Source: Verrucomicrobiia bacterium (GTDB lineage Bacteria > Verrucomicrobiota > Verrucomicrobiia > Limisphaerales > CAIMTB01). From it: a stretch of DNA of 64,000 bases. Under the pieces are notes generated by a model. That model was given only the letters and a program-made list of their open reading frames with translations. It did no database searches and was not told the DNA's origin. Within the stretch, counting starts at the first letter, position 1; each line of letters begins with the position of its first letter. Location of the stretch: the NCBI GenBank assembly GCA_019634625.1, contig JAHCBA010000007.1, forward strand, positions 1-64,000, in the 5' to 3' direction. This document shows, one piece after another, positions 1-64,000 of this stretch. A program made the position numbers and the translations under genes.

Positions 1-39
1 CTTCTTGGCCAGTTCCAGGACCTGCTTGGGGGTGCTCAT
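1..39 (-). CDS. N-terminus of a gene leaving the window
   Basis: An ATG at position 39 on the minus strand opens a frame that reads MSTPKQVLELAKK and runs off the left edge. Only 13 residues are visible. This kind of opening occurs in type I glutamine synthetases of related bacteria, but 13 residues cannot establish the family. There is no convincing Shine-Dalgarno sequence upstream. The 249 bases between this start and the next gene hold no ORF that I believe in. Confidence 0.35.
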   Translation of the reverse strand, partial: MSTPKQVLELAKK

Positions 40-288
40 GGGGAGTTGAATCGGGCTGTGGGTCTGTGCGGACTGTAGAAAGGGTCGCCTCCGTCACGCG
101 GCGATCGAGGTCCGGAACTCCCGAAACGCCCGGAAGGGCGAGACGATGCTGGAGGGTTCAGGGTGCCGCTCGCTGCGTGGGAGGCATCGTAGGAATCGTG
201 ACGTTCGTGTAAAGGCGGCGCGCAGAAAAAGTCCGGGCCGCCAATCCACGCTTGACACAGGTGGAGACGCGGACGCCGGGGGCGATTC

Positions 289-1155
289 TTATTGGCCCAT
301 GAGGCCGGCCAGGTAGGCGCGGATGAGATCCGGCAGATCGTCGCTGTAGCCGCCCTCGAGAATGCTGAAGGTGGGGAGACCGAGGCGCCGGATCCGGTCT
401 CCGAGCCAGTGAAAATCCTCCGTCTCGAGCGTCTCGTGGGCGATGGGGTCACGGGCGTAGGCATCGAAGCCGGCCGAGACGGCGAGCAGGTCCGGGCGTG
501 TGGCGACGAGACGTTCGAGGGAACGGCTCAGGACCTTCCGGTACTCCCCGCGGGGAAAACCCGGGGGGACTGGATCGTTGAAGCCATTGTCGGCGACATC
601 GGCAGTGCCGGTTCCGGGATAACAGGGGTGTTGATGGACGGAGGCGAAGGCGAGGCCCTTCTGACCGGCGAGGATGGCCTCGGTGCCGTTGCCGTGGTGG
701 ACATCGAAGTCGAAGACGGCCACGCGGGCGGTGCCGGTGGCGCGGGCATCGAGGGCGGCGATGGCGATCGAGCTGAGGTAGCAGAAGCCCATGGCCCGGG
801 AACGGGTGGCATGGTGACCGGGCGGGCGGAGCAGACTGAACGAGGCAACACCCTCGCGGGCGGCCCGAAGGCCACGCAGGGCTCCGCCGACGCCGCGCAG
901 GGCGTGGTCGAGGATCCCCGGATGGGCCGGGGTATCGCCGTCGAAGGCGGATTTCGCTTCAGCCAGCAGCCGAAGGTGCTCGGCGGTGTGAGCGCGGAGG
1001 AGAGGTTCGCTGGTCACCGGATCCGGGGCGGCCCAGGAGAGTTTGAGCGAATCCTGGGAGCGCAGGGCGGCGAGGGTCCGGGAAATGCGCTCGGGCCGCT
1101 CGGGGTGGCCCCGGGAATGATACTCCGTGCAGCGTTCGTCGGTGATGACCAGCAC
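289..1155 (-). CDS. Histone deacetylase-like zinc amidohydrolase (AcuC/HDAC family)
   Basis: The 288-residue product is a full-length arginase/deacetylase-fold enzyme of the bacterial HDAC-like group, which removes acetyl groups from lysines, polyamines or small amides. The family motifs are visible: RPPGHHA with the general-base histidines at 114-115, DFDVHHGNGT supplying zinc ligands D151 and H153, AGFDA with D231, and LEGGY with the transition-state tyrosine Y270. The N-terminus has the usual HPERPERI segment. No signal peptide is seen, so it should act in the cytoplasm. Upstream lies a hexamer array and then the squalene/phytoene synthase gene on the same strand, about 315 bases away, so operon membership is doubtful. 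The natural substrate cannot be told from sequence. Confidence 0.9.
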   Translation of the reverse strand: MLVITDERCTEYHSRGHPERPERISRTLAALRSQDSLKLSWAAPDPVTSEPLLRAHTAEHLRLLAEAKSAFDGDTPAHPGILDHALRGVGGALRGLRAAREGVASFSLLRPPGHHATRSRAMGFCYLSSIAIAALDARATGTARVAVFDFDVHHGNGTEAILAGQKGLAFASVHQHPCYPGTGTADVADNGFNDPVPPGFPRGEYRKVLSRSLERLVATRPDLLAVSAGFDAYARDPIAHETLETEDFHWLGDRIRRLGLPTFSILEGGYSDDLPDLIRAYLAGLMGQ

Positions 1156-1210
1156 GGCGGAATTGCAGCAGAAGGCCGGGGGCGCGCCAACTCCGGAGGG
1201 GACGGTCCAG

Positions 1211-1385
1211 GACGATCACGATCACGATTACGATCACGATTACGATTACGAGGACGATTACGATTACGATTACGATTACGATTACGATTACGATTACGAT
1301 TACGATTACGATTACGATTACGATTACGATTACGATTACGATTACGATTACGAGGACGGGAACGAGGACGGGAACGAGGACGGGG
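1211..1385. repeat. Hexanucleotide array A (GATTAC/GATCAC)
   Basis: A tandem array of six-base units fills much of the 315-base gap between the deacetylase start and the synthase stop. It opens with mixed GATCAC and GATTAC units, continues with about 16 uninterrupted GATTAC units (about 1254-1350), and closes with degenerate GAGGAC and GGGAAC units. The trailing flank (about 1386-1412, GGCTGCAAAGGACTGGG) resembles the trailers of the 5.8 and 6.4 kb arrays. A fragment of the dispersed module, GACTCGCGGAGCTCGTCCCT, follows at about 1438-1460, just before the synthase stop. Long apparent reading frames through the array (Asp-Tyr or Arg-Leu repeats) result from the six-base period and are not genes. 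Confidence 0.95.
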
Positions 1386-1470
1386 TAGGCTGCAAAGGAC
1401 TGGGATGGGCCCCGGGAAGGGGGTGAAGGAATTCGAGGACTCGCGGAGCTCGTCCCTCCGGAGGGGACGG

Positions 1471-2340
1471 TCAGGGGGTTCCGTAGTTGGGGGCCATGAC
1501 ACCGGCGCGGATGCGGAGCCAGGTACGGAGGATGAGGCGGGCCTTTTGCCAGCGGCTGAGGCGGGTCGGGGAGGCGCCGAAAACGTTGAAGCGGGCGGAT
1601 TCCAGTTTGCGGAGCAGCCGCCAGTACACCGAACCCATCAATTCGGCGGCGACCATCGATCGGCGATCGGCGGCCGGGAGGGTTTCGCGGGCGAGGGAGT
1701 AAAAATGCCGGGCGCGGACGGCGACAGCTTCGGCGACACGGGCGTAACGGTCCGAATAGCGGCCTTCGAGGATTTCCGATTCGTCCACGCGGTGGCGCTG
1801 CAATTCCTCGGCGGGGAGGTAGATGCGTCCGCGACGGGCGTCGGTGGGGACATCGCGGAGGATGTTGGTGAGCTGGAGGGCGCGACCGAGGCTGATGGCA
1901 TACTCGCGGCAGCGGGGGTCGGTGTACCCGAAGATCTCGATGCTGAGGAGCCCCACGACGGAGGCGACCCGATAGCAGTAGTCGTCGAGTTCCGCGTGAG
2001 TCGGATACCGGTGGCGGGTGAGGTCCATTTCACAGCCGCGGATCAGTTCATCGAACAGGGCGAAGGGCAGCGCATATTGACGGATGACGGGCTGGAGTTC
2101 GCGGTTGACGGGGAAACGGGGTTCGCCGCCCTGGCAGGCGGTTCGGACGTCCTCACGCCAGGCCTGGAGCGCCCGGGCGCGTTCGTCCACGGGGCGGGCA
2201 TCCTCATCGGCCACGTCGTCCACCTCCCGGCAGAAGGCATAGAGGCCCGCCATGCCGCGGCGACGGGCCTTGGGGAGGAGGATGAAGGCGAGCGCCAGGT
2301 TCGAACCGCTCGCGCGGGTGATGGCGGCGCTGGTCTCCAT
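1471..2340 (-). CDS. Squalene/phytoene synthase family protein (HpnD/CrtB-like)
   Basis: The 289-residue enzyme belongs to the trans-isoprenyl diphosphate synthase family that joins two prenyl diphosphates head to head, giving presqualene/squalene or phytoene. The first aspartate-rich motif is in YAFCREVDDVADED (residues about 34-47), and the second region reads NILRDVPTDARRGRIYLP. The family length is about 280-300, so it is complete. It starts two bases after the stop of the small membrane protein, so the two are probably co-transcribed. Nothing in the window gives the rest of a hopanoid or carotenoid pathway, so HpnD is preferred over CrtB only by general similarity. Confidence 0.88.
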   Translation of the reverse strand: METSAAITRASGSNLALAFILLPKARRRGMAGLYAFCREVDDVADEDARPVDERARALQAWREDVRTACQGGEPRFPVNRELQPVIRQYALPFALFDELIRGCEMDLTRHRYPTHAELDDYCYRVASVVGLLSIEIFGYTDPRCREYAISLGRALQLTNILRDVPTDARRGRIYLPAEELQRHRVDESEILEGRYSDRYARVAEAVAVRARHFYSLARETLPAADRRSMVAAELMGSVYWRLLRKLESARFNVFGASPTRLSRWQKARLILRTWLRIRAGVMAPNYGTP

Positions 2341-2342
2341 GC

Positions 2343-2738
2343 TCAGATGGAAGGTCCTTCCGCCGGGGGCGGTGGGACGGTGGAACCCGGCGCAGAGTCG
2401 GCCGCGCGCTTGGGAGGCAGCCCGCCGGCTTCGGCGAGGGTGGGATTGCGCGGGCGATGATCGCGTCGTCGCTTGCGTCGGCTGCGCCGCTTCCGGGGCG
2501 ATTCCTCCTCCGCGCCCTCGTCATCCCCGGAACGGGCATCGCCGCCGGAAGCGGCCTGGGAAGCGGCCTGGGAAGCGTGGGAATGACGGTGCCGGCGTCG
2601 TTGCCGGGATCGGATGCCGAGGGCGATTCCGATGCCGAGGACGATGACGAGGGCCAAAATGACCCCGAGGACGATGAGAACATCCCCCGCCACCAGGGCG
2701 CCCGTTTTTGTTGCGGCGTTACCTCCTATGCTGTCCAT
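2343..2738 (-). CDS. Small membrane-anchored protein with basic tail
   Basis: The 131-residue product has one strongly hydrophobic segment at about residues 16-42 (LVAGDVLIVLGVILALVIVL). A highly basic, low-complexity tail rich in Arg, His and Lys follows, then a proline-rich C-terminus. This suggests a single-pass inner-membrane protein with a cytoplasmic polybasic tail. I do not recognise a family. It sits three bases after the response regulator gene and two bases before the prenyl synthase gene, so all are probably on one transcript. The acidic patch between the two basic blocks (DDEGAEEE) is a further sign of a disordered tail. Confidence 0.6.
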   Translation of the reverse strand: MDSIGGNAATKTGALVAGDVLIVLGVILALVIVLGIGIALGIRSRQRRRHRHSHASQAASQAASGGDARSGDDEGAEEESPRKRRSRRKRRRDHRPRNPTLAEAGGLPPKRAADSAPGSTVPPPPAEGPSI

Positions 2739-2741
2739 GAC

Positions 2742-4171
2742 TCAATTCGTGCCACGTCCACCCGACGGGGCCGCCTCTTCGTCGGCGGCGCCATCGGACT
2801 GGAGACCAAGGCGCTGCATGCGATAGCGCAGCGCGTGCCGGCTGATGCCGAGGGCCTCGGCGGCGCGGCCGAGGGTCCGATGGCGGTCGAGGGCGCGGGT
2901 GACGAGGTGGCGTTCGAAGTCGGCGAGAGCCTCTTCGAGGGGTCGATCGACGGGGGGATCGACCGGGACAGCCGGGGTGGCGGGCACCAGGCGGTTTTCG
3001 ACGGCGAAATCCGGAAGGCTGGCGGGCTGCACCTCGGTTTTGGATTCCAGGATCACGGCCCTCTCGATGGCGTTACGCAATTCGCGCACGTTACCGGGCC
3101 ATCGATGGCGGAGCAACGCTTGTTGCGCCGAAGGGGACAGGGTGCGGACGGATTTATTGAGGGCCGCGCTGTAGAGGTCCACGAAATGGCCGGCGAGCTG
3201 GAGGACATCCTCGCCCCGTTCACGGAGGGGCGGAGGGCGGAACTGGACCACGTTGAGGCGGTGAAAGAGGTCTTCGCGGAAGGCGCCTTCCCGGATGAGG
3301 GCGACGATGTCGCGGTTGGTGGCGGCGAGCACGCGGACATCGACGCGAAGTTCCTCGTTGCCGCCGACCCGGGTGAACGAGCCGTCCTCGAGGAAGCGGA
3401 GGAGCTTGGCCTGGAGCGAGCGGCTCATGTCGCCGATTTCGTCGAGGAACACCGTGCCTCCGTCGGCCTCCTCGACGCGGCCGCGTTTCTGGCGGACGGC
3501 GCCGGTGAAGGCGCCGCGTTCATGCCCGAAGAGTTCGCTCTCGAGGAGGGATTCGGGGATGGCCGCGCAGTTGATGCGGACGTAGGGGGCCTGGGCGCGG
3601 TCGCTCAGGCGGTGGAGGCAGCCGGCGATGAGTTCCTTGCCGGTACCGCTTTCGCCGAGGATGAGCACGGTGGCGCGGGTGGGGGCCACGGTGCGGATGA
3701 GCTGGCGAAGCTCCTGCATGCCCGGGGACCGGCCGATCAACTGGTCGAGGGAGAACCCGTGCGGGTCCCGCTGCCGCAGGGCGGTGTTCTCCCGGACCAG
3801 CCGGTGACGTTCGGCGCAGCGGGCGACGAGGTTGAGAAGTTCCTCCGGGGCGAACGGTTTGGCCAGGTAATCGAAGGCGCCGGAGCGGATCGCCTCGACC
3901 GCGAGACGGGGGGTGGCGTAGGCGGTGATCACGACCACCGGCACCTCGGGCCAGCGGGATCGCGCCTCCCGGAGCAGATCGTACCCGCTCATGCCGCCGA
4001 GGCGGGCGTCGGTGATCATCAGGAGCAGCTCGCGTTCCGCCAGCTCGGCAAGGGCCCGTTCCGCCGAATCCACGCAGACCACGGCATACCCCTCCGGGCG
4101 CAACACCTCCTCCAACGACGCCCGCATATTGGGCTCGTCGTCCACGACCAGGATGGGAGGCAGCGAGGGCA

Positions 4172-4172
<1 letters not shown>
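2742..4172 (-). CDS. Sigma-54-dependent response regulator (NtrC family)
   Basis: The 476-residue protein has the full three-part architecture. A receiver domain spans residues about 5-120, with acidic residues DDE near 11, phospho-acceptor D55 in MITDARL, and the conserved lysine in YLAKPF. An AAA+ sigma-54 activation domain spans about 145-375, with Walker A GESGTGKE, the sigma-54 contact loop GAFTGA, and the Walker B-type motif GGTVFLDEIGDM. A Fis-type helix-turn-helix lies near 430-460 (GRAAEALGISRHALRYRM). It overlaps the stop of the upstream sensor kinase by one base (TGATG), so the two are translationally coupled and form a cognate two-component system. Target promoters are not identifiable here. 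Confidence 0.95.
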
Positions 4173-5542
<1,370 letters not shown>

Positions 5543-5605
5543 CCGGAGCACAAGCCTTGCATCCGCCATGGCCGGGGGCAATCGGCATGCCAGGAGCCGG
5601 GCCAT

Positions 5606-5938
5606 CGGAGGGACGAGCTCCGCGAGTCCTCAACCCAATGCTCCACACCCTTTCCCCCCTCCCCGGGAACTCGTACTCAGCCCGAAGGGCGGTACTCGTA
5701 CTCGTCCTCGGACCCGCAGGCACACCCTTTTCGAGCGTCGCCTTGTGGCGGGTGCGATGGGTTCGATCGTGTTCGGACCTCCCGTTCCGCATGCGAACCG
5801 GGCAGGACGATTACGATTACGATTACGAGTACGATTACGGGTACGATTACGAGTACGGGACGAGTACGAGGCCTGCTGCGAAAGACTGAGGTGCGCTGGC
5901 AGGGCGGGGACGTGGGGGCCGGAGCCTGGGTCGGACCC
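5606..5938. repeat. Composite intergenic repeat, copy 1, with hexamer array B
   Basis: This block carries, in order, the module arm GGAGGGACGAGCTCCGCGAG (about 5608-5627), a segment ending in the GCCCGAAGGGC palindrome, a leader (about 5758-5808), hexamer array B at about 5810-5873 (GATTAC, GAGTAC and GGGTAC units), and a trailer with GACTGAGGTGCGC. About 155 bases before the leader and about 50 bases after the array recur almost exactly in the copy at 6148-6450, while the leaders and the arrays between them differ. No gene is supported in this block. Confidence 0.9.
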
Positions 5939-5940
5939 TG

Positions 5941-6018
5941 TTGGGTGTGCGCGCTTTAGCGCGCTTTAGCGTGTCGGGGCGGATTTGGGAGGCTCACGCT
6001 GAAGCGTGTACACCCAAC
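5941..6018. repeat. Inverted pair of GGTGTGCACGCTTTAGCGTG-type arms
   Basis: The left arm TTGGGTGTGCGCGCTTTAGC contains an extra internal GCGCGCTTTAGC duplication. The right arm reads ACGCTGAAGCGTGTACACCC. Each arm has its own inner palindrome (CACGCTTTAGCGTG type), and the two arms are inverted relative to each other, so a hairpin or cruciform is possible. The same pair is at 6464-6530 and in the tandem repeats at 26.7 kb; a single arm is at about 13564-13583. Confidence 0.85.
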
Positions 6019-6044
6019 GGACGCTCCGAGTTCATCACCCTCGC

Positions 6045-6147
6045 TTCACTCCGGACGGACGAGCTCCGCGAATCCGCATTCCATCGCTCCCCTCCCCTGC
6101 GGCCTCGTGGAACTCGGCCCTCCGATTTCACCACCCTGCTTCACCTT
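6045..6147. repeat. Dispersed module with CCCTCCGA/TCGGAGGG hairpin
   Basis: This is a copy of the dispersed module, with GACGAGCTCCGCGAATCC, GCGGCCTCGTGGAACTCGGC, and CCCTCCGA separated by about 22 bases from TCGGAGGG. The hairpin loop (TTTCACCACCCTGCTTCACC) is the reverse-complement counterpart of the loop in the module copy at 17.8 kb. It runs directly into composite repeat copy 2. Confidence 0.8.
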
Positions 6148-6460
6148 TCGGAGGGACGAGCTCCGCGAGTCCTCAACCCAATGCTCCACACCCTTTCCCC
6201 CCTCCCCGGGAATTCGTACTCAGCCCGAAGGGCGGTACTCGCACTCGTCCTCGGACCCGCAGGCACACCCTTTTCGAGCGTCGCCTTGTGGCGGGTGCGA
6301 TGGGCTTGATCATTCTCGAAGCTCCAATTCAGCGTGGGAACTGGGTAGGGGAATCACGATTAAGATTAAGATTAAGATTAAGATTACGAGGCCTGCTGCG
6401 AAAGACTGAGGTGCGCTGGCAGGGCGGGGACGTGGGGGGGGGCAGAGGCTGGGTCGGACT
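6148..6460. repeat. Composite intergenic repeat, copy 2, with hexamer array C
   Basis: About 155 bases are nearly identical to copy 1 (module arm, then the GCCCGAAGGGC palindrome segment). Then comes a diverged leader ending GGGAACTGGGTAGGGG, a short array C of GATTAA units (about 6355-6388, five to six units), and the same trailer, CTGCTGCGAAAGACTGAGG. The hexamer type differs from copy 1 although both flanks match, so the array seems to be replaced or homogenised independently of its flanks. Confidence 0.9.
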
Positions 6461-6463
6461 CTG

Positions 6464-6530
6464 TTGGGTGTGCACGCTTTAGCGTGTCGGGGCGGATTTG
6501 GGAGGCTTACGCTGAAGCGTGTACACCCAA
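6464..6530. repeat. Second inverted arm pair (CACGCTTTAGCGTG type)
   Basis: The arms TTGGGTGTGCACGCTTTAGC and ACGCTGAAGCGTGTACACCC face each other across about 20 bases. The sequence is close to the pair at 5941-6018, without that copy's extra internal duplication. The bases from 6531 to 6601 hold a decayed module fragment and no gene. Confidence 0.85.
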
Positions 6531-6601
6531 CGGACGCTCCGATTTCACCACCCTCACTTCACTCCGCGAGTTCTCAATCCATGGCACCCCTTCCTCGCCC
6601 C

Positions 6602-7150
6602 TCACGCCAGAATCGCGGCCACCCGGGCCACGATTCGATCGACGTCGATCATGCGTCCCACGCCCTCGTATCCGCAGGAGAGAAGGCCTTCGGCCGGACC
6701 CAGGAACTCGACGCCACGCGCGGCCAGCGTGGCGACGTGTCCCTGGGTCGCCGGGTGCTGCCACATCTTGCCGTTCATGGCCGGCGCCACCAGGACCGGC
6801 ACCGCGGGGTCGAGGGCCAGCGCAAGGCTGCTCAGGGCGTCATCGGCCAGGCCCAGCGCCAGCCGGGCCAGCGTGTGCGCCGTGGCCGGGGCGACCAGGA
6901 GCAGGTCCGCCTCGTCGGCCAGCGCGATGTGGCGCGGGCGCCAGCCTTCGTCCTCGTCGTAGAGGCCGGTCACGACCGGGTGACGCGACAGGGTTCGGAA
7001 GGGGACGGGCGTCACGAAGCGTTGCGCCTCGGCGGTCATGACGACATGGACGGCGTGGCCGTTGCGGGTGAGCTGGCTGGCCAGGTCCACGGCCTTGTGG
7101 GCGGCGATGGATCCGGTCACCCCAAGGACGATGTTGGCGGGGCGATTCAC
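6602..7150 (-). CDS. coaC: Phosphopantothenoylcysteine decarboxylase domain protein
   Basis: The 182-residue flavoprotein matches the CoaC half of bifunctional CoaBC, which decarboxylates 4'-phosphopantothenoylcysteine in coenzyme A synthesis. Visible motifs are the N-terminal GVTGSIAAHKA, H74 in RHIALADEADL, the PAMN motif at 123-126, and the substrate-lid motif LLSCGYEGVGRM with catalytic C159. It ends after the decarboxylase domain, so no synthetase (CoaB) half is fused; a separate CoaB would be expected elsewhere. It starts with GTG inside a GTGA overlap with the gmk stop, so it is translationally coupled in a yicC-gmk-coaC operon. Other members of the flavoprotein family (UbiX, EpiD) fit the PAMN and cysteine motifs less well. 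Confidence 0.9.
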   Translation of the reverse strand: MNRPANIVLGVTGSIAAHKAVDLASQLTRNGHAVHVVMTAEAQRFVTPVPFRTLSRHPVVTGLYDEDEGWRPRHIALADEADLLLVAPATAHTLARLALGLADDALSSLALALDPAVPVLVAPAMNGKMWQHPATQGHVATLAARGVEFLGPAEGLLSCGYEGVGRMIDVDRIVARVAAILA

Positions 7151-7800
7151 GGGCGGAGGGTTGTGAGGCTTCCATCGATGACCAGGCGCCGGGTCCGTCG
7201 GGCACGGAGCCGCTCCGCTGCGAGGATGTGCTCCATGGCGGCGAGATCCTCGTCCTTGCCGGCGCTGACGATGACGTAGTCAAAAGTCGGCCAGCGGTCC
7301 ACTTCGTCGCGGGCCGCGGCGAGGCGACGTTCGATGACGCCGGGCGCGTCCTGATTGCGTCCGGTGAGGCGTCGTTGGAGTTCGTCCCAGGAAGGCGGCA
7401 TGAGGAAGGCCGAGACGAGGGCGGGGCCGAGGACGGGATCGCCGCTGGCGGCGACGCGGCGGACGGCTTCGGCGCCCTGGACATCGACGGTCAGGAGGAC
7501 ATCGCGGCCGGCCTCGAGGCGGCGGACGACTTCCGAGCGGAGGGTGCCGTAGCGGTTGCCATAGACCTCGGCATGTTCGAGGAAGGCGTCTTCGGCGAGG
7601 CGCTGGTCGAAGGCGGGCCGGTCGAGGAAATAATAATCGACGCCATCGCGTTCTCCGGGGCGTGCGGGCCGGGTGGTGCAGGTGACGGCGCGATCGAGGT
7701 TGGGCTGGGTTTCGAGGAGGCGCTGGCCCACGGTGGTTTTTCCGGCGCCGGAGGGGGCGGAGAGGAGGAGGAGGAGCGGGGCGACAGTCCGTTCGGGCAT
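7147..7800 (-). CDS. gmk: Guanylate kinase
   Basis: The 217-residue enzyme phosphorylates GMP to GDP with ATP in the cytoplasm. The P-loop reads SAPSGAGKTT (about 14-23). It is followed by the GMP-binding region TCTTRPARPGERDGVDYYF, the HAEVYGNRYGT segment, and DVQGAEAVR. The length is normal for the family (about 200-215). It lies four bases downstream of yicC and overlaps coaC by four bases. The yicC-gmk order is widespread in bacteria and supports both calls. Confidence 0.96.
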   Translation of the reverse strand: MPERTVAPLLLLLSAPSGAGKTTVGQRLLETQPNLDRAVTCTTRPARPGERDGVDYYFLDRPAFDQRLAEDAFLEHAEVYGNRYGTLRSEVVRRLEAGRDVLLTVDVQGAEAVRRVAASGDPVLGPALVSAFLMPPSWDELQRRLTGRNQDAPGVIERRLAAARDEVDRWPTFDYVIVSAGKDEDLAAMEHILAAERLRARRTRRLVIDGSLTTLRP

Positions 7801-7804
7801 GGGG

Positions 7805-8686
7805 TTATTCGATGTTCTGGGCCTGTTCGCGGATGCGTTCGAGTTCGGTCTTGAGGCGGACCACCTCGTGGGCGATGGGGGCGTCGTTGGCCTTGGCGCC
7901 GATGGTGTTGACCTCGCGATTCATTTCCTGGACGAGGAAATCGAGCAGGCGTCCGACCGGTTCGGCCTGGGAAAGGGCGGCGGCGAACTGCACGAAATGG
8001 CTTTCGAGGCGGGTGAGCTCCTCGGTGATGTCGGAGCGATCGGCGAACAGGGCGACCTCCTTGAGGAGGCGTTCCTGGTCTTCCGGGCCAAGGGGCAGGC
8101 CGGCTGCGGCGATCCGCTCGTGCAACTGGCTGCGGTAATGCTGGGCGACCTGCGGGGCCCGCTGGCGGATGGCTTGGACGGCGGTTTTGAGGATCGTCAG
8201 CCGCTGGGCCAGATCGCCGGCAAGGTGGGCGCCCTCCTGATCTCGCAGGCGGACGAACTGTTCCAGGGCGGCGGCCAGCGCGGCGGACACCGAGGGCCAG
8301 AACGCCTCGGCGTCTTCAGGCTCCTCGTCGGGTTCCATGACCCCGGGGGCGCGGAGGATGACTTCCAGGGAGGGGCGATCCTGGATTCCGAGTTCGCGGG
8401 CCAGATCCGAGAACTCGCGGGCGTAGGCGCCGGCCAGCGTCCGGTTGATCCGCACCCGATCGGCCCGACGGGCATCCCCCGCGTGAAGCGTCACCCGCAC
8501 GCTGACGCGGCCGCGGGAGAGGTGCCGGTGGATTTCGTCGCGCATACGGGCTTCGAGCACGTCCAGATCCCTGGGCAGGTTGATGGCAATCTCCCCCTGC
8601 TTCCGGTTCACCGAGCTCAGCTCGACGGTCACCTGGCACCCATCGTGGGCGCTCTGTCCACAGCCGTATCCGGTCATCGACCTCAT
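7805..8686 (-). CDS. yicC: YicC/YloC family endoribonuclease
   Basis: The 293-residue protein starts MRSMTGYG, the standard opening of the family, at the ATG at 8686. Much longer open readings upstream of this point belong to the opposite strand's gene. The C-terminus has the conserved block GRLLDFLVQEMNREVNTIG and ends with the family's REQAQNIE. YicC-type proteins are endoribonucleases affecting small-RNA and mRNA turnover. Here it heads the gmk-coaC operon, with 126 bases separating it from the divergent lipoprotein gene, so the promoters of both genes must lie there. Confidence 0.93.
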   Translation of the reverse strand: MRSMTGYGCGQSAHDGCQVTVELSSVNRKQGEIAINLPRDLDVLEARMRDEIHRHLSRGRVSVRVTLHAGDARRADRVRINRTLAGAYAREFSDLARELGIQDRPSLEVILRAPGVMEPDEEPEDAEAFWPSVSAALAAALEQFVRLRDQEGAHLAGDLAQRLTILKTAVQAIRQRAPQVAQHYRSQLHERIAAAGLPLGPEDQERLLKEVALFADRSDITEELTRLESHFVQFAAALSQAEPVGRLLDFLVQEMNREVNTIGAKANDAPIAHEVVRLKTELERIREQAQNIE

Positions 8687-8812
8687 CTGCGGACCGGGAG
8701 ATAGCGGGGAACCGGGGGGCGAGGCGATCCTTCTTTTGCCGGGGGCGTCGGGGGAATGGCGGCGGGGAGCGGAGATTCTTGCGCTCGCCCCCTCCATTCG
8801 TAGCCTCGGCGA

Positions 8813-11800
8813 ATGATCTTCCCGCTGGTTGCCGCGCCACCCGTGGCGGTTCGAATCGCCCGCGCGACCGTGGCGTGTGTCTGCCTCGCCGGGCTGTTGC
8901 TGACCGGCTGCGGCCGTTCCCAACGGTCCATCGAGGATGAGTTCCAGCGCTTGTCGCGGCAGGGACAGGCGTTCTACGAATCCGGCGAACCGGACCGGGC
9001 GGTCGAGGTGTTCCGGCAGGCGGCCGCCCTGCAACCGGTCCATCCCGACGCCCGCCAGAACCTCGCCAACGCCCTGCTCCGCGCCAACGATCCGGCCGCC
9101 GCCGCCGCTGAAGCTCGGGAACTGATCCGCCTCAACCAGAGTCTGGGGGCAGCCCATTACCTGCTGGGCGCCGCCCTCCTGCGCCAGGGACTGGCGGAGG
9201 CGGCCCTGACCGAACTGCAGACGGCCAAGGATTACGACCACACCGTCAACGCCGTAAGCTACCTCCTGGGGCGCGCCTACCAGGAGCTGGGGCAGTTCGA
9301 GGAGGCGGCGGAGTTGTTTGAGGAGGTGATCCAATTCGAGGCGGACCACCCCTCGGCCCACTACAATCTCAGCCAGGTCCTGACCCGGCTGGACCGTGCC
9401 GACGAGGCCGCCCGGGCGCTCGATAGCCACCGCACCCTCCTTGCCCAGCGCGCCGGCGCCACCATCGACCAGTCCACGGTCGAGGCGTGCGAGTACACGC
9501 AGATCCGCGCCCCGTTCCGGCTCGACCAGCCCGACGGCCGGGGGGTGGCGGTCACCTTCGTCGATGTCACCGCGGAATTCCTCGGTGACGACGCCGCGCG
9601 GTTCGCCGCCCCGCTGGCCGTCCTCGACATCAACCACCGCGGCACCAACGACCTGTTCGTGCGCGACGGCGACGCGCAGTTCCGGCTGCTCCGGAATGTC
9701 GGGTCCCGTTTCGAACCCGAGGCCGGCGCGGTGACCGTCACGGCGGGGGCGCGGTACTCGCGGGTCCTGGTGGGCGATCTCAACCGGGACCGTTACGAGG
9801 ACATTGTCATTCTGGGCGATGGCGGACTGCACGCGCTGCGGCTGGCCACCAACGGGACCATGACTGACGTCACCGCGTTCTCGAACCTGCGCGATCTGCC
9901 GGCGGTGGACGGACTGCTCACGGACCTGGACTTCACGGGCAACCTCGATCTGGTGCTGGTCACACCCGGTTCCCGATCCCTCCAGGTCTGGCGCAACCTC
10001 GGCAACATGTACTTCACCAACGCCACGGCAGCCTCCGGGTTTCCGACGGACGCCACGGATGTCACCGCGCTGATCGCCGACGACTGGAACGGCGACGAAA
10101 TGAACGACTACTTCCTGGTCCGCGCCGGGGCGCCCCCGACGCTGGTGGCCCAGCAACGGGGCGGTCCGCTCGCCCCGGCGCCCCAACCACCGGAATGGCC
10201 TGCGGCCTCGGTCCTTGCCGTGGGCGACCTCAACAACGATCTCCGCAACGATCTGGTGATGGCCGAGGGCGACCGCCTCACCATCCTGTTCAACGGGTTC
10301 ACCGACCCGTTGATCCTGCCGCTCGGCGGGGCGCGCGTCCGGTCGCTGCTGCTGGTGGATTACGACAACGACGGATGGCTCGACGTGATGGCGGCGACCG
10401 ACGTCGGGCTGAAGGCCTGGCGCAACCTGGGCCAGGCCGGATTCCGCGAGACCACCTCGGCCCTGGGACTGGCGCGGGGGGTTGACCGGCCCGTTGCGGC
10501 CCTGGTGGCCGCCGATTTCGACAACGATGGCGACACCGACCTGGTCCTGGCCCTCGAAGGGGGTGGCCTGCGGGTGCTCCGGAACCAGGGCGGCAACGCC
10601 AACCGGCAGCTCAAACTGCGCCTCCTGGGAACCCGATCGAACCCGAGCGGGCTGGGCATCCGCATCGAACTCACCTCCGGGAACTGGCGCGCCCTGCGGA
10701 CCGTTCACCAGTTGCCGATCGAAATCGGCGTCGGGCGCCATGAGAAGATCGACACCCTCAATGTCCGCTGGTTCGACACGCTCAGCACCGACGTGGATAC
10801 GCCGGTGATCGCCGGCGAACAGCTCGCCCTTATCGAACTCATCCGGCCCACGGGTTCCTGTCCGTATCTGTACCGGTGGGACGGCACCCGGTTCGCCTTT
10901 GTCACCGACCTCCTGGGCGCCGCGCCGCTGGGGTTGCCGGTCGCCCCGGGACGCCTGATCGAGGCCAATCCCGAGGAACTGGTCCGGGTGGGCGACGATT
11001 CAAACTTCCGCCCCCTGGACGGATCGTACGTGCTGCAGATCACCGAGGAACTGCGCGAAGTCCTGTACCTCGATACCGCGCAGTTGTGGGTGGTCGATCA
11101 TCCCGCGGACACCGAGGTCCATCCCCGCGACAAGCTCGTTCCCGGGCGCCCGTTCCCGCCGTCCGAACCGGTCCTGCTCCACCGCCCCGTACCGCTGCGG
11201 CAGGCCCACGACCTTGATGGGGTGGACGTGACGGAAGCGCTGGTGGTCGAGGATGGGCACATGGTTTCGCCCCGGCAATTGCGGCCCCCGCAGCAGCGCG
11301 GGTACGCCGAACCCCACGGTGTCGTGCTGGACTTCGGCCCGCTGGAGGTCGCCCGTCCGTTGACGCTGGTTCTCAACGGCTGGCTGCGGTTTGGCGGTGG
11401 CATGGCCAACATCGCCGCCTCCCGCGATCCGGAGATCCCCTTCCCCTTCCCCCGGCTCGAGGTGGAACACGGCACGGCCTGGGAACCCGTCGACGTCGTG
11501 GTGGGCGCCCCGTGCGGCAAGACCAAGACCATCCTTGTCGAACTCGATGGACTTCTGCCGCCCGGCGCCCGCCGGCTGCGCCTGACCACCGCCTTCGAGA
11601 TCCACTGGGATCGCATCGCCCTCCTCGAAAGGGTCCGCTCGGAGGAACCCGGCATGCCTTGGACCCTCACCCGCCTGGCGCCCGATCGCACCGATCTGCA
11701 TTGGCGGGGGTATTCCGAATTCGAGGATCGCCCGTGGACCCAACCGCTCACCCCGGACTACGCCCGGGTTCGGTCCTGGCCGGACTGGCGGATCACGCCC

Positions 11801-12163
11801 AGCGGCTGGTGCACCCGCTACGGAGCGGTGGACGAACTGCTGGCCGGGCGCGATGGAGGGCTGGTGATCCTCAACGGCGGGGATGAACTCACCCTTTCAT
11901 TCGCCGCCGACCGCCTGCCGGCCCCATCCCCGGGAAGCCGGCGAACCTACTTTCTCTGGACGGTCGGCTGGGACAAGGACGCGGACTTCCATGTGGTGGC
12001 CGGCGATCGCATCGAGCCGTTGCCGTGGGAAGGCATGGACGACCAGCAGTACGGCCAGGAAACGCGCCCCCCCCACCCCGGCGACGTCCTCAATGCGCGC
12101 TACAACACCCGGTGGGTCGGCCCCATGGCCCGCACCCGGCTGGCCGCACCCTCGCGGCCCTGA
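8813..12163 (+). CDS. TPR and FG-GAP/UnbV repeat lipoprotein
   Basis: The 1116-residue protein has a lipoprotein signal with the lipobox LLTGC near residue 33. Tetratricopeptide repeats follow at about 40-205 (for example EPDRAVEVFRQAAALQPVHP). A long FG-GAP/VCBS-type propeller then covers about 240-600, with many calcium-binding DxNxDxxxD-like loops such as VDYDNDGWLD and ADFDNDGDTDLVL. An ASPIC/UnbV-like segment lies near 600-685 (GTRSNPSGLGIRIEL). The remaining C-terminal 430 residues are beta-rich and unassigned. It is probably a surface or outer-membrane lipoprotein involved in binding. No enzymatic motif is evident, and it stands alone in its transcriptional direction. Confidence 0.85.
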   Translation: MIFPLVAAPPVAVRIARATVACVCLAGLLLTGCGRSQRSIEDEFQRLSRQGQAFYESGEPDRAVEVFRQAAALQPVHPDARQNLANALLRANDPAAAAAEARELIRLNQSLGAAHYLLGAALLRQGLAEAALTELQTAKDYDHTVNAVSYLLGRAYQELGQFEEAAELFEEVIQFEADHPSAHYNLSQVLTRLDRADEAARALDSHRTLLAQRAGATIDQSTVEACEYTQIRAPFRLDQPDGRGVAVTFVDVTAEFLGDDAARFAAPLAVLDINHRGTNDLFVRDGDAQFRLLRNVGSRFEPEAGAVTVTAGARYSRVLVGDLNRDRYEDIVILGDGGLHALRLATNGTMTDVTAFSNLRDLPAVDGLLTDLDFTGNLDLVLVTPGSRSLQVWRNLGNMYFTNATAASGFPTDATDVTALIADDWNGDEMNDYFLVRAGAPPTLVAQQRGGPLAPAPQPPEWPAASVLAVGDLNNDLRNDLVMAEGDRLTILFNGFTDPLILPLGGARVRSLLLVDYDNDGWLDVMAATDVGLKAWRNLGQAGFRETTSALGLARGVDRPVAALVAADFDNDGDTDLVLALEGGGLRVLRNQGGNANRQLKLRLLGTRSNPSGLGIRIELTSGNWRALRTVHQLPIEIGVGRHEKIDTLNVRWFDTLSTDVDTPVIAGEQLALIELIRPTGSCPYLYRWDGTRFAFVTDLLGAAPLGLPVAPGRLIEANPEELVRVGDDSNFRPLDGSYVLQITEELREVLYLDTAQLWVVDHPADTEVHPRDKLVPGRPFPPSEPVLLHRPVPLRQAHDLDGVDVTEALVVEDGHMVSPRQLRPPQQRGYAEPHGVVLDFGPLEVARPLTLVLNGWLRFGGGMANIAASRDPEIPFPFPRLEVEHGTAWEPVDVVVGAPCGKTKTILVELDGLLPPGARRLRLTTAFEIHWDRIALLERVRSEEPGMPWTLTRLAPDRTDLHWRGYSEFEDRPWTQPLTPDYARVRSWPDWRITPSGWCTRYGAVDELLAGRDGGLVILNGGDELTLSFAADRLPAPSPGSRRTYFLWTVGWDKDADFHVVAGDRIEPLPWEGMDDQQYGQETRPPHPGDVLNARYNTRWVGPMARTRLAAPSRP

Positions 12164-12215
12164 CCCGGGGCGACGGCACTCGCATGGATCTCCGGCGGGG
12201 GACTCGCGGATCCCG

Positions 12216-12252
12216 CCCCTCCGACAGCAGCAGAGGGCTGAAATCGGAGGGG
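12216..12252. terminator. Candidate bidirectional terminator hairpin
   Basis: CCCCTCCGA (12216-12224) and TCGGAGGGG (12244-12252) form a perfect nine-base stem with a 19-base loop between two convergent genes. The stem is the same inverted arm found in the dispersed modules, so this may be a minimal module copy serving as a terminator. There is no clear U-tract on either side. Confidence 0.45.
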
Positions 12253-12278
12253 CCGGATCGATCGCCGCTGAGCCAGGG

Positions 12279-13058
12279 TCAGGACGCGCGGGAACGACGG
12301 ATGAGCCCCACGCCCATCAACCCGGCCGCCAGCAGGGCAAGAACCGATCCGCCGTCGGGAACGCCGGTCGGGGGCGGCGGAATCACCGGTCGCAGTTCGG
12401 CATCGATGGTGAACGCGATGTCCGTAAAGTCCTCGTCCGACAACCCGGTGCGGGTGAGATCTTCGAAGGTGAACAGAGTGACCCCGTTCGCGACGAAGGA
12501 GAGCATCTGGTCGAGTTCCCCCGGATTGGCGTCGGACACGGAGAACAGGGGTGCGCGCAGGCTGCTGATGACGGTTTGCGAGGGGTAAAACAGGCTTGGG
12601 TTGGCGAGAAACGCCCCCACGGAGTTGTCGGGCACAATGAAGAAGCCCAACTCGGTGCCACCCGGCACCACCACCGTCCGCGTGGCACCCGGGTTGTCCA
12701 CGGCGTCATTGAAGATCGACACCCCGGCTCCGATGGCCTGCTCCGCGTAGAGTTGCTTCTGGCTGACCGGATCCGCCACCACCGACCCGATGGGATACAT
12801 CCCGAAGTCGAACAGAAACGCCCCGGTGTCGCGCATGAATGTGAAGGTCAACGTCGTGTCCGTCCCCGCCGCACCCGGAACGATGAACGAATTGGCCGTG
12901 GTCTCGGAGGCCGCATTGCCCGCGCCGATCCCGACCTGATTCAGGAGGTTGGGGACGTCGGAGCCGACGCCATCGCCGAAGTGGGTGACGGTGTTGGCAA
13001 GTGCGGGCACAAGACCCAGGCCGAGGAAGACTGCGACAGACTTTACGAGGGTTTTCAT
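12279..13058 (-). CDS. Exported protein with VPDGG-type C-terminal sorting signal (DUF4114-like)
   Basis: About 259 residues from the MKTLVKSVAVFLG start, which gives a normal signal peptide; an upstream ATG at 13106 adds a non-signal leader. The body ends in a segment resembling DUF4114 (FTFEDLTRTGLSDEDFTDIA). The C-terminus is a PEP-CTERM-like tripartite signal: the motif VPDGG, a hydrophobic helix (LALLAAGLMGVGLI), then RRSRAS. Proteins of this type are exported, processed by an exosortase and left on the surface or in exopolysaccharide. No exosortase gene is in this window. The gene is convergent with the upstream lipoprotein gene. Confidence 0.85.
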   Translation of the reverse strand: MKTLVKSVAVFLGLGLVPALANTVTHFGDGVGSDVPNLLNQVGIGAGNAASETTANSFIVPGAAGTDTTLTFTFMRDTGAFLFDFGMYPIGSVVADPVSQKQLYAEQAIGAGVSIFNDAVDNPGATRTVVVPGGTELGFFIVPDNSVGAFLANPSLFYPSQTVISSLRAPLFSVSDANPGELDQMLSFVANGVTLFTFEDLTRTGLSDEDFTDIAFTIDAELRPVIPPPPTGVPDGGSVLALLAAGLMGVGLIRRSRAS

Positions 13059-13138
13059 AGGCCATTTGGGCAGGGTTTGGGTTGATGGACCACAGGGGAG
13101 TTTCATGGGGAAAAATCACTAGACATATACCCTACCCG

Positions 13139-13402
13139 TCAATCCCCCGTTTGGGTGAACCAGCCGATGCGATGGAGGAGGTCCACAGCGGCGTGGCGGC
13201 TGTTCACGCGAAGCTTGCGATAAAGGGCCTTGAGCTGGCTGCGGAGGGTCTCTGGACGCTTTCCAAGCCGTTGGGCGAGTTCGGACAGGGTGACATCCTC
13301 GCCCAGGCGGCGGGCCAGTTGGTCCTCCGCCGGAGAGAGCGCCACGGCTTGGCGACGTCGGTTCGCGGTGAGGAGCAGCGGCGCGAAAGGAGGATGGGGC
13401 AT
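13139..13402 (-). CDS. Orphan LuxR-type helix-turn-helix protein
   Basis: The 87-residue protein consists almost entirely of a LuxR/GerE DNA-binding domain: ALSPAEDQLARRLGEDVTL, then LAQRLGKRPETLRSQLKALY, which is the recognition region, and VNSRHAAVDLLHRIGW. There is no receiver or ligand-binding domain. It could be a stand-alone regulator or the surviving end of a larger gene. It lies 81 bases downstream of the sorted surface protein's start on the same strand; the two are not obviously one operon. Confidence 0.7.
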   Translation of the reverse strand: MPHPPFAPLLLTANRRRQAVALSPAEDQLARRLGEDVTLSELAQRLGKRPETLRSQLKALYRKLRVNSRHAAVDLLHRIGWFTQTGD

Positions 13403-13499
13403 GCGGCAGGTTAGCCAGCCCCGTCCGCCCCCTGCCGTCGCAAAAATGTCGTAAAATGAGCGTAGGAACCGGCTGACGCCGGGACACCGAACGGGGCGT

Positions 13500-13720
13500 C
13501 AACAACTTTACAACTTGTCAGACTTTTTGCTGTTGACTGGGACTTGGGCAGCGGCGGTTCGGTTTCCACGCTTTAGCGTGTCGGGACTTGGGAGACTGGA
13601 ACGTGTCGAGTTAATAGGTCTGACATATTCTTGTTGACCACTGGAGTTAGTAGGTCTGACACATTAATGTTGACCATTCTTATAATAATGAGCCAGGCGT
13701 CTTGCTGTTGACGACGGCTT
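13500..13720. repeat. Cluster of REP-like GTCTGACA...TGTTGAC repeats
   Basis: Four short repeats occur here: about 13516-13537 (TGTCAGACTTTTTGCTGTTG), 13617-13638 (GGTCTGACATATTCTTGTTG), 13653-13674 (GGTCTGACACATTAATGTTG) and a partial copy at 13695-13712. Two more lie at 16.9-17.0 kb. A single CACGCTTTAGCGTG palindrome is at about 13564-13583. The block is AT-richer than its surroundings. Such repeats often flank REP-associated tyrosine transposases, but no transposase is present. The stretch 13403-14119 holds no convincing gene apart from these elements. Confidence 0.75.
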
Positions 13721-14119
13721 CACGATGGGTTCCCGAACGCGTCGGTCCGTGGTGCAGCCTCGTGGTGCAGCCTCGGGGTGCGGCCTCCGGGGTGCTCCAA
13801 AGGTCGCCGGGATCGCCGGGGTCCACGGGTCCGCACGGCGAACGCCAGGTGGCTGCCCCGGCCGACGTCATGTCCTGCCATTGGGGTCAGAAATGCCGGG
13901 GCCGGGAGAATCGTGCGGTTCGGAATTGCCACATTGAATCGGGGCCCGGCATGCTCGCCACGTTCCCCGAGGATTCGCGAAACGGCCGCCTGCCGGGCGG
14001 GCGGCTGGCGCATGGTGTCCCGCCCTGCCCGGTTTGGGCGAAGGGTGCGGGCGAGGGCACGCGACGGACCGCGGGGGTTCCATTCAACAACCGAACGAAC
14101 CTACGAAACGATTCCCACG

Positions 14120-16792
14120 ATGAGAAGCGATCCACTGAAGATAAGGAGCGGCCGGTTCTGGGCGGCGGGACTGATGGCCGCGGCGGCCCTGACGGCCTCG
14201 AACGCATCCGGCGCCACGCTGGCGGACGGTCTTGTCTCCTACTGGCCCCTGGATGACGTGGTGGGGACCAAGACGCCGGACCTGGTCAGCGGGTACGACA
14301 TGGAGCTGCAGAACCTGACTGCGGCGGACCTGGTGGAAGGACGGGTGGGCCGGGCCTTCCAGTTCGACAACGCGCGCCAGACACTCCTGCGGCGGGTGAA
14401 CAGCCCCGGGGAACAGCTGCCGATCAACCAGCATCCGGCTTTCACCATCGCCTTCTGGGCCAAGGTGAACGGAACGGGATTGAACGATCTCCGCCTGTTT
14501 TCCGAGGGCAGCACGACGGACAACAATCCGCTGTTCAATCTGGGCACGCACAGCGGCGGAGCCAACGGGCAGCTCGATCTGTTCTTCCGGCAGACAGGGT
14601 TCACCACGGTCGATCACATCCGCAGCGAAGGAGAACCCCTGGACGGCGAGTGGCACCACATCGTTTTCGTGCAGGAGGAGGATGGGGCGCGCGCCCTGTA
14701 TTTCGACGGGATACGGGATCCCCTGGAGATTCTGGCGAAGGAACCGGGCGAGTGGCTGGTCAACACCACCACCATCGGCGGCATCCTGCGGGCCAATCCC
14801 ACCCACTGGCTGACGGGGGTGATGGACGACGTGGTGCTGTGGAGCCGGGCCCTGACGCCGGCCGAAATTCAGCAGGTGGCCACCGAAGGCCTGGTCAGCG
14901 TCTTCCCTCCCTTGACCCGCGGGCTGGTGGCCTACTGGCCGTTGGATGAGGTCATTGGCAGCAAGACCCCGGACCTTGCCAGCGGCTATGACATGGAATT
15001 GCAGAACCTGAGCGCGGCGGACCTGATCGACGGCAGGATCGGCAAGGCCTTCCAGTTCGACAACGCGCGCCAGACGCTCCTGCGTCGGGTGAACAGCCCG
15101 GGCGAACTCCTTCCGATCAATCAGCATCCGGCACTGACCATCTCGTTCTGGGCCAAGGTGGACGGAATGGGGTTGAACGATCTCCGCCTGTTTTCCGAAG
15201 GCAGCACCACGGACAACAATCCGCTGTTCAACCTGGGCACCCACAGCGGCGGAGCCAACGGGCAACTCGATCTGTTCTTCCGGCAAACAGGGTTCACCAC
15301 GGTCGATCATCTTCGCAGCGAGGGGGAACCACTGGATGGCGAGTGGCGCCACATCGTGTTCGTGCAGGAGGAGGACGGGGCGCGGGCGCTCTATTTCGAC
15401 GGGGTGCGCGATCCGTTGGAAATCCCGGCCAAGGAACCGGGCGCGTGGCTGCTCAACACCACCACCATCGGCGGCATCCTGCGGGCCAATCCCACCCACT
15501 GGCTGACCGGCGCAATGGACGACGTGGCCCTGTGGAGCCGCGCGTTGAGCGAGGCGGAGGTGCAGACGGTGTACACCTCGGGCACCCCGGTGCCGTTCTC
15601 GAAGCCGCAACCGCTCGCCATCCGCAGCTTTGCCGCCGATCTGCCGGCGGTCGCCGTCGGCGACCCGGTGACCCTGCGCTGGGACGTCACCAGCAACGTC
15701 GATGTCGAGATCGATCAGGGCGTGGGCAATGTGACGGCGATGACCATTGCCGGTCTCGGCTCCACGACCGTCACCCTGGACGTCAGCCGCACCTTCACCC
15801 TGACACTGCGCCGCGGGACGGAAACCCTGTCGCAGTCGCTCCAGGTGGCGGCCATCGCCAATGTCGCGTCCGGCTGGACCCTGATCGAAAACTTCGACCG
15901 GTACCCGGTCGGGCTCTTGAACGGCAACGGCGGGTGGTTCGACTTGGTTGCCAACGGCCTCTCGGTCGTCGAGCGCAACGGCAATCATCTCCTCTCCCCC
16001 GACCGCGCCGAGGTCGCGGCGGTGCTGCCGCTGCGGGATCTGACCATTTCTGAGGGGCAGCAGCGGACGTTGTTCTTCCGCGTGTTCACCACCGAGCAGG
16101 TGGGCGAGGCGATTCGCACCCTGGTGGGCGTGACCGACCGGCGCCTCCGCTTCGGGGGCGACGTGAACAACAACATCGGACCGGCGGCGATCATCAGCGA
16201 CGAGTGGGGGATTGGCCCGATGGTGGGGGCGGTGTTCGGGTTCCAGTCGCCGGTGGACTTCTACGATCCGGTGCTCGACGAACTCACCCCCTACAACGTG
16301 TGGATCGACATCGTGAACGGGCCCTTCCCCGCCGATCAGTCCAGCACGGGCGACACCTTCACCATCCATGTGCAGCGGGATGGCGGGCCGGCGCGCACGA
16401 CGATCCTCGAGAACTACGTCTCCGACCGGGATCCGATCGGCCAGGCCGACATCGGCTTCACCGGGCGGCATCTGGACAGCCTGGTGATCGGGGGCCGGGC
16501 GGCGCACAGCACCACGCGCACGGTGCTCTTCGACGACGTGTACCTGAGCAAGTCCGGCTTCAATGCCACGGTGCCGCGGGCGTTCGGGTACTCCGAGCCG
16601 GTCATGCCTTCGACCCCGGCCGGGTTGACCGTGCAGCGCGTCGGTGCGGAGATCGACATCGCCTGGACCGGCGGCACGCTCGAATCCGCGCCCGCCATCA
16701 ACGGTCCCTGGACCCCGGTGGCCGGAGCGGCCACCTCGCCCTACCGCACCACCGCGGAAGGAGCTCAGCGGTACTATCGCAGCCGGCAGTAA
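14120..16792 (+). CDS. Exported protein with two tandem LamG domains
   Basis: About 890 residues from the ATG at 14120, chosen because it gives a signal peptide (GRFWAAGLMAAAALTASNAS). Two concanavalin A-like LamG domains follow, each beginning with a DGLVSYWPLDDV-type strand and containing the FNLGTHSGGANGQLDLFFRQ block. The domains are near-identical copies with a 693-base (231-residue) period. Next comes an Ig-like segment (about 495-575), a second beta-rich domain of about 200 residues, and a C-terminal segment resembling a fibronectin/alignment domain ending YYRSRQ. It is probably a secreted or surface polysaccharide-binding protein with no catalytic motif. REP-like repeats flank it on both sides. 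Confidence 0.82.
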   Translation: MRSDPLKIRSGRFWAAGLMAAAALTASNASGATLADGLVSYWPLDDVVGTKTPDLVSGYDMELQNLTAADLVEGRVGRAFQFDNARQTLLRRVNSPGEQLPINQHPAFTIAFWAKVNGTGLNDLRLFSEGSTTDNNPLFNLGTHSGGANGQLDLFFRQTGFTTVDHIRSEGEPLDGEWHHIVFVQEEDGARALYFDGIRDPLEILAKEPGEWLVNTTTIGGILRANPTHWLTGVMDDVVLWSRALTPAEIQQVATEGLVSVFPPLTRGLVAYWPLDEVIGSKTPDLASGYDMELQNLSAADLIDGRIGKAFQFDNARQTLLRRVNSPGELLPINQHPALTISFWAKVDGMGLNDLRLFSEGSTTDNNPLFNLGTHSGGANGQLDLFFRQTGFTTVDHLRSEGEPLDGEWRHIVFVQEEDGARALYFDGVRDPLEIPAKEPGAWLLNTTTIGGILRANPTHWLTGAMDDVALWSRALSEAEVQTVYTSGTPVPFSKPQPLAIRSFAADLPAVAVGDPVTLRWDVTSNVDVEIDQGVGNVTAMTIAGLGSTTVTLDVSRTFTLTLRRGTETLSQSLQVAAIANVASGWTLIENFDRYPVGLLNGNGGWFDLVANGLSVVERNGNHLLSPDRAEVAAVLPLRDLTISEGQQRTLFFRVFTTEQVGEAIRTLVGVTDRRLRFGGDVNNNIGPAAIISDEWGIGPMVGAVFGFQSPVDFYDPVLDELTPYNVWIDIVNGPFPADQSSTGDTFTIHVQRDGGPARTTILENYVSDRDPIGQADIGFTGRHLDSLVIGGRAAHSTTRTVLFDDVYLSKSGFNATVPRAFGYSEPVMPSTPAGLTVQRVGAEIDIAWTGGTLESAPAINGPWTPVAGAATSPYRTTAEGAQRYYRSRQ
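14227..15575 (+). repeat. Intragenic 693-bp tandem duplication (two LamG units)
   Basis: The sequence from about 14227 to 14886 recurs from about 14920 to 15575 with a fixed 693-base offset; for example, AGTTCGACAACGCGCGCCAG begins at 14361 and at 15054. Long stretches match base for base with scattered silent changes, so the duplication or a gene-conversion event is fairly recent. Confidence 0.9.
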
Positions 16793-16898
16793 CGGAGATC
16801 AGGCCACTCGACCCTCACGGGCGGAATCGCGCTGGACGGCGCGGTTCCGCCATTTTCGTGGGCTGGGGCGCATGGCGGGTGGCGAATCGCAGATTGAT

Positions 16899-17013
16899 TG
16901 TCAGACACCTTGCTGTTGACACACGGGCGGACAAGGCTGTCCGCGCTCTGAAACCAGGTGTTGACCCACAAAACAAAAGCAAAAGCAATAGGCCTGACTC
17001 TTTGTTTATTGAC
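16899..17013. repeat. Two REP-like repeats before the methyltransferase gene
   Basis: TGTCAGACACCTTGCTGTTG starts at 16899, and AGGCCTGACTCTTTGTTTAT starts at about 16990. Both belong to the family at 13.5-13.7 kb. Together the two clusters bracket the double-LamG gene. The second copy ends about 20 bases before the methyltransferase start. Confidence 0.7.
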
Positions 17014-17040
17014 TCCGGTGCCGATGCGCAGGGTATGTTC

Positions 17041-17724
17041 ATGAAGACCGGAACTTCACTCCCGCCAGACGGTTTGACTGCGACTCGGACGTGTCCTTTG
17101 TGCGAAACGCCGGGGGCCGTCCGGATCCACGCGGACGGCGGGCGCCGGTATTATCGCTGCGGCACCTGCCGGCTGGTCTTTGTGGGGGAAGAATCCCTGC
17201 CCACGCCCGAGGAGGCACGTGGCCAGTACGATCTGCACACGAACCATCCCGACGATCCCGGGTACCGGCGTTTCCTCAGCCGGTTGTTTGAGCCTCTGAA
17301 CGCGGCGTTGTCACCGGGAAGCCGGGGACTGGACTTCGGGTGCGGACCGGGACCTGCGCTGGGGCGGATGTTCGAGGAGGCGGGTCACCGGGTGCGGGAG
17401 TACGACCCGATCTATGCGCCGGACGAGACGGTGTTCGAGGAGCAGTACGACTTCATCACGGCGAGCGAGGTGTTGGAACATCTGCATCGGCCGCGGGAGG
17501 AACTCGACCAGTTATGGGATCGCCTGCGACCGGGCGGATGGCTTGGGGTGATGACCAAGCGGGTGCGCGACGATGCCGCATTTCGGACGTGGCACTACCG
17601 GCTGGATCCGACCCACGTGGTGTTCTTCGGGATCGAGACCTTCGGCTGGCTGGCGGCGCGGTGGGGCGCCGAATGGACGGCGCCGGCTGCCGATGTGGTG
17701 TTGATGCGGAGGCGTGATTGCTGA
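17041..17724 (+). CDS. Class I SAM-dependent methyltransferase with N-terminal zinc ribbon
   Basis: The protein is 227 residues from ATG 17041; ATG 17035 is an equally possible start. The N-terminus holds a four-cysteine zinc ribbon (C18, C21, C40, C43; CPLC and CGTC). The Rossmann methyltransferase domain follows, with SAM motif I GLDFGCGPGP at about 97-106, an acidic residue in EYDPIY, and the post-motif segment EVLEHLHRPREELDQL. This architecture is common in small methyltransferases acting on sugars or on unknown metabolites. The substrate is not deducible. It converges with the DUF4340 gene across a repeat module. Confidence 0.87.
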   Translation: MKTGTSLPPDGLTATRTCPLCETPGAVRIHADGGRRYYRCGTCRLVFVGEESLPTPEEARGQYDLHTNHPDDPGYRRFLSRLFEPLNAALSPGSRGLDFGCGPGPALGRMFEEAGHRVREYDPIYAPDETVFEEQYDFITASEVLEHLHRPREELDQLWDRLRPGGWLGVMTKRVRDDAAFRTWHYRLDPTHVVFFGIETFGWLAARWGAEWTAPAADVVLMRRRDC

Positions 17725-17727
17725 TCG

Positions 17728-17900
17728 CCGGGTTCCACGAGGCCGGCAAGTGGGCGGTGCGCTCCCCTGCGGACTCGCGAAGCTCGTCCCTCCGAAGGGT
17801 GAAGCGAGGCTGTGAAATCGGAGGGCCGAGTTCCACGAGGCCGGCAGGCGTACGGTGCCGTCCCCTGCGGATTGATGCAGGGGCATTTCGGGTCGCCCCT
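17728..17900. repeat. Dispersed module at the junction of convergent genes
   Basis: The module contains GGTTCCACGAGGCCGGCAAG, then GACTCGCGAAGCTCGTCCCT, then CCCTCCGA (17788-17795) and TCGGAGGG (17818-17825) with a 22-base loop, and then a second GAGTTCCACGAGGCCGGCAG. The hairpin may end transcription from both sides. No hexamer array is attached to this copy, and no gene is supported in 17725-17911. Confidence 0.8.
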
Positions 17901-17911
17901 GAACCCGGACA

Positions 17912-19174
17912 TCACTCGTCGTCGGGCGGGGCGAGCGGCGGGGTGAGATCGATCTCGCCGGGCAAGGGCGGTTGGAGGGGAGCCGCCAGTTCCTCCAAGG
18001 ACGGGAAACCGTCCGGGGTGACGAGCGTGTCCTGGAAGTCGGGCGAGGTCGGGTCGGTCAGGAGTCCGCTACGGTCCTTGAGGACGGAATCCACGGACCA
18101 CTTGGAGACCTTGTACACCCAGTTGGCGAGGGCACGTTCCTTGCGGAGTTTCTCGCGGAGTTTGTCCTGTTGTTCGCGCCAGGTCTTCTCGGCCTCCTCC
18201 CTGGCCTCCGGGGTTTCGTCTTCGGGTGCGGTGCGTTCCCGGGGCAGTTCGGCCGACGCCTGGACCTTGAGGTAATAGCTGTCGGCGTCGGGCTGGGTCC
18301 CGACCTCGATGGCATAGCGGAAGCCCTCGAAGGTTTCGAAGGTGAGCCGGGTGGGATTGGCGAAGGCGTCGTCCATGCCTTCGGCATCCGGCGGGAAGAC
18401 GTCGTTGAAGGAGGGTGAGGAGAAGGCCCAGTTGAAGCTGCTGGCCTTGCTGCGATCGAGGGCTTCGCCGTCGCGGGCGTCGGCGAGTTCCCAGTCGCCG
18501 GATTCGGTGGCCCGGGAGAGGCTCCACGATTCGGCGGGGTTGGTCGAGACGAGGGAGATGGCGCGGGTCTTTTCGAGGCGGAAGAAGTCCTTGTTGAGCC
18601 AGTTCTCAGGTTTGACCTCGACCTCGCTGAAGGTCTCGCTGACGACATAGACGGTGTCCTTGCGGTCCGGCAGGGCGACCCAGCGTCCGACGGGGTAACC
18701 GCCGAACTGGCCGCCGGAGTCGCGCATCTGCTGACGGCCGAGGAGGAGGGAGCGAAGGACCTGGCCGTTGGCGCCCTTGAGTTCGACGAGGGTGGCGGCG
18801 TTGGTGCCGGCGTCGGGGGCGTCGGGGGGAAGGAGCTGGAGCCGGCCCCACTGGGAGGCGCCGATCGACTGGCTCTGGGCGGGTTTGAGTTCCCAGAGTT
18901 TGCGGACCAGTTCGGCGACGGAGGAGAACGAGGCCGGGTAATTATGGCGTTCCCGGACGACCCAGACGTCGTCCTTGGCGAGGTTGACCTCGCCCTCGGG
19001 CGACCGGACGACGACGTGGGTGACGTCGTTGGCGGGGAAATCGCCGAGCAGCTCCTCGCGGTCTTCGGCGGCGCGGGACTGGTATTCCGCGCGGGTGACC
19101 TTGTTGAAGTAAAGGGCCAGGCCTGCGAGCACGAGGCCGACGGCGACGAGGACGAACAGTTGCTTTCGGTTCAT
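17912..19174 (-). CDS. DUF4340 domain protein of a Gld-type transporter operon
   Basis: The 420-residue protein starts MNRKQLFVLVAVGL, giving one N-terminal membrane anchor (about residues 4-24) and a large extracytoplasmic domain. The repeated beta-rich layout with WVVRERHNYPASFSSVAELV and WLNKDFFRLEKTRAISLV segments matches DUF4340 proteins. The C-terminus is proline-rich and acidic. Its ATG overlaps the stop of the GldG-like gene (ATGA). Genes of this family habitually follow ABC-2 permease and GldG-like genes, so it is inferred to be an accessory of that transporter. Its biochemical role is unknown. Confidence 0.85.
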   Translation of the reverse strand: MNRKQLFVLVAVGLVLAGLALYFNKVTRAEYQSRAAEDREELLGDFPANDVTHVVVRSPEGEVNLAKDDVWVVRERHNYPASFSSVAELVRKLWELKPAQSQSIGASQWGRLQLLPPDAPDAGTNAATLVELKGANGQVLRSLLLGRQQMRDSGGQFGGYPVGRWVALPDRKDTVYVVSETFSEVEVKPENWLNKDFFRLEKTRAISLVSTNPAESWSLSRATESGDWELADARDGEALDRSKASSFNWAFSSPSFNDVFPPDAEGMDDAFANPTRLTFETFEGFRYAIEVGTQPDADSYYLKVQASAELPRERTAPEDETPEAREEAEKTWREQQDKLREKLRKERALANWVYKVSKWSVDSVLKDRSGLLTDPTSPDFQDTLVTPDGFPSLEELAAPLQPPLPGEIDLTPPLAPPDDE

Positions 19175-21063
19175 TTGGCGGCCGTACGCTTGTTCTTCAT
19201 GACGGCGATGACGATGCCGGCAAGGGAGACGACGAGGGGCATGAGGAGGATGTTGGTCCACTTCGAGGTGTTCTGAAGCGAATCGACATCCCGACGGAGA
19301 TTGCGGCGGAGTTCCTTGAGCTGCTGGTTGACCTCGGCGCGTTTGCGCTGGAACTGGAGGATCTCCTGGCGCTGGCTTTCGGAGAGGATGGCCTGCTGGA
19401 CCTCGCCCTGGGCGCGCTGAAGTTCGGCGAGCTTCTGCTGGGTGTCGGACAGGTCCTTCTCGAGTTCGCGGATCTTGCTTTCGTAGGCGAGTTCGGCCTT
19501 GGCCTGCATTTCGCGAACGCGGGTGAAGGGGCGGCTGAGGGTGGCGCGGCTGCGGATTCCGATGAGGTCGCGATCGCCGCCGAGCTGCTCGATCAGGTTC
19601 TGGAGGAAGGTGAGGTTCTGGGCGAACGGCATCATGATCCGCTGCCCGAAGATCTCCTGGGTGCGGGCGTAGAACTGCTCGTAGAGCATGTCGGAATCGC
19701 CCATCAGGACCACCAGTCCGGGTTCCTTCGATTCCCGAAGCGGCCCGGCCGCCGGATCGGCTGCATCGTCATCATCGTCCTCCGCCCCCGGCCTGCCATC
19801 GGGGAAGGCCGTTTTGAAGCGGCCCTGGAGGCGGACACCGAGGCGATGGCGGGTACCGGTGGGCTTGAACTCCTCGGTGGCGCCGAACTGGGCCATCATC
19901 TTGTCGGTGAGCTGCGAGTCGGGGCTGCTCTGGAAGAGAACCGTCATCTCGAGGCCGTCGGCGGGATTGCCGGTGAAATGCCCGGCGAACGGGAGCAGCA
20001 GGCGACTGAGCTGGGCGGTGACGACATCGTTGGTGTTCATGCCCTGGGGCGGGAGGGTGATGAAGGACGGGTTGGGCTGGGGGCGGCCGGTGCGGGGGTC
20101 CTGGAGTTCGGTCAGGTACTGCTTGTCGGAAACGACCTTGTTGATATCGAACTCGAGGCCCCAGGCGCGGAGGAGACGGTCAAGGGAGGCGCCGCTGCCG
20201 GCGGCGGCCTGGAGGGGATTGGAGGGGTTGGACTGCGAATCGAGGACGCTGAGGGGATCCAGGAAGGCCACCAGGTTGCCGCCCCGCAGAACGAACTGGT
20301 CGAGGGCAAACTGGGCGGCGTCGGTGATGCCCTTGGGATAGACCACCAGCAGGACATCGATGGAGGGGTCGATGGACTCGGCGGTGAGGGGGATTTCGGT
20401 GACGTTGAAATCGGACTGGAGTTCGCTGACGAAAATCCAGGGTGGCTGCTGTCGGCCACCGCCCTGGAACATGGCCATGGGGTTCATCTGACCGAACACC
20501 GGCAGGCCGCTCATGATGCCGAGGTTGGGCTTGGTGGGTTTGACCACCTGGGAGATGGCGCGGCTGAGGTCGTATTCGAGGAGGCGTTCGCGCTGTGGCG
20601 AGATGAAGGGGATGGAGGCCTTGGCATCGAGGCAACTGATGGCCACCCCGAAGTAGATGCGGTCGCCGCCGAGCTGGGTCTGCATGCCCTCGATGCCATC
20701 GAGGGCGGCGGAATCCTCGGCATCGGAGTCGGGCTTGGGATCGAATTTGCGGATCTCGATCCGGCCCCGGGCGTGGGCGCGATACTCGTGGAGGAGATCC
20801 TCGACGCGCTGGGCGTAGGTGCGCAGGGCGGGATCGAGGTTGGGGGCGCTCTGGCTGAAATAGAACCGGATCTGCACCGGGGTATCGAGCTTGCCGAGGA
20901 TCGCCCGGGTGCCGTCGGAGAGCGTGTACACGCGGTCGGCGGTGAGGTCGATGCGGGCGCCCACCCGGCTGAAGATGAGGTTCAGCGCGATGACGATGAC
21001 GACCAGGATCGCCACGCCCACCGACGAGTAGAGGAGGGTTTCGAGCTGCTTTTGATTTTTCAT
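19171..21063 (-). CDS. GldG-like ABC transporter auxiliary protein
   Basis: The 630-residue protein has an N-terminal membrane segment (about 10-32) followed by the DLTADRVYTLSDGTRAIL segment typical of GldG/ABC-type uncharacterised transport domains. The central extracytoplasmic domain includes LVVYPKGITDAAQFALDQFV, which resembles an unfolded beta-lactamase-like or GATase fold. A long coiled coil spans about 510-595, and a last membrane helix lies near 605-625. It is preceded by ATPase and permease genes in the same direction and overlaps DUF4340 by four bases. In Bacteroidota GldG belongs to the gliding/type IX machinery. Here, without other Gld genes, a general ABC-2 exporter accessory is the safer call. 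Confidence 0.87.
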   Translation of the reverse strand: MKNQKQLETLLYSSVGVAILVVIVIALNLIFSRVGARIDLTADRVYTLSDGTRAILGKLDTPVQIRFYFSQSAPNLDPALRTYAQRVEDLLHEYRAHARGRIEIRKFDPKPDSDAEDSAALDGIEGMQTQLGGDRIYFGVAISCLDAKASIPFISPQRERLLEYDLSRAISQVVKPTKPNLGIMSGLPVFGQMNPMAMFQGGGRQQPPWIFVSELQSDFNVTEIPLTAESIDPSIDVLLVVYPKGITDAAQFALDQFVLRGGNLVAFLDPLSVLDSQSNPSNPLQAAAGSGASLDRLLRAWGLEFDINKVVSDKQYLTELQDPRTGRPQPNPSFITLPPQGMNTNDVVTAQLSRLLLPFAGHFTGNPADGLEMTVLFQSSPDSQLTDKMMAQFGATEEFKPTGTRHRLGVRLQGRFKTAFPDGRPGAEDDDDDAADPAAGPLRESKEPGLVVLMGDSDMLYEQFYARTQEIFGQRIMMPFAQNLTFLQNLIEQLGGDRDLIGIRSRATLSRPFTRVREMQAKAELAYESKIRELEKDLSDTQQKLAELQRAQGEVQQAILSESQRQEILQFQRKRAEVNQQLKELRRNLRRDVDSLQNTSKWTNILLMPLVVSLAGIVIAVMKNKRTAAK

Positions 21064-21102
21064 CGCCGCGTTGGCTTCGGGTTGGGGGACGGGTGGTTTG
21101 GG

Positions 21103-21849
21103 TCAGCCGGCCCGATGAGTGCGGAGGATCACGCCGGTGGTGAACAGGCAGAAGGCCATCACCGAGGCGAAATACACGAGGCTCCGGAACTGGACGACGC
21201 CCTTCTGGAACCCGTCGAAGTGGGTCATCACGCTGAAGGAGGCGACCAGGTCGCGGAGCCAGGTCCATTCGAGGGAATCGAGGAGCTGGGTGACGGGCGG
21301 CCATCCGGAGAGGATGAGGAAGAGACAGATCACCACGGACACGATGAAGGCGATGACCTGGTTGCGGGTCATCGCGGAGGTCATCGAAGTGATGGCGAGG
21401 TAGGCGCCGGCCATCAGGAAGCTGCCGAGGTAGCCGCAGAGGATCACGCCGTTGTCGGGGGCGCCGAGGTAATTGACGGTGATCCAGACGGGGAAGGTGA
21501 GGAGCAGGGCGAGACCGAGGAAGAGCCAGCTGGCGAGGAACTTGCCGACGATGGCCTGCCAGGGGGCAATGGGCATGGTGAGCAGAAGTTCCATGGTCCC
21601 GAGGCGGCGTTCCTCCGACCACAGCCGCATGCCGGCGGCGGGCACCAGGAACAGGTAGAGCCACGGGTGCCAGATGAAGAACGAGATCAGGGAAGCCTCG
21701 CCGCGCTCGAAGAATCCCCCGGCCATGAAGGTGAAGAACCCGGTCATCAGCAGGAAGATGACCAGGAAGACGTAGGCGACCGGGGAGGAGAAGTACGAGA
21801 CCAGTTCGCGCTTGGCGATGGCCCGGATGTTACCGATGGCTGGATTCAT
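21103..21849 (-). CDS. ABC-2 type transporter permease
   Basis: The 248-residue integral membrane protein has about six hydrophobic helices. It begins with the NIRAIAKRELVSYFSSPVAY segment typical of GldF/NosY-type ABC-2 permeases. It lies between the ATPase gene (about 87 bases upstream) and the GldG-like gene (40 bases downstream), all on the minus strand. It forms the membrane channel of the complex; the transported substrate is unknown. Confidence 0.92.
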   Translation of the reverse strand: MNPAIGNIRAIAKRELVSYFSSPVAYVFLVIFLLMTGFFTFMAGGFFERGEASLISFFIWHPWLYLFLVPAAGMRLWSEERRLGTMELLLTMPIAPWQAIVGKFLASWLFLGLALLLTFPVWITVNYLGAPDNGVILCGYLGSFLMAGAYLAITSMTSAMTRNQVIAFIVSVVICLFLILSGWPPVTQLLDSLEWTWLRDLVASFSVMTHFDGFQKGVVQFRSLVYFASVMAFCLFTTGVILRTHRAG

Positions 21850-21936
21850 GAGGATCGAAGATGGGTCGTCGGAGTCTGGGAGGGCCGCCCGATCCCCGGC
21901 CGGATGCCGCCGCCGGGGGACGCGGCCCGGGGTTGC

Positions 21937-22899
21937 CTAGGCACGTCCGGTCCGGGTGTCCGGCATGGTGATGCTGCGGAAGACTTCGTCGAGGCGGCCC
22001 TCCTCGGCGTGCAGTTCCTCGACCCGCCAGTGTTCGCGGGAGACGAGGTCGGCGACGGAGGCGAGGAGTTCGCCGTTGCGTTCGCGGCTGGCCGGATAGA
22101 TCCGCAGGTGGACGCGGGCGTCGTCGGACGAGACGATGGCGGCGCGCTTGACGGCGGGGAGGGCTTCGAGTTTGGGGCGGACGGTCTCGGCCGACTGGCC
22201 GGTGATGCGGAGGGAAAGGACGCCGGAACCTTCGGAGCGGGCCTTGAGGTCGGCCGGGGTGCCGCTGGCGACGATGGTGCCGCGGTCGATGATGATGGCC
22301 CGGGTGCAGACGGCTTCGACTTCCTCGAGGATGTGGGTGGAGAAGATGATGGCCTTCTTTTCGCCCATGCGCCGGATGAGATTGCGGACCTCGTGTTTCT
22401 GGTTGGGGTCGAGGCCGTCGGTGGGCTCGTCCATGATCAGCACCTGGGGATCATGAACGATGGACTGGGCGAAGCAGAGGCGGTGGCGGTAGCCCTTGGA
22501 GAGGGTGTCCACGCTCTGGTGGACGACGTTGTTGAGAAAGCAGGTGTCGATGACGCGCTCGACCGCCTGGCGGCGGGCGGTGCCCCGGAGACCCCGGAGT
22601 TCCGCCGCGAAGGTCAGGAACTGCCAGACGGTCATGTCGGTGTAGGACGGGGCGTTTTCCGGGAGGTACCCGACGAGGCGTTTGGCCTCGATGGGGTGCT
22701 CGACCACGTCGTAGTTCCCGACCTCGACCCTGCCGGAACTGGGCGGGAAGAAGCCGGTGATCATCCGCATGGTGGTGGACTTGCCGGCGCCATTGGGGCC
22801 GAGGAAGCCGAGGACCTCCCCACGTTCCACCGTGAACGACACGTTGTTCACCGCGACCTTCGGCCCAAAGGTGCGGGTCAGACTTTCGACCTTGATCAT
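21937..22899 (-). CDS. ABC transporter ATP-binding protein (GldA/CcmA-like)
   Basis: The 320-residue ATPase has Walker A GPNGAGKSTT, the signature region DTLSKGYRHRLCFAQSI (a degenerate LSGGQ reading LSKGY, as is usual in this subfamily), Walker B VLIMDEPTDGLDPNQ, and the switch histidine in IFSTHILEEVE. A C-terminal domain of about 90 residues beyond the core is typical of ABC-2 exporter ATPases. It is the first gene of the ATPase-permease-GldG-DUF4340 operon. Confidence 0.94.
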   Translation of the reverse strand: MIKVESLTRTFGPKVAVNNVSFTVERGEVLGFLGPNGAGKSTTMRMITGFFPPSSGRVEVGNYDVVEHPIEAKRLVGYLPENAPSYTDMTVWQFLTFAAELRGLRGTARRQAVERVIDTCFLNNVVHQSVDTLSKGYRHRLCFAQSIVHDPQVLIMDEPTDGLDPNQKHEVRNLIRRMGEKKAIIFSTHILEEVEAVCTRAIIIDRGTIVASGTPADLKARSEGSGVLSLRITGQSAETVRPKLEALPAVKRAAIVSSDDARVHLRIYPASRERNGELLASVADLVSREHWRVEELHAEEGRLDEVFRSITMPDTRTGRA

Positions 22900-23099
22900 G
22901 ATTCCGTGCGAACTCGCATGCCGCGTTGCGTCTGCCGCGTCCCCGAGCGCGGGGGATGGCGAGACGAAAAACCCGTTCTTCGCGGGAAAACCGCTCCAGA
23001 CCGGGCGCGCGCATTATTAGTCGAAACCGCTTGGAAAGCGCAAGGGGTGCGCAGAAGAAAAATCAGGGGGTCCTGCGGGGGGGGCATCTGCGAGTTGTC

Positions 23100-23265
23100 G
23101 GAGATTCGATCGGTCGAGGGTTAGGACGGGGACCGTCGGCGTCGGGGTCGGGGTCGGCATCGGAATCGAACCGGAACGAACTCCGGGGATGTGCGAAGCT
23201 TCCTGGCTCCTGTCGATACCGATTCCGAGTGCGACCCCGACCCCGATTCCGTCGCCCCTTCCGAC
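23100..23265. repeat. Long inverted repeat built of GTCGGG/GACCCC hexamers
   Basis: A left arm at about 23128-23175 (GTCGGCGTCGGGGTCGGGGT, then GGCATCGGAATCG) faces a right arm at about 23213-23262 (CGATACCGATTCCGAGTGCG, then ACCCCGACCCCGATTCC). The arms are near reverse complements with about 40 bases between them. They share the six-base period of the other arrays but in inverted form, so a strong hairpin is predicted. The 390 bases between the ATPase and the propeller gene hold nothing else recognisable. Confidence 0.7.
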
Positions 23266-23291
23266 AACTCGGAGGCGCGGATCGGGAGGGG

Positions 23292-26200
23292 CTACGGCCC
23301 GACGCGGACGGAACCGTACTCGCCGAGCGGGAGCCAGATGCCGCGGTCGCGGTCGCCATCGCCACGACTCAGTTCTCCGCCGAAGCAGGCCGGGGGCGGT
23401 TGCGACGGCAGGGGCGCGGGGAGGTCGGGGGCGGAGATGTCGAAGAGGCTCAATTCACCGCCGCTGCGTGCCAGAAGGACGTTCCCGAAGCGACGCAGTT
23501 CGCCCGGCACCGCCGGGAGGGGCTGGGTGGAACCGGCAGTCCAGCGGCCGTCGTCGTCGAGGCGCCACACTTCGAGGCGCTGGCGGGCGTCGGCCTGCCA
23601 TCCGCCCCGGGCCAGGTAGGCGAGGCCGGCTTCGGCATGGATGGACAGCACATGGATCTGCCCCAGGGCGTGATCGGCGATCTCGAGGCCGTCCACGAGA
23701 TGGGCCGCCAGGCCGTCGTAGGCCAGGGCCTCGAGGATGACGCGGGACGGGGACTTTTCGTCCGGGTTGCGGGTGGCGACGGTATAGAGCAGGGCGCCCT
23801 GATGGGAGACTCCGGCCAGTTCGCCGGGCAGGCTCACCGGCGGGCGCAGTCCCGGGCGCGCGGGATCGCCGGAGAAATCGGTCACGTCCAGTTCGTGGCG
23901 GGACCACCAGCGAAGGACCGGATAACTGTTGGTGACGCGACGCCATTCCCCCTGGTCCGGCTTGGGCTCCGATCCGTCGTCGCCATCCGCGGACGGGCGG
24001 GGTTCCGGGGGAAACCAAACCGTCTCGACGAAGGTGTTGGTACCGACGACCTCGGATTCATGGCGGTGACGGGAACTGTAGATCAACGGGCCGACGGCGA
24101 AGACCTCGCCGGCGTTTTCGGTGTCGGAGCCGAGCTGGGTCTGCGAGGCGATGGCGGGGAGGCCATCGGGATCATGGGCGACCGCCACCAGCCAGCGGGT
24201 CGAGCCGTACCACCACGGGAACCAGATGCCGGGACGGCGCGCGTCGGGGAACGGGGCGACGAGGGCATCCGTCCACATCGGGCGCCCCCATCCCCAGAAC
24301 TGGCCGGACGCGGAGGTGGCCCACACGGTGGTGCGGGCATCGATCGGGAAGGCCCGGAAATCGTACAGCCAGGTCTGATCGGTCGGGGCCCGGGACTCGC
24401 CGCGTCGGGAGAGCGCCGGGAGTTGGGAGGCATCCCAGGAGGAGGCAACGAGGACGCCGGGGTTGGTGGTGGCGATCCAGTGGTCGGTGCCGGGCTGCTG
24501 GTTCCACGAGACCTGGGCCGGGCGGCCCTGGAGGAGTTCGAGGGTGCTGCCACGGAGGAAGGCTCCGATCACCGGGGGTCCGTCGAGCTCGATCGCGACC
24601 GCGGAGGTCGCGTCGGTGTCAGCGTCGGTGTCGTTGGGACGGATGCGGAGGGAATTGCCGGCGAACTCCAGCAGATGGGCTTCGGCGACGAGGAGCCGTT
24701 CGACCGGATACGCCAGTTCCAGGGTGGCGGTGATGCGGGGCTGGTCGCGGTCGCGGATGTCGGCGGAGGTGAGCTGGCGTCCGGACACTGCCAGGACGCG
24801 GTCCTGATGGAAGGTGGCGCGGCGGGGAACCAGGGAATCGCCTTCGAGCCGTCCGCGGGCGGTGAGCGAGTCGCGGTCGAAGTCGATGAGTTGCACCCCG
24901 TGGCGGGATTCGGTCGTGGTCCATTCGCTGACCGGCACCAGGAGGAGACCGGCGTCGGGGAAGATGCCGAACGCCTTTTCGTCGTGGTTGGCTTCGCTCC
25001 AGGAGGCGTTTTCGCCGAGGGGCACCTTGGCGAGGAGGGTCGGGTTGGCGGGATCGGAGACATCGAACAACTGGACAGCCACGCGCCAGCCCGAGGTGTC
25101 GTCGATGCCGAGGGTGACCAGGCGGTCGCCGAGGGGTCGGATGTAGGTGGACCAGCCGGGGATTTCGAGTTCACCGGTGATGCGCAGGTGGGCGGGATCG
25201 GAGAGGTCGATGACCCAGAGGGGATCGATGACGAGGAAGGTGACGATGTAGGCGCGGTCTCCATCGAACCGGGTGGCGAACAGGCGTTCGCCGCGGGCAA
25301 GCTCGAGGCGGTCCAGGGGGGTGTACGGCACGGCAGGCACGGACCGGGGATCGGCCAGCCGGTAGGTCTCGAGGACGGTGACCCAGCGGGTGTTGGTGGA
25401 GGATTCGGTCGCCTCCGTCACCACGCGGAGCACATCGCCGGCGAGGTCGATCTTGAACTTGTCGGCCACCCGACCGGGCAGCGGGATCCGGGCGAAGTCG
25501 GTCATCGTTCCGTCCGGAGCGGAGATGTCGGCGACCCGGAGATCCGAACGCCATGGCCATGGGCGGGAGTAGTCGGTGATGGCGACGAAGAGGAACCGGT
25601 CGGTGGCGGTGACGACATTGCCGGAGCCGGGGTACCAGAGGGGCGACCGGGCCACGGGCCGGGCGGGATCGGACAGATCGAAGCTGCTGATCCAGGTGCC
25701 GGATTCCCAGGCGCCGCGTCCGTCGGCGGATTCGCGCCAGGTCTCGGTGGCGACGTAGAGCGCGGTGCCGACGAGGCGGCTCTCGACGACCCGGCCCGGA
25801 AGGGGCAGGCGGGCGAGTTCGAGCGGAGTGGCGGCATGGGCATCGACGAGGATCACCGCGGACTCGGCATCGAAGCCCCACTGGCGGCAGGGATCGTGGG
25901 CGAGGAGGATCACGGGCCCGCTGTCGAGCACGTACATCTGCTCACCCATCCCGGGCAGGGGGAACGTGCCCTCGATGCTCGGGTCATCGGGATCTGAAAT
26001 GTCGATCCGCTGGAAGCCCCGGTACTGGTTGAAGAAGTAGAGCGTGTTGCCCCGCACCACCCAGATGTCGGACTCGACCACCTCACGCGCCCCGCCGCCG
26101 TCTTCGGCCGCCGGAGGGGCGGCGGAGTCGGCGCGGAACGCATCGGGGCCCGGCGTTTCGGAGGCGGGTTCGCCCGCGAACTCGCTGGGGCCGGCATAGA

Positions 26201-26555
26201 ATTGGGCCGGGAGCGGGGTGGTGGCGTCGGCACGGACGCGGAACAGTTCGAGCCCGGGCTGGATCGGGACCTGGAAGGTGACTTCGGTGGTGCCGGGTTC
26301 CGGATGGATCACCGCGCGGGGCACCCAGAACGCCAGATCCTCCCGGGTGCAGCTTTCGAGGAGAAGACGGGCGACGCCGGCGGGCGCGGAGGCACGGAGG
26401 ATCAGGTCGGGTCCGCGATGCTCGATCGAGAGGATCCGCGGCGGGGCATCGGGTTCGGGTGCCTCGACATCGGCGCGGAGCGCAGCGGCCGTGACGATCA
26501 CAATGGCAAGGGCCGCCAGACGGGCCCAACCGTGGAACAACAACGCGTGCTTCAT
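23292..26555 (-). CDS. Large exported beta-propeller domain protein
   Basis: About 1087 residues from the MKHALLFHGW start, which gives a signal peptide ending near AALRA; an upstream ATG at 26588 is less likely. The core, beginning ESDIWVVRGNTLYFFNQYRG, matches the secreted beta-propeller family (PF09826-like). It carries LVIVD-like repeats such as IDISDPDDPSIEG, FDLSDPARPVARS and FDVSDPANPTLLA. The N-terminal 150 residues look like an Ig/fibronectin-type domain. It is probably periplasmic or secreted. No catalytic motif is recognised and no operon partner is adjacent. Confidence 0.83.
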   Translation of the reverse strand: MKHALLFHGWARLAALAIVIVTAAALRADVEAPEPDAPPRILSIEHRGPDLILRASAPAGVARLLLESCTREDLAFWVPRAVIHPEPGTTEVTFQVPIQPGLELFRVRADATTPLPAQFYAGPSEFAGEPASETPGPDAFRADSAAPPAAEDGGGAREVVESDIWVVRGNTLYFFNQYRGFQRIDISDPDDPSIEGTFPLPGMGEQMYVLDSGPVILLAHDPCRQWGFDAESAVILVDAHAATPLELARLPLPGRVVESRLVGTALYVATETWRESADGRGAWESGTWISSFDLSDPARPVARSPLWYPGSGNVVTATDRFLFVAITDYSRPWPWRSDLRVADISAPDGTMTDFARIPLPGRVADKFKIDLAGDVLRVVTEATESSTNTRWVTVLETYRLADPRSVPAVPYTPLDRLELARGERLFATRFDGDRAYIVTFLVIDPLWVIDLSDPAHLRITGELEIPGWSTYIRPLGDRLVTLGIDDTSGWRVAVQLFDVSDPANPTLLAKVPLGENASWSEANHDEKAFGIFPDAGLLLVPVSEWTTTESRHGVQLIDFDRDSLTARGRLEGDSLVPRRATFHQDRVLAVSGRQLTSADIRDRDQPRITATLELAYPVERLLVAEAHLLEFAGNSLRIRPNDTDADTDATSAVAIELDGPPVIGAFLRGSTLELLQGRPAQVSWNQQPGTDHWIATTNPGVLVASSWDASQLPALSRRGESRAPTDQTWLYDFRAFPIDARTTVWATSASGQFWGWGRPMWTDALVAPFPDARRPGIWFPWWYGSTRWLVAVAHDPDGLPAIASQTQLGSDTENAGEVFAVGPLIYSSRHRHESEVVGTNTFVETVWFPPEPRPSADGDDGSEPKPDQGEWRRVTNSYPVLRWWSRHELDVTDFSGDPARPGLRPPVSLPGELAGVSHQGALLYTVATRNPDEKSPSRVILEALAYDGLAAHLVDGLEIADHALGQIHVLSIHAEAGLAYLARGGWQADARQRLEVWRLDDDGRWTAGSTQPLPAVPGELRRFGNVLLARSGGELSLFDISAPDLPAPLPSQPPPACFGGELSRGDGDRDRGIWLPLGEYGSVRVGP

Positions 26556-26674
26556 ACGTCCTCCCGGTTCGATCACGACTCCATCCAATCACCGAACCGG
26601 CGGAAAGCCAAGGGGGATACCGGGCGGGGGCAAGGGGGGGGCGCATCTCAAGCTTCCTGGAACCTGCCCAAGCC

Positions 26675-26940
26675 ACCCCGACACGCTAAGGCGTGTACAC
26701 CCAACGAAGTCCGGTCACCCCTGTGCCCCCACCGTCCCCGCCCCGCCAGGACGGCTGGGTGTGCACGCTTCAGCGTGAGCCTCTTATTCCACCCCGACAC
26801 GCTAAAGCGTGTACACCCAACGAAGTCCGGTCACTCCTGTGCCCCCACCGTCCCCGCCCCGCCAGGACGGCTGGGTGTGCACGCTTCAGCGTGAGCCTCC
26901 TATTTCACCCCGACACGCTAAAGCGTGTACACCCAACGAA
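26675..26940. repeat. 116-bp tandem repeat carrying inverted CACGCTAAAGCGTG arms
   Basis: Two full units with a 116-base period begin at 26675 and 26791, and a third, truncated unit begins at 26907. Each unit holds an ACACGCTAAAGCGTGTACAC arm, a conserved spacer, and the inverted arm GGGTGTGCACGCTTCAGCGT. The units differ at only a few bases. This shows the arm pair can be amplified in tandem. Confidence 0.93.
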
Positions 26941-26974
26941 GATCGACCACCCCCGGTGCCCCCACGTCCCCACG

Positions 26975-27270
26975 ATGGGTTCGCTCTTGTTCGGACCATG
27001 CCATTCCGCGTGGGAACTGGGGAGGGCGATTACGAGTACGATTACGAGTACGAGTACGAGTACGGGTGCGAGGGCACTTGAAAGAAGGTGGGATGCGGCC
27101 GAGGGGCGGCCGTGCATCCCGGAGTTGGGGTAGAGGCGCGAGCTTCGCGAAGCATCGCCTCGGAGGGCCGGGTTCCACGAGGCCGCAACGATGGGGTGCG
27201 TTGGGATGAGGACTCGCGGAGCTCGTCCCTCCGATCTGCTGCCTCCTCACCGACAACCTGGGGATGCGGC
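26975..27270. repeat. Composite element with hexamer array E and a full dispersed module
   Basis: The leader at about 26978-27026 (GATGGGTTCGCTCTTGTTCG ... GTGGGAACTGGGGAGGG) matches the leader of array B at 5.76 kb. Array E (about 27028-27066) has GATTAC and GAGTAC units. A module follows from about 27112 to 27268, opening GTGCATCCCGGAGTTG and closing CAACCTGGGGATGC in inverted relation, with GGTTCCACGAGGCCGCAACG and GACTCGCGGAGCTCGTCCCT inside. The nucleotidyltransferase-like gene begins only about 20 bases after it. Confidence 0.88.
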
Positions 27271-27286
27271 CGAGGGGAGGGGCTGG

Positions 27287-27946
27287 ATGTGGTCGGAGTT
27301 GCACCCGCAGGGGAGGCAACGGTACACGTCGTGCATGCGTGCCGCCGCGACGCTTGCCCCGGTTTCGTGGGACCGCATGCTTCGCGCCGTGGAAAAGGTC
27401 CGCGACCGTCTGCTGCGAGCCGCCCGGGCCCTCGAGGCTGGCGGCGTCCCCTATGCGGTCGCTGGCGGCAACGCGGTGGCGGCCTGGGTTTCGCGTGTCG
27501 ATGAAGCTGCGGTTCGCAACACCCGCGATGTGGACATTCTGCTTCGCCGATCGGACCTGGCGAAGGCGCAACAGGCCCTTGAAGCCGCCGGGTTCGTGTA
27601 CCGGCGGGTGGCCAGTCCCGGTCAACCCGCCGGACTCGACGTCTTTCTGGACGGCCCCGGCGCCAGCGTCCGCGATGCGCTGCACATCGTCTTTGCCGGG
27701 GAGAAGGTGCGATCCGAAAGCGTCGCGGCGTCGCCGGACGTGACCGAATCCGAATCCGCCGGCGCCTTCCGGGTGGTCACCCTGGAGGGGTTGGTGTGCA
27801 TGAAGCTCGCGGCATGGCGTGACAAGGATCGCACCCACCTCCGCGATCTGATCGAGGTGGGGTTGATCACCGCCGAGTGGCCGGGGCGCCTGCCCGGGGA
27901 ACTGGGGTCACGACTCCAGGCCCTGCTGGACAGTCCCGGGGGGTGA
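27287..27946 (+). CDS. Nucleotidyltransferase-fold protein (MNT/AbiEii-like)
   Basis: The protein is 219 residues from the ATG at 27287, preceded by GAGGGGAGGGGC as a possible ribosome-binding site. The centre reads YAVAGGNAVAAWV and later NTRDVDILLRR, which together give the GG...D-x-D active-site pattern of the polymerase-beta nucleotidyltransferase fold. The C-terminal part (LEGLVCMKLAAWRDKDRTHL) resembles AbiEii and related proteins, which have the Lys/Arg...D pattern after the fold. No antitoxin-like partner gene is adjacent, so calling it a toxin would be speculation. A composite repeat sits directly upstream and another directly downstream. Confidence 0.75.
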   Translation: MWSELHPQGRQRYTSCMRAAATLAPVSWDRMLRAVEKVRDRLLRAARALEAGGVPYAVAGGNAVAAWVSRVDEAAVRNTRDVDILLRRSDLAKAQQALEAAGFVYRRVASPGQPAGLDVFLDGPGASVRDALHIVFAGEKVRSESVAASPDVTESESAGAFRVVTLEGLVCMKLAAWRDKDRTHLRDLIEVGLITAEWPGRLPGELGSRLQALLDSPGG

Positions 27947-28044
27947 CGGGTGGGATTCCCCGATCCCATCCGCCCTTGCCGCTCGGTGCACCGGGCGAGC
28001 GACACGACCTGGAATGCGTCTTGGAAGGGCATGGGGGAGTTTGA

Positions 28045-28245
28045 AGGTCCGATTCCGATTCCGATCACGATCACGATCACGATCACGATCACGATCACGA
28101 TCACGATCACGATTTCGATTTCGATTTCGATGGAAAGGGCCGGGTTCCACGAGGCCGCAACGGTGTGGAGCGTTGGATCGAGGACTCGCGGAGCTCGTCC
28201 CTCCGATGGGCTGCCTCCTCACCCACAACTCCGGGATGCACCGTG
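28045..28245. repeat. Hexamer array F (GATCAC/GATTTC) with dispersed module
   Basis: Array F (about 28050-28130) starts with GATTCC units, continues with about eight GATCAC units, and ends with three GATTTC units. It is followed by a partial module with GGTTCCACGAGGCCGCAACG, GACTCGCGGAGCTCGTCCCT and the terminal AACTCCGGGATGCACC arm. It fills the gap between the convergent nucleotidyltransferase-like and aldehyde dehydrogenase genes. Confidence 0.92.
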
Positions 28246-28248
28246 GGG

Positions 28249-29661
28249 TTACCAGGGGAGGGAGAAGGTCTTGACGGTGGTCATGGATTTGATGGCTTCG
28301 ATGACGCCTTCCTTGATGCCGAGGCCGCTGTCCTTGATGCCGCCGAAGGGGCTGTTTTCGACGCGGTACCCGGGGACCTCGTTGATGTTGACGGCGCCGG
28401 TGCGGAGGCGGCGGACACATTCGAGGGCCCGGTTGAGGTCGGTGGTGACCACGCCGGAGGAGAGGCCGTAGGCGGTGGAATTGGCGTAGGCGATGGCGTC
28501 ATCGAGGTTGCGGACCGGGACGATGGGGGCGAGAGGGCCGAAGGATTCCTTGACCACGACTTCGGCGTCGCGGGGGACGTCGCCGATGACGGTGGGGGCA
28601 AGGAGGGCGCCCTGCCGGGTGCCGCCAAGGAGGACCTTGGCGCCCTGGGCGACGGCCTTCTTGACGCGCTGTTCGAGTTCGATGGCGGCGGCTTCGTCGA
28701 TGACGGTGCCGACGCGGGTGTCGTCATCGAAGGGATCGCCGCCGGGATATTCCTTGGCCTTGTCAAGGAAGCGTTCGGTGAAGCGCTCGACGATGCCCTC
28801 CTCGACGAGGATGCGTTTCACGGCGGTGCAGCGCTGGCCGGAATTGCGGAAGGACCCTTCGGCGGCGAGGTACACGGCGAGGTTGAGGTCGGCATCATCG
28901 AGGACGATGAGGGGATCGTTGCCGCCGAGTTCGAGGACGAGGCGTTTGTAGCCGGCGGTGGCGGCGATGTGTTTCCCGACGGTTTCGCCGCCGGTGAAGG
29001 TGACGAGTTCGACGCGGGGATCGCGGACCAGGGGATCGGCGACGTTGGCGGGGGACCCGACGAGGACGGAGAGGAGGCGTCCGGGGAGGCCGGCTTCGTA
29101 GAGGAGTTCGACGAAGCGGACGGCGCAGAGGGGGACCTTGCTGGCGGGTTTGAGGATGACGGGGGCGCCGGCGGCGATGGCGGGGGCGACCTTGTGGGCG
29201 ACCTGGTTGAGGGGGTGGTTGAAGGGGGTGATGGCGGCGACGAGGGAGAGGGGTTCGCGGAAGGTGAAGATCTTGCGCGCCTTGCCCTGGGGGGAGATGT
29301 CGCCGGAGAAGATCTGTCCGTCATCGCGGAGGGCTTCGGCGGCGGAGAGGCGGAGGACATCGGAGACGCGGCCGACCTCGTAGCGGGTTTCGCGGAGGCA
29401 GAGGCCGGATTCGCCGGTGATGAGGCGGGCGAACTCCTCGCGTCGTTCCTCGAGCAGACGGCGGGTTTTGTCGAGGACCTCGGCGCGCTGGAACCGGGTG
29501 AGGGGTTCGCCCGGGACGAGGGCGGCCTGGATGGCGGCTTCGACGTGTTCGGGTCCGGCGGTGGTGACGGTGCCGGTGAGGCGGCCGTCGTAGGGGCAGC
29601 GGATCTCGAGGGTGGGGGTGGCTTCGATCTTCTTGCCGGCGAGGTAGGAGGTCAGGTTCAT
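28249..29661 (-). CDS. NAD(P)-dependent aldehyde dehydrogenase (PhnY/GAPN-like)
   Basis: About 470 residues from the MNLTSYLAGKK start. Catalytic cysteine lies in NSGQRCTAVKRI and the glutamate in LVLELGGNDP; the cofactor region includes TPFNHPLNQVAHKVAPA and TFTGGETVGKHIA. The NSGQRCTAVKR context is typical of phosphonoacetaldehyde dehydrogenase and non-phosphorylating glyceraldehyde-3-phosphate dehydrogenase, so it oxidises a small phosphorylated or phosphono aldehyde or a related substrate. No phosphonate genes surround it, so the substrate is left open. The next upstream gene, on the same strand, is a secreted fusion protein 26 bases away. Confidence 0.9.
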   Translation of the reverse strand: MNLTSYLAGKKIEATPTLEIRCPYDGRLTGTVTTAGPEHVEAAIQAALVPGEPLTRFQRAEVLDKTRRLLEERREEFARLITGESGLCLRETRYEVGRVSDVLRLSAAEALRDDGQIFSGDISPQGKARKIFTFREPLSLVAAITPFNHPLNQVAHKVAPAIAAGAPVILKPASKVPLCAVRFVELLYEAGLPGRLLSVLVGSPANVADPLVRDPRVELVTFTGGETVGKHIAATAGYKRLVLELGGNDPLIVLDDADLNLAVYLAAEGSFRNSGQRCTAVKRILVEEGIVERFTERFLDKAKEYPGGDPFDDDTRVGTVIDEAAAIELEQRVKKAVAQGAKVLLGGTRQGALLAPTVIGDVPRDAEVVVKESFGPLAPIVPVRNLDDAIAYANSTAYGLSSGVVTTDLNRALECVRRLRTGAVNINEVPGYRVENSPFGGIKDSGLGIKEGVIEAIKSMTTVKTFSLPW

Positions 29662-29687
29662 CGTTAAGGGAATCGAGGTGACGGAAA

Positions 29688-32645
29688 TCAGCGGCGGGCG
29701 AGGTCGCGCGGCAGGTAGCCGACGGACGTCTGGATGGCGTGGGTGCAGGAGCAGCCGGCGCTGCTTTCGGGGGCGAGGAGCATGCCGCCGGCGGGGATGA
29801 GCCCGAGCCAGCAGCCGCCGCGGATGCCCTGGAACTGGGAACGACGGTCCGAGGCGAGGTCCCACATGCCGTGGAAATAGTGCCGGAAGAAGAGGGCATG
29901 GCGCCCGGCGGACATGGTGCCGCAACCGCGTCGTTCGGGGAGATCGGTGCGGAGGGTTTCGCCGGTGGCGAGATCGAAGGAGCGCTGGTCGGAGTAGAAG
30001 ACGCCATCGACGACCACGGGATGCTGGAGATGGCCGCTGTGGTGGCCCTTGTCCTCCTTGTGGCTCCTGGACCAGAGCTTCTGACCGCCGGCGGCCAGGG
30101 GGTCCACGTCGCCCGGCGGGTCGGCCGGGGACGGGGCATGAAAGGCGTGGGTGTGGAAGTGCTTGTTCCGGTCGGTGCCGGTGGCGACGAGGGTGTTCCG
30201 GCTATAGACCAGGTAGGTCATGAAGTGGAGGTCGGAGAAGTCGTGTTCCTGCGACCAGAGGGTGCGGCCGGAGCGGAGATCGAGGGCGACGAGGTGCTGG
30301 TCGGTGAGGAGTTCGGGGGCGAGGCGGCCGGTGGGGGCGGCCATGGCCGCGGGGTTGCGGCTCTCGATGAAGAAGATCATGTCGTCGCCGACGGTGATCG
30401 TTGAATTGAGGATCACACCGCCGCGGTAGGTCCAGCGGGGGGTGCCGTCCTCGATGTTCAGTCCGAAGAGCGTCTCGCTGGTGACCCGGCTGATCTGGCC
30501 GGCGTGATCGTCCTCGAACCATTCGCCGTCGTCGCCGAGGTAGCGCGATTCCGGCTTGACGCGGCTTCCGATGAGGAGCCGGTCCTGGACGGAGAGGAAG
30601 CCCCAGTCGGCGGGCGGGGCAGCGGGGGCAGAGGGGAGTTCGTAGCGCTGGACGCGGACGCCGGTCTGGCCCTCGAAGGCGAGGCAGTAGCGGCTGTGGG
30701 CGATGTAGAGGCGCCGGGCGTCGGCGGCCATGTTGGAACCGTCGCGGGGGACGTTGGCACGGCGGACTTCGGGGGCGGCAACGGTCCAGAGAACGGCCCC
30801 GTTGTAGGCGTCGAGGCCGAAGAGGACGCGGTCGCCCTGGATGTAGAGGCGGCCATTGACGGAGAGGGGGGCGGGATTGCGGGGACCGCGATCGGGCATG
30901 GGGCGCGGGCCGGGATCGCCCCACCAGGAGACCTGGAGGTCGCCTTTGACGTGTTCGTCGAGGCTGGAGGAGGTGTTGTCGGCGGCGCCGTACTGGTGGC
31001 TCCAGTCACCGACGCCCGGGAGGGGTTGCCGTTGGTACCGGACCCAGAGGCCGTCGCGGGTGTCCAGCCGGGCGCCGGCGAGGTCCGATCCGGAGAGCCA
31101 GGCGGACCAGGGTTCCGGGTTCCGTTCGGAGGCGAAGCCGGTGGCCGGGGAACCGAGGAGGAGGACCCCTCCGGTGGGTCGGAGCAGGCGATGGATTTCG
31201 GCGGCGGACCAGGGAGGCGGGGTGGCGGTGTGGAGGGCGGATTCCGAGAGGACGAGGTTGGCGAGAAAGGCGCCGTAGGGGAGTTCGCCGCCGGCGGGGA
31301 GATGCTGGACACTGGCGCGGACGCCGTGGACGCCGGCCTGGTCGAGGAGGCGCCGGCAGGCCTGGACGCGAGCGGGATCGGGTTCGACCACGAGGACCTT
31401 GAAGTCGCTTTGGCGGACGATCTCGAGGGCGAGGTGGCCGTCCCGGGCGCCGAGAATGAGGCACCAGCCCTGGCGGACACCGGCCCGGGCGAGGAGATCG
31501 CGGGCCAGTTCCTCGTGGCGCGAATCCGGGGAGGCGACCGTCGCGGCCTGGGGCGGAACGGCGGCGGGCGCGTAGTGGAAGGACGAATCGAAATCGTAAC
31601 GGCGGCTGAGGAGCGGGCGGCCGGATTGAGTGGGACCGACGAGGCGGAGGAAGAACTCCGTGTTGCGGGGGAGATGATCGAGGGTGACGGCGTGGCGCCG
31701 GGTCGGTGCGGGCTGTTCGACGACGCGGGTGGGGCCACCGGCGGCGGGGGTGCATTCGAGGCGGGACGGCATGGGCTCATCCGTCTCCCAGGTCACCAGG
31801 ACGGTGGTGCGATCCACCCAGTCGATGAAGGGACCGTAGGAGGGGGCGAGGTGGATCGGGAGCGGGGCGGGTGCGGGGAACTCCGGGCTGCGACGGGAGT
31901 GGCGTTGGGCGACTTCGTCGGGGGCGAGGGCGCGTTGGAAAACGCGGACCTCGTTCAGGGCTCCGCGAAGCTGGTGACGCGCGGTCCCCTCGACCAGCGA
32001 CCCGATGAGGATGGGTCCTTCGGTGGGGTAAAGGATCTGGCCGGGCGGATGGGAACGTTGGGCGACGGGGCGGCCGTTGACGAAGAGGCGCTGGGTCCGG
32101 CCGTCGCAGGTGCCGACCACGTGGTGCCAATGACCGGGCTGGAGGGGTTGATCCGAAATGAGCGGTTCGGGCGCGGGAACGGCCTCGGTCGAGACCGTCC
32201 AGGTGAAGCGGCCCTCGTGGACGGCGAGAAGGACGCCGCGCCAGTCGGGGCCGGTTCCGTGCGCGATGGCGAACAGTCCGGCGCGGGGCGACACCGGATC
32301 GGGATCGGGTCGGACCCAGGTTTCGACCGTAATGGCCTGGCGTGGAAGCGGAACACGGTCCGGGGAGGGCGCGACGAGGATTTGTTCGTCGAGGCCGGAC
32401 AGTTCGATCCGGGCGGGCGGCGGGTCGTCGGTGAACCGGTAGGCGCCGGACGGGGTGAGGTTGGGACCGCCGTGGGCGGCTTTGATGGAAGTGCCCTGGG
32501 TTCGGTGGGATGCGAATTCCCAATGGGCGATCAGGCCGGGTTCGGCGGCCGACGCGGAAGGGGTGGCAAAGGGAAGCGGCCCGAGGAGCGCGGCGGCGCC
32601 CAGGGCGATGACGCTGGCGAAGCGGGAACGGGGGGCGGGGTGCAT
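29688..32645 (-). CDS. Exported LamG - methyltransferase-like - PQQ-propeller fusion
   Basis: The 985-residue protein has a signal peptide (about 1-34, ending SASAAEP). A LamG domain follows at about 38-235 (ITVETWVRPDPDP, GHWHHVVGTCDG), then a fibronectin-like segment (about 265-355). A region at about 373-540 has a class I methyltransferase layout (WCLILGARDGHLALEI, then VLVVEPDPARVQACRRLL). The rest is a PQQ-type propeller with LFGLDAYNGAVLWTV, LFGLNIEDGTPRWTY and LVALDLRSGRTLWSQ blades. Its ATG overlaps the stop of the upstream PQQ gene by one base, so the two are co-translated. A methyltransferase fold outside the cytoplasm would lack SAM, so a binding or decayed role is inferred. Confidence 0.8.
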   Translation of the reverse strand: MHPAPRSRFASVIALGAAALLGPLPFATPSASAAEPGLIAHWEFASHRTQGTSIKAAHGGPNLTPSGAYRFTDDPPPARIELSGLDEQILVAPSPDRVPLPRQAITVETWVRPDPDPVSPRAGLFAIAHGTGPDWRGVLLAVHEGRFTWTVSTEAVPAPEPLISDQPLQPGHWHHVVGTCDGRTQRLFVNGRPVAQRSHPPGQILYPTEGPILIGSLVEGTARHQLRGALNEVRVFQRALAPDEVAQRHSRRSPEFPAPAPLPIHLAPSYGPFIDWVDRTTVLVTWETDEPMPSRLECTPAAGGPTRVVEQPAPTRRHAVTLDHLPRNTEFFLRLVGPTQSGRPLLSRRYDFDSSFHYAPAAVPPQAATVASPDSRHEELARDLLARAGVRQGWCLILGARDGHLALEIVRQSDFKVLVVEPDPARVQACRRLLDQAGVHGVRASVQHLPAGGELPYGAFLANLVLSESALHTATPPPWSAAEIHRLLRPTGGVLLLGSPATGFASERNPEPWSAWLSGSDLAGARLDTRDGLWVRYQRQPLPGVGDWSHQYGAADNTSSSLDEHVKGDLQVSWWGDPGPRPMPDRGPRNPAPLSVNGRLYIQGDRVLFGLDAYNGAVLWTVAAPEVRRANVPRDGSNMAADARRLYIAHSRYCLAFEGQTGVRVQRYELPSAPAAPPADWGFLSVQDRLLIGSRVKPESRYLGDDGEWFEDDHAGQISRVTSETLFGLNIEDGTPRWTYRGGVILNSTITVGDDMIFFIESRNPAAMAAPTGRLAPELLTDQHLVALDLRSGRTLWSQEHDFSDLHFMTYLVYSRNTLVATGTDRNKHFHTHAFHAPSPADPPGDVDPLAAGGQKLWSRSHKEDKGHHSGHLQHPVVVDGVFYSDQRSFDLATGETLRTDLPERRGCGTMSAGRHALFFRHYFHGMWDLASDRRSQFQGIRGGCWLGLIPAGGMLLAPESSAGCSCTHAIQTSVGYLPRDLARR

Positions 32646-34123
32646 CAGCGGATCTCCGGTTGGGGGTGGGAAAGGGCGGCCTGACGGGGGGCGGCCCGGA
32701 GGCAGTGGATGACGCCTTCGTCGGTGCTGACGAAGAGCGTGCCGCGGACGGCGGCGAGGCCGTAGGCATTGCCGGCGACGGGATGGCGCCAGCGGACGGA
32801 ACCGCGTTCGGTGTCGAAGACGGCCACCTCGCCGTCGCCACCGGCGACGAGGGAATCGCCGGCGAGGATGAGTTCGAGGGGATGCCCGCAGGGGGAGCGC
32901 CAGAGCACGCAGGTCTCGAGGGCGGCGGTGGCGGCGTCGAGCTGGAGTCCGATCCCGGTGAGCTGATCCTTGATGCGCTCCTGGGCGGCGGTGGTGTCCT
33001 CCTCCTTGCGGGCGAGGTCGCGGAGTTCACGGGCGAGGCGGCTCTGGCGGGAGGCGAGTTCGCGGCGCTGCCGGGAGAGGTCGAGGTAACGGGCGCGATC
33101 GAGGGCGGACAGTTCGGTGTCGGAATGGAGGTAGGACCGGGTGGGGGTGACGATCATGTGGTTGCCCTGGAAGCTGGCGAGCTGGTCCTTCTGCCCCTCT
33201 TCGACCGCGCCGAGCTGGCCGGTCTTGCCGGGGCCGAAGACGAGGAGATCGCCGGTGAGGAGGGCGTAGGTGCCGCCGGCGCCCTCGACCACCTGAAGGC
33301 GGGTGCCGTCGGCGAGATTGCAGACGACGGGGTTGTTGCGGCCCGAGGGAACGTAGAGACGGGTGGCGGAGGCGAGGAGATAGCCCTGGGCGGGGAGATC
33401 GTCCTGGACCTGGCGCCAGCGGACCGCGCCGGTGTCGGCGTCGAGGGCGACGAGGTGGACGCCTTCCGACGGGAACATCCCGGCGGTGGTGTAGGCGAGT
33501 CCGTCGCGGACGAGGACCGAGGAACGGACGGGCCAGTTGGAGATGATGCGGCCGTTGCCGGGGATGCGGCGGTCGGAATCGACCGGGCGCCGGCTCCAGA
33601 CGAGATCCCCTGTGGCGGCGTCGAGGCAGTACACGACGCCATCGTCGGAGCCGACGTAGAGGCGGGATCCGACGACGGTGGGGGCGAGGCGGACGGGGCC
33701 TTCGGTGTAGAAGGACCAGAGTTCGCGTCCGGATTCGGCATCGAGGCAATAGACCTTGTCGTCGGCGGAGGAGCCGAAGAAGAGGCGACCCCCGGCGATG
33801 ACGGTGTGGAAGGCGCGATCGAAGATCTGCCGGGGTTTGAGGTTATAGACCTTGTTCCAGCCGTCCCACTTGGCCTCGCCCTGCCAGGCGGGCTGGGGGG
33901 GATGGATGGATCGCCAGGTCCAGGCCTCGATGACGCGATCGGGGAGCGGATCGGGCGAGACCCCGCCGCGGGCGTCGTTGGCGCGGTAGGTGGGCCAGTC
34001 CCCGAATGCCGCCGTGGTGCCGGCGAGGAGCGGGAGGCAAACCAGGGGCAGGAGCGAGGCCAGGCGTCGGGGGCGACGAGGCGGCGATCGGAGGGGGAGA
34101 GGAGGCGGGGCGGAGGGAATCAT
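32645..34123 (-). CDS. Exported PQQ-type beta-propeller protein
   Basis: The 492-residue protein has a signal peptide with an arginine-rich front (about 1-40). PQQ-like blades follow, recognisable from VYCLDAESGRELWSFYTEG and VYCLDAATGDLVWSRRPVD. A helical insertion at about 330-395 (LDLSRQRRELASRQSRLARE) is a probable coiled coil. There is no dehydrogenase active-site motif, so it is more likely a binding or scaffold propeller (BamB-like fold) than a quinoprotein dehydrogenase. It overlaps the downstream LamG-PQQ fusion by one base (TGATG), and the ABC ATPase stop lies three bases upstream. Confidence 0.85.
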   Translation of the reverse strand: MIPSAPPPLPLRSPPRRPRRLASLLPLVCLPLLAGTTAAFGDWPTYRANDARGGVSPDPLPDRVIEAWTWRSIHPPQPAWQGEAKWDGWNKVYNLKPRQIFDRAFHTVIAGGRLFFGSSADDKVYCLDAESGRELWSFYTEGPVRLAPTVVGSRLYVGSDDGVVYCLDAATGDLVWSRRPVDSDRRIPGNGRIISNWPVRSSVLVRDGLAYTTAGMFPSEGVHLVALDADTGAVRWRQVQDDLPAQGYLLASATRLYVPSGRNNPVVCNLADGTRLQVVEGAGGTYALLTGDLLVFGPGKTGQLGAVEEGQKDQLASFQGNHMIVTPTRSYLHSDTELSALDRARYLDLSRQRRELASRQSRLARELRDLARKEEDTTAAQERIKDQLTGIGLQLDAATAALETCVLWRSPCGHPLELILAGDSLVAGGDGEVAVFDTERGSVRWRHPVAGNAYGLAAVRGTLFVSTDEGVIHCLRAAPRQAALSHPQPEIR

Positions 34124-34126
34124 GGT

Positions 34127-34822
34127 TCAAGGGGCGGGAGATGGAGGAACGGAAGGCGGTGGGTCGGGGAGAAGGCGGCCGGCGGCCAGTTGCAGGATGC
34201 GTTGGGCATGAGGGGCGGCATCGGGGCCATGGGTGACCACCATGACGGTTCCGCCCGAGCGGCGGAAGAGGGCGAGTTGACGGAAGACCTCGGCGGCGTT
34301 GTCGGGATCGAGGTTGCCGGTGGGTTCGTCGGCGAGGATGACGTCGGGTTGCTTGACGAGGGCACGGGCCAGGGCGACGCGCTGGCGTTCGCCGGCACTG
34401 AGGCCGCCGGGGAGATGATGGGCGCGGGACCCGAGGCCGAGCTGGTCCAGGAGCAGGTCGAGCCGCTGGCGGGCGGTGCGCGGGTGGGTGTCCGGAGGCA
34501 GCCCGGCGAGGATGTTGTGGCGGACGTCGAGGTAGGGGATGAGATGGAACAACTGGAACACAAATCCGATCCGGGTGGCGCGGAGACGGTTGCGCTGGGC
34601 GGGCGGCAGCGCGTAGAGGTCGTGTCCGTCGAGGAGGACGCGTCCCGAGGACGGGCGTTGCATGCCGCCGAGGGTGAGGAGGAGGGTGCTCTTGCCGCAA
34701 CCGGAGGGGCCCTTGACGGCGACGAACTCGCCGGGTTGGAGGGAGAACGAGACGTCGTCGAGGGCGTTGACGTCGCCCGCGGGGGCGCGGAAGCGGCGAT
34801 GAAGATGTTCGGCGACGATCAT
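34127..34822 (-). CDS. ABC transporter ATPase of the LolD/MacB type
   Basis: 231 residues from the MIVAEHLHRRF start (an in-frame ATG at 34837 is the alternative). Walker A reads GPSGCGKSTL, the signature LSAGERQRVALARAL, Walker B VILADEPTGNLDPD, and the switch histidine MVVTHGPDA. This is the standard form of ATPases serving FtsX-like permeases in lipoprotein release or MacB-type efflux. Its permease lies upstream at 35381-36532, separated by a 560-base repeat block, while the two propeller genes follow directly. Confidence 0.92.
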   Translation of the reverse strand: MIVAEHLHRRFRAPAGDVNALDDVSFSLQPGEFVAVKGPSGCGKSTLLLTLGGMQRPSSGRVLLDGHDLYALPPAQRNRLRATRIGFVFQLFHLIPYLDVRHNILAGLPPDTHPRTARQRLDLLLDQLGLGSRAHHLPGGLSAGERQRVALARALVKQPDVILADEPTGNLDPDNAAEVFRQLALFRRSGGTVMVVTHGPDAAPHAQRILQLAAGRLLPDPPPSVPPSPAP

Positions 34823-34865
34823 GGGCGGCGGGAGCATCTCAGGTTTCGTGCAGCAGTCCCCGCCC

Positions 34866-35345
<480 letters not shown>

Positions 35346-35380
35346 AGGGGTGCAGGGTCATGGGGAAGCGGTTCATCGGG

Positions 35381-36532
35381 TCAGTCGGCGCGGAGGGATT
35401 CGGCGGGGTCGCGGGTGATGGCGTGGAGGGTGGGGAGCAGGCTGGCCACGGCGGCGAAGAGCGGGGTGAGAAGGACCGCCCAGGCGAGGAGTTGCGGCTG
35501 CGGTTGCAGGGCGCGGGCGGTGACCTGGAAGATGTCAGGTCCGGCACGCAGGGCGATCCAGGTGCCGAGCCCGTATCCGGCCACGGCGGCGACGGCTCCG
35601 AGGAGGGCGGCCTTGCCGAGGAACAGCACGGCGATGCGGGTCGAGCCGTGGCCGAGCGCGCGCCAGAGTCCGATTTCCACGGTGCGTTCGCGGACGTTGA
35701 GCCAGGCCAGGAGGCCGAGCCAGCCGGCGCCGACGAGGAGGACGAGGGGGACGGAGAACCGGGCGTAGCGCTCGGCCATTTGCCGTTGGCGGGCCCGGGC
35801 ATCGGCGAGCGTGCGCAACTGGAGGACGCGCGCCTCGGGAAGGGCGGTTTCGAGGGCGTCGCGGAGCTGGGTGAGCGGGTCCTGGTCCTCGGTCAGGCAG
35901 AGACAATCGATGGCCTTGATCTCGTTGATCCGGTCCGGCTGGCCGAGCAGGGCCTGGACATCCGCGAGGGCGCCGTAGATGCGGATGTCCTCGTCGGTGC
36001 CGCTTTCGGAGAGGACGCGTTCGACCGTGAACTCGCGGTCGCCGAGTGGAACGGCATCGTGGCGGCGGAGGTTGAGCCGGGCGGCGATCTGATGGCCGAG
36101 GAAGAGCTGGCCCGGACGGATGCGGAAGCCCATGGGTTGCCTCGCCTCGCCGGGCGCGACGATCGTGTCGCCGATGCCGGTGAGGAGGACTTCACGGCCG
36201 CCCAGGGGGAACCGGCCTTCGAGGGCGGGGGTGAGGTGGTTGAAGGTGAGAAAGACGCCGTGCTGGTCGGCGAGGCGGCGGACGGTGTCGGCCGGCATGG
36301 TGCGATCCGAGAACCCGTGGGTCCAGAAGTGGTCCATGTCGGTCTCGCGCGGGATGATGCGGAGGTTGAAGCCGAGATCGCGCATGACCCGGCGGGTCTC
36401 GCGTTCGGCCGCCTCGGTGGTCATGCGGACGGCGATGAGGAGGGCCACGGCCATGGTGAGGCCGAGGACGCCGAGCAGGGCGTTGACGCGATGATGCCGC
36501 AGTTCGCGGAGGATGAGGGCGAGGGTGTTCAA
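35381..36532 (-). CDS. FtsX-like ABC transporter permease
   Basis: About 383 residues from a TTG start at 36532, chosen because TTGA overlaps the preceding gene's TGA. It also places LNTLALILRELRHHRVNALL, the normal cytoplasmic lead-in, at the N-terminus. Topology fits the MacB/FtsX class: one N-terminal helix (about 18-38), a large periplasmic domain, and three C-terminal helices. It ends TRDPAESLRAD, a typical FtsX-family tail. It pairs with the LolD-like ATPase downstream, although a repeat block separates the two genes. Confidence 0.88.
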   Translation of the reverse strand: MNTLALILRELRHHRVNALLGVLGLTMAVALLIAVRMTTEAAERETRRVMRDLGFNLRIIPRETDMDHFWTHGFSDRTMPADTVRRLADQHGVFLTFNHLTPALEGRFPLGGREVLLTGIGDTIVAPGEARQPMGFRIRPGQLFLGHQIAARLNLRRHDAVPLGDREFTVERVLSESGTDEDIRIYGALADVQALLGQPDRINEIKAIDCLCLTEDQDPLTQLRDALETALPEARVLQLRTLADARARQRQMAERYARFSVPLVLLVGAGWLGLLAWLNVRERTVEIGLWRALGHGSTRIAVLFLGKAALLGAVAAVAGYGLGTWIALRAGPDIFQVTARALQPQPQLLAWAVLLTPLFAAVASLLPTLHAITRDPAESLRAD

Positions 36533-37854
36533 CCGTGTTCCTTCCTGGCCCGCAACCAGCGGCGCCTGCCGAATTCGAGAACCGCCACCGAACCCACGGC
36601 GAGGAGTACCCACGCCAGACGGCGAAGGGTGTCGAGGGGATCGGTGTCGGAACGCGGGGCGGGCTTGGGGGCGGAGTTGGGGGCAGAGTTGGGGGCGGGA
36701 TGGGTCGTGGCGGCCGTTGTCGGGACCGGGGTGGTGGCCGTCGCGGCCGGGCTGGGGACGGGGGGTTGGGAACCCGGGTCGTCCGGGGACTGGGGCGGGG
36801 GTGTCAGGGCGAGTTCGATGGGGGCGTCATCCCCGGGATCGTCATCCCACGGCTCCGGTTCGAGGAGGTCTTCGGAGTAGCCGAGGTTGAGGGCGGTGCC
36901 GGGGAGGCGGCGGCGTTGGGGATCGGTCGGGCCGCGCAGCACGATGCGGCTGATCTCGGTGCGGACGAGGGGGTTCTCCGGGTCGAAGCCCAGGACGCGC
37001 GCGGCGTGGGCCTGGCGTTGGGCGTCCCAGCGGGCGGGGACGAGAGGGCCCTGCATCCAGGAGCGGTCGAGTTCGCATTCGCAGTCCTGTCCGATGATGG
37101 CCAGCCGTTCCTGGAGGAGGGTCTGGGTGATGAGAGGCCCGTCGATGGGAGCGCCGAGGCGGCGGCCGCGTCCGTAGAGGAGCACGACCCGGGGGTCCTG
37201 GACGACCCGCGGTTCGAGGCCGAGACCCCAGACCGTGATGGCTTCGCGGGCGAGGTCGCCGGGGTGGAGAATCAGAAGGCGCGGCGGGTGGTCCACCGGT
37301 TTGGGCATCGAGGGCATGAGCCGGGCGATGCCGAGGATGGCGGCGTCGATGGCGTTGCGGGCGCGGGCATTGGCGGCGGTGTCCGTGCCCTCGATGAGCA
37401 GCACGACGGCGAAGGCGTCGAGGGTGGCCTGATGGATCTCGGAGCGGACCGGACTAAGGGCGATGCGTTCGAGGAGATCGATGGCGCCGGGACGATCGGC
37501 GGGAAGGGTGCCGGCGCGGGCCAGTTCGAGGCGGCGCCCGTCGGAGGCGACAAGGGCGAGGACGGGTTCGCCGGCGTCCGGGGAAGGTTCGAAGGCGAAC
37601 TCGATATTGGCATCGAGCAGGGCGGCGGCGGCGGCGGGACGGTACAGGTCGTGCCATGGGCCGGTGGCCGGGGCGGAGAGGACGAGGCGCCAGGGGGCTT
37701 CGCCGAGTTCGACGAAGCCGGTATCGCGGACGGAGTAGCGGCAGGCGAGAGCGACGGAGGCAAAGGCAACCAGGACGAGGGCCGCGAGGGGGACGGGGCG
37801 GGCGAGGCGGGAGCCGATGGGGCTGGGGTGCTCGGTGGTGAACGGTGAGTGCAT
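36529..37854 (-). CDS. Membrane-tethered extracytoplasmic protein of the exporter operon
   Basis: The 441-residue protein has an N-terminal hydrophobic segment (about 20-38) ending at a cysteine (SVALACRYSVRD), which may be a lipobox-like or signal-anchor element. A globular domain of about 320 residues follows, then a Pro/Ala/Thr-rich low-complexity stretch (about 350-405) and a C-terminal membrane helix (about 412-432) with a basic tail. I do not recognise the globular domain. Its stop overlaps the permease's TTG start, so the two are translationally coupled. It is inferred to be a partner of the FtsX-type exporter. Confidence 0.7.
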   Translation of the reverse strand: MHSPFTTEHPSPIGSRLARPVPLAALVLVAFASVALACRYSVRDTGFVELGEAPWRLVLSAPATGPWHDLYRPAAAAALLDANIEFAFEPSPDAGEPVLALVASDGRRLELARAGTLPADRPGAIDLLERIALSPVRSEIHQATLDAFAVVLLIEGTDTAANARARNAIDAAILGIARLMPSMPKPVDHPPRLLILHPGDLAREAITVWGLGLEPRVVQDPRVVLLYGRGRRLGAPIDGPLITQTLLQERLAIIGQDCECELDRSWMQGPLVPARWDAQRQAHAARVLGFDPENPLVRTEISRIVLRGPTDPQRRRLPGTALNLGYSEDLLEPEPWDDDPGDDAPIELALTPPPQSPDDPGSQPPVPSPAATATTPVPTTAATTHPAPNSAPNSAPKPAPRSDTDPLDTLRRLAWVLLAVGSVAVLEFGRRRWLRARKEHG

Positions 37855-37910
37855 CCGGCGGAGAGGACGGCGTTTGGGACGACGTTGAGGACGACGTTTG
37901 GCGGGTCAGC

Positions 37911-38717
37911 TTAGAGATCGCGACAGACGGGGCAATCGGGCAGCCGATGCGCCCGGAACTTTTTCACGGTCAGGGTGCGGAGGTCGAGCGTGAGCAAAAC
38001 CCCGGCGAGCGGGGATTCGAGGCCGGCGATGAGGCGGATGACTTCGAGGGCGGCCAGACTGCCGGCGGTGGCGGACACGGCGCCGAGCACCGGGAACTTG
38101 CGGGTCCAGTCGGGTCGATCCCCGGGATAAAGGCAACGGAGGCAGGGGGTGCGCCCGGGAATGAGGGTGGTGACGTGGACATCGAGGTCGAAGACGGCGG
38201 CCTCGACCATGGGTTTGCGGAGGGTGACGGCCGCCTGGTTGAGGGCGAAGCGTTCGGGGAAGAGCGGGGCGGCATCGACGACGACATCCGCCTGGCGGAC
38301 GAGGTCGAGGGCATTGGCGGGGGAGGGATTCTCGGGAATGGGGACGATGTCGAGCCGCGGATTGAGATCGTGGAGGCGGCGGACGGCGGATTCGAGGCGG
38401 GGCCGGCCGAGGGCGGCATGGGACATGAGGGTCTGGCGGTTGAGGTCGCTGGGTCGGAGGTTGCCCGCGTGGGCGAGGACGAGGCGTCCGACACCGGCGG
38501 CGGCGAGCTGGAGGGCCACGGAACCGCCGAGACCCCCGACGCGGGAGACCAGGACGCTGGCGGCCTTGAGGCGGCGTTGGGCGGGTTCCCCGAGGCCGTC
38601 GATGGCGAACTGCCAGTCGTGGATGGCGCGTTCCTCGTCGGTGAGTTCCGGGAGTTCTCCGTCATGGCGGGGAATGGGCGGGCGGTCAGGCCGGGCGCGG
38701 TTCGAGGCATCCGTCAT
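37911..38717 (-). CDS. MoeB/ThiF/HesA-family protein with altered nucleotide site
   Basis: 268 residues from the MTDASNRARP start. The E1-like fold is visible in VGGLGGSVALQLAAAGVGRL, then SDLNRQTLMS, and the zinc cysteines CLRC and CPVC near the C-terminus. Typical members adenylate a sulfur-carrier protein's C-terminal glycine (MoaD or ThiS). However, the usual GxGGxG entry reads VSRVGGLGG. The usual acidic D-x-D stretch before the SNLNRQ arginine is replaced by AHAGNLRPSDLNRQ, and the later TDN-type motif reads AAPLF. ATP binding may thus be weakened. Its start overlaps the end of modC by about 32 bases, which links it to molybdenum cofactor use. Confidence 0.8.
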   Translation of the reverse strand: MTDASNRARPDRPPIPRHDGELPELTDEERAIHDWQFAIDGLGEPAQRRLKAASVLVSRVGGLGGSVALQLAAAGVGRLVLAHAGNLRPSDLNRQTLMSHAALGRPRLESAVRRLHDLNPRLDIVPIPENPSPANALDLVRQADVVVDAAPLFPERFALNQAAVTLRKPMVEAAVFDLDVHVTTLIPGRTPCLRCLYPGDRPDWTRKFPVLGAVSATAGSLAALEVIRLIAGLESPLAGVLLTLDLRTLTVKKFRAHRLPDCPVCRDL

Positions 38718-39330
38718 GGAGCTGGAAGACGTGGGTGGCGAGGCGTTCGGCCTCGGCGCGGTTGTGGGTGATGTGGAGCACCGTGACCCGGGTGCGGGCG
38801 CGGATTTCGGCGAGGAGCTGGCAGAGGGATTCGCGGGTGTCCTGGTCGAGGGCGCTGAGGGGTTCATCGAGGCATAGAATGCGGGGCTGGAGGGCGAGGG
38901 CACGTCCGAGGGCCACGCGCTGGGCTTCGCCGCCGCTGAGGCCGGCGGGGTGGCGGTCGAGGAGGGGCAGCAGACCGAGCCAGCCGGCGACTTCCTGGAC
39001 GCGGGAGGCGATGCGGTCGGGGGCCCAGCGGCGGAGTTCGAGGGCGAAGGCGATCTGGCGGCGGACCTTGAGGTGGGCGAAGAGGGCGCCGTCCTGGGGA
39101 ACGAAACCGATGCCGCGCTCGGCGGGCGGAAGGTGGGTGACGTCCTGGTCGTCGAGCCGGATGCGGCCGGCATGGACGCGGCGGAGTCCGCAAACGGCTT
39201 CGAGGAGGGTGGTTTTGCCGGAGCCGGTGCGCCCCATGAGCATGCCGTAGGCGCCGGTGGGCAGGGTGAAATCGATATCGCGCAGGGAGAACGGCCCGGC
39301 GGAGACGTGGAGATGTTCGACGGCGATCAC
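38686..39330 (-). CDS. modC: Molybdate/tungstate ABC transporter ATPase
   Basis: About 214 residues from a GTG start at 39330 that overlaps the modB stop (GTGA). Walker A GRTGSGKTTL, signature LSGGEAQRVALGRALAL, Walker B RILCLDEPLSALDQD and the switch histidine VLHITHNRAE are all present. It lacks the C-terminal TOBE (oxyanion sensor) domain of classical ModC, so it resembles the shorter WtpC/ModC forms. It energises import through the adjacent ModB. Position between modB and the MoeB-like gene supports the assignment. Confidence 0.9.
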   Translation of the reverse strand: MIAVEHLHVSAGPFSLRDIDFTLPTGAYGMLMGRTGSGKTTLLEAVCGLRRVHAGRIRLDDQDVTHLPPAERGIGFVPQDGALFAHLKVRRQIAFALELRRWAPDRIASRVQEVAGWLGLLPLLDRHPAGLSGGEAQRVALGRALALQPRILCLDEPLSALDQDTRESLCQLLAEIRARTRVTVLHITHNRAEAERLATHVFQLHDGCLEPRPA

Positions 39331-40163
39331 GAGCGTTGGGGATGCCCGAGGGCGGATTCGTGCGCCCCGTGGCGGAGGATGAAGAGGGCCAGGAAGGCGG
39401 TGGCCACCATGAGGAGGGACACCGCCACGGCCGCCTCGAGATTGCCGATGCTGAGTTCGAGGAAGACGGTGGTCGAGAGGACCTCGGTCTTGAATCGGGT
39501 GGCGCCGGAGAAGACGAGGATCGGTCCGAATTCCCCGAGGGATCGCGCCCAGGCGAGGGTGGCGGCGGCCAGCATTCCGCGGCGGGCGGCGGGGAAGGCC
39601 ACGCGCCAGAAGGCCTGGGACCGGTGGCAGCCAAGGGTGAGGGCGACCTGTTCCGGTCGGGGATCGAGCTGGTCGAAGGTGGTGCGCATGGTGCGGACCG
39701 CGAAGGCGCAGGCAACCATGAATTGCGCGAGGATGATGCTGGGAATGGCGTAGGTGACCGGGATCCATCGTTCGATGAGGCGCCCGGGCGGGGTCTGGAA
39801 GAGGATCAACAGGCTGAGGCCGACGACGAGCGGGGGCAGGACGATGGGGATGTCGATGGCCAGATCCACGAGGCCCCGTCCGGGGAAGCGCGTTCGAGCC
39901 AGCAGATAACCGAGGGGCACGGCCACCCAGAGCGACAGAAGGGTGGTGAGGGTGCAGGTGAGAAGGCTGAGGCGGATCGCGTAGCGGATCTCCGGGGATT
40001 GGAGGGCGGCCCAGAGGTGACCCGGGGTCGTGTAGAACAAGTCGGCCACCAGCATGGCGGCCAGCAGCACAAGGTACGAACTGCCGAGGACGGCGAGGGC
40101 GAGGTAGAACCGGACGTCACGGCCCGACAGGGGCGCGGCGTCCATGCCGGTGCGGCGGATCAT
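39327..40163 (-). CDS. modB: Molybdate/tungstate ABC transporter permease
   Basis: The 278-residue protein has about six membrane helices and the EAA-loop region LTLGCHRSQAFWRVAFPAAR. It is followed by the GILAAATLAWARSLGEFGP-like block (here GMLAAATLAWARSLGEFGPI), the hallmark of molybdate/sulfate permeases. It starts MIRRTGMDAAP; a second ATG at codon 7 is possible. Its ATG overlaps the stop of the upstream ModA fusion by four bases, and it overlaps modC. Confidence 0.93.
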   Translation of the reverse strand: MIRRTGMDAAPLSGRDVRFYLALAVLGSSYLVLLAAMLVADLFYTTPGHLWAALQSPEIRYAIRLSLLTCTLTTLLSLWVAVPLGYLLARTRFPGRGLVDLAIDIPIVLPPLVVGLSLLILFQTPPGRLIERWIPVTYAIPSIILAQFMVACAFAVRTMRTTFDQLDPRPEQVALTLGCHRSQAFWRVAFPAARRGMLAAATLAWARSLGEFGPILVFSGATRFKTEVLSTTVFLELSIGNLEAAVAVSLLMVATAFLALFILRHGAHESALGHPQRS

Positions 40164-41650
40164 GGGGAGGGAACCCTCCAGCGGAAACCGGTCGTCTCGA
40201 ACCGGCGCCGGGACTCCTCGGAACAGAGGGTGTCCATGAGGCGCCGCATCAGTTGCGGGTACCGGGTCTGGCGCCCGACGGCGAGGGGTTGGATCGCGGT
40301 GGCACCGTCGAGGGAAATGGGAATCACCGCGATGGCCTCGCCGGCGGCGCGGGTGTTGGCCTCATACACGACGACCGCATCGAGGCCGCCGGCGCGGAGT
40401 TGGTTGACCAGAAGATCCGCGGTGGGGGTCTGCACGACGACGTTGGCCATGACGGCTTCCAACCAGCCGTGCTTTCGGAGGAGCCGGGCGGAAAGGGCGC
40501 CGAGAGCACTTTGTTCCTCGTTGGCGAGACCCACCTTCAAGCCGGGGCGGGCGAGGTCTTGAAGGGACTGGAGGCCCCGGGGATTGCCCGGGGGCGTCGC
40601 GATCACCATCCGCGTTTCGGCCAGCTCGACCGCGGCGTGGAACTCGTCCCCGACCGTCCGCATGAACGAGACGTCGCAGGCGAAGTAGCCGTCGGGCTTC
40701 TGTCCGGCACGAATCTGGGCGGTGAGGATGCCGCAGCCGTTGTACACCCGCTGGATGCCGACCCCTTCGCGGGCTTCGAAGGCGCGCAGGGTTTCTTCGA
40801 TGGCGACGCGGTTGACGCCGCCGCTGAAGAGGATGAGTTCCGGCGACCGAACCCAGGGGTCGCCCGCGACGGGGGCGAATCCATGTTCGGCCATGTGCCG
40901 TCCGCCGCGTTCCGGGGCGGCCAGGAATCGCGCCAGGGCGAGGGCGGCGGCGGGCTGGGTGCAGGCTTCGAGGACGCCGACGGCGACCTCCGAGGCGGCG
41001 TCCGCGAAGGTGGCGTCGGGGACCGCATCGAGTTCGGGATACTGACGGACCGTGGCGTCCCAGACGATGGCGGCGTCGGCGGTGCCGAGTTTCAGGTCGT
41101 TGGCGAGGTCGTTGACGGTGGGCTTGAAGGCGCGGGCGCGGGTCTCGAAGCGGTCCCATGTGCCGCGCGCCAGGAGGGTGTCCCGGACCACGCGACCGAT
41201 GGCGGCGGCATCGGGATTGGCGAGGACCAGGTGGACATCCTCGCGCAGCAGATCGTCGAGGGAACGGATGGCCTTGGGATTGCCCCGGGCGACGGCGATC
41301 GTCGGGGTGAGGCGGGCCAGCGGGATGACCTCGGCGAGGAGCGCGTTCGAGCGGGCGATCTCGATGAAGAAATGGTCGGCGGCCACGAAGAGGTCCCCGA
41401 CGCGGGAAACGCGGAGATTGGCCAGGAGCGTGCCCGAGCCGCCGTACTGGATCTGGACCCGGGCGCCGGTCTCGGCCTCGAAGGCGCGGACGGCGGGCTC
41501 GATGGCGGGTTGAAGGCCGGCGGCGCAATAAACCAGGAGCGGCGGGCCCTGGGCGTGGCGCGTGCGGTCGCGCGACGGATTCCAGGCGAGCAGGGCGACC
41601 AGCAGGGCGCCGACCGCGATCGAACCGAGGATGACGAGGCGTTGGGACAT
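40160..41650 (-). CDS. modA: Tandem-fused molybdate-binding protein (ModA-ModA)
   Basis: The 496-residue protein has one N-terminal membrane anchor (about residues 5-24) and two consecutive periplasmic oxyanion-binding domains. Domain 1 (about 36-265) begins LLVYCAAGLQPAIEPAVRAF and has GARVQIQYGGSGTLLANLRV. Domain 2 (about 268-490) begins LILFSGGVNRVAIEETLRAF and has VGIQRVYNGCGILTAQI. Usual ModA is about 230-260 residues with a single domain, so this is a fusion of two. It is first in the ModA-ModB-ModC-MoeB-like operon. It is inferred to be membrane-tethered and to deliver molybdate or tungstate from two binding sites. The two domains are diverged, so they may differ in specificity. Confidence 0.88.
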   Translation of the reverse strand: MSQRLVILGSIAVGALLVALLAWNPSRDRTRHAQGPPLLVYCAAGLQPAIEPAVRAFEAETGARVQIQYGGSGTLLANLRVSRVGDLFVAADHFFIEIARSNALLAEVIPLARLTPTIAVARGNPKAIRSLDDLLREDVHLVLANPDAAAIGRVVRDTLLARGTWDRFETRARAFKPTVNDLANDLKLGTADAAIVWDATVRQYPELDAVPDATFADAASEVAVGVLEACTQPAAALALARFLAAPERGGRHMAEHGFAPVAGDPWVRSPELILFSGGVNRVAIEETLRAFEAREGVGIQRVYNGCGILTAQIRAGQKPDGYFACDVSFMRTVGDEFHAAVELAETRMVIATPPGNPRGLQSLQDLARPGLKVGLANEEQSALGALSARLLRKHGWLEAVMANVVVQTPTADLLVNQLRAGGLDAVVVYEANTRAAGEAIAVIPISLDGATAIQPLAVGRQTRYPQLMRRLMDTLCSEESRRRFETTGFRWRVPSP

Positions 41651-41879
41651 GAGGCACGGCTCCGGACCGGCCCCCCGCGACTAGGGTTTTGCAGCGCGGG
41701 TGTCAAGGAGCGCCCCGTCACGATTCGGCATCCGCGAAGGCGTCCCCCTTCCCCTGCGCACCGGAACCGAACCCCGTTCCGGGGCAAACCCCTTGCCGAT
41801 CGGCTGCGCCGGCAACGGTGCGATCGCATTGACCATGGGCGCATTGGCGACTTGTCGGAAGGGGCCAAGGGATCGGGGT

Positions 41880-42045
41880 CGGGGCGGTGCATCCCCAAGT
41901 TGTCGGTACCGAGCCAGCGAATCGGAGGGACGAGCTCCGCGAGTCCTCAATCCATTGCCCCACTCCACTGCGGCCTCGTGGAACTCGGCCCTCCGAGACG
42001 AGGCTTCGCGAAATTCGCACCTCTCCCCACAACCTCGGGATTCGA
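41880..42045. repeat. Dispersed module in inverted orientation
   Basis: Bounded by GGTGCATCCCCAAGTTGTCG at about 41886-41905 and ACAACCTCGGGATTCGATGG at about 42031-42050, this module contains GGAGGGACGAGCTCCGCGAG, GCGGCCTCGTGGAACTCGGC, and CGAGGCTTCGCGAAATTCGC. It is the reverse complement of the 27.1 and 56.0 kb copies. It marks the left edge of the accessory island. The remaining bases from 41651 to 42091 hold no gene that I can support. Confidence 0.82.
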
Positions 42046-42091
42046 TGGAAATCCGGTCGCCGGGCCGGTGCCGCCCGGTTAGGGTGCTCGC

Positions 42092-42190
42092 ATGACAGCG
42101 GATGAGCTCAAAGCGCTTCCGATTGCGGAAAAGTTCCAGAAGATGAGCGGCCTCCGGCAGCATTTCACGATTCGTTGGAATCTCAACTGA
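42092..42190 (+). pseudogene. Remnant of an addiction-module antitoxin N-terminus
   Basis: A 32-codon frame begins MTADELKALPIAEKFQKM, closely matching the start of small addiction-module component proteins (PF09720-type, usual length about 70-85). After that match the sequence departs from the family and stops at 42190. It lacks the C-terminal half and has no toxin gene beside it. The stop is 19 bases before the ATPase gene. It is probably a leftover of a toxin-antitoxin pair at this island. Confidence 0.6.
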
Positions 42191-42209
42191 GCTCTGATAG
42201 GACGTTTCC

Positions 42210-43514
42210 ATGTATCTCCACAAAGTCTCGCTCCGAAACATTCGCGGTTTCGAGACCCTCGATTTTGAACTGGCCCGACCGGACGGCAAGTACGCCGGCT
42301 GGACGGTGTTCACCGGTGACAACGGCTCGGGCAAGAGCACCCTGCTGAAAGCAATCGCCGTTGGGCTTCTTGGAAAGGACACCTCGCGGTCTCTGCAACC
42401 GAGTTTTCACCGCTGGACTCGTGACGGCTCCGCCGGGGCAGCATCTTTCATCCAGCTTGAGATCGTCCGCATGGACCACGACGATGCCCTCACCGTTGCG
42501 GGACAGAAGCCTTCACCGGGGCCGTTTCCCGCCAGGATTGAGTTCAAGAATGGTGGCAGAGAAACAAGCATCCAGTCCACCATCCCGCCGGGAAAACCAA
42601 AGACCTACCAGACTCCCGACCGCACGATCTGGTCGCCTGATGCGACCGGTTGGTTTGCTTGTGGTTATGGCCCATTCCGCCGCGTCTTCGGCGCGTCGCC
42701 TGAAGCGACACGGCAAATGGTCGCTCCCACCACTGGGCGTTTTGTCACCATGTTTCAGGAAGCTGCCTCGCTGGCCGAGGTGGATCAATGGCTGCGGTTG
42801 CTCGATCACAAGAAGTTGGAAAACAAGGATGCGGAAGCGGAACAACTCGCTCTTGTCTTGGAACTCCTCCGCGACGATCTGATGCCCAACCGGATTACCG
42901 TGGATCGGGTGGATTCCGACGGTCTCTGGCTCAAGGATCGCAATGGCGTCCAGCTGGCTTGGGGAGAAATGAGCGACGGCTACCGCGCCGCCGCCGCCTT
43001 GCTGGCGGATATTGTCCGGCATCTGATCGGCACTTATGGGCTGGACGGACTGACCGAAAAGACCAAAGAAGGGAAAACCGTCATCAAGCGCAGCGGCGTG
43101 GTGTTGATTGATGAAATTGACGCGCACCTCCACCCCGAATGGCAGCGCGAGATCGGCTTCTGGCTCAAACGGCATTTTCCCAACATCCAGTTTCTCGTCA
43201 CCACCCATAGTCCTTTGATCTGTCAGGCGGCGGATCCCAACGGGCTGTTTAGGCTTCCAGAACCGGGCAGCGACGCCCATCCCCACCCATTGTCAGATGA
43301 GGATTATCGCAAGGTGATTGCCTCGCGCCCCGACACCATCCTGCTCTCACCGGCGTTCGGTCTGCAGAACACGCGGTCTCCCCGAGCCGTCGAAGGCCGC
43401 GCTGAGTTCGCGAAGCTGCAAGCCAAGAAGCGCGCCGGTGGCAGGTTGACCACAGACGAGAAGCAGCGCGCGGATCAACTTCAACTCTTCGCCGCTCCCG
43501 AGGAGGAGACTTGA
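42210..43514 (+). CDS. ptuA: AAA/ABC-type ATPase of a Septu-like defence pair (PtuA-like)
   Basis: The 434-residue ATPase begins MYLHKVSLRNIRGFETLDFE, the RecF/SMC-type opening. Walker A GDNGSGKST is at residues 36-44. The Walker B and D-loop are in VVLIDEIDAHLHPEWQREI (about 297-315), and the switch histidine in FLVTTHSPLIC. The AAA-15/OLD-like head has no long coiled coil. It is followed three bases later by an HNH endonuclease gene, which is the layout of Septu type I, where PtuA and PtuB form one complex acting on invading DNA. No reverse transcriptase (retron) or other third component is next to it. GC appears lower than in flanking genes, in line with transfer. Confidence 0.8.
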   Translation: MYLHKVSLRNIRGFETLDFELARPDGKYAGWTVFTGDNGSGKSTLLKAIAVGLLGKDTSRSLQPSFHRWTRDGSAGAASFIQLEIVRMDHDDALTVAGQKPSPGPFPARIEFKNGGRETSIQSTIPPGKPKTYQTPDRTIWSPDATGWFACGYGPFRRVFGASPEATRQMVAPTTGRFVTMFQEAASLAEVDQWLRLLDHKKLENKDAEAEQLALVLELLRDDLMPNRITVDRVDSDGLWLKDRNGVQLAWGEMSDGYRAAAALLADIVRHLIGTYGLDGLTEKTKEGKTVIKRSGVVLIDEIDAHLHPEWQREIGFWLKRHFPNIQFLVTTHSPLICQAADPNGLFRLPEPGSDAHPHPLSDEDYRKVIASRPDTILLSPAFGLQNTRSPRAVEGRAEFAKLQAKKRAGGRLTTDEKQRADQLQLFAAPEEET

Positions 43515-43517
43515 GCC

Positions 43518-45166
<1,649 letters not shown>

Positions 45167-45363
45167 ATCGGCCGTGCCTGATCCGTGGATGGCGTGCGGG
45201 CCATGCACCGCCAATGCTCAGTGGCTGTCGTCGGAGCACCATGCAGGCTCGATGGGAATCGCGTGGGTGGAGCCGCCCCTGTCCGATTGGAGTGTGCGAG
45301 GCGGGAGCGGTGCCTGGCAAACCGGACGGATCCGGCTCCCTGGTTCGAACTGCCGGAGTGGGA

Positions 45364-46146
45364 TCACATGGGTTCGCGCCCGGAGGGAGCTTTCCGTACG
45401 GCCTTCCGGTAGGCGCTGGGCGTTACCCCCATGGCTGCATGAAACGCCCGGCTGAAGGCGCTGTGATCGTAGAAGCCGCACTGGTGGGCAATCTCCGAGA
45501 CCACCAGGCTGGTTTCGCGCAGCAGCCGGGCGGCAGCGGCCAGGCGGGTCCGGGTGAGAAATTGGCCGGGAGTGAGATCGAAGAACCGATGGATGAGCCG
45601 GGCAAGCCTGGGGGGCGTCAGTCCCGCCCGGCGGGCCAGGCTGGCAGGGGTGACGGACTCCGCGGGGTTCTTCTCAAAACTTTCCAGCGCTGCCGCCAAT
45701 TCCACCGGAATACTCCGGGGATCCACCGGCGCCCGCACGTCGCGCGAGATGCCGACCAGCCCGATGACCTTTCCGGCCGTGTCCCGGAGCGGCAACTTGG
45801 TGGTCAGGCACCACACCGGCTTTCGCGGCAGGTACCATTGCTGTTCAAGATGGTCGATAAGCGGCTTTCCGGTACGCAACACCTGGGCGTCCTGCTCGGC
45901 GGGCAGACGGCCAAGATCGCCCGGGCAGATGTCGCTGGGGCATCGGCCCAGCACCTGCGACTTGTGGCGATAACCGTGCCGCTTGATCAGGGAGGCGTTC
46001 ACCGCCACATACCGTCCCGCGCGGTCCTTCACGAAGAAGGCGAGGTCGGGGGCGTGATCGAAGAGTTCCGCCAACACCCCGGCCGCCACCACAAGGTTGG
46101 TGGCCTGCAGCCGGGCACCCAGGCCACTGATTGTGCCGACTTTCAC
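45364..46146 (-). CDS. PAS-AraC family transcriptional regulator
   Basis: The 260-residue protein has an N-terminal PAS domain (about 25-135; FDHAPDLAFFVKDRAGRYVA and LVGISRDVRAP). An AraC-type double helix-turn-helix follows at about 155-250 (VTPASLARRAGLTPPRLARL and VSEIAHQCGFYDHSAFSRAF). It is probably a ligand-responsive regulator for a catabolic or surface-polysaccharide locus. It is divergent from the peptidase gene downstream, with a 300-base gap containing a short ORF of unknown nature. Confidence 0.88.
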   Translation of the reverse strand: MKVGTISGLGARLQATNLVVAAGVLAELFDHAPDLAFFVKDRAGRYVAVNASLIKRHGYRHKSQVLGRCPSDICPGDLGRLPAEQDAQVLRTGKPLIDHLEQQWYLPRKPVWCLTTKLPLRDTAGKVIGLVGISRDVRAPVDPRSIPVELAAALESFEKNPAESVTPASLARRAGLTPPRLARLIHRFFDLTPGQFLTRTRLAAAARLLRETSLVVSEIAHQCGFYDHSAFSRAFHAAMGVTPSAYRKAVRKAPSGREPM

Positions 46147-46244
46147 GGTCGAGCGTTGGAATAAGCCAAGCCAGAAGGCAAACCAAAGGTAAACTGTGAC
46201 TGGGCCAAGCCCACCCGCAGTCCTGCCGATCGCCGGTCCTGCGG

Positions 46245-46454
46245 TTGACCGCGGAACACCGATATAACCTGCGCGAACAAGTGAACCGCGAAACTCTTGA
46301 GGCGCTGGCCAAGGTGAGCGATCTGATGGGCGGGGGGGTTCGACCCAGGAGTCTGATGGCCGGTTTCCTTGCGGCGGCCAATCAGAACTACTTGGGCACG
46401 CTCAACCCGTGGGCGTGGGCGTGGGTGATTGGAAACCTGAAGGAACATGCATAG
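46245..46454 (+). other. Short unidentified open frame before the peptidase gene
   Basis: A 69-codon frame starts with TTG and overlaps the peptidase start by eight bases. The product (LREQVNRETLEALAKVSDLM, then NYLGTLNPWAWAWVIGNLKE) has a natural-looking amphipathic composition. I do not recognise it. It may be the end of a decayed gene, since no strong start precedes it, or a short leader peptide. The bases 46147-46244 have no recognisable element. Confidence 0.3.
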
Positions 46455-48534
46455 TCCCATGAACGCCCAAGGAAGCACTCGTTTCGGATGCCTTATGGCG
46501 GCCGTTTTCGCCGCTCTCGTCACCCTCCCGGAGGTCCGCAGTCAGACGCCCCATGAAGTCCTGCTCCAACAAGCGGAGTCGCGATTTCGCGCGATTTACG
46601 ACCGGAACGAATTCCGCCCGCAGAGTCTTCGGGTCGACTGGATGCCTGATGGTTCGGGTTACACCGTTCTGGAGTCGGTGCCCGATGCCAAAGAGAATGT
46701 GCGCGTGCGCTATGACACGATCAGCGGCGAACGCACGGTGCTGGCTGGCTCGTCGCAACAACACACCTCCAGATCCGGGAACCTCTCCCCGGACGGCCGG
46801 CGCATCCTGTTCTCGGACCAGGGGAATCTCCATGTGCGTGATCTGAACGGTGATCACAGGATGCCACTGACTATGAGCGCTCCGGACGGCCCGGTTTCGC
46901 ACAGTCACGCGGTCTGGAGTCCCGACGGAGAGCGGATCGCTTTTGTGCAATCGGACCAATCCGGGGTAAAACTCCGGTCGGAGTTGGTTCCGGGAGACCC
47001 TTCGTATCCCGAAGTCCGGCAAGTGCGCTTTGCCCGGGTGGGGGGAACCATCCCGACCCTGCGCGTGGGTGTGGTGGATGCACGGGGAAAGGAGACACGA
47101 TGGCTTCCCATCCCCATGCCGGCAGAAGGTTTCTACCTGGGGGAGATCGGTTGGGCGGGAAACTCGGAGGAGCTCTTGATCGAGAAGTTGAGCCGCTTCC
47201 GTAACGAACGCGAGTTCCTCCTCGCCGACACCCGGACAGGCTCGCTCCGGCGCATTTTTCATGAAACCGATCCCGCCTGGGTGGATGGGAGCTACTCCCT
47301 CAACGCCGGGTGGACCTGGATTCGCAACGGTCAGGCGTTCATCGTGCTTTCCGAAAAGGATGGCTGGCGGCACGCCTATGTTTATTCGCGCGACGGCAAG
47401 GAACTCGCCCGCCTGACACCCGGAGAGTTTGACATCATCGAGCGCGCCGTGGTGGAAGAGAGCGGAGGTTGGTTTTATTTCCACGCGTCCCCCGACAACG
47501 CGACCCAGAAATACCTCTACCGCGTGGGCCTCGAAGGGGCCGGCACGCCCGAACGAGTCACACCCTGGAACCAGCCGGGCACACATGAGTACGATTTCTC
47601 CCCGGATGCCAGGTGGGCCATTCACACGTACTCGACGTTCGACGATCCTCCCATCACGGAACTGGTCCGGCTATCCGACCACAAAGTGATGCGCGTACTC
47701 GAAGACAACGAGGCACTGCGCAGGAAGATGCAGCCGTTGATCCCGCAGCCCACGGAGTTCCTCCAACTCGACATCGGCGACGGTGTGGTGGTGGACGCGT
47801 GGATGATCAAGCCGTCTGGATTCGATCCATCCAGGAAATATCCCGTGCTGGTCTACGTCTACGGCGAGCCGCACGCCCAGACCGTGCTGGACGCCTGGGG
47901 AAAAGTTCAGTCCGACTACCATCGCGTAATCGCCGACCTCGGCTTTCTGGTGGTGTCGATTGACAACCGGGGCACGCCGGCGCCCAAGGGAGCCGCGTGG
48001 CGGCGGTCCATCTTCGGCAGCCTCGGCCCCCTCTCCACGGAGGAACAGGCCGCGGCGTTGAAGGAACTGGCCCGCGCGCGACCGTACGTGGATGTGTCGC
48101 GGGTCGCGATCTGGGGTTGGAGCGGTGGCGGCTCGAACACGCTGAATGCGATGTTCCGCAAACCGGACGTGTACCAGGTCGGCATTGCCGTCGTGCCCAA
48201 ACCGCAGCCCCATCTCTACAACGCCTGGTTTCAAGAGATCTACATGCAGACACCGGAGACCAATCCGGATGGCTACCGCCGCGCCGCGCCGATCCATTAT
48301 GCGGAGGGGCTGAAAGGCAAACTGCTGATCATTCACGGCACAGGTGAGAAAAACACACATCTGCAGATTGTTGAAGGCTTGGTCGACCGGCTCATTGAGC
48401 TGGGAAAGCGGTTTGATTACATGGCCTATCCCAATCGCGACCATGGGCTCCGCGAGGGCCCAGGCTCGGTCGTCCATGTGCGCATGCTCATGGCGCGATA
48501 TCTCATCGAGAACCTGGTGCCTGGTCCGCAATGA
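46447..48534 (+). CDS. S9-family (DPP4-like) exported serine peptidase
   Basis: The 695-residue protein begins with a signal peptide (about 1-33, ending EVRSQ) in either of two starts (MHSPMNA or MNAQGST). A DPP4-type beta-propeller covers about 45-450, with SPDGRRILFSD and SPDGERIAFVQ blades. The alpha/beta-hydrolase domain has nucleophile S559 in GWSGGGSNT and H666 in NRDHGL. The acidic residue normally in HGTADDNVH is E634 in HGTGEKNTH. Family members cleave dipeptides after proline or alanine from peptide N-termini in the periplasm. The Glu-for-Asp change may lower activity. Genes for YdjY and DUF6288 proteins follow on the same strand. Confidence 0.88.
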   Translation: MHSPMNAQGSTRFGCLMAAVFAALVTLPEVRSQTPHEVLLQQAESRFRAIYDRNEFRPQSLRVDWMPDGSGYTVLESVPDAKENVRVRYDTISGERTVLAGSSQQHTSRSGNLSPDGRRILFSDQGNLHVRDLNGDHRMPLTMSAPDGPVSHSHAVWSPDGERIAFVQSDQSGVKLRSELVPGDPSYPEVRQVRFARVGGTIPTLRVGVVDARGKETRWLPIPMPAEGFYLGEIGWAGNSEELLIEKLSRFRNEREFLLADTRTGSLRRIFHETDPAWVDGSYSLNAGWTWIRNGQAFIVLSEKDGWRHAYVYSRDGKELARLTPGEFDIIERAVVEESGGWFYFHASPDNATQKYLYRVGLEGAGTPERVTPWNQPGTHEYDFSPDARWAIHTYSTFDDPPITELVRLSDHKVMRVLEDNEALRRKMQPLIPQPTEFLQLDIGDGVVVDAWMIKPSGFDPSRKYPVLVYVYGEPHAQTVLDAWGKVQSDYHRVIADLGFLVVSIDNRGTPAPKGAAWRRSIFGSLGPLSTEEQAAALKELARARPYVDVSRVAIWGWSGGGSNTLNAMFRKPDVYQVGIAVVPKPQPHLYNAWFQEIYMQTPETNPDGYRRAAPIHYAEGLKGKLLIIHGTGEKNTHLQIVEGLVDRLIELGKRFDYMAYPNRDHGLREGPGSVVHVRMLMARYLIENLVPGPQ

Positions 48535-48583
48535 AGCCACGGAATGTCCTCCTCCTTGGCGGGCAATCCCAACCTGCAGGGAC

Positions 48584-49453
48584 ATGCCAATGACCAGCCA
48601 GGAGCACAGAAGGACGCCGGCGGGTTTCCTGACGTTGTGGGCGGCGCTGACGATGCCCTGCGTGGCGCTGTGCGCAGCCGGGCCCAACTCCGAGTCCGTT
48701 TCCAGCAAACCGCCGGAATCGGTTCGGGACGTCACGATGGCCACCCTTCAGTCCGCCTTGCAGAACCTCAATTTTCCCGGGGTATCGATCAACGTTCAGG
48801 AGTGGTGCGTCGACGTGCAGAGTTCGGTCTGCCTTCATCGCGGTGAGCTGGAGTTGGTGGCCTGCACCCAAGGAACCAAGGAGCACGAATCCATCGTCGC
48901 CATCGAGGCCAGGCCGATGCACATTCACGCGGCGCTCCTGCTGTTGGGTGCGAAACCGGGAAGTCCGGCGACCCGCCAGCTGATAGGGGACCAAGGCGGG
49001 CGCTGGATTGACGTTCCACCCAGCGGCGGGCCGGTGGATGTCTCTCTGGTGCTCAAGGGCGGGGATGGAAGAATGATCGAGCACCCCATCAGCGATTTCA
49101 TCGCCCCTTCCAGCAGGAGGTCCGATGGCTCCGCTTCACCGGACAAGGAGGCCAGGTTTCCGACGCACACCTTTCTCTTTGCGGGTTCCATCCTGTATGG
49201 CGACGGGCCTGGGCCGCGACAATACTTGAGCGACCAAAGCGGAAACGTGATCTCTCTCTCCACCTTTGGCGACGAGTTGCTCTGCCTGCCGGCGATACAC
49301 AGCCAGGACAATGAGGCGCTCATGTGGCAGATTAACGCCACGAACCTTCCCGCCGTGGGTTCCAACGTCACCCTTCGACTTCGCCCGCAACTTCTGCCCG
49401 CCGCGAAAGGTGCACAGGCCAATCCATCCCCCGCAGGAACGGGCCACCCATGA
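48584..49453 (+). CDS. YdjY-domain exported protein
   Basis: About 289 residues from ATG 48584 (ATG 48590 is a near-equal option). A signal peptide is likely (TPAGFLTLWAALTMPCVALC). The body contains the YdjY-type segment LELVACTQGTKEHESIVAIE and HIHAALLLLGAKPGSP, ending in GPGPRQYLSDQSGNVISLS and FGDELLCLPAIHSQDNEALM. The function is unknown. In related bacteria YdjY proteins occur with peptidases and PDZ proteins, as here. It begins 50 bases after the peptidase stop. Confidence 0.75.
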   Translation: MPMTSQEHRRTPAGFLTLWAALTMPCVALCAAGPNSESVSSKPPESVRDVTMATLQSALQNLNFPGVSINVQEWCVDVQSSVCLHRGELELVACTQGTKEHESIVAIEARPMHIHAALLLLGAKPGSPATRQLIGDQGGRWIDVPPSGGPVDVSLVLKGGDGRMIEHPISDFIAPSSRRSDGSASPDKEARFPTHTFLFAGSILYGDGPGPRQYLSDQSGNVISLSTFGDELLCLPAIHSQDNEALMWQINATNLPAVGSNVTLRLRPQLLPAAKGAQANPSPAGTGHP

Positions 49454-49557
49454 AGGGCGAACTTCTCTTGCCGGATGGCGCAACCGGGCAAGTTGAGAGC
49501 TCGCAGAAGCCTCCTCGAAGCGAAGACAGCATTTCGACAACTCAACAGGCCTGATTT

Positions 49558-51960
49558 ATGACGACTCGGCTCTTCACTCTCTTCCTCGTGGTTCTGCTCG
49601 GTGCGCCTGCGTCCACCATGGCCGCAGCCAGAAGCCAGCCACTGACGATCCCCGACCTCACCCGGGGCGATGCCATTCCCGCGGGCGCCAAGCACGACTG
49701 GAATCTCGGTCCCACGGGGCTGCGCGGCTGGATGTTCTGCGACAGGATGGTGACCACCGATGCGCGGCAGATTTCCATCACCCAGGTGGAGAAGGGTTCT
49801 CCTGCCGACGGAATCCTTGCTGTCGGGGACGTCATTCTGGGGGTCGGCGGCAACCCGTTTTCGCACGATCCGCGCACCGAGTTCGGCAGCGCAGTCACCC
49901 TCGCCGAATCCGAAGCGGGCGGGGGAAGACTGGCTGTGACCCGCTGGAGGACGGGCAAGGTGGAGGACGTCGTTGTCCAACTCCCCGTGCAGGGCAGCTA
50001 CGGCGCCACGGCACCTTACGACTGCCCAAAGTCCAAACGCATTCTCGAACAGGGGTGCAAGGCGCTGGCCGGGAAGGTGGCCCGATCCCCGGATCGGGAC
50101 GATCCGATTGTGCGCTCCCTCAATGCGCTCGCCCTGCTGGCGAGCGGCGATTCCGCGTATCTCCCGCTGGTGAAAAGGGAAGCCCATTGGGCGGCGGGTT
50201 TCTCGTCGCGCTCCATGCAGACCTGGCACTACGGCTACGTCATGATCCTGCTCGCCGAGTATGTTCTATCGACCGGTGACTCGTCGGTCCTGCCCGGACT
50301 ACGGCGTCTCGCACTCGAGGCGGCCAATGGCCAGAGCGCGGTCGGTTCCTGGGGCCACGGATTTGCGAAGCCCACCGGCCGCCTCGGCGGCTACGGGATG
50401 ATGAATTCTCCGGGAGTGCCGCTGACCATCGGCTTGGTGCTGGCGCGCGAGGCCGGCGTGAAGGACCCGGAGGTGGGCCGCGCCATCGAACTCAGCGCCC
50501 GCTTGTTGCGGTTCTACATCGGCAAAGGGGCGATCCCGTATGGCGACCATCACCCGTGGATCGAGAACCACGAAGACAACGGCAAATGCGGCATGGCTGC
50601 GGTCCTGTTCAACCTTCTCGGCGAGAAGCATGGGGCGGAGTTCTTCTCCCGCATGAGCCTTGCGTCCCATGGACCCGAGCGCGACACCGGGCACACCGGC
50701 AATTTCTTCAACCTCCTGTGGGCGATGCCCGGCATCGCCCAGTCCGGCCCCCAGGCCACCGGAGCTTGGATGCAGGAATTCGGCGCGTGGTACTTCGACT
50801 TCGCCCGCCGCTGGGACGGCACGTTCGCCCATCAAGGGCCGCCCGAGCCGGACAACGACAGCTACAAGGGTTGGGACGCCACCGGCGCCTACCTGCTGGC
50901 TTACGCGACGCCGCTGAAGAAGCTCTATCTGACTGGCAAGCGACCGGCCGTCACTCCGCAGTTGGACTCCGCCGCGGCGCAGGCTCTCCTCCAGGATGGC
51001 CGTGGCTGGGACAACAAGGACCGTTACAGCACCTACGACAGGTTTACCGAAGAGCAGTTGTTGGAACGCCTCGGCAGTTGGTCGCCGGTGGTTCGCGAGC
51101 GGGCCGCGATGGCACTGGGCCGGCGCAAGGAGGTCGCGATTCCACCCTTGGTCGACCTGCTGGAGTCGACCACGCTGTATGCCCGTTACGGTGCCTGCCA
51201 GGCCCTGACCGCCCTGCGCGGGCGTGGGGCGCCAGCCATCGAACCGTTGCGGAAAGCACTGGCGGACCAGGATCTCTGGTTGCGCATCAAGGCCGCCGAA
51301 GCGCTGGCAGCCATCGGCGCCCCCGCCATGCAGGCGGTGCCCCAACTCCTCAGGTTGCTGGTGCAGGAGGATCTGCAGGGCGATCCGCGCGGCATGCAGC
51401 AGCGGTATCTGTCGTTTGCTCTCTTCGATCGGGGCGGGATGCTGAACCGCTCGCTGGAGGGCGTGGATCGCGAGGCGCTTTACGACGCTGTGCGCGCCGG
51501 GTTGAAGAACCAGGACGGTCGTGCCCGGGGCAGCATCGGATCGGTCTATCGGAATCTGTCCGCCGAAGACATCAAGCCTCTGCTGCCCGCCATCTATCAG
51601 GCGATCATGGAGCCGGCTCCGAGCGGAAAAATGTTCGCCGACTCCATCCGCGTGGAGGGACTGCGAGTCCTGGCCAAACATCGGATCGCGGAGGGCATCA
51701 GCGCCTGCGTCCAATACACCCGCGACCAGAATCCATGGGCCAGCGAGCATCGGACCCCTGAACTGATGGAGATCCTGCTCAGCTATGGGACACACGCCAG
51801 GTCGGTCATTCCGGAGCTGACCAGGATCGGCAACTACTTTGAGAAGGACGAAAAGGACTTTCCCAAGGAGCTCATGCTCCGGAAGGCCAGGTCCGTCCGC
51901 GAGACGATTGCTGCAATCGAGGCTTCGACGGACACCCCGGAACTCGTCCACCTGCAATAG
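49558..51960 (+). CDS. Exported DUF6288/PDZ/HEAT-repeat protein
   Basis: The 800-residue protein has a signal peptide (about 1-24, ending STMAAAR). A PDZ-like domain follows at about 60-135 (RQISITQVEKGSPADGILAV and GDVILGVGGNPFSHDPRT), then an alpha-helical toroid-like region (about 155-470) with HPWIENHEDNGKCGMAAVLF and GHTGNFFNLLWAMPGIAQSG. HEAT-type repeats occupy about 500-650 (VRERAAMALGRRKEV; DLWLRIKAAEALAAIG). It resembles DUF6288 proteins of Planctomycetota/Verrucomicrobiota, of unknown function. It lies 104 bases after the YdjY gene. Confidence 0.85.
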   Translation: MTTRLFTLFLVVLLGAPASTMAAARSQPLTIPDLTRGDAIPAGAKHDWNLGPTGLRGWMFCDRMVTTDARQISITQVEKGSPADGILAVGDVILGVGGNPFSHDPRTEFGSAVTLAESEAGGGRLAVTRWRTGKVEDVVVQLPVQGSYGATAPYDCPKSKRILEQGCKALAGKVARSPDRDDPIVRSLNALALLASGDSAYLPLVKREAHWAAGFSSRSMQTWHYGYVMILLAEYVLSTGDSSVLPGLRRLALEAANGQSAVGSWGHGFAKPTGRLGGYGMMNSPGVPLTIGLVLAREAGVKDPEVGRAIELSARLLRFYIGKGAIPYGDHHPWIENHEDNGKCGMAAVLFNLLGEKHGAEFFSRMSLASHGPERDTGHTGNFFNLLWAMPGIAQSGPQATGAWMQEFGAWYFDFARRWDGTFAHQGPPEPDNDSYKGWDATGAYLLAYATPLKKLYLTGKRPAVTPQLDSAAAQALLQDGRGWDNKDRYSTYDRFTEEQLLERLGSWSPVVRERAAMALGRRKEVAIPPLVDLLESTTLYARYGACQALTALRGRGAPAIEPLRKALADQDLWLRIKAAEALAAIGAPAMQAVPQLLRLLVQEDLQGDPRGMQQRYLSFALFDRGGMLNRSLEGVDREALYDAVRAGLKNQDGRARGSIGSVYRNLSAEDIKPLLPAIYQAIMEPAPSGKMFADSIRVEGLRVLAKHRIAEGISACVQYTRDQNPWASEHRTPELMEILLSYGTHARSVIPELTRIGNYFEKDEKDFPKELMLRKARSVRETIAAIEASTDTPELVHLQ

Positions 51961-52083
51961 GCCCAGGCCCTCATCGCCTTCGAAGCGTCCAGGTCCGCGC
52001 CGAAGCTCGTCAGTCTGGTGGATTCCATCGCAAACCCATCGAAGAGCATTCCCGATGACAATACTTGCAGCCAGCAAATCACC

Positions 52084-53271
52084 ATGAAACCAGCTGTCTT
52101 CCTCACCGCAGCCATGCTGTGCGCCCTCACTCCGGGCTCCCTGGCCGGACCGCTCAAGGTGCTCATCCTCGCCGGACAGTCCAACATGGAGGGACATGCC
52201 GCAATCAGCACCTTTGACTACATCGGCAAAGACCCGCTGACGGCACCCATTCTCGCGGAGATGCGCAACCTGGATGGAACCCCACGCATTTGTGACAGGG
52301 TCTGGATGTCCTATTTGACCGGACCTTATGATGGCAGTGCCAACGGCGAGGGCCTGGGGAAGTTGACCGCCGGCTTTGGCGCGCGTGGCAACGCACCCAC
52401 CAAGGATGGCGGCAGGATCGGTCCGGAGTTCACCTTCGGAATCTACATGGAGAAGGAGCTGAAGCAGCCCATTCTGATTATCAAGACCGCCTGGGGTGGC
52501 AGGTCGCTCAACACCGAATTTCGTCCGCCCAGTGCCGGGCCCTACAAGCTGCCCAGGCGGACTCAAGATGAGTGGGACAAACACCCGAATGGCGCCCACG
52601 GAATTCCCAGACTTGAGGATCGGAAGAAATGGCAGGATGAAAAGGATGCCGCCTCAGGTGTATTTTACCGAATGATGATCGACCATGTGAAGATGGTGCT
52701 GGCAGATCCCGGGCGGGTCTGTCCTGCCTATGATCCCAGGGAGGGGTACGAACTGGCCGGTTTCGTCTGGCTTCAGGGATTCAACGATCTGGTCGATGGG
52801 ACAACCTATCCCGGCCCCAACCAGCCTGGAAAATACGATCTGTATTCGGACCTGCTGGCCAGATTCATTCGCGATGTTCGAAAAGACCTGTCAGCCCCGA
52901 GGATGCCATTCGTGATCGGCGTGCTGGGAGTCGGCGGTGAGAGTGAAAACAGGATTTTCCGCAAGGCCATGGCCGCACCGGCCGACATGCCCGAGTTCAA
53001 GGGCAACGTCGTTGCGGTTGAGACCGCTCCCTTCTGGGATCATGCCATCGAAGCGGCTCAACCCAGGCAGGACGAGTACAACAATATCATCCGAACGGCG
53101 CACACCTTGAAGCAGGATGGGACAATCGATCGGGATCGGAAATGGAATCGTTACTGGAAGCCTGTTGGCACGCCTCTGCCAGAGGAACGGATCTGGCGCT
53201 TCGCTACGATGGATGCCAGCGAAAGGAAGGACACGTTGGAGGTATACACCGACAGGCGATTCCGTGACATC
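52084..53271 (+). pseudogene. Sialate O-acetylesterase, 5' part (interrupted by IS)
   Basis: This part encodes the N-terminal 396 residues of a secreted CE6-type acetylesterase. It has a signal peptide (FLTAAMLCALTPGSLAGP), the nucleophile S33 in AGQSNMEGHA, and VWLQGFNDLVDG as the QGE-type block. The frame continues into the IS and stops at 53409 with about 45 unrelated residues. When the insertion and one target copy are removed, the frame reads DRRFRDITLPAGMENWH and joins the 3' part exactly, giving about 599 residues. As it stands, the esterase lacks its C-terminus and probably does not work. Confidence 0.88.
53264..53271. repeat. Left target-site duplication of the IS
   Basis: GTGACATC at 53264-53271 is repeated at 55073-55080 on the other side of the element. 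The duplicated eight bases show a single recent insertion. Confidence 0.9.
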
Positions 53272-53405
53272 GATCGGTGTTACCCACTCCATTTGCAGAT
53301 GAATGCTGGGATGGTGTTTGAGCTTCACTGCGGCGTGTCTGATGAGGTGAGAAGTTTTTCGCGTGTAGTGGTCTTGGAGATCCCCATGGTTAGCTCCGTG
53401 AGCCG

Positions 53406-54698
53406 TTAGCGAAGGTAGGCGCGCATCAGCGGGCGCAGCTTCTCAATTCCAGCATGCCAGTCCCAACCGGAGAGAATCGCATCCTGCATCCAACGCGTGA
53501 ACTGGCTGCTCCATCGGGTGATCAGTCGTAGTATCCGCACGAATGGAGACACCGTCCGGCCCTTGGACTGCGCGGTCGCCTCTCGGTTCTTTACCGCCGC
53601 TTCATACCGGATCTCCACTTTCTCATCCCGGATTCCCTCCTGAGCCTCCAGTCGCGCGCTCAAAAGGAGCAGGAGGTTGTGCACCAAGACCAGGAACTCG
53701 TTCTGAACCTGCGCGGGTATCGGACCCAATCCCCAAGCCCGCTTCTCCCCCAGGAGATTCTCACACACATCGAAGAACTTCTCGATATCCCAGCGCAGCC
53801 GGTAGAGCTGAGCGATGACCCCTGGCGGCAGACGGAACTCCGTGGTCAAGAACTCGTGAACCTCACCCGTTTCCGGATCCTGATAGCGAACCCGTCGAAA
53901 TTCCCCCGGTTCTGCGAACCACACCCGCTCATCGGAGAGCACGCCTTTGTTGCGCGGGTCCTTCTTGATCCATTCCAGCGGCTTGGACTGGCGAACGACC
54001 AGATTCGATTTGGTGCGGGTGATCACCGTGAAGCCGCCCTTGAACTTCGCGCCCCGCAGGAACGCGAAGTCCACGGCAACCGGATCGATAACCAGAATGG
54101 TGCCCTTGGCGTTGGGGCGCCAAAGGAAGTCGCTCCACGGGCGGGCTTTGACGGCAGCCCATTCGTGTTGATGTCCCTCCGTCTGGGCCAGAACCCGTGC
54201 GGCCCCGGTCCGAAGGTCTCGCAGAAAGATGCCGGTGACGGTGCCCGGCACCTCCATGCGTCCTGCGGCCGTTGGCGCCGCGGGCTCATGAGTGGCATGT
54301 CGAACGTCGTGACCGTCCAGGGCCAGAACGTCTCGGCCCAGGAGTTCCGGAAAGCACGCGAAGCGATCCCTGGGCCCGGAGATGGTTCGGGAAAGAGTGG
54401 TGTTGAGTTCGTGAATGAACGCGAGACGGCGCATGCTGCGGACGGCACCGAAATAGGCCTTCACGGAAACCTCGGTTACATCGCATTGACGGGCGGACTG
54501 AAGAAAGGAGCGCCCGGACGGATGGAGTGTGTTTATGCGACGAACCCCGAGGGAGATAAACTCCTCGTCCGAGAAAGGGAGGCCCTCGCTATAGTTTTCG
54601 AGGGAGGCGAGAATGCTGAGTGCGGGCTCCAGAAGCACATCACGAACAAGAGTACTCATCGGTGCGAATAGTGTCACAGTATTGAGACCTATATGCAC
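53406..54698 (-). CDS. IS4-family DDE transposase
   Basis: 430 residues from the longest start; MSTLVRDVLLEPALS at codon 14 is a good alternative. The catalytic core shows DDE residues: the first aspartate in LALDGHDVRHATH, the second in VIDPVAVDFAF, and the glutamate in YRLRWDIEKFFDV (the Y-x2-R-x3-E segment of IS4 transposases). The lysine six residues further on is not obvious here. The frame is uninterrupted, so the element may still be mobile. Confidence 0.92.
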   Translation of the reverse strand: MHIGLNTVTLFAPMSTLVRDVLLEPALSILASLENYSEGLPFSDEEFISLGVRRINTLHPSGRSFLQSARQCDVTEVSVKAYFGAVRSMRRLAFIHELNTTLSRTISGPRDRFACFPELLGRDVLALDGHDVRHATHEPAAPTAAGRMEVPGTVTGIFLRDLRTGAARVLAQTEGHQHEWAAVKARPWSDFLWRPNAKGTILVIDPVAVDFAFLRGAKFKGGFTVITRTKSNLVVRQSKPLEWIKKDPRNKGVLSDERVWFAEPGEFRRVRYQDPETGEVHEFLTTEFRLPPGVIAQLYRLRWDIEKFFDVCENLLGEKRAWGLGPIPAQVQNEFLVLVHNLLLLLSARLEAQEGIRDEKVEIRYEAAVKNREATAQSKGRTVSPFVRILRLITRWSSQFTRWMQDAILSGWDWHAGIEKLRPLMRAYLR

Positions 54699-55056
54699 GT
54701 CCTATCACAAGGAGAGGGTGAGAACTTTAGGCGACATGGCATCCGCTCGAACTGGGCCTGTAGCGAGTCCTTTGAGCCGCCGGCCGGAATCCGCCTGTCT
54801 TCCATCTCCGATGGCATGGCGACCCAGTGGGAGCGCAAGGCTCGGGGACTAAAGAAGGACCGTGAGAATTTTCAAAATTTTTCGGGAGCATTGGTGTATG
54901 TCGTGGAGCACTGCCTTGCGGCATGTCGGGCCGCAATGTCACCCTGGTCGCGCTTGAACCCCTGGGGTCAATCCCCTGTACGGGCGAGAAGTAGGGCCAT
55001 GCCTCCGGTGGTGTAGGATGCGTTGCCGCTTGAGCCTGATCCAAATCATTTATCGG

Positions 55057-55072
55057 GTGGGTAACACCGATC
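55057..55072. repeat. Right terminal inverted repeat of the IS
   Basis: GTGGGTAACACCGATC is the exact reverse complement of the left end at 53272-53287. The right target duplication GTGACATC follows at 55073-55080. Confidence 0.93.
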
Positions 55073-55080
55073 GTGACATC

Positions 55081-55692
55081 ACGTTGCCGGCGGGGATGGA
55101 GAACTGGCACATGCCCGAATTCGACGACAGCCATTGGACCGAAGGCAGGGCCCCCATCGGCAAAGGTGTCTGGAAACACAGCGGAATCACCCTGGACAAG
55201 TTCCCATCGGCATGGGGAAAGGGCGAGTTCCTGCTGATGCGCTCGACGTTCCATCTTGAAGACATCAACAACGATTCCTATCGCATCGCGATTTTGGCGA
55301 GACAAGGATTCCATGTCTATTTGAACGGCCAAAAGATTCACACCTATATCTGGTGGCAGGACAAGCCGCAATACAGGTCCATCATCCTCGAAAAGGAAGG
55401 AATCAGACATTTGAGCAAGGGGAGAAACGTATTGGCGGTTTATGCCAATGACCAATACTCCCCAGCCTCCCCGGAACATTATGCCGCCTTGGATGTATGG
55501 ATTGAGGGAATCACCAAGGCAGACCAGGAAATGCTCGACCTCGCCTTGGAGGAGGTCCTTCCCCTCCAAGACAGAGAGGTCCTGAAAGGCGCATCCAATG
55601 GCGGTTACCACTATTTTGGCAGTGCGAAGATCTTCGCCCAGATGGGTAAGGCGTTTGCAGAGGCCTTGGTGGGTATAGAGAGAGCCAGGTAG
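55081..55692 (+). pseudogene. Sialate O-acetylesterase, 3' part
   Basis: This 203-codon stretch (stop at 55690-55692) reads TLPAGMENWHMPEFDDSHW at its start. That is a galactose-binding-like beta-sandwich domain inserted in large CE6 esterases. It ends with GGYHYFGSAKIFAQMGKAFA, the normal C-terminus of the esterase domain containing the likely catalytic histidine. It is in the same frame as the 5' part once the IS is removed. An ATG at 55018 inside the IS end could start a short separate protein, but this would lack the nucleophile. Confidence 0.87.
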
Positions 55693-55964
55693 GCGCGAGC
55701 GACAGACGGCGGATGCGCCAAGCCATCCCTGTTGAAGCGACGCAAGCCTCGGCGAAGCGAAGCCGCCGAAACCGCAGAAAAGGTCGAGGCAGGTCAGTCG
55801 GTTGCCGGCCGGTGCGTTCGTCATGGGAGCCAGGCGCTTCTGATCTCCTTGGCCGGCGATTTGAACCCGACGGCATCGGACCGGGTGGGCGCGCTCATGG
55901 GAAGAAATCCTACCCGTTGAGTGGAGTCCGCATAGGAAAATGCTTGCTGACGAATCGCAACCCC

Positions 55965-56130
55965 GTGCATCCCGGAGTTCTGGGGAGTGGTGCGAATTTC
56001 GCGAGGCGTCGCTTCGGAGGGCCGGGTTCCACGAGGCCGCAAGGGTGTGGCGCGTTGGGTTGAGGACTCGCAGAGCTCGTCCCTCCGATTCGCGGCCTCC
56101 TCACCCGCAACTCCGGGATGCACCCGGATT
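55965..56130. repeat. Dispersed module, complete copy
   Basis: The module is bounded by CATCCCGGAGTTCTGGG (about 55969) and CGCAACTCCGGGATGCACC (about 56106-56124) as inverted ends. It holds GGTGCGAATTTCGCGAGGCG, GGTTCCACGAGGCCGCAAGG, and GACTCGCAGAGCTCGTCCCT. It has no hexamer array. The 270 bases from 55693 to 55964 hold no gene. Confidence 0.85.
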
Positions 56131-56131
56131 T

Positions 56132-56210
56132 CCGAATCGGCCCTTCCTGTCGCTGCCCTCATCCGGAGCCTGATTTGTCAAATTCACAGATCTGACCCCG
56201 GGGGGGGCCC
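56132..56210. repeat. 79-bp direct repeat, left copy (REP-like)
   Basis: CCGAATCGGCCCTTCCTGTC ... TTTGTCAAATTCACAGATCT ... GACCCCGGGG occurs here and again at 56785-56861 with few changes. The CAGATCTGACCCC core resembles repeats often found beside REP-associated transposases. The two copies flank the next small gene. Confidence 0.88.
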
Positions 56211-56255
56211 TTGTCTTTACAACCCCGGGCACGTGCCTGGAATCTGCCCCGGTAC

Positions 56256-56630
56256 ATGAGTCTCCAGATCAAGTTCAACGATGCGTGGTCCGGCATTCCC
56301 CTGGACTGCGCGGATGATGCCATTGCCTTCATCGAAGACAGACTGCAACCAAGCCATCCCCTTCGGGCGTTCAAGCTTTTCCCCGTCGCCAAGCTATGGA
56401 GAGCGTACAAGTTCCTGGTTGAGGAGGAGGAGCCCAGTGAGATGCTTTGGGTTCTGGACCTGGATCGGAGGGTCCGCATCCGGGGCAAGACGTGTTACGA
56501 CTTCAAGCGCATCGAGACCCAGGAGGAGCTGGACGCCCTGCTGGAAGCCGGTCTTGCCGACTGGGTGAAGCACATGAAGGAAGCCGGGGCTTGGGAGGAG
56601 GATGAGACCCAAGGGACCGGAGGATCGTGA
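56256..56630 (+). CDS. Small hypothetical protein between direct repeats
   Basis: The 124-residue product starts MSLQIKFNDAWSGIPLDCAD and is acidic, with a mixed alpha/beta profile and a helical C-terminus (DALLEAGLADWVKHMKEAGA). I do not recognise it. It is enclosed by two 77-79 base direct repeats, which may mean that it arrived as a cassette. Codon use looks normal for a real gene. Confidence 0.6.
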   Translation: MSLQIKFNDAWSGIPLDCADDAIAFIEDRLQPSHPLRAFKLFPVAKLWRAYKFLVEEEEPSEMLWVLDLDRRVRIRGKTCYDFKRIETQEELDALLEAGLADWVKHMKEAGAWEEDETQGTGGS

Positions 56631-56784
56631 ATAGCGCTTCGCTATTGGCATTGCATGGGGTGACTCCCTGCCTGGGGCTTGCCTCGGCCCGTCTCCCTTG
56701 CGGTGGGTTCGCCCTTATCGCATGGCTGAGCCCCGGATTTGGTCGGGCCCAAGACCTTGTGAGCAAACGGGGAGCCATGGTTCT

Positions 56785-56861
56785 CCGAATCGGCCCTTCC
56801 TGTCGCCCGCCCTTATCCGGAGCCTGATTTGTCAAATTCACAGATCTGACCCCGGGGGCCC
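56785..56861. repeat. 79-bp direct repeat, right copy (REP-like)
   Basis: This is the second copy of the repeat at 56132-56210. It ends about 50 bases before the likely start of the sigma factor gene, so it may also carry that gene's promoter region. The bases 56631-56784 hold no other recognisable feature. Confidence 0.88.
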
Positions 56862-56913
56862 CGAAAGTTCCATGTCCGGTTTGGGTCCGGCCGGCCATTC
56901 TGGGATGGCACCG

Positions 56914-58107
56914 ATGAGAACGGACCATGAACTGCTGGGGTCGTGGGTGGCCGCCAGGGACCAGGCGGCGTTTGCCGCGCTGGTCGAACGGCATGGCGGT
57001 GCGGTGTATGCCTCCGCCCTGCGGCGCACAGGGTCGCCCGATCTCGCCCAGGAGGCGGTCCAGGCGGTGTTCATCCTCCTCGACCGGAAGGCGCGCACCC
57101 TGGGTCCGAATGTCATCCTGTCCGGCTGGCTGTTCCGCGCCGCCCGACTGGTGACGCTGGATCTGATCCGTGCGGAGCGACGTCGCCGACAACGCGAAAC
57201 CCAGGCCTGCAAGATGCATGAGGCGGATCAGTCACCCTTGAACCCGGATGGCACCTGGACCCGCTGGCGGGAGATGGCGCCGCACCTCGACGAATGCCTG
57301 AACCGGCTCGGGGAGGCCGATCGCCATGCGGTGCTGCTTCGCTTCTTCGAGAACCGTTCCCTGCGCGAGGTCGGGGGCGCCCTGGGGATTGCCGAAGATG
57401 CGGCCCGCAAACGGATCACCCGCGCCCTGGCCCGGCTGCAATCCCTGCTGCTTCGCCAGGGTGCCCGCATCGAGCCGGAAGCCCTCCCGGCCGTCCTCGA
57501 GGCCCATGCACCCGCCGCGCTGCCGGCAGGCGTGGCCGGCGCGACACTCTCGGCCGTGCTCGGTTCCGGAGGCGGCCCCCAGATTTCCGCCCTTGCCACG
57601 GCGGCAGGGCGCGCCCTCGACGGCTGGGCCTGGAAAGCCTGGCTGACGGCGGCCGTGCTGTCCGTGGGCGGGGGCCTGGGATGGGGTCTGGCGGGGGGCG
57701 TCGATCGCCCCGGGGTTCCAACCTCATCGCCATCCGCACCCGCCCACCTGGATGACTACCGACCGGCCGGATTTCCCCGCCCCGAACCGGTCCACGACTT
57801 TCTTCTGTCCCTCCAGCAGGGCCTGCTCACCGGCCACCACGACCGTGTCCTCGGCCTCATCCGGTATCCCCTGCGCGTGAACGGACCCGAAGGCACGCGG
57901 ATCGTATCCTCGCCTGAGGAACTCCGTGCGGCCTTTGCATCGGTGTTCCCGCCCGACCTGGCCCGAGCCATCCTCAAGAGTCCGCGCACGCAGCTCTACT
58001 GCGATTCCCGCGGCGTGATGATCGGGTCGGGGCAGGCGTGGATCGTGGCGCACCCCGCCGGCCGCGGCGATCCCGAACCCCGCCTGGGCGCCATCAATCT
58101 CGACTGA
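56914..58107 (+). CDS. ECF-like sigma factor with C-terminal membrane segment
   Basis: 397 residues from the ATG at 56914 (an upstream ATG at 56872 adds 14 residues). Sigma-70 region 2 lies at about 10-85 (LVERHGGAVYASALRRTGSP and AQEAVQAVFILLDRKA), and region 4 at about 125-180 (RSLREVGGALGIAEDAARKRI). After a linker there is one membrane helix (about 240-260) and a C-terminal extracytoplasmic domain of about 110 residues. Fused sigma/membrane proteins of this kind are common in Verrucomicrobiota and may act as their own sensors. A pseudopilin gene follows ten bases later. Confidence 0.87.
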   Translation: MRTDHELLGSWVAARDQAAFAALVERHGGAVYASALRRTGSPDLAQEAVQAVFILLDRKARTLGPNVILSGWLFRAARLVTLDLIRAERRRRQRETQACKMHEADQSPLNPDGTWTRWREMAPHLDECLNRLGEADRHAVLLRFFENRSLREVGGALGIAEDAARKRITRALARLQSLLLRQGARIEPEALPAVLEAHAPAALPAGVAGATLSAVLGSGGGPQISALATAAGRALDGWAWKAWLTAAVLSVGGGLGWGLAGGVDRPGVPTSSPSAPAHLDDYRPAGFPRPEPVHDFLLSLQQGLLTGHHDRVLGLIRYPLRVNGPEGTRIVSSPEELRAAFASVFPPDLARAILKSPRTQLYCDSRGVMIGSGQAWIVAHPAGRGDPEPRLGAINLD

Positions 58108-58116
58108 ACTCCCGCC

Positions 58117-58857
58117 ATGCCCGCGAACCCGTCGCTTCGTCCCCGCCCTGCCGGCTTCACCCTGCTGGAACTGCTGGTGACCGTGGCCATCCTCGGCGTG
58201 CTGGCGTCCCTGCTCCTGCCCGCCCTGGCCACGACCCGGCGTCGCGCGGACGCCCTCCGGTGCGCTGAGAACCTGCGGCAGATCGGCCTCGGCCTGAGGT
58301 TGTACGCGGACGACGACACCCACGGGCGGCTGCCGGGCGAGGATCGTTCCGGACCGCCCCCGGTGGGACTGGACCCCCGGCCGTCATGGATCTTCACCCT
58401 CGGCAACGCCATCGAGAATGTGGAGCGCCTGCGGTTGTGTCCGGGCGATTCCCTGCGGGCCTGGCTGCGCACCAACGCCGGCTGCAGCTATGTCCTGAAC
58501 GAGTACACGTCCGCCGACGCGCCTCACGAATCCACCCAGCCCGCCCCCCTCGTCGATCCCGAGGGCCATCGCTGGAACGAGGCGCCCCGCGAACGTCGTC
58601 TCGACCTGCTGCCCCGCCCCGCCGAGACCTTCCTTGTCTTCGAAGCCTCGCGCCTGGGCCAGTTGCTGGGCGATGCGCGCACCCGTCCCGACACCTGGGC
58701 GCTCGGCTGGCCGCATGTCCTCGCCGACATCGATCCGCACCGTCACGGCCGCGGGGCGAACTACCTGTTTGCCGACGGGCACGTCGCGGCGATCCCGGCG
58801 GTGGTGCTGAAGGCCCGCATCGAGCGGGGCGACAACTTCGCCGTGCCCCCGCGCTGA
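58117..58857 (+). CDS. Type II secretion/pseudopilin-like protein
   Basis: The 246-residue protein has a prepilin signal near the start: GFTLLELLVTVAILGVLASL with processing after the glycine and glutamate at position 5 of the mature form. The C-terminal part includes ANYLFADGHVAAI, the usual end of the verrucomicrobial and planctomycetal H-X9-DG pseudopilin-like family. Its stop overlaps the next start (TGATG), so it is co-translated with the RCC1 protein. It is probably surface-assembled or exported by a type II-like system. Confidence 0.87.
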   Translation: MPANPSLRPRPAGFTLLELLVTVAILGVLASLLLPALATTRRRADALRCAENLRQIGLGLRLYADDDTHGRLPGEDRSGPPPVGLDPRPSWIFTLGNAIENVERLRLCPGDSLRAWLRTNAGCSYVLNEYTSADAPHESTQPAPLVDPEGHRWNEAPRERRLDLLPRPAETFLVFEASRLGQLLGDARTRPDTWALGWPHVLADIDPHRHGRGANYLFADGHVAAIPAVVLKARIERGDNFAVPPR

Positions 58858-60287
58858 TGCCCGAGGACCCCATGTGTCGTGTGTTCCCCAACCGGTCGAT
58901 GGCAGCCGTGCTCCGCCTGGGGCTGGCCGGATTCGCACTGCTCCCCGCGATCGTTCGCAGCCATGACCTTCCCACCGACCGCGAACGGCTTGCCGTGGCC
59001 GGGCCCTTCGCCGTCCGCGGATGGGGTGTCGCCCACGCCGGCAGCCCGTACCAACTCGGCCAGGTGATGGATGCCCCGCCCCTGCGACCCGGCGCCCTGA
59101 CCCGTCTCGAAGACGGGTCCGGGTATCGCGTGGTCCTCACCGGCCCGGACCGGGCGGATGGCGTGGGGCCCATGGTCCCGTACCGCTGGGAATCGAGCCT
59201 CCCCGGAGACATTCGCCTGACCCTCGAGGCGGACGACGAAGTCCTGGCGCGCGACTGGTGGGAGTCGTCGCGAACGGTGGGCCTGGCCTGCGGGGAATTT
59301 CATACCCTGTTCCTCAAACGGGACGGCACGGTCCGCGCCCAGGGCTGGAACGGCGCGGGTCAGGCGACCGTTCCGCACGACCTCCGTGAGGTGGTGGCCG
59401 TGGCGGCCGGGATGGATCACAGCCTCGCCGTCCGTGCCGACGGGCGCGTCGTGGGCTGGGGACGTTCCGACGCCGGACAGATCACGATCCCGGAGGCCGC
59501 CAACCACGGCTTCGTCGCCGCAGCCGGCGGCGTGCTTCACAGCGTCCTGCTTCGAAGCGACGGCACGGTCGAGATTCTCAATCCCGCGTTTCTTCCGGCC
59601 CCTTCGGCGGGCATGACCCTTACCGGGCTTGTCGCGGTGGCGGCCGGTGCGGCGCACAGCCTCGCCCTCACCCGATCCGGGCGCGTCCTCGCCTGGGGAC
59701 CGGCCCCGGACGGGATCACCCGGGTCCCCGACGACGCCGCACCGGCGGTGGCCATTGCCGCCGGCGCCCACTTCAGTCTGGCCCTGCGGGCCGACGGGCG
59801 GGTGCTTGCCTGGGGCGACGGGCGGTACGGTCAGACAGACATCCCGGACTCCGCCACGAACGTGGTGGCCATCGCTGCGGGATCGTACCATGCCGTTGCG
59901 TTGCGCACGGACGGGACGCTGGTGGCCTGGGGCGATGGTTCGCAGGGCCAGACGACGGTTCCCGGGGCGCTCACCGGAGGGGTGGCGGTGGCGGCGGGTG
60001 GATTTCACACGCAGGTCCTCACCCGCGAACTGCCCCCGCTCGGACTGCCTCAACCCGGCGTGGACGGCCTCGATGTCGAACTTCATCTGCCCGCGGGCCA
60101 GGCGTGGGAAATCCAGTTCACCGACGACTGGCACCATTGGGAACCCGTCCGCCGTGGCGTCGCCCGGTTTGGCGCCTGGACCGCACGACTTCCCTGTCTG
60201 AATGCGTCCCACGGCGCTTTCCGGCTGCGACCGATGCCGATCGCCGACGCCCCACCCCTTTCCGAGAACCGATCCCTAGAACCATGA
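58857..60287 (+). CDS. Exported RCC1-repeat protein
   Basis: The 476-residue protein starts MPEDPMCRVFPNRSMAAVLR, with a signal peptide-like stretch ending near SHDLP. At least five RCC1 propeller repeats are visible, among them VVAVAAGMDHSLAVRADGRV, LVAVAAGAAHSLALTRSGRV, AVAIAAGAHFSLALRADGRV and VVAIAAGSYHAVALRTDGTL with WGDG...GQT blades. It is probably exported with, or displayed alongside, the upstream pseudopilin. It overlaps both neighbours (TGATG and ATGA). Confidence 0.88.
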   Translation: MPEDPMCRVFPNRSMAAVLRLGLAGFALLPAIVRSHDLPTDRERLAVAGPFAVRGWGVAHAGSPYQLGQVMDAPPLRPGALTRLEDGSGYRVVLTGPDRADGVGPMVPYRWESSLPGDIRLTLEADDEVLARDWWESSRTVGLACGEFHTLFLKRDGTVRAQGWNGAGQATVPHDLREVVAVAAGMDHSLAVRADGRVVGWGRSDAGQITIPEAANHGFVAAAGGVLHSVLLRSDGTVEILNPAFLPAPSAGMTLTGLVAVAAGAAHSLALTRSGRVLAWGPAPDGITRVPDDAAPAVAIAAGAHFSLALRADGRVLAWGDGRYGQTDIPDSATNVVAIAAGSYHAVALRTDGTLVAWGDGSQGQTTVPGALTGGVAVAAGGFHTQVLTRELPPLGLPQPGVDGLDVELHLPAGQAWEIQFTDDWHHWEPVRRGVARFGAWTARLPCLNASHGAFRLRPMPIADAPPLSENRSLEP

Positions 60288-61708
60288 AATCCCGATCCTT
60301 CGTCCTCTGTTCGGCAGTCCTGGCATTGCTCGCCGGCCTCGCCCGTCCGGCCTCGAGTTCCACCTGGGAAGGTCCCCCGCCGGGCACTCCGTTGGCGTCC
60401 GTGGTGGCCACCGACGATCAGGGTGTTTCGGCGATCCCGACGACGCGCTGGACTTCGAGTTCCATGCTGATTCCGCCCGGGTTGCCGGAATCGCAGCTCC
60501 ATCTCGCAGGAGAATCCCCCAGTGCCACGGGGCATTGGATCGAGCCGGATCCGGCCGCGGATCCGGCGGTCCTCGAGTGGGTCGAACCGCGGCCCCGGAC
60601 GCGCTTCGAGGAACCCTCCACCGTGGTGCTCCGGGTGGTTGGCGTGGACCCGCTCGGCGCCCTGACCCATGTCACCTTCCTTGCCCAGGGGGAACCCACC
60701 GGCGAATCCCAGATCGTTTTCGTGCGGGAACCGGATCCCGGCACCGTACTGGAACACGAGTTCCACTGGGAACGGCCCCCGACCGGCATCCATCGCCTCG
60801 CCGCGCGTGCCATCGACGCCCTCGGCCGCGAGGTGCACGCCCCGACGATCCTCATCGAAATCTTCCGGCCCGCCGAACCCCTGCCCGTCCTGCCCCACCC
60901 CGCCGATCGCGATCCCGAGGACTGGCGGATCGACGAAGGGGAACTGGCCCGCTTCGCCACCGACTGGCGCGAAGGCACCGCGCCAGGCCGCATCCCGATC
61001 GGCCACGTCACCCGCGCCGCCTACCTGGTGGCCGAGGGCGGCACCTATCGCCATGAACCTTCCCGCGGTCCCCTGCCCCTTTCGTGGATTCCCGATGCCG
61101 CCCCCCTCGGCGCCTTCCCGATCCCGACCCGGCCCGGCTTCCTGTTGGTCGCCCCGTCCCTCTGGGAGGGGCCCGACCCCGCCCGCATCGCGGTGCTCGA
61201 ACTGCTGCCCGCGCCCGGCACCCGCGCCTACGCCGCCGAAGTCTGGTTGAAACCCGACACCCGGGTCCGGGCCGTGAGCGAAGGGGGCGCCCACGACCCC
61301 GTGGCCGGCGTGATCCGCTGGGGACCCTTCCCCGACGATGCGCCCCGGCGCCTGACCGTGGAATGGGAGGGCGCGGATCCGACGCCCTGGGACGGGGTGG
61401 CCTCCTTCGACGGGCACGACGTTCCCCTGCTGGCCGCCCGCATCCCGGCGGAACCCGCCCGGCCGTATGTCGAGACCCTCCGCCGGCTTCCATCCGGCGA
61501 AGTCCAGCTGGTCGTCCGCGATCCGGCTCCCCTGGTCGGAGAAAGTCACGCCCCGTGCGCCATCGAGGTGTCCCGCGATCTCCGGACGTGGCGTCGCATC
61601 GCCACGGGCGGCGACGGCGAAGGCTGCCTGCTGATCGCCGACACCGAACCCTTCGAAGGTCCCGCCCGTTTCTACCGGGTCGTCCGGGACGTGCCTCCGC
61701 TCCCCTGA
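60284..61708 (+). CDS. Exported protein of unknown function
   Basis: The 474-residue protein has a signal peptide (SFVLCSAVLALLAGLARPAS). It is rich in proline and beta strands. A middle segment resembles an Ig-like domain (about 105-190), and the end (PCAIEVSRDLRTWRRIA, then FYRVVRDVP) resembles the C-terminal autotransport-like or fibronectin-like tail of other secreted proteins here. No enzyme motif is seen. Its start overlaps the RCC1 gene stop by four bases. Confidence 0.7.
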   Translation: MKSRSFVLCSAVLALLAGLARPASSSTWEGPPPGTPLASVVATDDQGVSAIPTTRWTSSSMLIPPGLPESQLHLAGESPSATGHWIEPDPAADPAVLEWVEPRPRTRFEEPSTVVLRVVGVDPLGALTHVTFLAQGEPTGESQIVFVREPDPGTVLEHEFHWERPPTGIHRLAARAIDALGREVHAPTILIEIFRPAEPLPVLPHPADRDPEDWRIDEGELARFATDWREGTAPGRIPIGHVTRAAYLVAEGGTYRHEPSRGPLPLSWIPDAAPLGAFPIPTRPGFLLVAPSLWEGPDPARIAVLELLPAPGTRAYAAEVWLKPDTRVRAVSEGGAHDPVAGVIRWGPFPDDAPRRLTVEWEGADPTPWDGVASFDGHDVPLLAARIPAEPARPYVETLRRLPSGEVQLVVRDPAPLVGESHAPCAIEVSRDLRTWRRIATGGDGEGCLLIADTEPFEGPARFYRVVRDVPPLP

Positions 61709-61981
61709 CCCGGTCGCTCTGGCGGCCCCGGAATGCCGGAGGCCGCCATCGTGCGTCATCGGTTCGAGCTGCGCCACCCGCTCCGGCTGGAGGGGTCGGG
61801 CGCATCTCGAATCGTCCTAGTTTTTCACCTGTCCGTTCTAGGCGCCGTCCGTCCGGATCATGACGATGGGCGCATGGGTTCCGTTTGAGGTCGGCGGCCG
61901 GCACCTCCGATGGACGTGCGGCCCGGTTGCGCCTCGATGCCGATGGCAGGACTCATCGGACTCATGGACCCGTACCACTCG

Positions 61982-63004
61982 ATGAAGGAACTGCGGTTCG
62001 CCATCGTCGGCGCCGGCTTCTGGGCGCGGTACCAGTTGGCCGCCTGGCGCGAACTCCCCGGCGCGCGCTGCGTCGCGGTGTGCAACCGCACGCGCGCGAA
62101 AGCCGATGCGTTGGCGAAGGAGTCCGGCATTCGCGCCGTGTACCAGGACGCCGGGGAAATGCTCCAGCGCGAGAAGCCGGACTTTCTCGACATCATCACG
62201 GACGTGGAGACGCACAGCCGGTTTGTCCATCTCGCCGCGGCGCACGGGACGCCTGCCATCTGCCAGAAGCCGCTGGCGCCCTCCGTGACCAGGGCGGAAG
62301 AGATGATCGCCGCCTGTGCCACCGCCGGCGTGCCCTTGAGCGTGCATGAGAACTGGCGCTGGCAGACACCCATTCGCCAGCTCAAGGGGCTTCTCGACAG
62401 CGGTGTCATCGGCACCCCGTTCCGCGCCCGAATCGACTATTGCAACCGCTTCCCGGTGTTCGACAACCAGCCGTTCCTCCGGACGCTGGAGAAGTTCATC
62501 CTCACCGACATGGGCTGTCACATCCTCGACGTGGCGCGGTTCCTGTTCGGGGAGGCGGCAACGCTCTGCTGCCAGACGCATCAGATCCACCGCGACATCG
62601 CGGGCGAGGATGCCGCGACCGTCCTGCTGCGAATGCGCTCCGGCGCGACGGTGGTCGTGAACCTGAGCTACGCCAGCCGGCTGGAGCACGACTGCTTTCC
62701 GCAGACGCTGGTGGCCATCGAAGGGGATCTCGGCGCGATGGAACTGGCGCGGGATTACTGGATTCGAGTGACGACCGGCCAGGGCACGGAGGCGCGGCGG
62801 TTTCCACCGCCGGAGTATTCCTGGGCGGACCCGCGGTACGCGCTGGTCCATTCCAGCATCGTCGCCTGTCATCGCGACCTGTTGAAGGCGTTGCAGAACG
62901 GCACCGCGCCCGAGACCCGCGCGGAGGACAATGTGAAGACCCTCAAGCTCGTCGAGGCGGCCTACAAGTCGGCCCGCGACGGGCGGGTGGTGAAGATGTT
63001 TTGA
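61982..63004 (+). CDS. Gfo/Idh/MocA-family oxidoreductase
   Basis: 340 residues from MKELRFAIVGAGFWARYQLA; upstream ATGs at 61946-61964 exist but add non-conserved residues. The Rossmann motif is GAGFWA. The usual EKP motif of the active site reads QKPLAPS (Q for E). The second domain contains ILTDMGCHILDVARFLFG, typical of the family. These enzymes use NAD(P) to oxidise or reduce sugars and inositols. It is followed 22 bases later by a second dehydrogenase-like gene, so the two probably form a sugar-acid catabolic operon. Confidence 0.88.
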   Translation: MKELRFAIVGAGFWARYQLAAWRELPGARCVAVCNRTRAKADALAKESGIRAVYQDAGEMLQREKPDFLDIITDVETHSRFVHLAAAHGTPAICQKPLAPSVTRAEEMIAACATAGVPLSVHENWRWQTPIRQLKGLLDSGVIGTPFRARIDYCNRFPVFDNQPFLRTLEKFILTDMGCHILDVARFLFGEAATLCCQTHQIHRDIAGEDAATVLLRMRSGATVVVNLSYASRLEHDCFPQTLVAIEGDLGAMELARDYWIRVTTGQGTEARRFPPPEYSWADPRYALVHSSIVACHRDLLKALQNGTAPETRAEDNVKTLKLVEAAYKSARDGRVVKMF

Positions 63005-63026
63005 GAGCCTGTCTGAGCGGCCAACT

Positions 63027-63857
63027 ATGAAAACGATCACCCTCATCGGCGCCGGCGGAAAAATGGGCTGCCGCATCACCCGCAATCTCAAGCAGGGAGA
63101 CTGGCGGGTGCTGTGCCTGGAGACCAGTCCTGCGGGCATTCAACGGCTGACGGACCTGGGCGTGGGCTGCTCGGACGCCGCCACCGCCATCCCGGAAGCG
63201 GATGTGGCCATCTTCGCCGTGCCCGACGTGGCCATGGAGGCCGTCACGCGCGACATGGTGCCGCACCTCAAACCCGGCGCGCTGGTGGTCCTGCTCGATC
63301 CTGCCGCGCCGCTCGACGGCAAGATCGCGCACCGCGACGACCTCGGTTACTTCATCACCCATCCCTGCCATCCCAGCGTGTTCAACTGGGAGCCGAACGA
63401 GGAGGACTTTCGCGACTTCTACGGGGGCGTTTCGGCGAAGCAGGCCGCCGTCTGCGCGCTCATGCATGGCGGCGAGGACTTCTATGAGATCGGTGTCGAA
63501 ATCACCCGCCTCATCTACGCGCCCGTGAACCGGATCCACCGCGTCACCGTGGAACAGATGGCGATTCTCGAACCGGCGCTCGTCGAGACCCTCGCGCAAA
63601 CCTGCATGGAACGGGTCAAGGAGGGTTACGACCGCGTGGTCGCGAAGGGCATCCCCGCCGACTGCGCCCGTGACTTCGTGCTGGGTCACCTCCGCATTCA
63701 GGTGGCCGTGCTCTTCGGCGAAGTGAACGGAACGTTCTCCGATGCCGCCTACAAGATCAGCCGGCGCGCCAGGCCCGTCCTCTTCAAGGACGACTGGCAG
63801 AAGATCTTCGAGATGGACGACATCCGGGAACAGGTGCGGGACATCACCAGCAGGTGA
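63027..63857 (+). CDS. NAD(P)-binding sugar-acid dehydrogenase (phosphogluconate DH C-terminal type)
   Basis: The 276-residue protein has a Rossmann motif GAGGKMG near the start and a C-terminal domain resembling that of small phosphogluconate dehydrogenase-like and D-apionate oxidoisomerase proteins (VEQMAILEPALVETLAQTCM and GHLRIQVAVLFGEVNGTFSD). This family oxidises sugar acids in carbohydrate breakdown; the substrate is not known here. It lies between a Gfo/Idh/MocA oxidoreductase and the start of a sugar isomerase-like gene, which supports a sugar-acid pathway. Confidence 0.8.
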   Translation: MKTITLIGAGGKMGCRITRNLKQGDWRVLCLETSPAGIQRLTDLGVGCSDAATAIPEADVAIFAVPDVAMEAVTRDMVPHLKPGALVVLLDPAAPLDGKIAHRDDLGYFITHPCHPSVFNWEPNEEDFRDFYGGVSAKQAAVCALMHGGEDFYEIGVEITRLIYAPVNRIHRVTVEQMAILEPALVETLAQTCMERVKEGYDRVVAKGIPADCARDFVLGHLRIQVAVLFGEVNGTFSDAAYKISRRARPVLFKDDWQKIFEMDDIREQVRDITSR

Positions 63858-63962
63858 CGGCTCGGAACCGGCGATGCGCACCGCGATGGGCAAGTCCGCG
63901 AGGCAACGGCGCTGCCGGGTGAGACGGCAACCCTGTGGAGACGGCAGGCCTGCAACCCGGCC

Positions 63963-64000
63963 ATGATCCTCGGCCTCAGCAGCTACACGTTTGGCTGGGC
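63963..64000 (+). CDS. Start of a sugar phosphate isomerase/epimerase-like gene
   Basis: The frame reads MILGLSSYTFGWA and runs off the right edge. This opening is typical of xylose isomerase-like TIM barrel proteins, and it fits the adjacent oxidoreductases. The gap of about 105 bases after the previous gene holds no other element. Only 12 complete residues are visible, so the call rests on pattern and context. Confidence 0.55.
   Translation, partial: MILGLSSYTFGW

Follow-up and report, generated by a model that had tools for sequence, protein, structure and literature searches.

Exchange of leader and hexamer array between near-identical flanks in a family of intergenic MITE-like elements, likely derivatives of an IVP-encoding element, in a Verrucomicrobiia bacterium

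The stretch of DNA that we analyzed (the window; 64,000 nucleotides) comprises positions 1-64000 of contig C7 of genome G000, whose assembly amounts to 6.74 Mb in 88 contigs. A 1 kb intergenic gap in this window is occupied by two tandem composite copies, which are situated at positions 5606-5938 (copy 1) and 6148-6460 (copy 2) and were compared by pairwise alignment. Beside the copy pair lie two ORFs on the minus strand (4172-5605 and 6602-7150), which, judging by inspection, we take to be a sensor-kinase-like and a CoaBC-like gene, respectively. The parts of both copies and of a third relic in the window are compiled in Table 1. In addition, a 116-base tandem repeat with a C palindrome inside is present at 26673-26971, and positions 35021-35231 hold a long GAGCAT/GAGCAC array together with a core-like motif, in an order that is reversed with respect to the other copies. 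An Rfam search of the window yielded zero matches, and no rRNA match was found in it either.

Table 1. Sequence features of the two tandem copies and of a third relic (window coordinates)
Feature	Position	Strand	Remark
Copy 1, REP-like D module (GGACGAGCTCCGCGAGTCC)	5606..5660	+	occupies the left-terminal-repeat position of some other copies
Copy 1, left hexamer arm in inverse orientation, CTCGTACTC...CTCGTCCTCG	5670..5711	+	
Copy 1, GCCC-GAA-GGGC hairpin inside left hexamer arm	5680-5690		
Copy 1, leader; probably decayed 3' end of a 23S_rRNA_IVP (PF05635) CDS	5734..5808	+	consensus leader
Copy 1, right hexamer arm (GATTAC/GAGTAC/GGGTAC array)	5809..5868	+	
Copy 1, right terminal repeat (TGCTGCGAAAGACTGAGGTGCGC)	5874..5896	+	
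C module between the copies; long imperfect palindrome GTTGGGTGTGC...ACACCCAAC	5940..6018	+	z -4.6
Copy 2, left hexamer arm with hairpin	6213..6254	+	
Copy 2, leader of a second type (36/38 to L038)	6277..6357	+	breakpoint ~6304
Copy 2, right hexamer arm (GATTAA x4, GATTAC)	6358..6387	+	
Copy 2, right terminal repeat	6394..6416	+	same as in copy 1
Copy 2, C module palindrome	6463..6531	+	
Third relic: leader (26974-27026) and GATTAC/GAGTAC array (27028-27063)	26974..27063	+	

The left blocks of the two copies differ by 2 mismatches in about 157 bp (at 5670/6213 and 5699/6242), and 51 of 51 bp to the right of the arrays are the same (block B), in agreement with the near-identical flanks of about 155 and about 50 bases that had been described in the initial annotation of this DNA. 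Beyond the 51-bp block, there is a poly-G indel followed by dispersed differences, and the C modules of the two copies are not identical to each other. That the differences between the blocks are confined to leader and array, and that adjacent copies carry different hexamers, was likewise borne out: the leaders agree at 27 of 38 positions, while the arrays, which count 8 and 5 units (lengths that may be collapsed in a draft assembly), are 7 unit edits apart and consist of GATTAC/GAGTAC/GGGTAC units in copy 1 and of GATTAA units in copy 2. The mismatch count in the leader differs strongly from that in the left flank (Fisher p = 5e-9). Because the breakpoint between the shared left block and the diverged part lies directly behind ...GCGATGGG, the exchanged segment includes the leader and not the array alone.

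A BLAST search with the copy-pair region identified 93 places in the source genome, and 48 left blocks, 54 leaders and 66 core motifs were counted in those stretches of this genome that were fetched, to which all family counts refer. The copies are intergenic, apart from weak and probably spurious ORFs that run over the repeats according to a simple, approximate codon-usage gene finder. The family is thus dispersed, multi-copy and non-coding in the manner of MITEs. Its matches in four congeners are short and partial only, and a search for phages, plasmids or viral contigs carrying the element gave no match. A regulatory role deduced from position was rejected, since the copies have no orientation bias relative to their neighboring genes. 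The two window copies are likely to be tandem representatives of a species-specific family of short MITE-like elements that are dispersed over intergenic sites.

The origin of these elements can be approached through their arrays. GATTAC-type arrays occur in 11 of 293 genomes of the order, and in several of the array-bearing genomes, as well as at locus L088 from the window's genus, the array lies directly 3' of a gene that ends in ...SMLVALIKSNSDYRLHE or similar. This gene encodes a 23S_rRNA_IVP protein (PF05635, S23 four-helix bundle). Armed relatives with an IVP ORF are L088, L161 and L195; in the first two, the intact IVP gene (PF05635 E 9e-19 and 7e-18) is placed between hexamer arms in inverse orientation. 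Elements with array arms that are bounded by terminal inverted repeats (TIRs) were found at L160 (322 bp), L166 (352 bp) and L241 (226 bp), the former two with the ends GCGCATCTCAGATTTTTC...GAAAAATCTGAGATGCGC; these two run from the left arm through the IVP start, an internal deletion and the IVP end to the right arm. The right block of the window copies terminates in a related TIR (AAAAGTCTGAGATGCGC), and the right-block consensus of the family, GCAAAAGTCTGAGATGCGC, resembles the right TIR of the L160/L166-type elements (0 of 2000 shuffles). By sequence resemblance, this right terminal repeat is hence common to the family and to TIR-bounded IVP derivatives of other genera.

Clear terminal inverted repeats are present in L160, L166, L241 and three copies of the source genome, and the window copies possess the right one only; a clear target site duplication was found at none of L160, L166, L241 and L029. 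Three loci of the source genome (L024, L028, L029) combine a left terminal repeat, an array and a right repeat without a D module, and most copies of this genome have no recognizable left terminal repeat. A complete copy would have, from left to right, one terminal repeat (GCGCATCYCAG), an inversely oriented left hexamer arm (GTACTC...), a spacer whose end is formed by the leader, the array as right hexamer arm, and the other terminal repeat (...CTGAGATGCGC).

The array is accordingly best read as the right arm of a former IVP element. That the leader is the decayed 3' coding end of the IVP gene is the weakest step of this reading and is no more than probable. Aligned to the 3' coding end of the L088 IVP gene, the consensus leader scores 42 (reached in 0 of 1000 shuffles and in 0 of 2500 segments taken from the 64 kb), and its score against L156 is 38. 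Individual leaders score weakly against the IVP end; for window copy 2 the scores mostly did not exceed chance, and testing the leader as an IVP tail with a protein profile gave a negative result. As the window copies contain no S23/23S_rRNA_IVP ORF, we refer to the family as a derivative of the IVP element and not as a member of it. Derivation of the family from an IVP element is likely on these grounds, and the family as a whole is probably an ORF-less, MITE-like derivative of a mobile element that encoded an IVP protein between inverted short-tandem-repeat arms. Mobility and function of this element are presumed.

The usual intergenic repeats of bacteria are REPINs (PMC3116915) and tagged REPs (PMC3733652), and the family is similar to REP/BIME/REPIN sequences in being intergenic, species-specific and built from mosaic modules in tandem clusters. 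Its leader-array units differ from these in that no link to a Y1 transposase was found and in that a tagged stem is without support. An ordinary mosaic family of the REP/BIME type that picked up a chance microsatellite, with the leader as a REP-like palindrome and a coincidental resemblance to IVP, would account for the REP-like D and palindromic C modules that adjoin the copies, for one inverted leader doublet (L037), and for the Y1 transposase matches, numbering about 25-30, that the source genome contains, among them the L071 gene between inverted D modules. We nevertheless regard this explanation as unlikely, as leader and array were not found beside Y1 genes, the leader stem exhibits no covariation and a fold no better than that of shuffles, and the right block resembles the terminal repeat of IVP derivatives from other families. 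Leader and array are absent beside 20 Y1 loci, near some of which just D or A fragments occur; these flanks do not support RAYT/Y1 as the mobilizer of the leader-array unit, and this candidate was discarded. The leader as a structured hairpin was discarded as well, given covariation not beyond that of shuffles and the lack of a low-energy fold.

Among the Y1_Tnp (PF01797) matches of G000 (e.g., L061-L076), many are proteins of about 330 aa with about 90-96% identity to each other, and several lie at contig ends; this set is an expanded IS200-like/RAYT-like family. The inverted REP-like D modules that bracket the L071 transposase gene are located at 2797-2871 and 4100-4173, the D module is arranged in tandem with a 97-base period at L013:6488-8133 (G000:C31), and at L037:295-408 two leader types are inverted to each other like a REPIN doublet.

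The left arm of the family contains a core, GTACTCA(GCCC GNA GGGC)GGTACTC, the distribution of which is patchy. The degenerate core motif is present 79 times in the source genome and 79 times in G263 (from another family; its coordinates match those of MAG Ja1_bin-3224), and it is absent from the other genomes among 320 of the order and among 387 of a phylum sample. A MAG labeled Kuenenia yielded three copies, and a Planctomycetaceae MAG a single one; the exact motif at L108, L111 and L147, in MAGs with these two labels, reflects either horizontal spread or mis-binning. This distribution suggests horizontal arrival of the motif followed by its amplification; it may also have resulted from convergence or binning error. 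Complementary arms that fold well (z about -4) are present in two copies of G263. The arms of the relics in the source genome do not co-vary (p 0.42) and have not kept their pairing, which rules them out as a co-evolving stem there. The triloop of the core is GAA in 55, GGA in 4, GCA in 3 and GTA in 2 cases in the source genome; a GNA triloop is suggestive, and in other genomes the sequences were preselected for it through the search pattern. In another repeat context, the core hairpin motif recurs about every 188 bases at L013 (1200-1611, 2565, 10381-10943).

PF05635 was found in 225 of 320 genomes of the order and in 297 of 387 genomes of the phylum sample. Thirty-eight PF05635 loci, namely the highly ranked ones of the order and those of the source genome, were inspected for inverted flanks. 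Inverted short-tandem-repeat arms were present at 17 of these 38 loci, with 0.54 expected when flanks were paired across loci, and at 0 of 155 control genes; the loci are partly non-independent, since L212 shares its arms with L227, and L279 with L285. Most arms consist of 6-8-mer tandem repeats, and the two arms of a locus are identical in L212 (34/34) and in L232 (33/33). In a sample of IVP loci from across the phylum, 6 of 30 IVP loci have inverted arms (0.34 expected). Direct flank similarity is raised too at some IVP loci, two of which are neighboring tandem copies (L196, L197), and none of 20 IVP loci examined contains rRNA. Other IVP genes of the source genome, at L193, L197 and L199, are furnished with differing heptamer arms (CGGAGGA, AGCAGAA and CCTGAGA).

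In a limited literature search, we found no description of free-standing IVP genes with short-tandem-repeat arms. In Coxiella burnetii, the intervening sequence (IVS) of the 23S rRNA holds an S23p/IVP ORF between terminal inverted repeats, and heptamer tandem repeats, whose number is strain-dependent, adjoin the ORF (PMC4990558). The armed relatives share with this IVS the ORF for a four-helix bundle of the S23/IVP type, the inverted repeats and the short tandem repeats. Unlike the IVS, the elements studied here lie between protein genes and not in 23S rRNA, each element has its own tandem arrays of 6-8-mers as arms, and the ORF has been lost from the window copies. We tentatively propose that the free-standing IVP (S23) genes of Verrucomicrobiota might form a large mobile class, whose inverted short-tandem-repeat arms match within an element, differ between elements and could serve as a hairpin substrate for movement or processing; the rRNA IVS would then be its rRNA-inserted branch, and the window copies its ORF-less satellites.

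Two further types of repeats invite comparison. The mini-me/DINE-1 sequences of Drosophila are miniature elements with internal microsatellites (PMC2374699); like these, the family is short and non-coding with conserved ends and variable internal repeats, but it is bacterial, has other termini, and its arms flank a former IVP ORF on both sides. Dispersed microsatellite families of prokaryotes place hexamer or heptamer arrays at several positions per genome (PMC6749651), as is the case here, although in our family the element ends form a constant frame around each array.

For an assessment of array evolution, 44 paralogous copies within the one genome were each divided into leader, array and the two blocks that lie to the left and right of these. 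The nearest neighbor by left block has the same dominant hexamer in 13 of 44 cases (13.8 expected), and in copy pairs with at least 95% left-block identity the dominant hexamer is the same in 25%, compared with 31% for all pairs. Hence, the array is decoupled from its flanks, and the rapid turnover of arrays relative to flanks that the initial annotation had surmised is upheld among these paralogs. The nearest neighbor by leader has the same dominant hexamer in 20 of 44 cases (p 0.05). Adjacent units within arrays are identical in 175 of 268 instances, versus 126 +/- 6 after shuffling, and repeats of a higher order also occur, for example (GAGCAA.GATTAA)n; such unit clustering and higher-order repetition is the pattern that slippage would give.

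The second surmise, replacement of the array, finds its counterpart in the mosaic leader: in the window the leader was swapped along with the array, and the nearest relatives of the two leaders reside at different loci. The leader of copy 1 matches L037:3801 at 37 of 38 positions, and that of copy 2 matches L038 at 36 of 38; L038 has a different right flank, and its array is also mostly GATTAA. In the tandem pair at L012, by contrast, the leaders agree at 38 of 38 positions and the arrays consist of GAGCAC x8 versus GATTAC x4 plus GAGTAC, so that leader and array are able to change separately. The comparison of these sequences supports the view that leader and array were exchanged together in the window pair and that both turnover and replacement are at work. 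Arrays would turn over by slippage, through which units are gained, lost and locally spread, and a leader-plus-array segment would occasionally be swapped with that of another family copy via the conserved flanks. Tandem duplication or homogenization may have generated the near-identical flanks in the window, after which one copy would have received the leader and array of another subtype. Slippage and gene conversion are the molecular steps that we infer.

Hypermutation of the array alone, by which the copies would have diverged in place via slippage and point mutation without any exchange of leader and array, is very improbable for the window pair. At other loci of the family, arrays commonly turn over on their own, as in L012 with its identical leaders, but the non-repetitive leader of the window pair has diverged as well, against the 2 mismatches of the left flanks, and the copy 2 leader has its close match at another locus. 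Even less probable is an assembly artefact that joined short reads of one copy onto the flanks of another: the assembly is fragmented and such repeats are difficult to assemble, yet an equal pattern recurs in other tandem copies and loci on many separate contigs, and the C modules of the window copies differ too.

How rRNA intervening sequences originated is unsettled, and no function is known for IVP/S23 proteins (PMC4990558). Should IVP genes travel phylum-wide in elements with short-tandem-repeat arms, this would provide a lead on the role of the protein and on its mode of movement. The family itself offers a natural bacterial system in which microsatellite change can be followed relative to flanks that stay fixed.

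Follow-up and report, generated by a model that had tools for sequence, protein, structure and literature searches.

The window, a stretch of 64,000 nucleotides from the genome of a Verrucomicrobiia bacterium, contains a short tandem array at positions 26673-26971. Tandem Repeats Finder resolved it into 2.6 copies of a unit with a period of 116 bp and 93% matches, in agreement with the original prediction of a tandemly repeated 116-bp unit carrying paired arms. Each unit consists of a 68-bp REP doublet and a 48-bp spacer. The array begins with half a pair (26682-26705), in which a single REP arm on the minus strand (26682-26695) is followed by the tag TACACCCAAC (26696-26705), and continues with two full pairs, both of which were delimited from the sequence, a mismatch search, the orientation of the arms and folding. 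The first is a head-to-head REP doublet, or REPIN, at 26754-26821 and is made up of the tag GCTGGGTGTG, a hairpin at 26764-26777, an inner spacer, a second hairpin at 26798-26811 and the minus-strand tag GTTGGGTGTA; it is predicted to fold as one 68-nt DNA hairpin (-21.3 kcal/mol, z -7.2). The second head-to-head doublet lies at 26870-26937, with hairpins at 26880-26893 and 26914-26927. Flank comparison placed the spacer of the unit at 26706-26753 and its repeat at 26822-26869. When CACGCTAAAGCGTG was searched at up to two mismatches, 18 matches were found in the window against a mean of 0.28 in shuffled sequence, and no Rfam family matched within the window. Beyond the array, a separate repeat of approximately 140 bp (27110-27250) has more copies in the window (e.g. 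55963-56104) and in many of the loci fetched from the genome. Repeats with a 6-bp unit (ACGATT, ACGAGT and CGATCA among others) were also observed as arrays at 1212-1384, 5807-5870, 27027-27072, 28062-28113 and 35021-35231, some of these arrays being within composite repeats.

The arms occur at three further places in the window. Arm pairs expected to stand alone near 5.94 and 6.46 kb were located at 5940-6018 and 6463-6531, and the single arm expected near 13.57 kb at 13567-13580. The left arm of the first of these doublets has a small internal duplication (CGCGCTTTAGCGCGCTTTAGCGTG), and the second carries the full tags GTTGGGTGTG and GTTGGGTGTA and has a folding z of -8.3. The single REP (13557-13580, plus strand) consists of the tag GTTCGGTTTC and the hairpin CACGC(TTTA)GCGTG; adjoining it is a 36-bp direct repeat of 1.9 copies (13608-13676). 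Comparison of the window and the fetched loci with blastn showed that the two lone doublets sit in a larger intergenic composite repeat (5605-6566) whose two tandem copies, 5605-6053 and 6148-6566, are 84% identical and bear one REP doublet each. This repeat, of about 450 bp per copy, has relatives in five other loci (L279, L290, L292, L294 and L295). Long flanks, corresponding to a composite repeat of approximately 450-500 bp, are common to seven doublets, of which two are in the window and the other five outside it, so that part of the spread is that of larger composite repeats and not of the doublet alone. Flank comparison also showed that many dispersed doublets have, on their left, sequence related to the spacer of the array unit, and the array units themselves are homologous to arrays and to single copies elsewhere in the genome.

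Across the genome (6,743,180 bases in 88 contigs, 97% complete) the exact palindrome CACGCTNNAGCGTG is present in 154 copies, against none for the reversed-pattern control, and the arms are therefore not confined to the array. The oriented form CACGCTTYAGCGTG, defined by the TTYA orientation, accounts for 150 of the 154, and 44 pairs of palindromes lie 10-40 bp apart. The anatomy of the arms was determined from 106 arms, identified at no more than one mismatch, in 25 loci totalling 465,184 bases, namely the window and stretches that were mostly chosen for holding arms. Each arm is an oriented unit with a 5' tag, GTTBGGTGTV, followed by a 5-bp stem, CACGC/GCGTG, that encloses a TTYA loop. In this sample 93 of the 106 arms have GGTG at the tag position, and 99 have a TTYA loop. 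This conserved tag outside each palindrome, which was absent from the original prediction, gives the arms both their orientation and their identity. Adjacent arms are head-to-head with the tags outside in 43 of 46 cases, the other three being head-to-tail, and the start-to-start spacing within the 43 doublets is 33-36 bp. Tandem arrays resembling BIMEs, with steps of 100-120 bp, were found in six places in the same sample. Intact doublets are predicted to fold as one long DNA hairpin (z -6.2 to -8.3), as is, less strongly, the doublet with the internal duplication (z -4.6).

These features are those of REPs (repetitive extragenic palindromes), a known class of very small repeats that form hairpins and are probably copied within bacterial genomes by a borrowed enzyme: a short stem-loop in many copies, a GTAG-like tag on one side (here the variant GGTG) and a mainly extragenic position. 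The inverted doublets, whose spacer and arms fold into one hairpin, correspond to REPINs, and the tandem reiteration of REP pairs with conserved spacers corresponds to BIME-like arrays. In Escherichia coli, BIMEs are mosaics of paired REPs and other motifs that are sometimes arranged in tandem; the present REP sequence, tag and spacer differ from theirs. According to the text of Di Nocera et al. (2013, PMC3733652), GTAG REPs have short loops, many of them TY, are found mostly as head-to-head dimers and form clusters in which they are reiterated together with flanking DNA. Members of the PVC superphylum are among the hosts given there; in O. terrae (Verrucomicrobia) GTAG repeats are abundant, and one of its families is mostly GTGG. 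The same text describes REPtrons, in which REPs flank a RAYT gene, and notes that these may be missing. The present arms share with the superfamily, as described there, short palindromes, a one-sided tag, short loops, head-to-head dimers with the tags outside, tandem clusters and intergenic location. As far as the text of that paper describes the superfamily and its 28 families, they differ in having GGTG at the tag position and a conserved GTTB in front of it. In Bertels and Rainey (2011, PMC3116915), REPINs are inverted REP doublets with a spacer that form one hairpin, the doublet as a whole being what is repeated. The present doublets are likewise inverted, bear a spacer and fold into one hairpin, but, relative to REPINs as that source portrays them, the family has no cognate RAYT (REP-associated tyrosine transposase) found in its genome, is locally amplified in tandem and is embedded in composite repeats. 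The palindromes were not found in the text of the part of the literature searched. The REP class, REPINs and the link to RAYTs are already known, and the present arms add another member with a GGTG tag.

Strong hairpins between genes could be kept for gene expression, as bidirectional transcription terminators or RNA stability hairpins, and spread by recombination. The hairpins are indeed predicted to be strong in RNA as well as in DNA, and T runs follow the arms in one relative at the level of the order (G039). However, no terminator-like site, defined as a stem followed by a T run, was found in 26500-27250. Genes were predicted with a crude codon-usage caller (coding fraction 0.80) in loci picked for holding arms, and on this basis no predicted gene covers 22 of the 26 arm clusters, three of which are at the edge of a stretch. 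In the other four, the distance to the 5' end of the longest frame is no more than about 230 bp, and premature starts are frequent there with a caller of this type. Among the 19 clusters with two neighbours, eight are between codirectional, six between divergent and five between convergent genes, as compared with 56, 18 and 20, respectively, of the 94 gaps longer than 100 bp used for comparison. The arm clusters show no pull to gene ends, and a role in termination or RNA stability would leave both the outer tag and the head-to-head rule unexplained. We consider this explanation improbable.

The same class of hairpin is present in relatives. One genome per species was compared, and the oriented palindrome was found in 11 of 58 genomes, namely those of 57 relatives and that of the window; it was absent from all four congeners searched. 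Palindrome pairs were detected in at least 118 stretches of named genomes of the Planctomycetota, Verrucomicrobiota, Acidobacteriota, Sumerlaeota and others. Immediately outside the palindrome, most arms in the 81 of these loci that were inspected have a fixed tag, GTTGGAGTT being the commonest, with variants according to lineage. No such tag accompanies the pairs in a Kapaibacterium (L099) and a Pseudomonas (L123), which probably have no relation to the others; in the former (Kapaibacterium sp. contig VFFB01000159.1) the same palindrome forms a tandem array with extended CC/GG ends and without a REP tag. As these genomes were found by searching for that very palindrome, the spread of CACGC over several phyla is partly an effect of the search.

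In the Phycisphaerales genome Emb289P4bin17, two CACGC(TTTA)GCGTG doublets directly adjoin a RAYT gene (L224:1318-1926), one on either side. With the product of this gene as the query, a search of 29 genomes revealed a close group with 48-54% identity at nine further places in eight genomes, and several genes of this group have the CACGC palindrome, or one that differs little from it, in their flanks. A Verrucomicrobia locus (L252, the same as L093) similarly has a RAYT flanked by REPs with the GGTG tag and CACGC stem. Four proteins of this group, referred to here as clade A, were scanned with NCBIfam REP_Tyr_transpos (cut-off 80 bits); two passed (88.2 and 84.4 bits) and two were below it (78.9 and 70.2). 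Pfam Y1_Tnp passed for two of the four, and the first protein matched the TnpArep structure 4er8 in the PDB (E 3e-8). The clade-A proteins share an NHYH and a Y motif. In these matches, in the motifs and in the flanking of their genes by REPs they resemble RAYT/TnpA-REP proteins, as far as these are covered in PMC8266576 and PMC6006769. RAYTs and REPs co-evolve, according to the part of PMC8266576 consulted, and the material consulted from PMC3686654 describes a history that REPs and RAYTs share with their hosts and that includes RAYT loss.

A profile was built from ten clade-A proteins, and with it the clade was detected in 34 of 387 genomes of the phylum Verrucomicrobiota. The flanks (170 bp) of 40 clade-A genes, from Verrucomicrobiota and other phyla, were then compared with control stretches. 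They contain 120 REP-like hairpins, which occur at 35 of the 40 loci and on both sides of the gene at 27; none was found in the flanks of the other five, and the controls contain five such hairpins in two loci. One locus (L296) duplicates another (L248); it is counted among the 40 and was dropped from the sets of 39 used below. Flank sites chosen by no criterion other than the tag and the TTYA loop numbered 114; the 5-bp stem was perfect in 95 of them, and 22 different stems were represented. Elsewhere in these loci, in approximately seven times as much sequence, there were 24 tag-and-loop sites, 19 of them with a stem. The tags beside clade-A RAYTs are GTAG, GGAG or GGTG, the last of these being found at L252, L299 and L250. 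Integron attC sites end in RYYYAAC and GTTRRRY and go together with an integrase in the same genome; the outer ends of the arms fit these motifs by eye, but an attC identity was set aside as the tag varies and recurs beside RAYTs.

Tag and stem were compared on a tree of the 39 clade-A proteins, in which 13 of 36 inner branches are well supported. For the 28 rows with GTAG, GGAG or GGTG (six of 34 rows, with other tags, were left out), the tag classes require five changes against a mean of 11.0 after shuffling, and none of 1000 shuffles was as low. The CACGC stem, in contrast, requires five changes for the five rows that have it, which is as scattered as chance, and more than one stem is present in 20 of the 29 loci that have at least two REPs. 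As the tag follows the RAYT tree and the CACGC stem does not, the tag appears to go with the transposase while the stem is free. The view that the identical palindrome in several phyla is one conserved sequence was rejected, as its five rows are unclustered; the frequency of CACGC in this set is moreover inflated, as 10 of the 39 loci belong to genomes that a search for the palindrome had brought up.

The freedom of the stem also bears on whether a DNA-binding or nucleoid protein recognises the paired palindromes, as has been proposed for BIMEs of E. coli. The fixed start-to-start spacing of the arms in the doublets would fit binding of this kind. However, in the wider class the stem sequence varies freely while its pairing holds, a pattern more in keeping with recognition of a folded strand than of a double-stranded sequence, and the lack of the palindrome in the four congeners also argues against a protein site. 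This explanation is therefore very unlikely.

Despite the association of clade A with such hairpins in relatives, no clade-A RAYT was found in the window's genome, either by protein search or by profile search at E 1e-40. The protein search found only a RAYT of another clade (clade B, 35% identity; C13:72595-73089, L258 and L276) and one Y1 protein of approximately 360 aa. No CACGC arms lie beside the clade-B gene, which was rejected as the mobiliser. A same-genome RAYT, which is a usual trait of REPs and not a required one, was accordingly not seen for this family, and this sets it apart from RAYT/TnpA-REP systems in that the clade-A gene is present in relatives. The genome does have 30 Y1_Tnp hits at E <= 0.001, compared with 3 to 8 in the four congeners, and many of these (e.g. 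C56:15170-15490, L177) are in frames of approximately 330-390 aa, several at contig ends. Such numbers could suggest that the element derives, in miniature form, from another transposon of the genome, for example from this amplified Y1 element or from a DDE element. However, none of the 30 Y1 loci has an arm at zero or one mismatch (two scattered matches at two mismatches were found), yet arms flank clade-A RAYTs elsewhere, and the outer ends of the element are the REP tag. The Y1_Tnp copies were therefore rejected as mobilisers, and descent from another transposon is highly improbable. Arm matches in 19 wider stretches around Y1_Tnp genes were likewise only at two mismatches. Conversely, no Y1 genes were detected around arm pairs with a home-made profile, an insensitive one that derived from other Y1 proteins and missed the clade-A RAYT between the arms of L093.

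With no clade-A RAYT found and no arms near the 30 Y1 loci, the REPs look orphaned, or else the gene is missing from the assembly. The RAYT gene may have been lost, or may be located in the unassembled part; the latter could arise because genes between repeats tend to break assemblies. In the sample of 387 Verrucomicrobiota genomes, clade A was present in six of the 16 with at least two palindromes and in 28 of the 371 others (Fisher p 0.0012, with the threshold of two palindromes chosen after the table was seen). The remaining ten of the 16, the window's genome included, do not have clade A.

Taken together, the arms are very probably REPs of the GTAG superfamily, arranged as head-to-head REPINs and in local BIME-like arrays, and we infer their dispersal by a clade-A RAYT. 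A clade-A RAYT (TnpA-REP, HuH/Y1) would have spread the doublet by binding the REP hairpin on single-stranded DNA and cutting at the tag. The tandem units of 100-120 bp would have arisen later by local duplication, through recombination, slippage or multimeric intermediates. At present the family may be a relict, or an enzyme other than its own may move it in trans, or the missing part of the assembly may contain its RAYT. Of the functions originally suggested, a small mobile unit is the one upheld, by the REP/REPIN anatomy and the hairpins that flank RAYTs. The capacity to form hairpins is borne out by folding predictions; it is best read as making the arms a putative substrate of a single-strand transposase, and not as a function in itself.

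A broader scheme, which we offer tentatively and regard as possible rather than probable, is that of one REP/RAYT lineage extending over the PVC superphylum, Acidobacteriota and Sumerlaeota. In this lineage the transposase would read only the tag and the TTYA loop, the stem would be interchangeable and CACGC would have been reached repeatedly, and the window's genome would hold a large orphan population that was amplified in tandem without a RAYT of its own.

The repeat has been identified, and both its orientation and the likely class of its enzyme have been assigned. For the REPs beside one clade of RAYTs in little-studied phyla, a simple rule emerges, in which the tag and the TTYA loop are fixed and the stem is free. 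If the RAYT is truly absent, this genome would provide a natural case for how long REP populations last, and how they expand in tandem, without their transposase.
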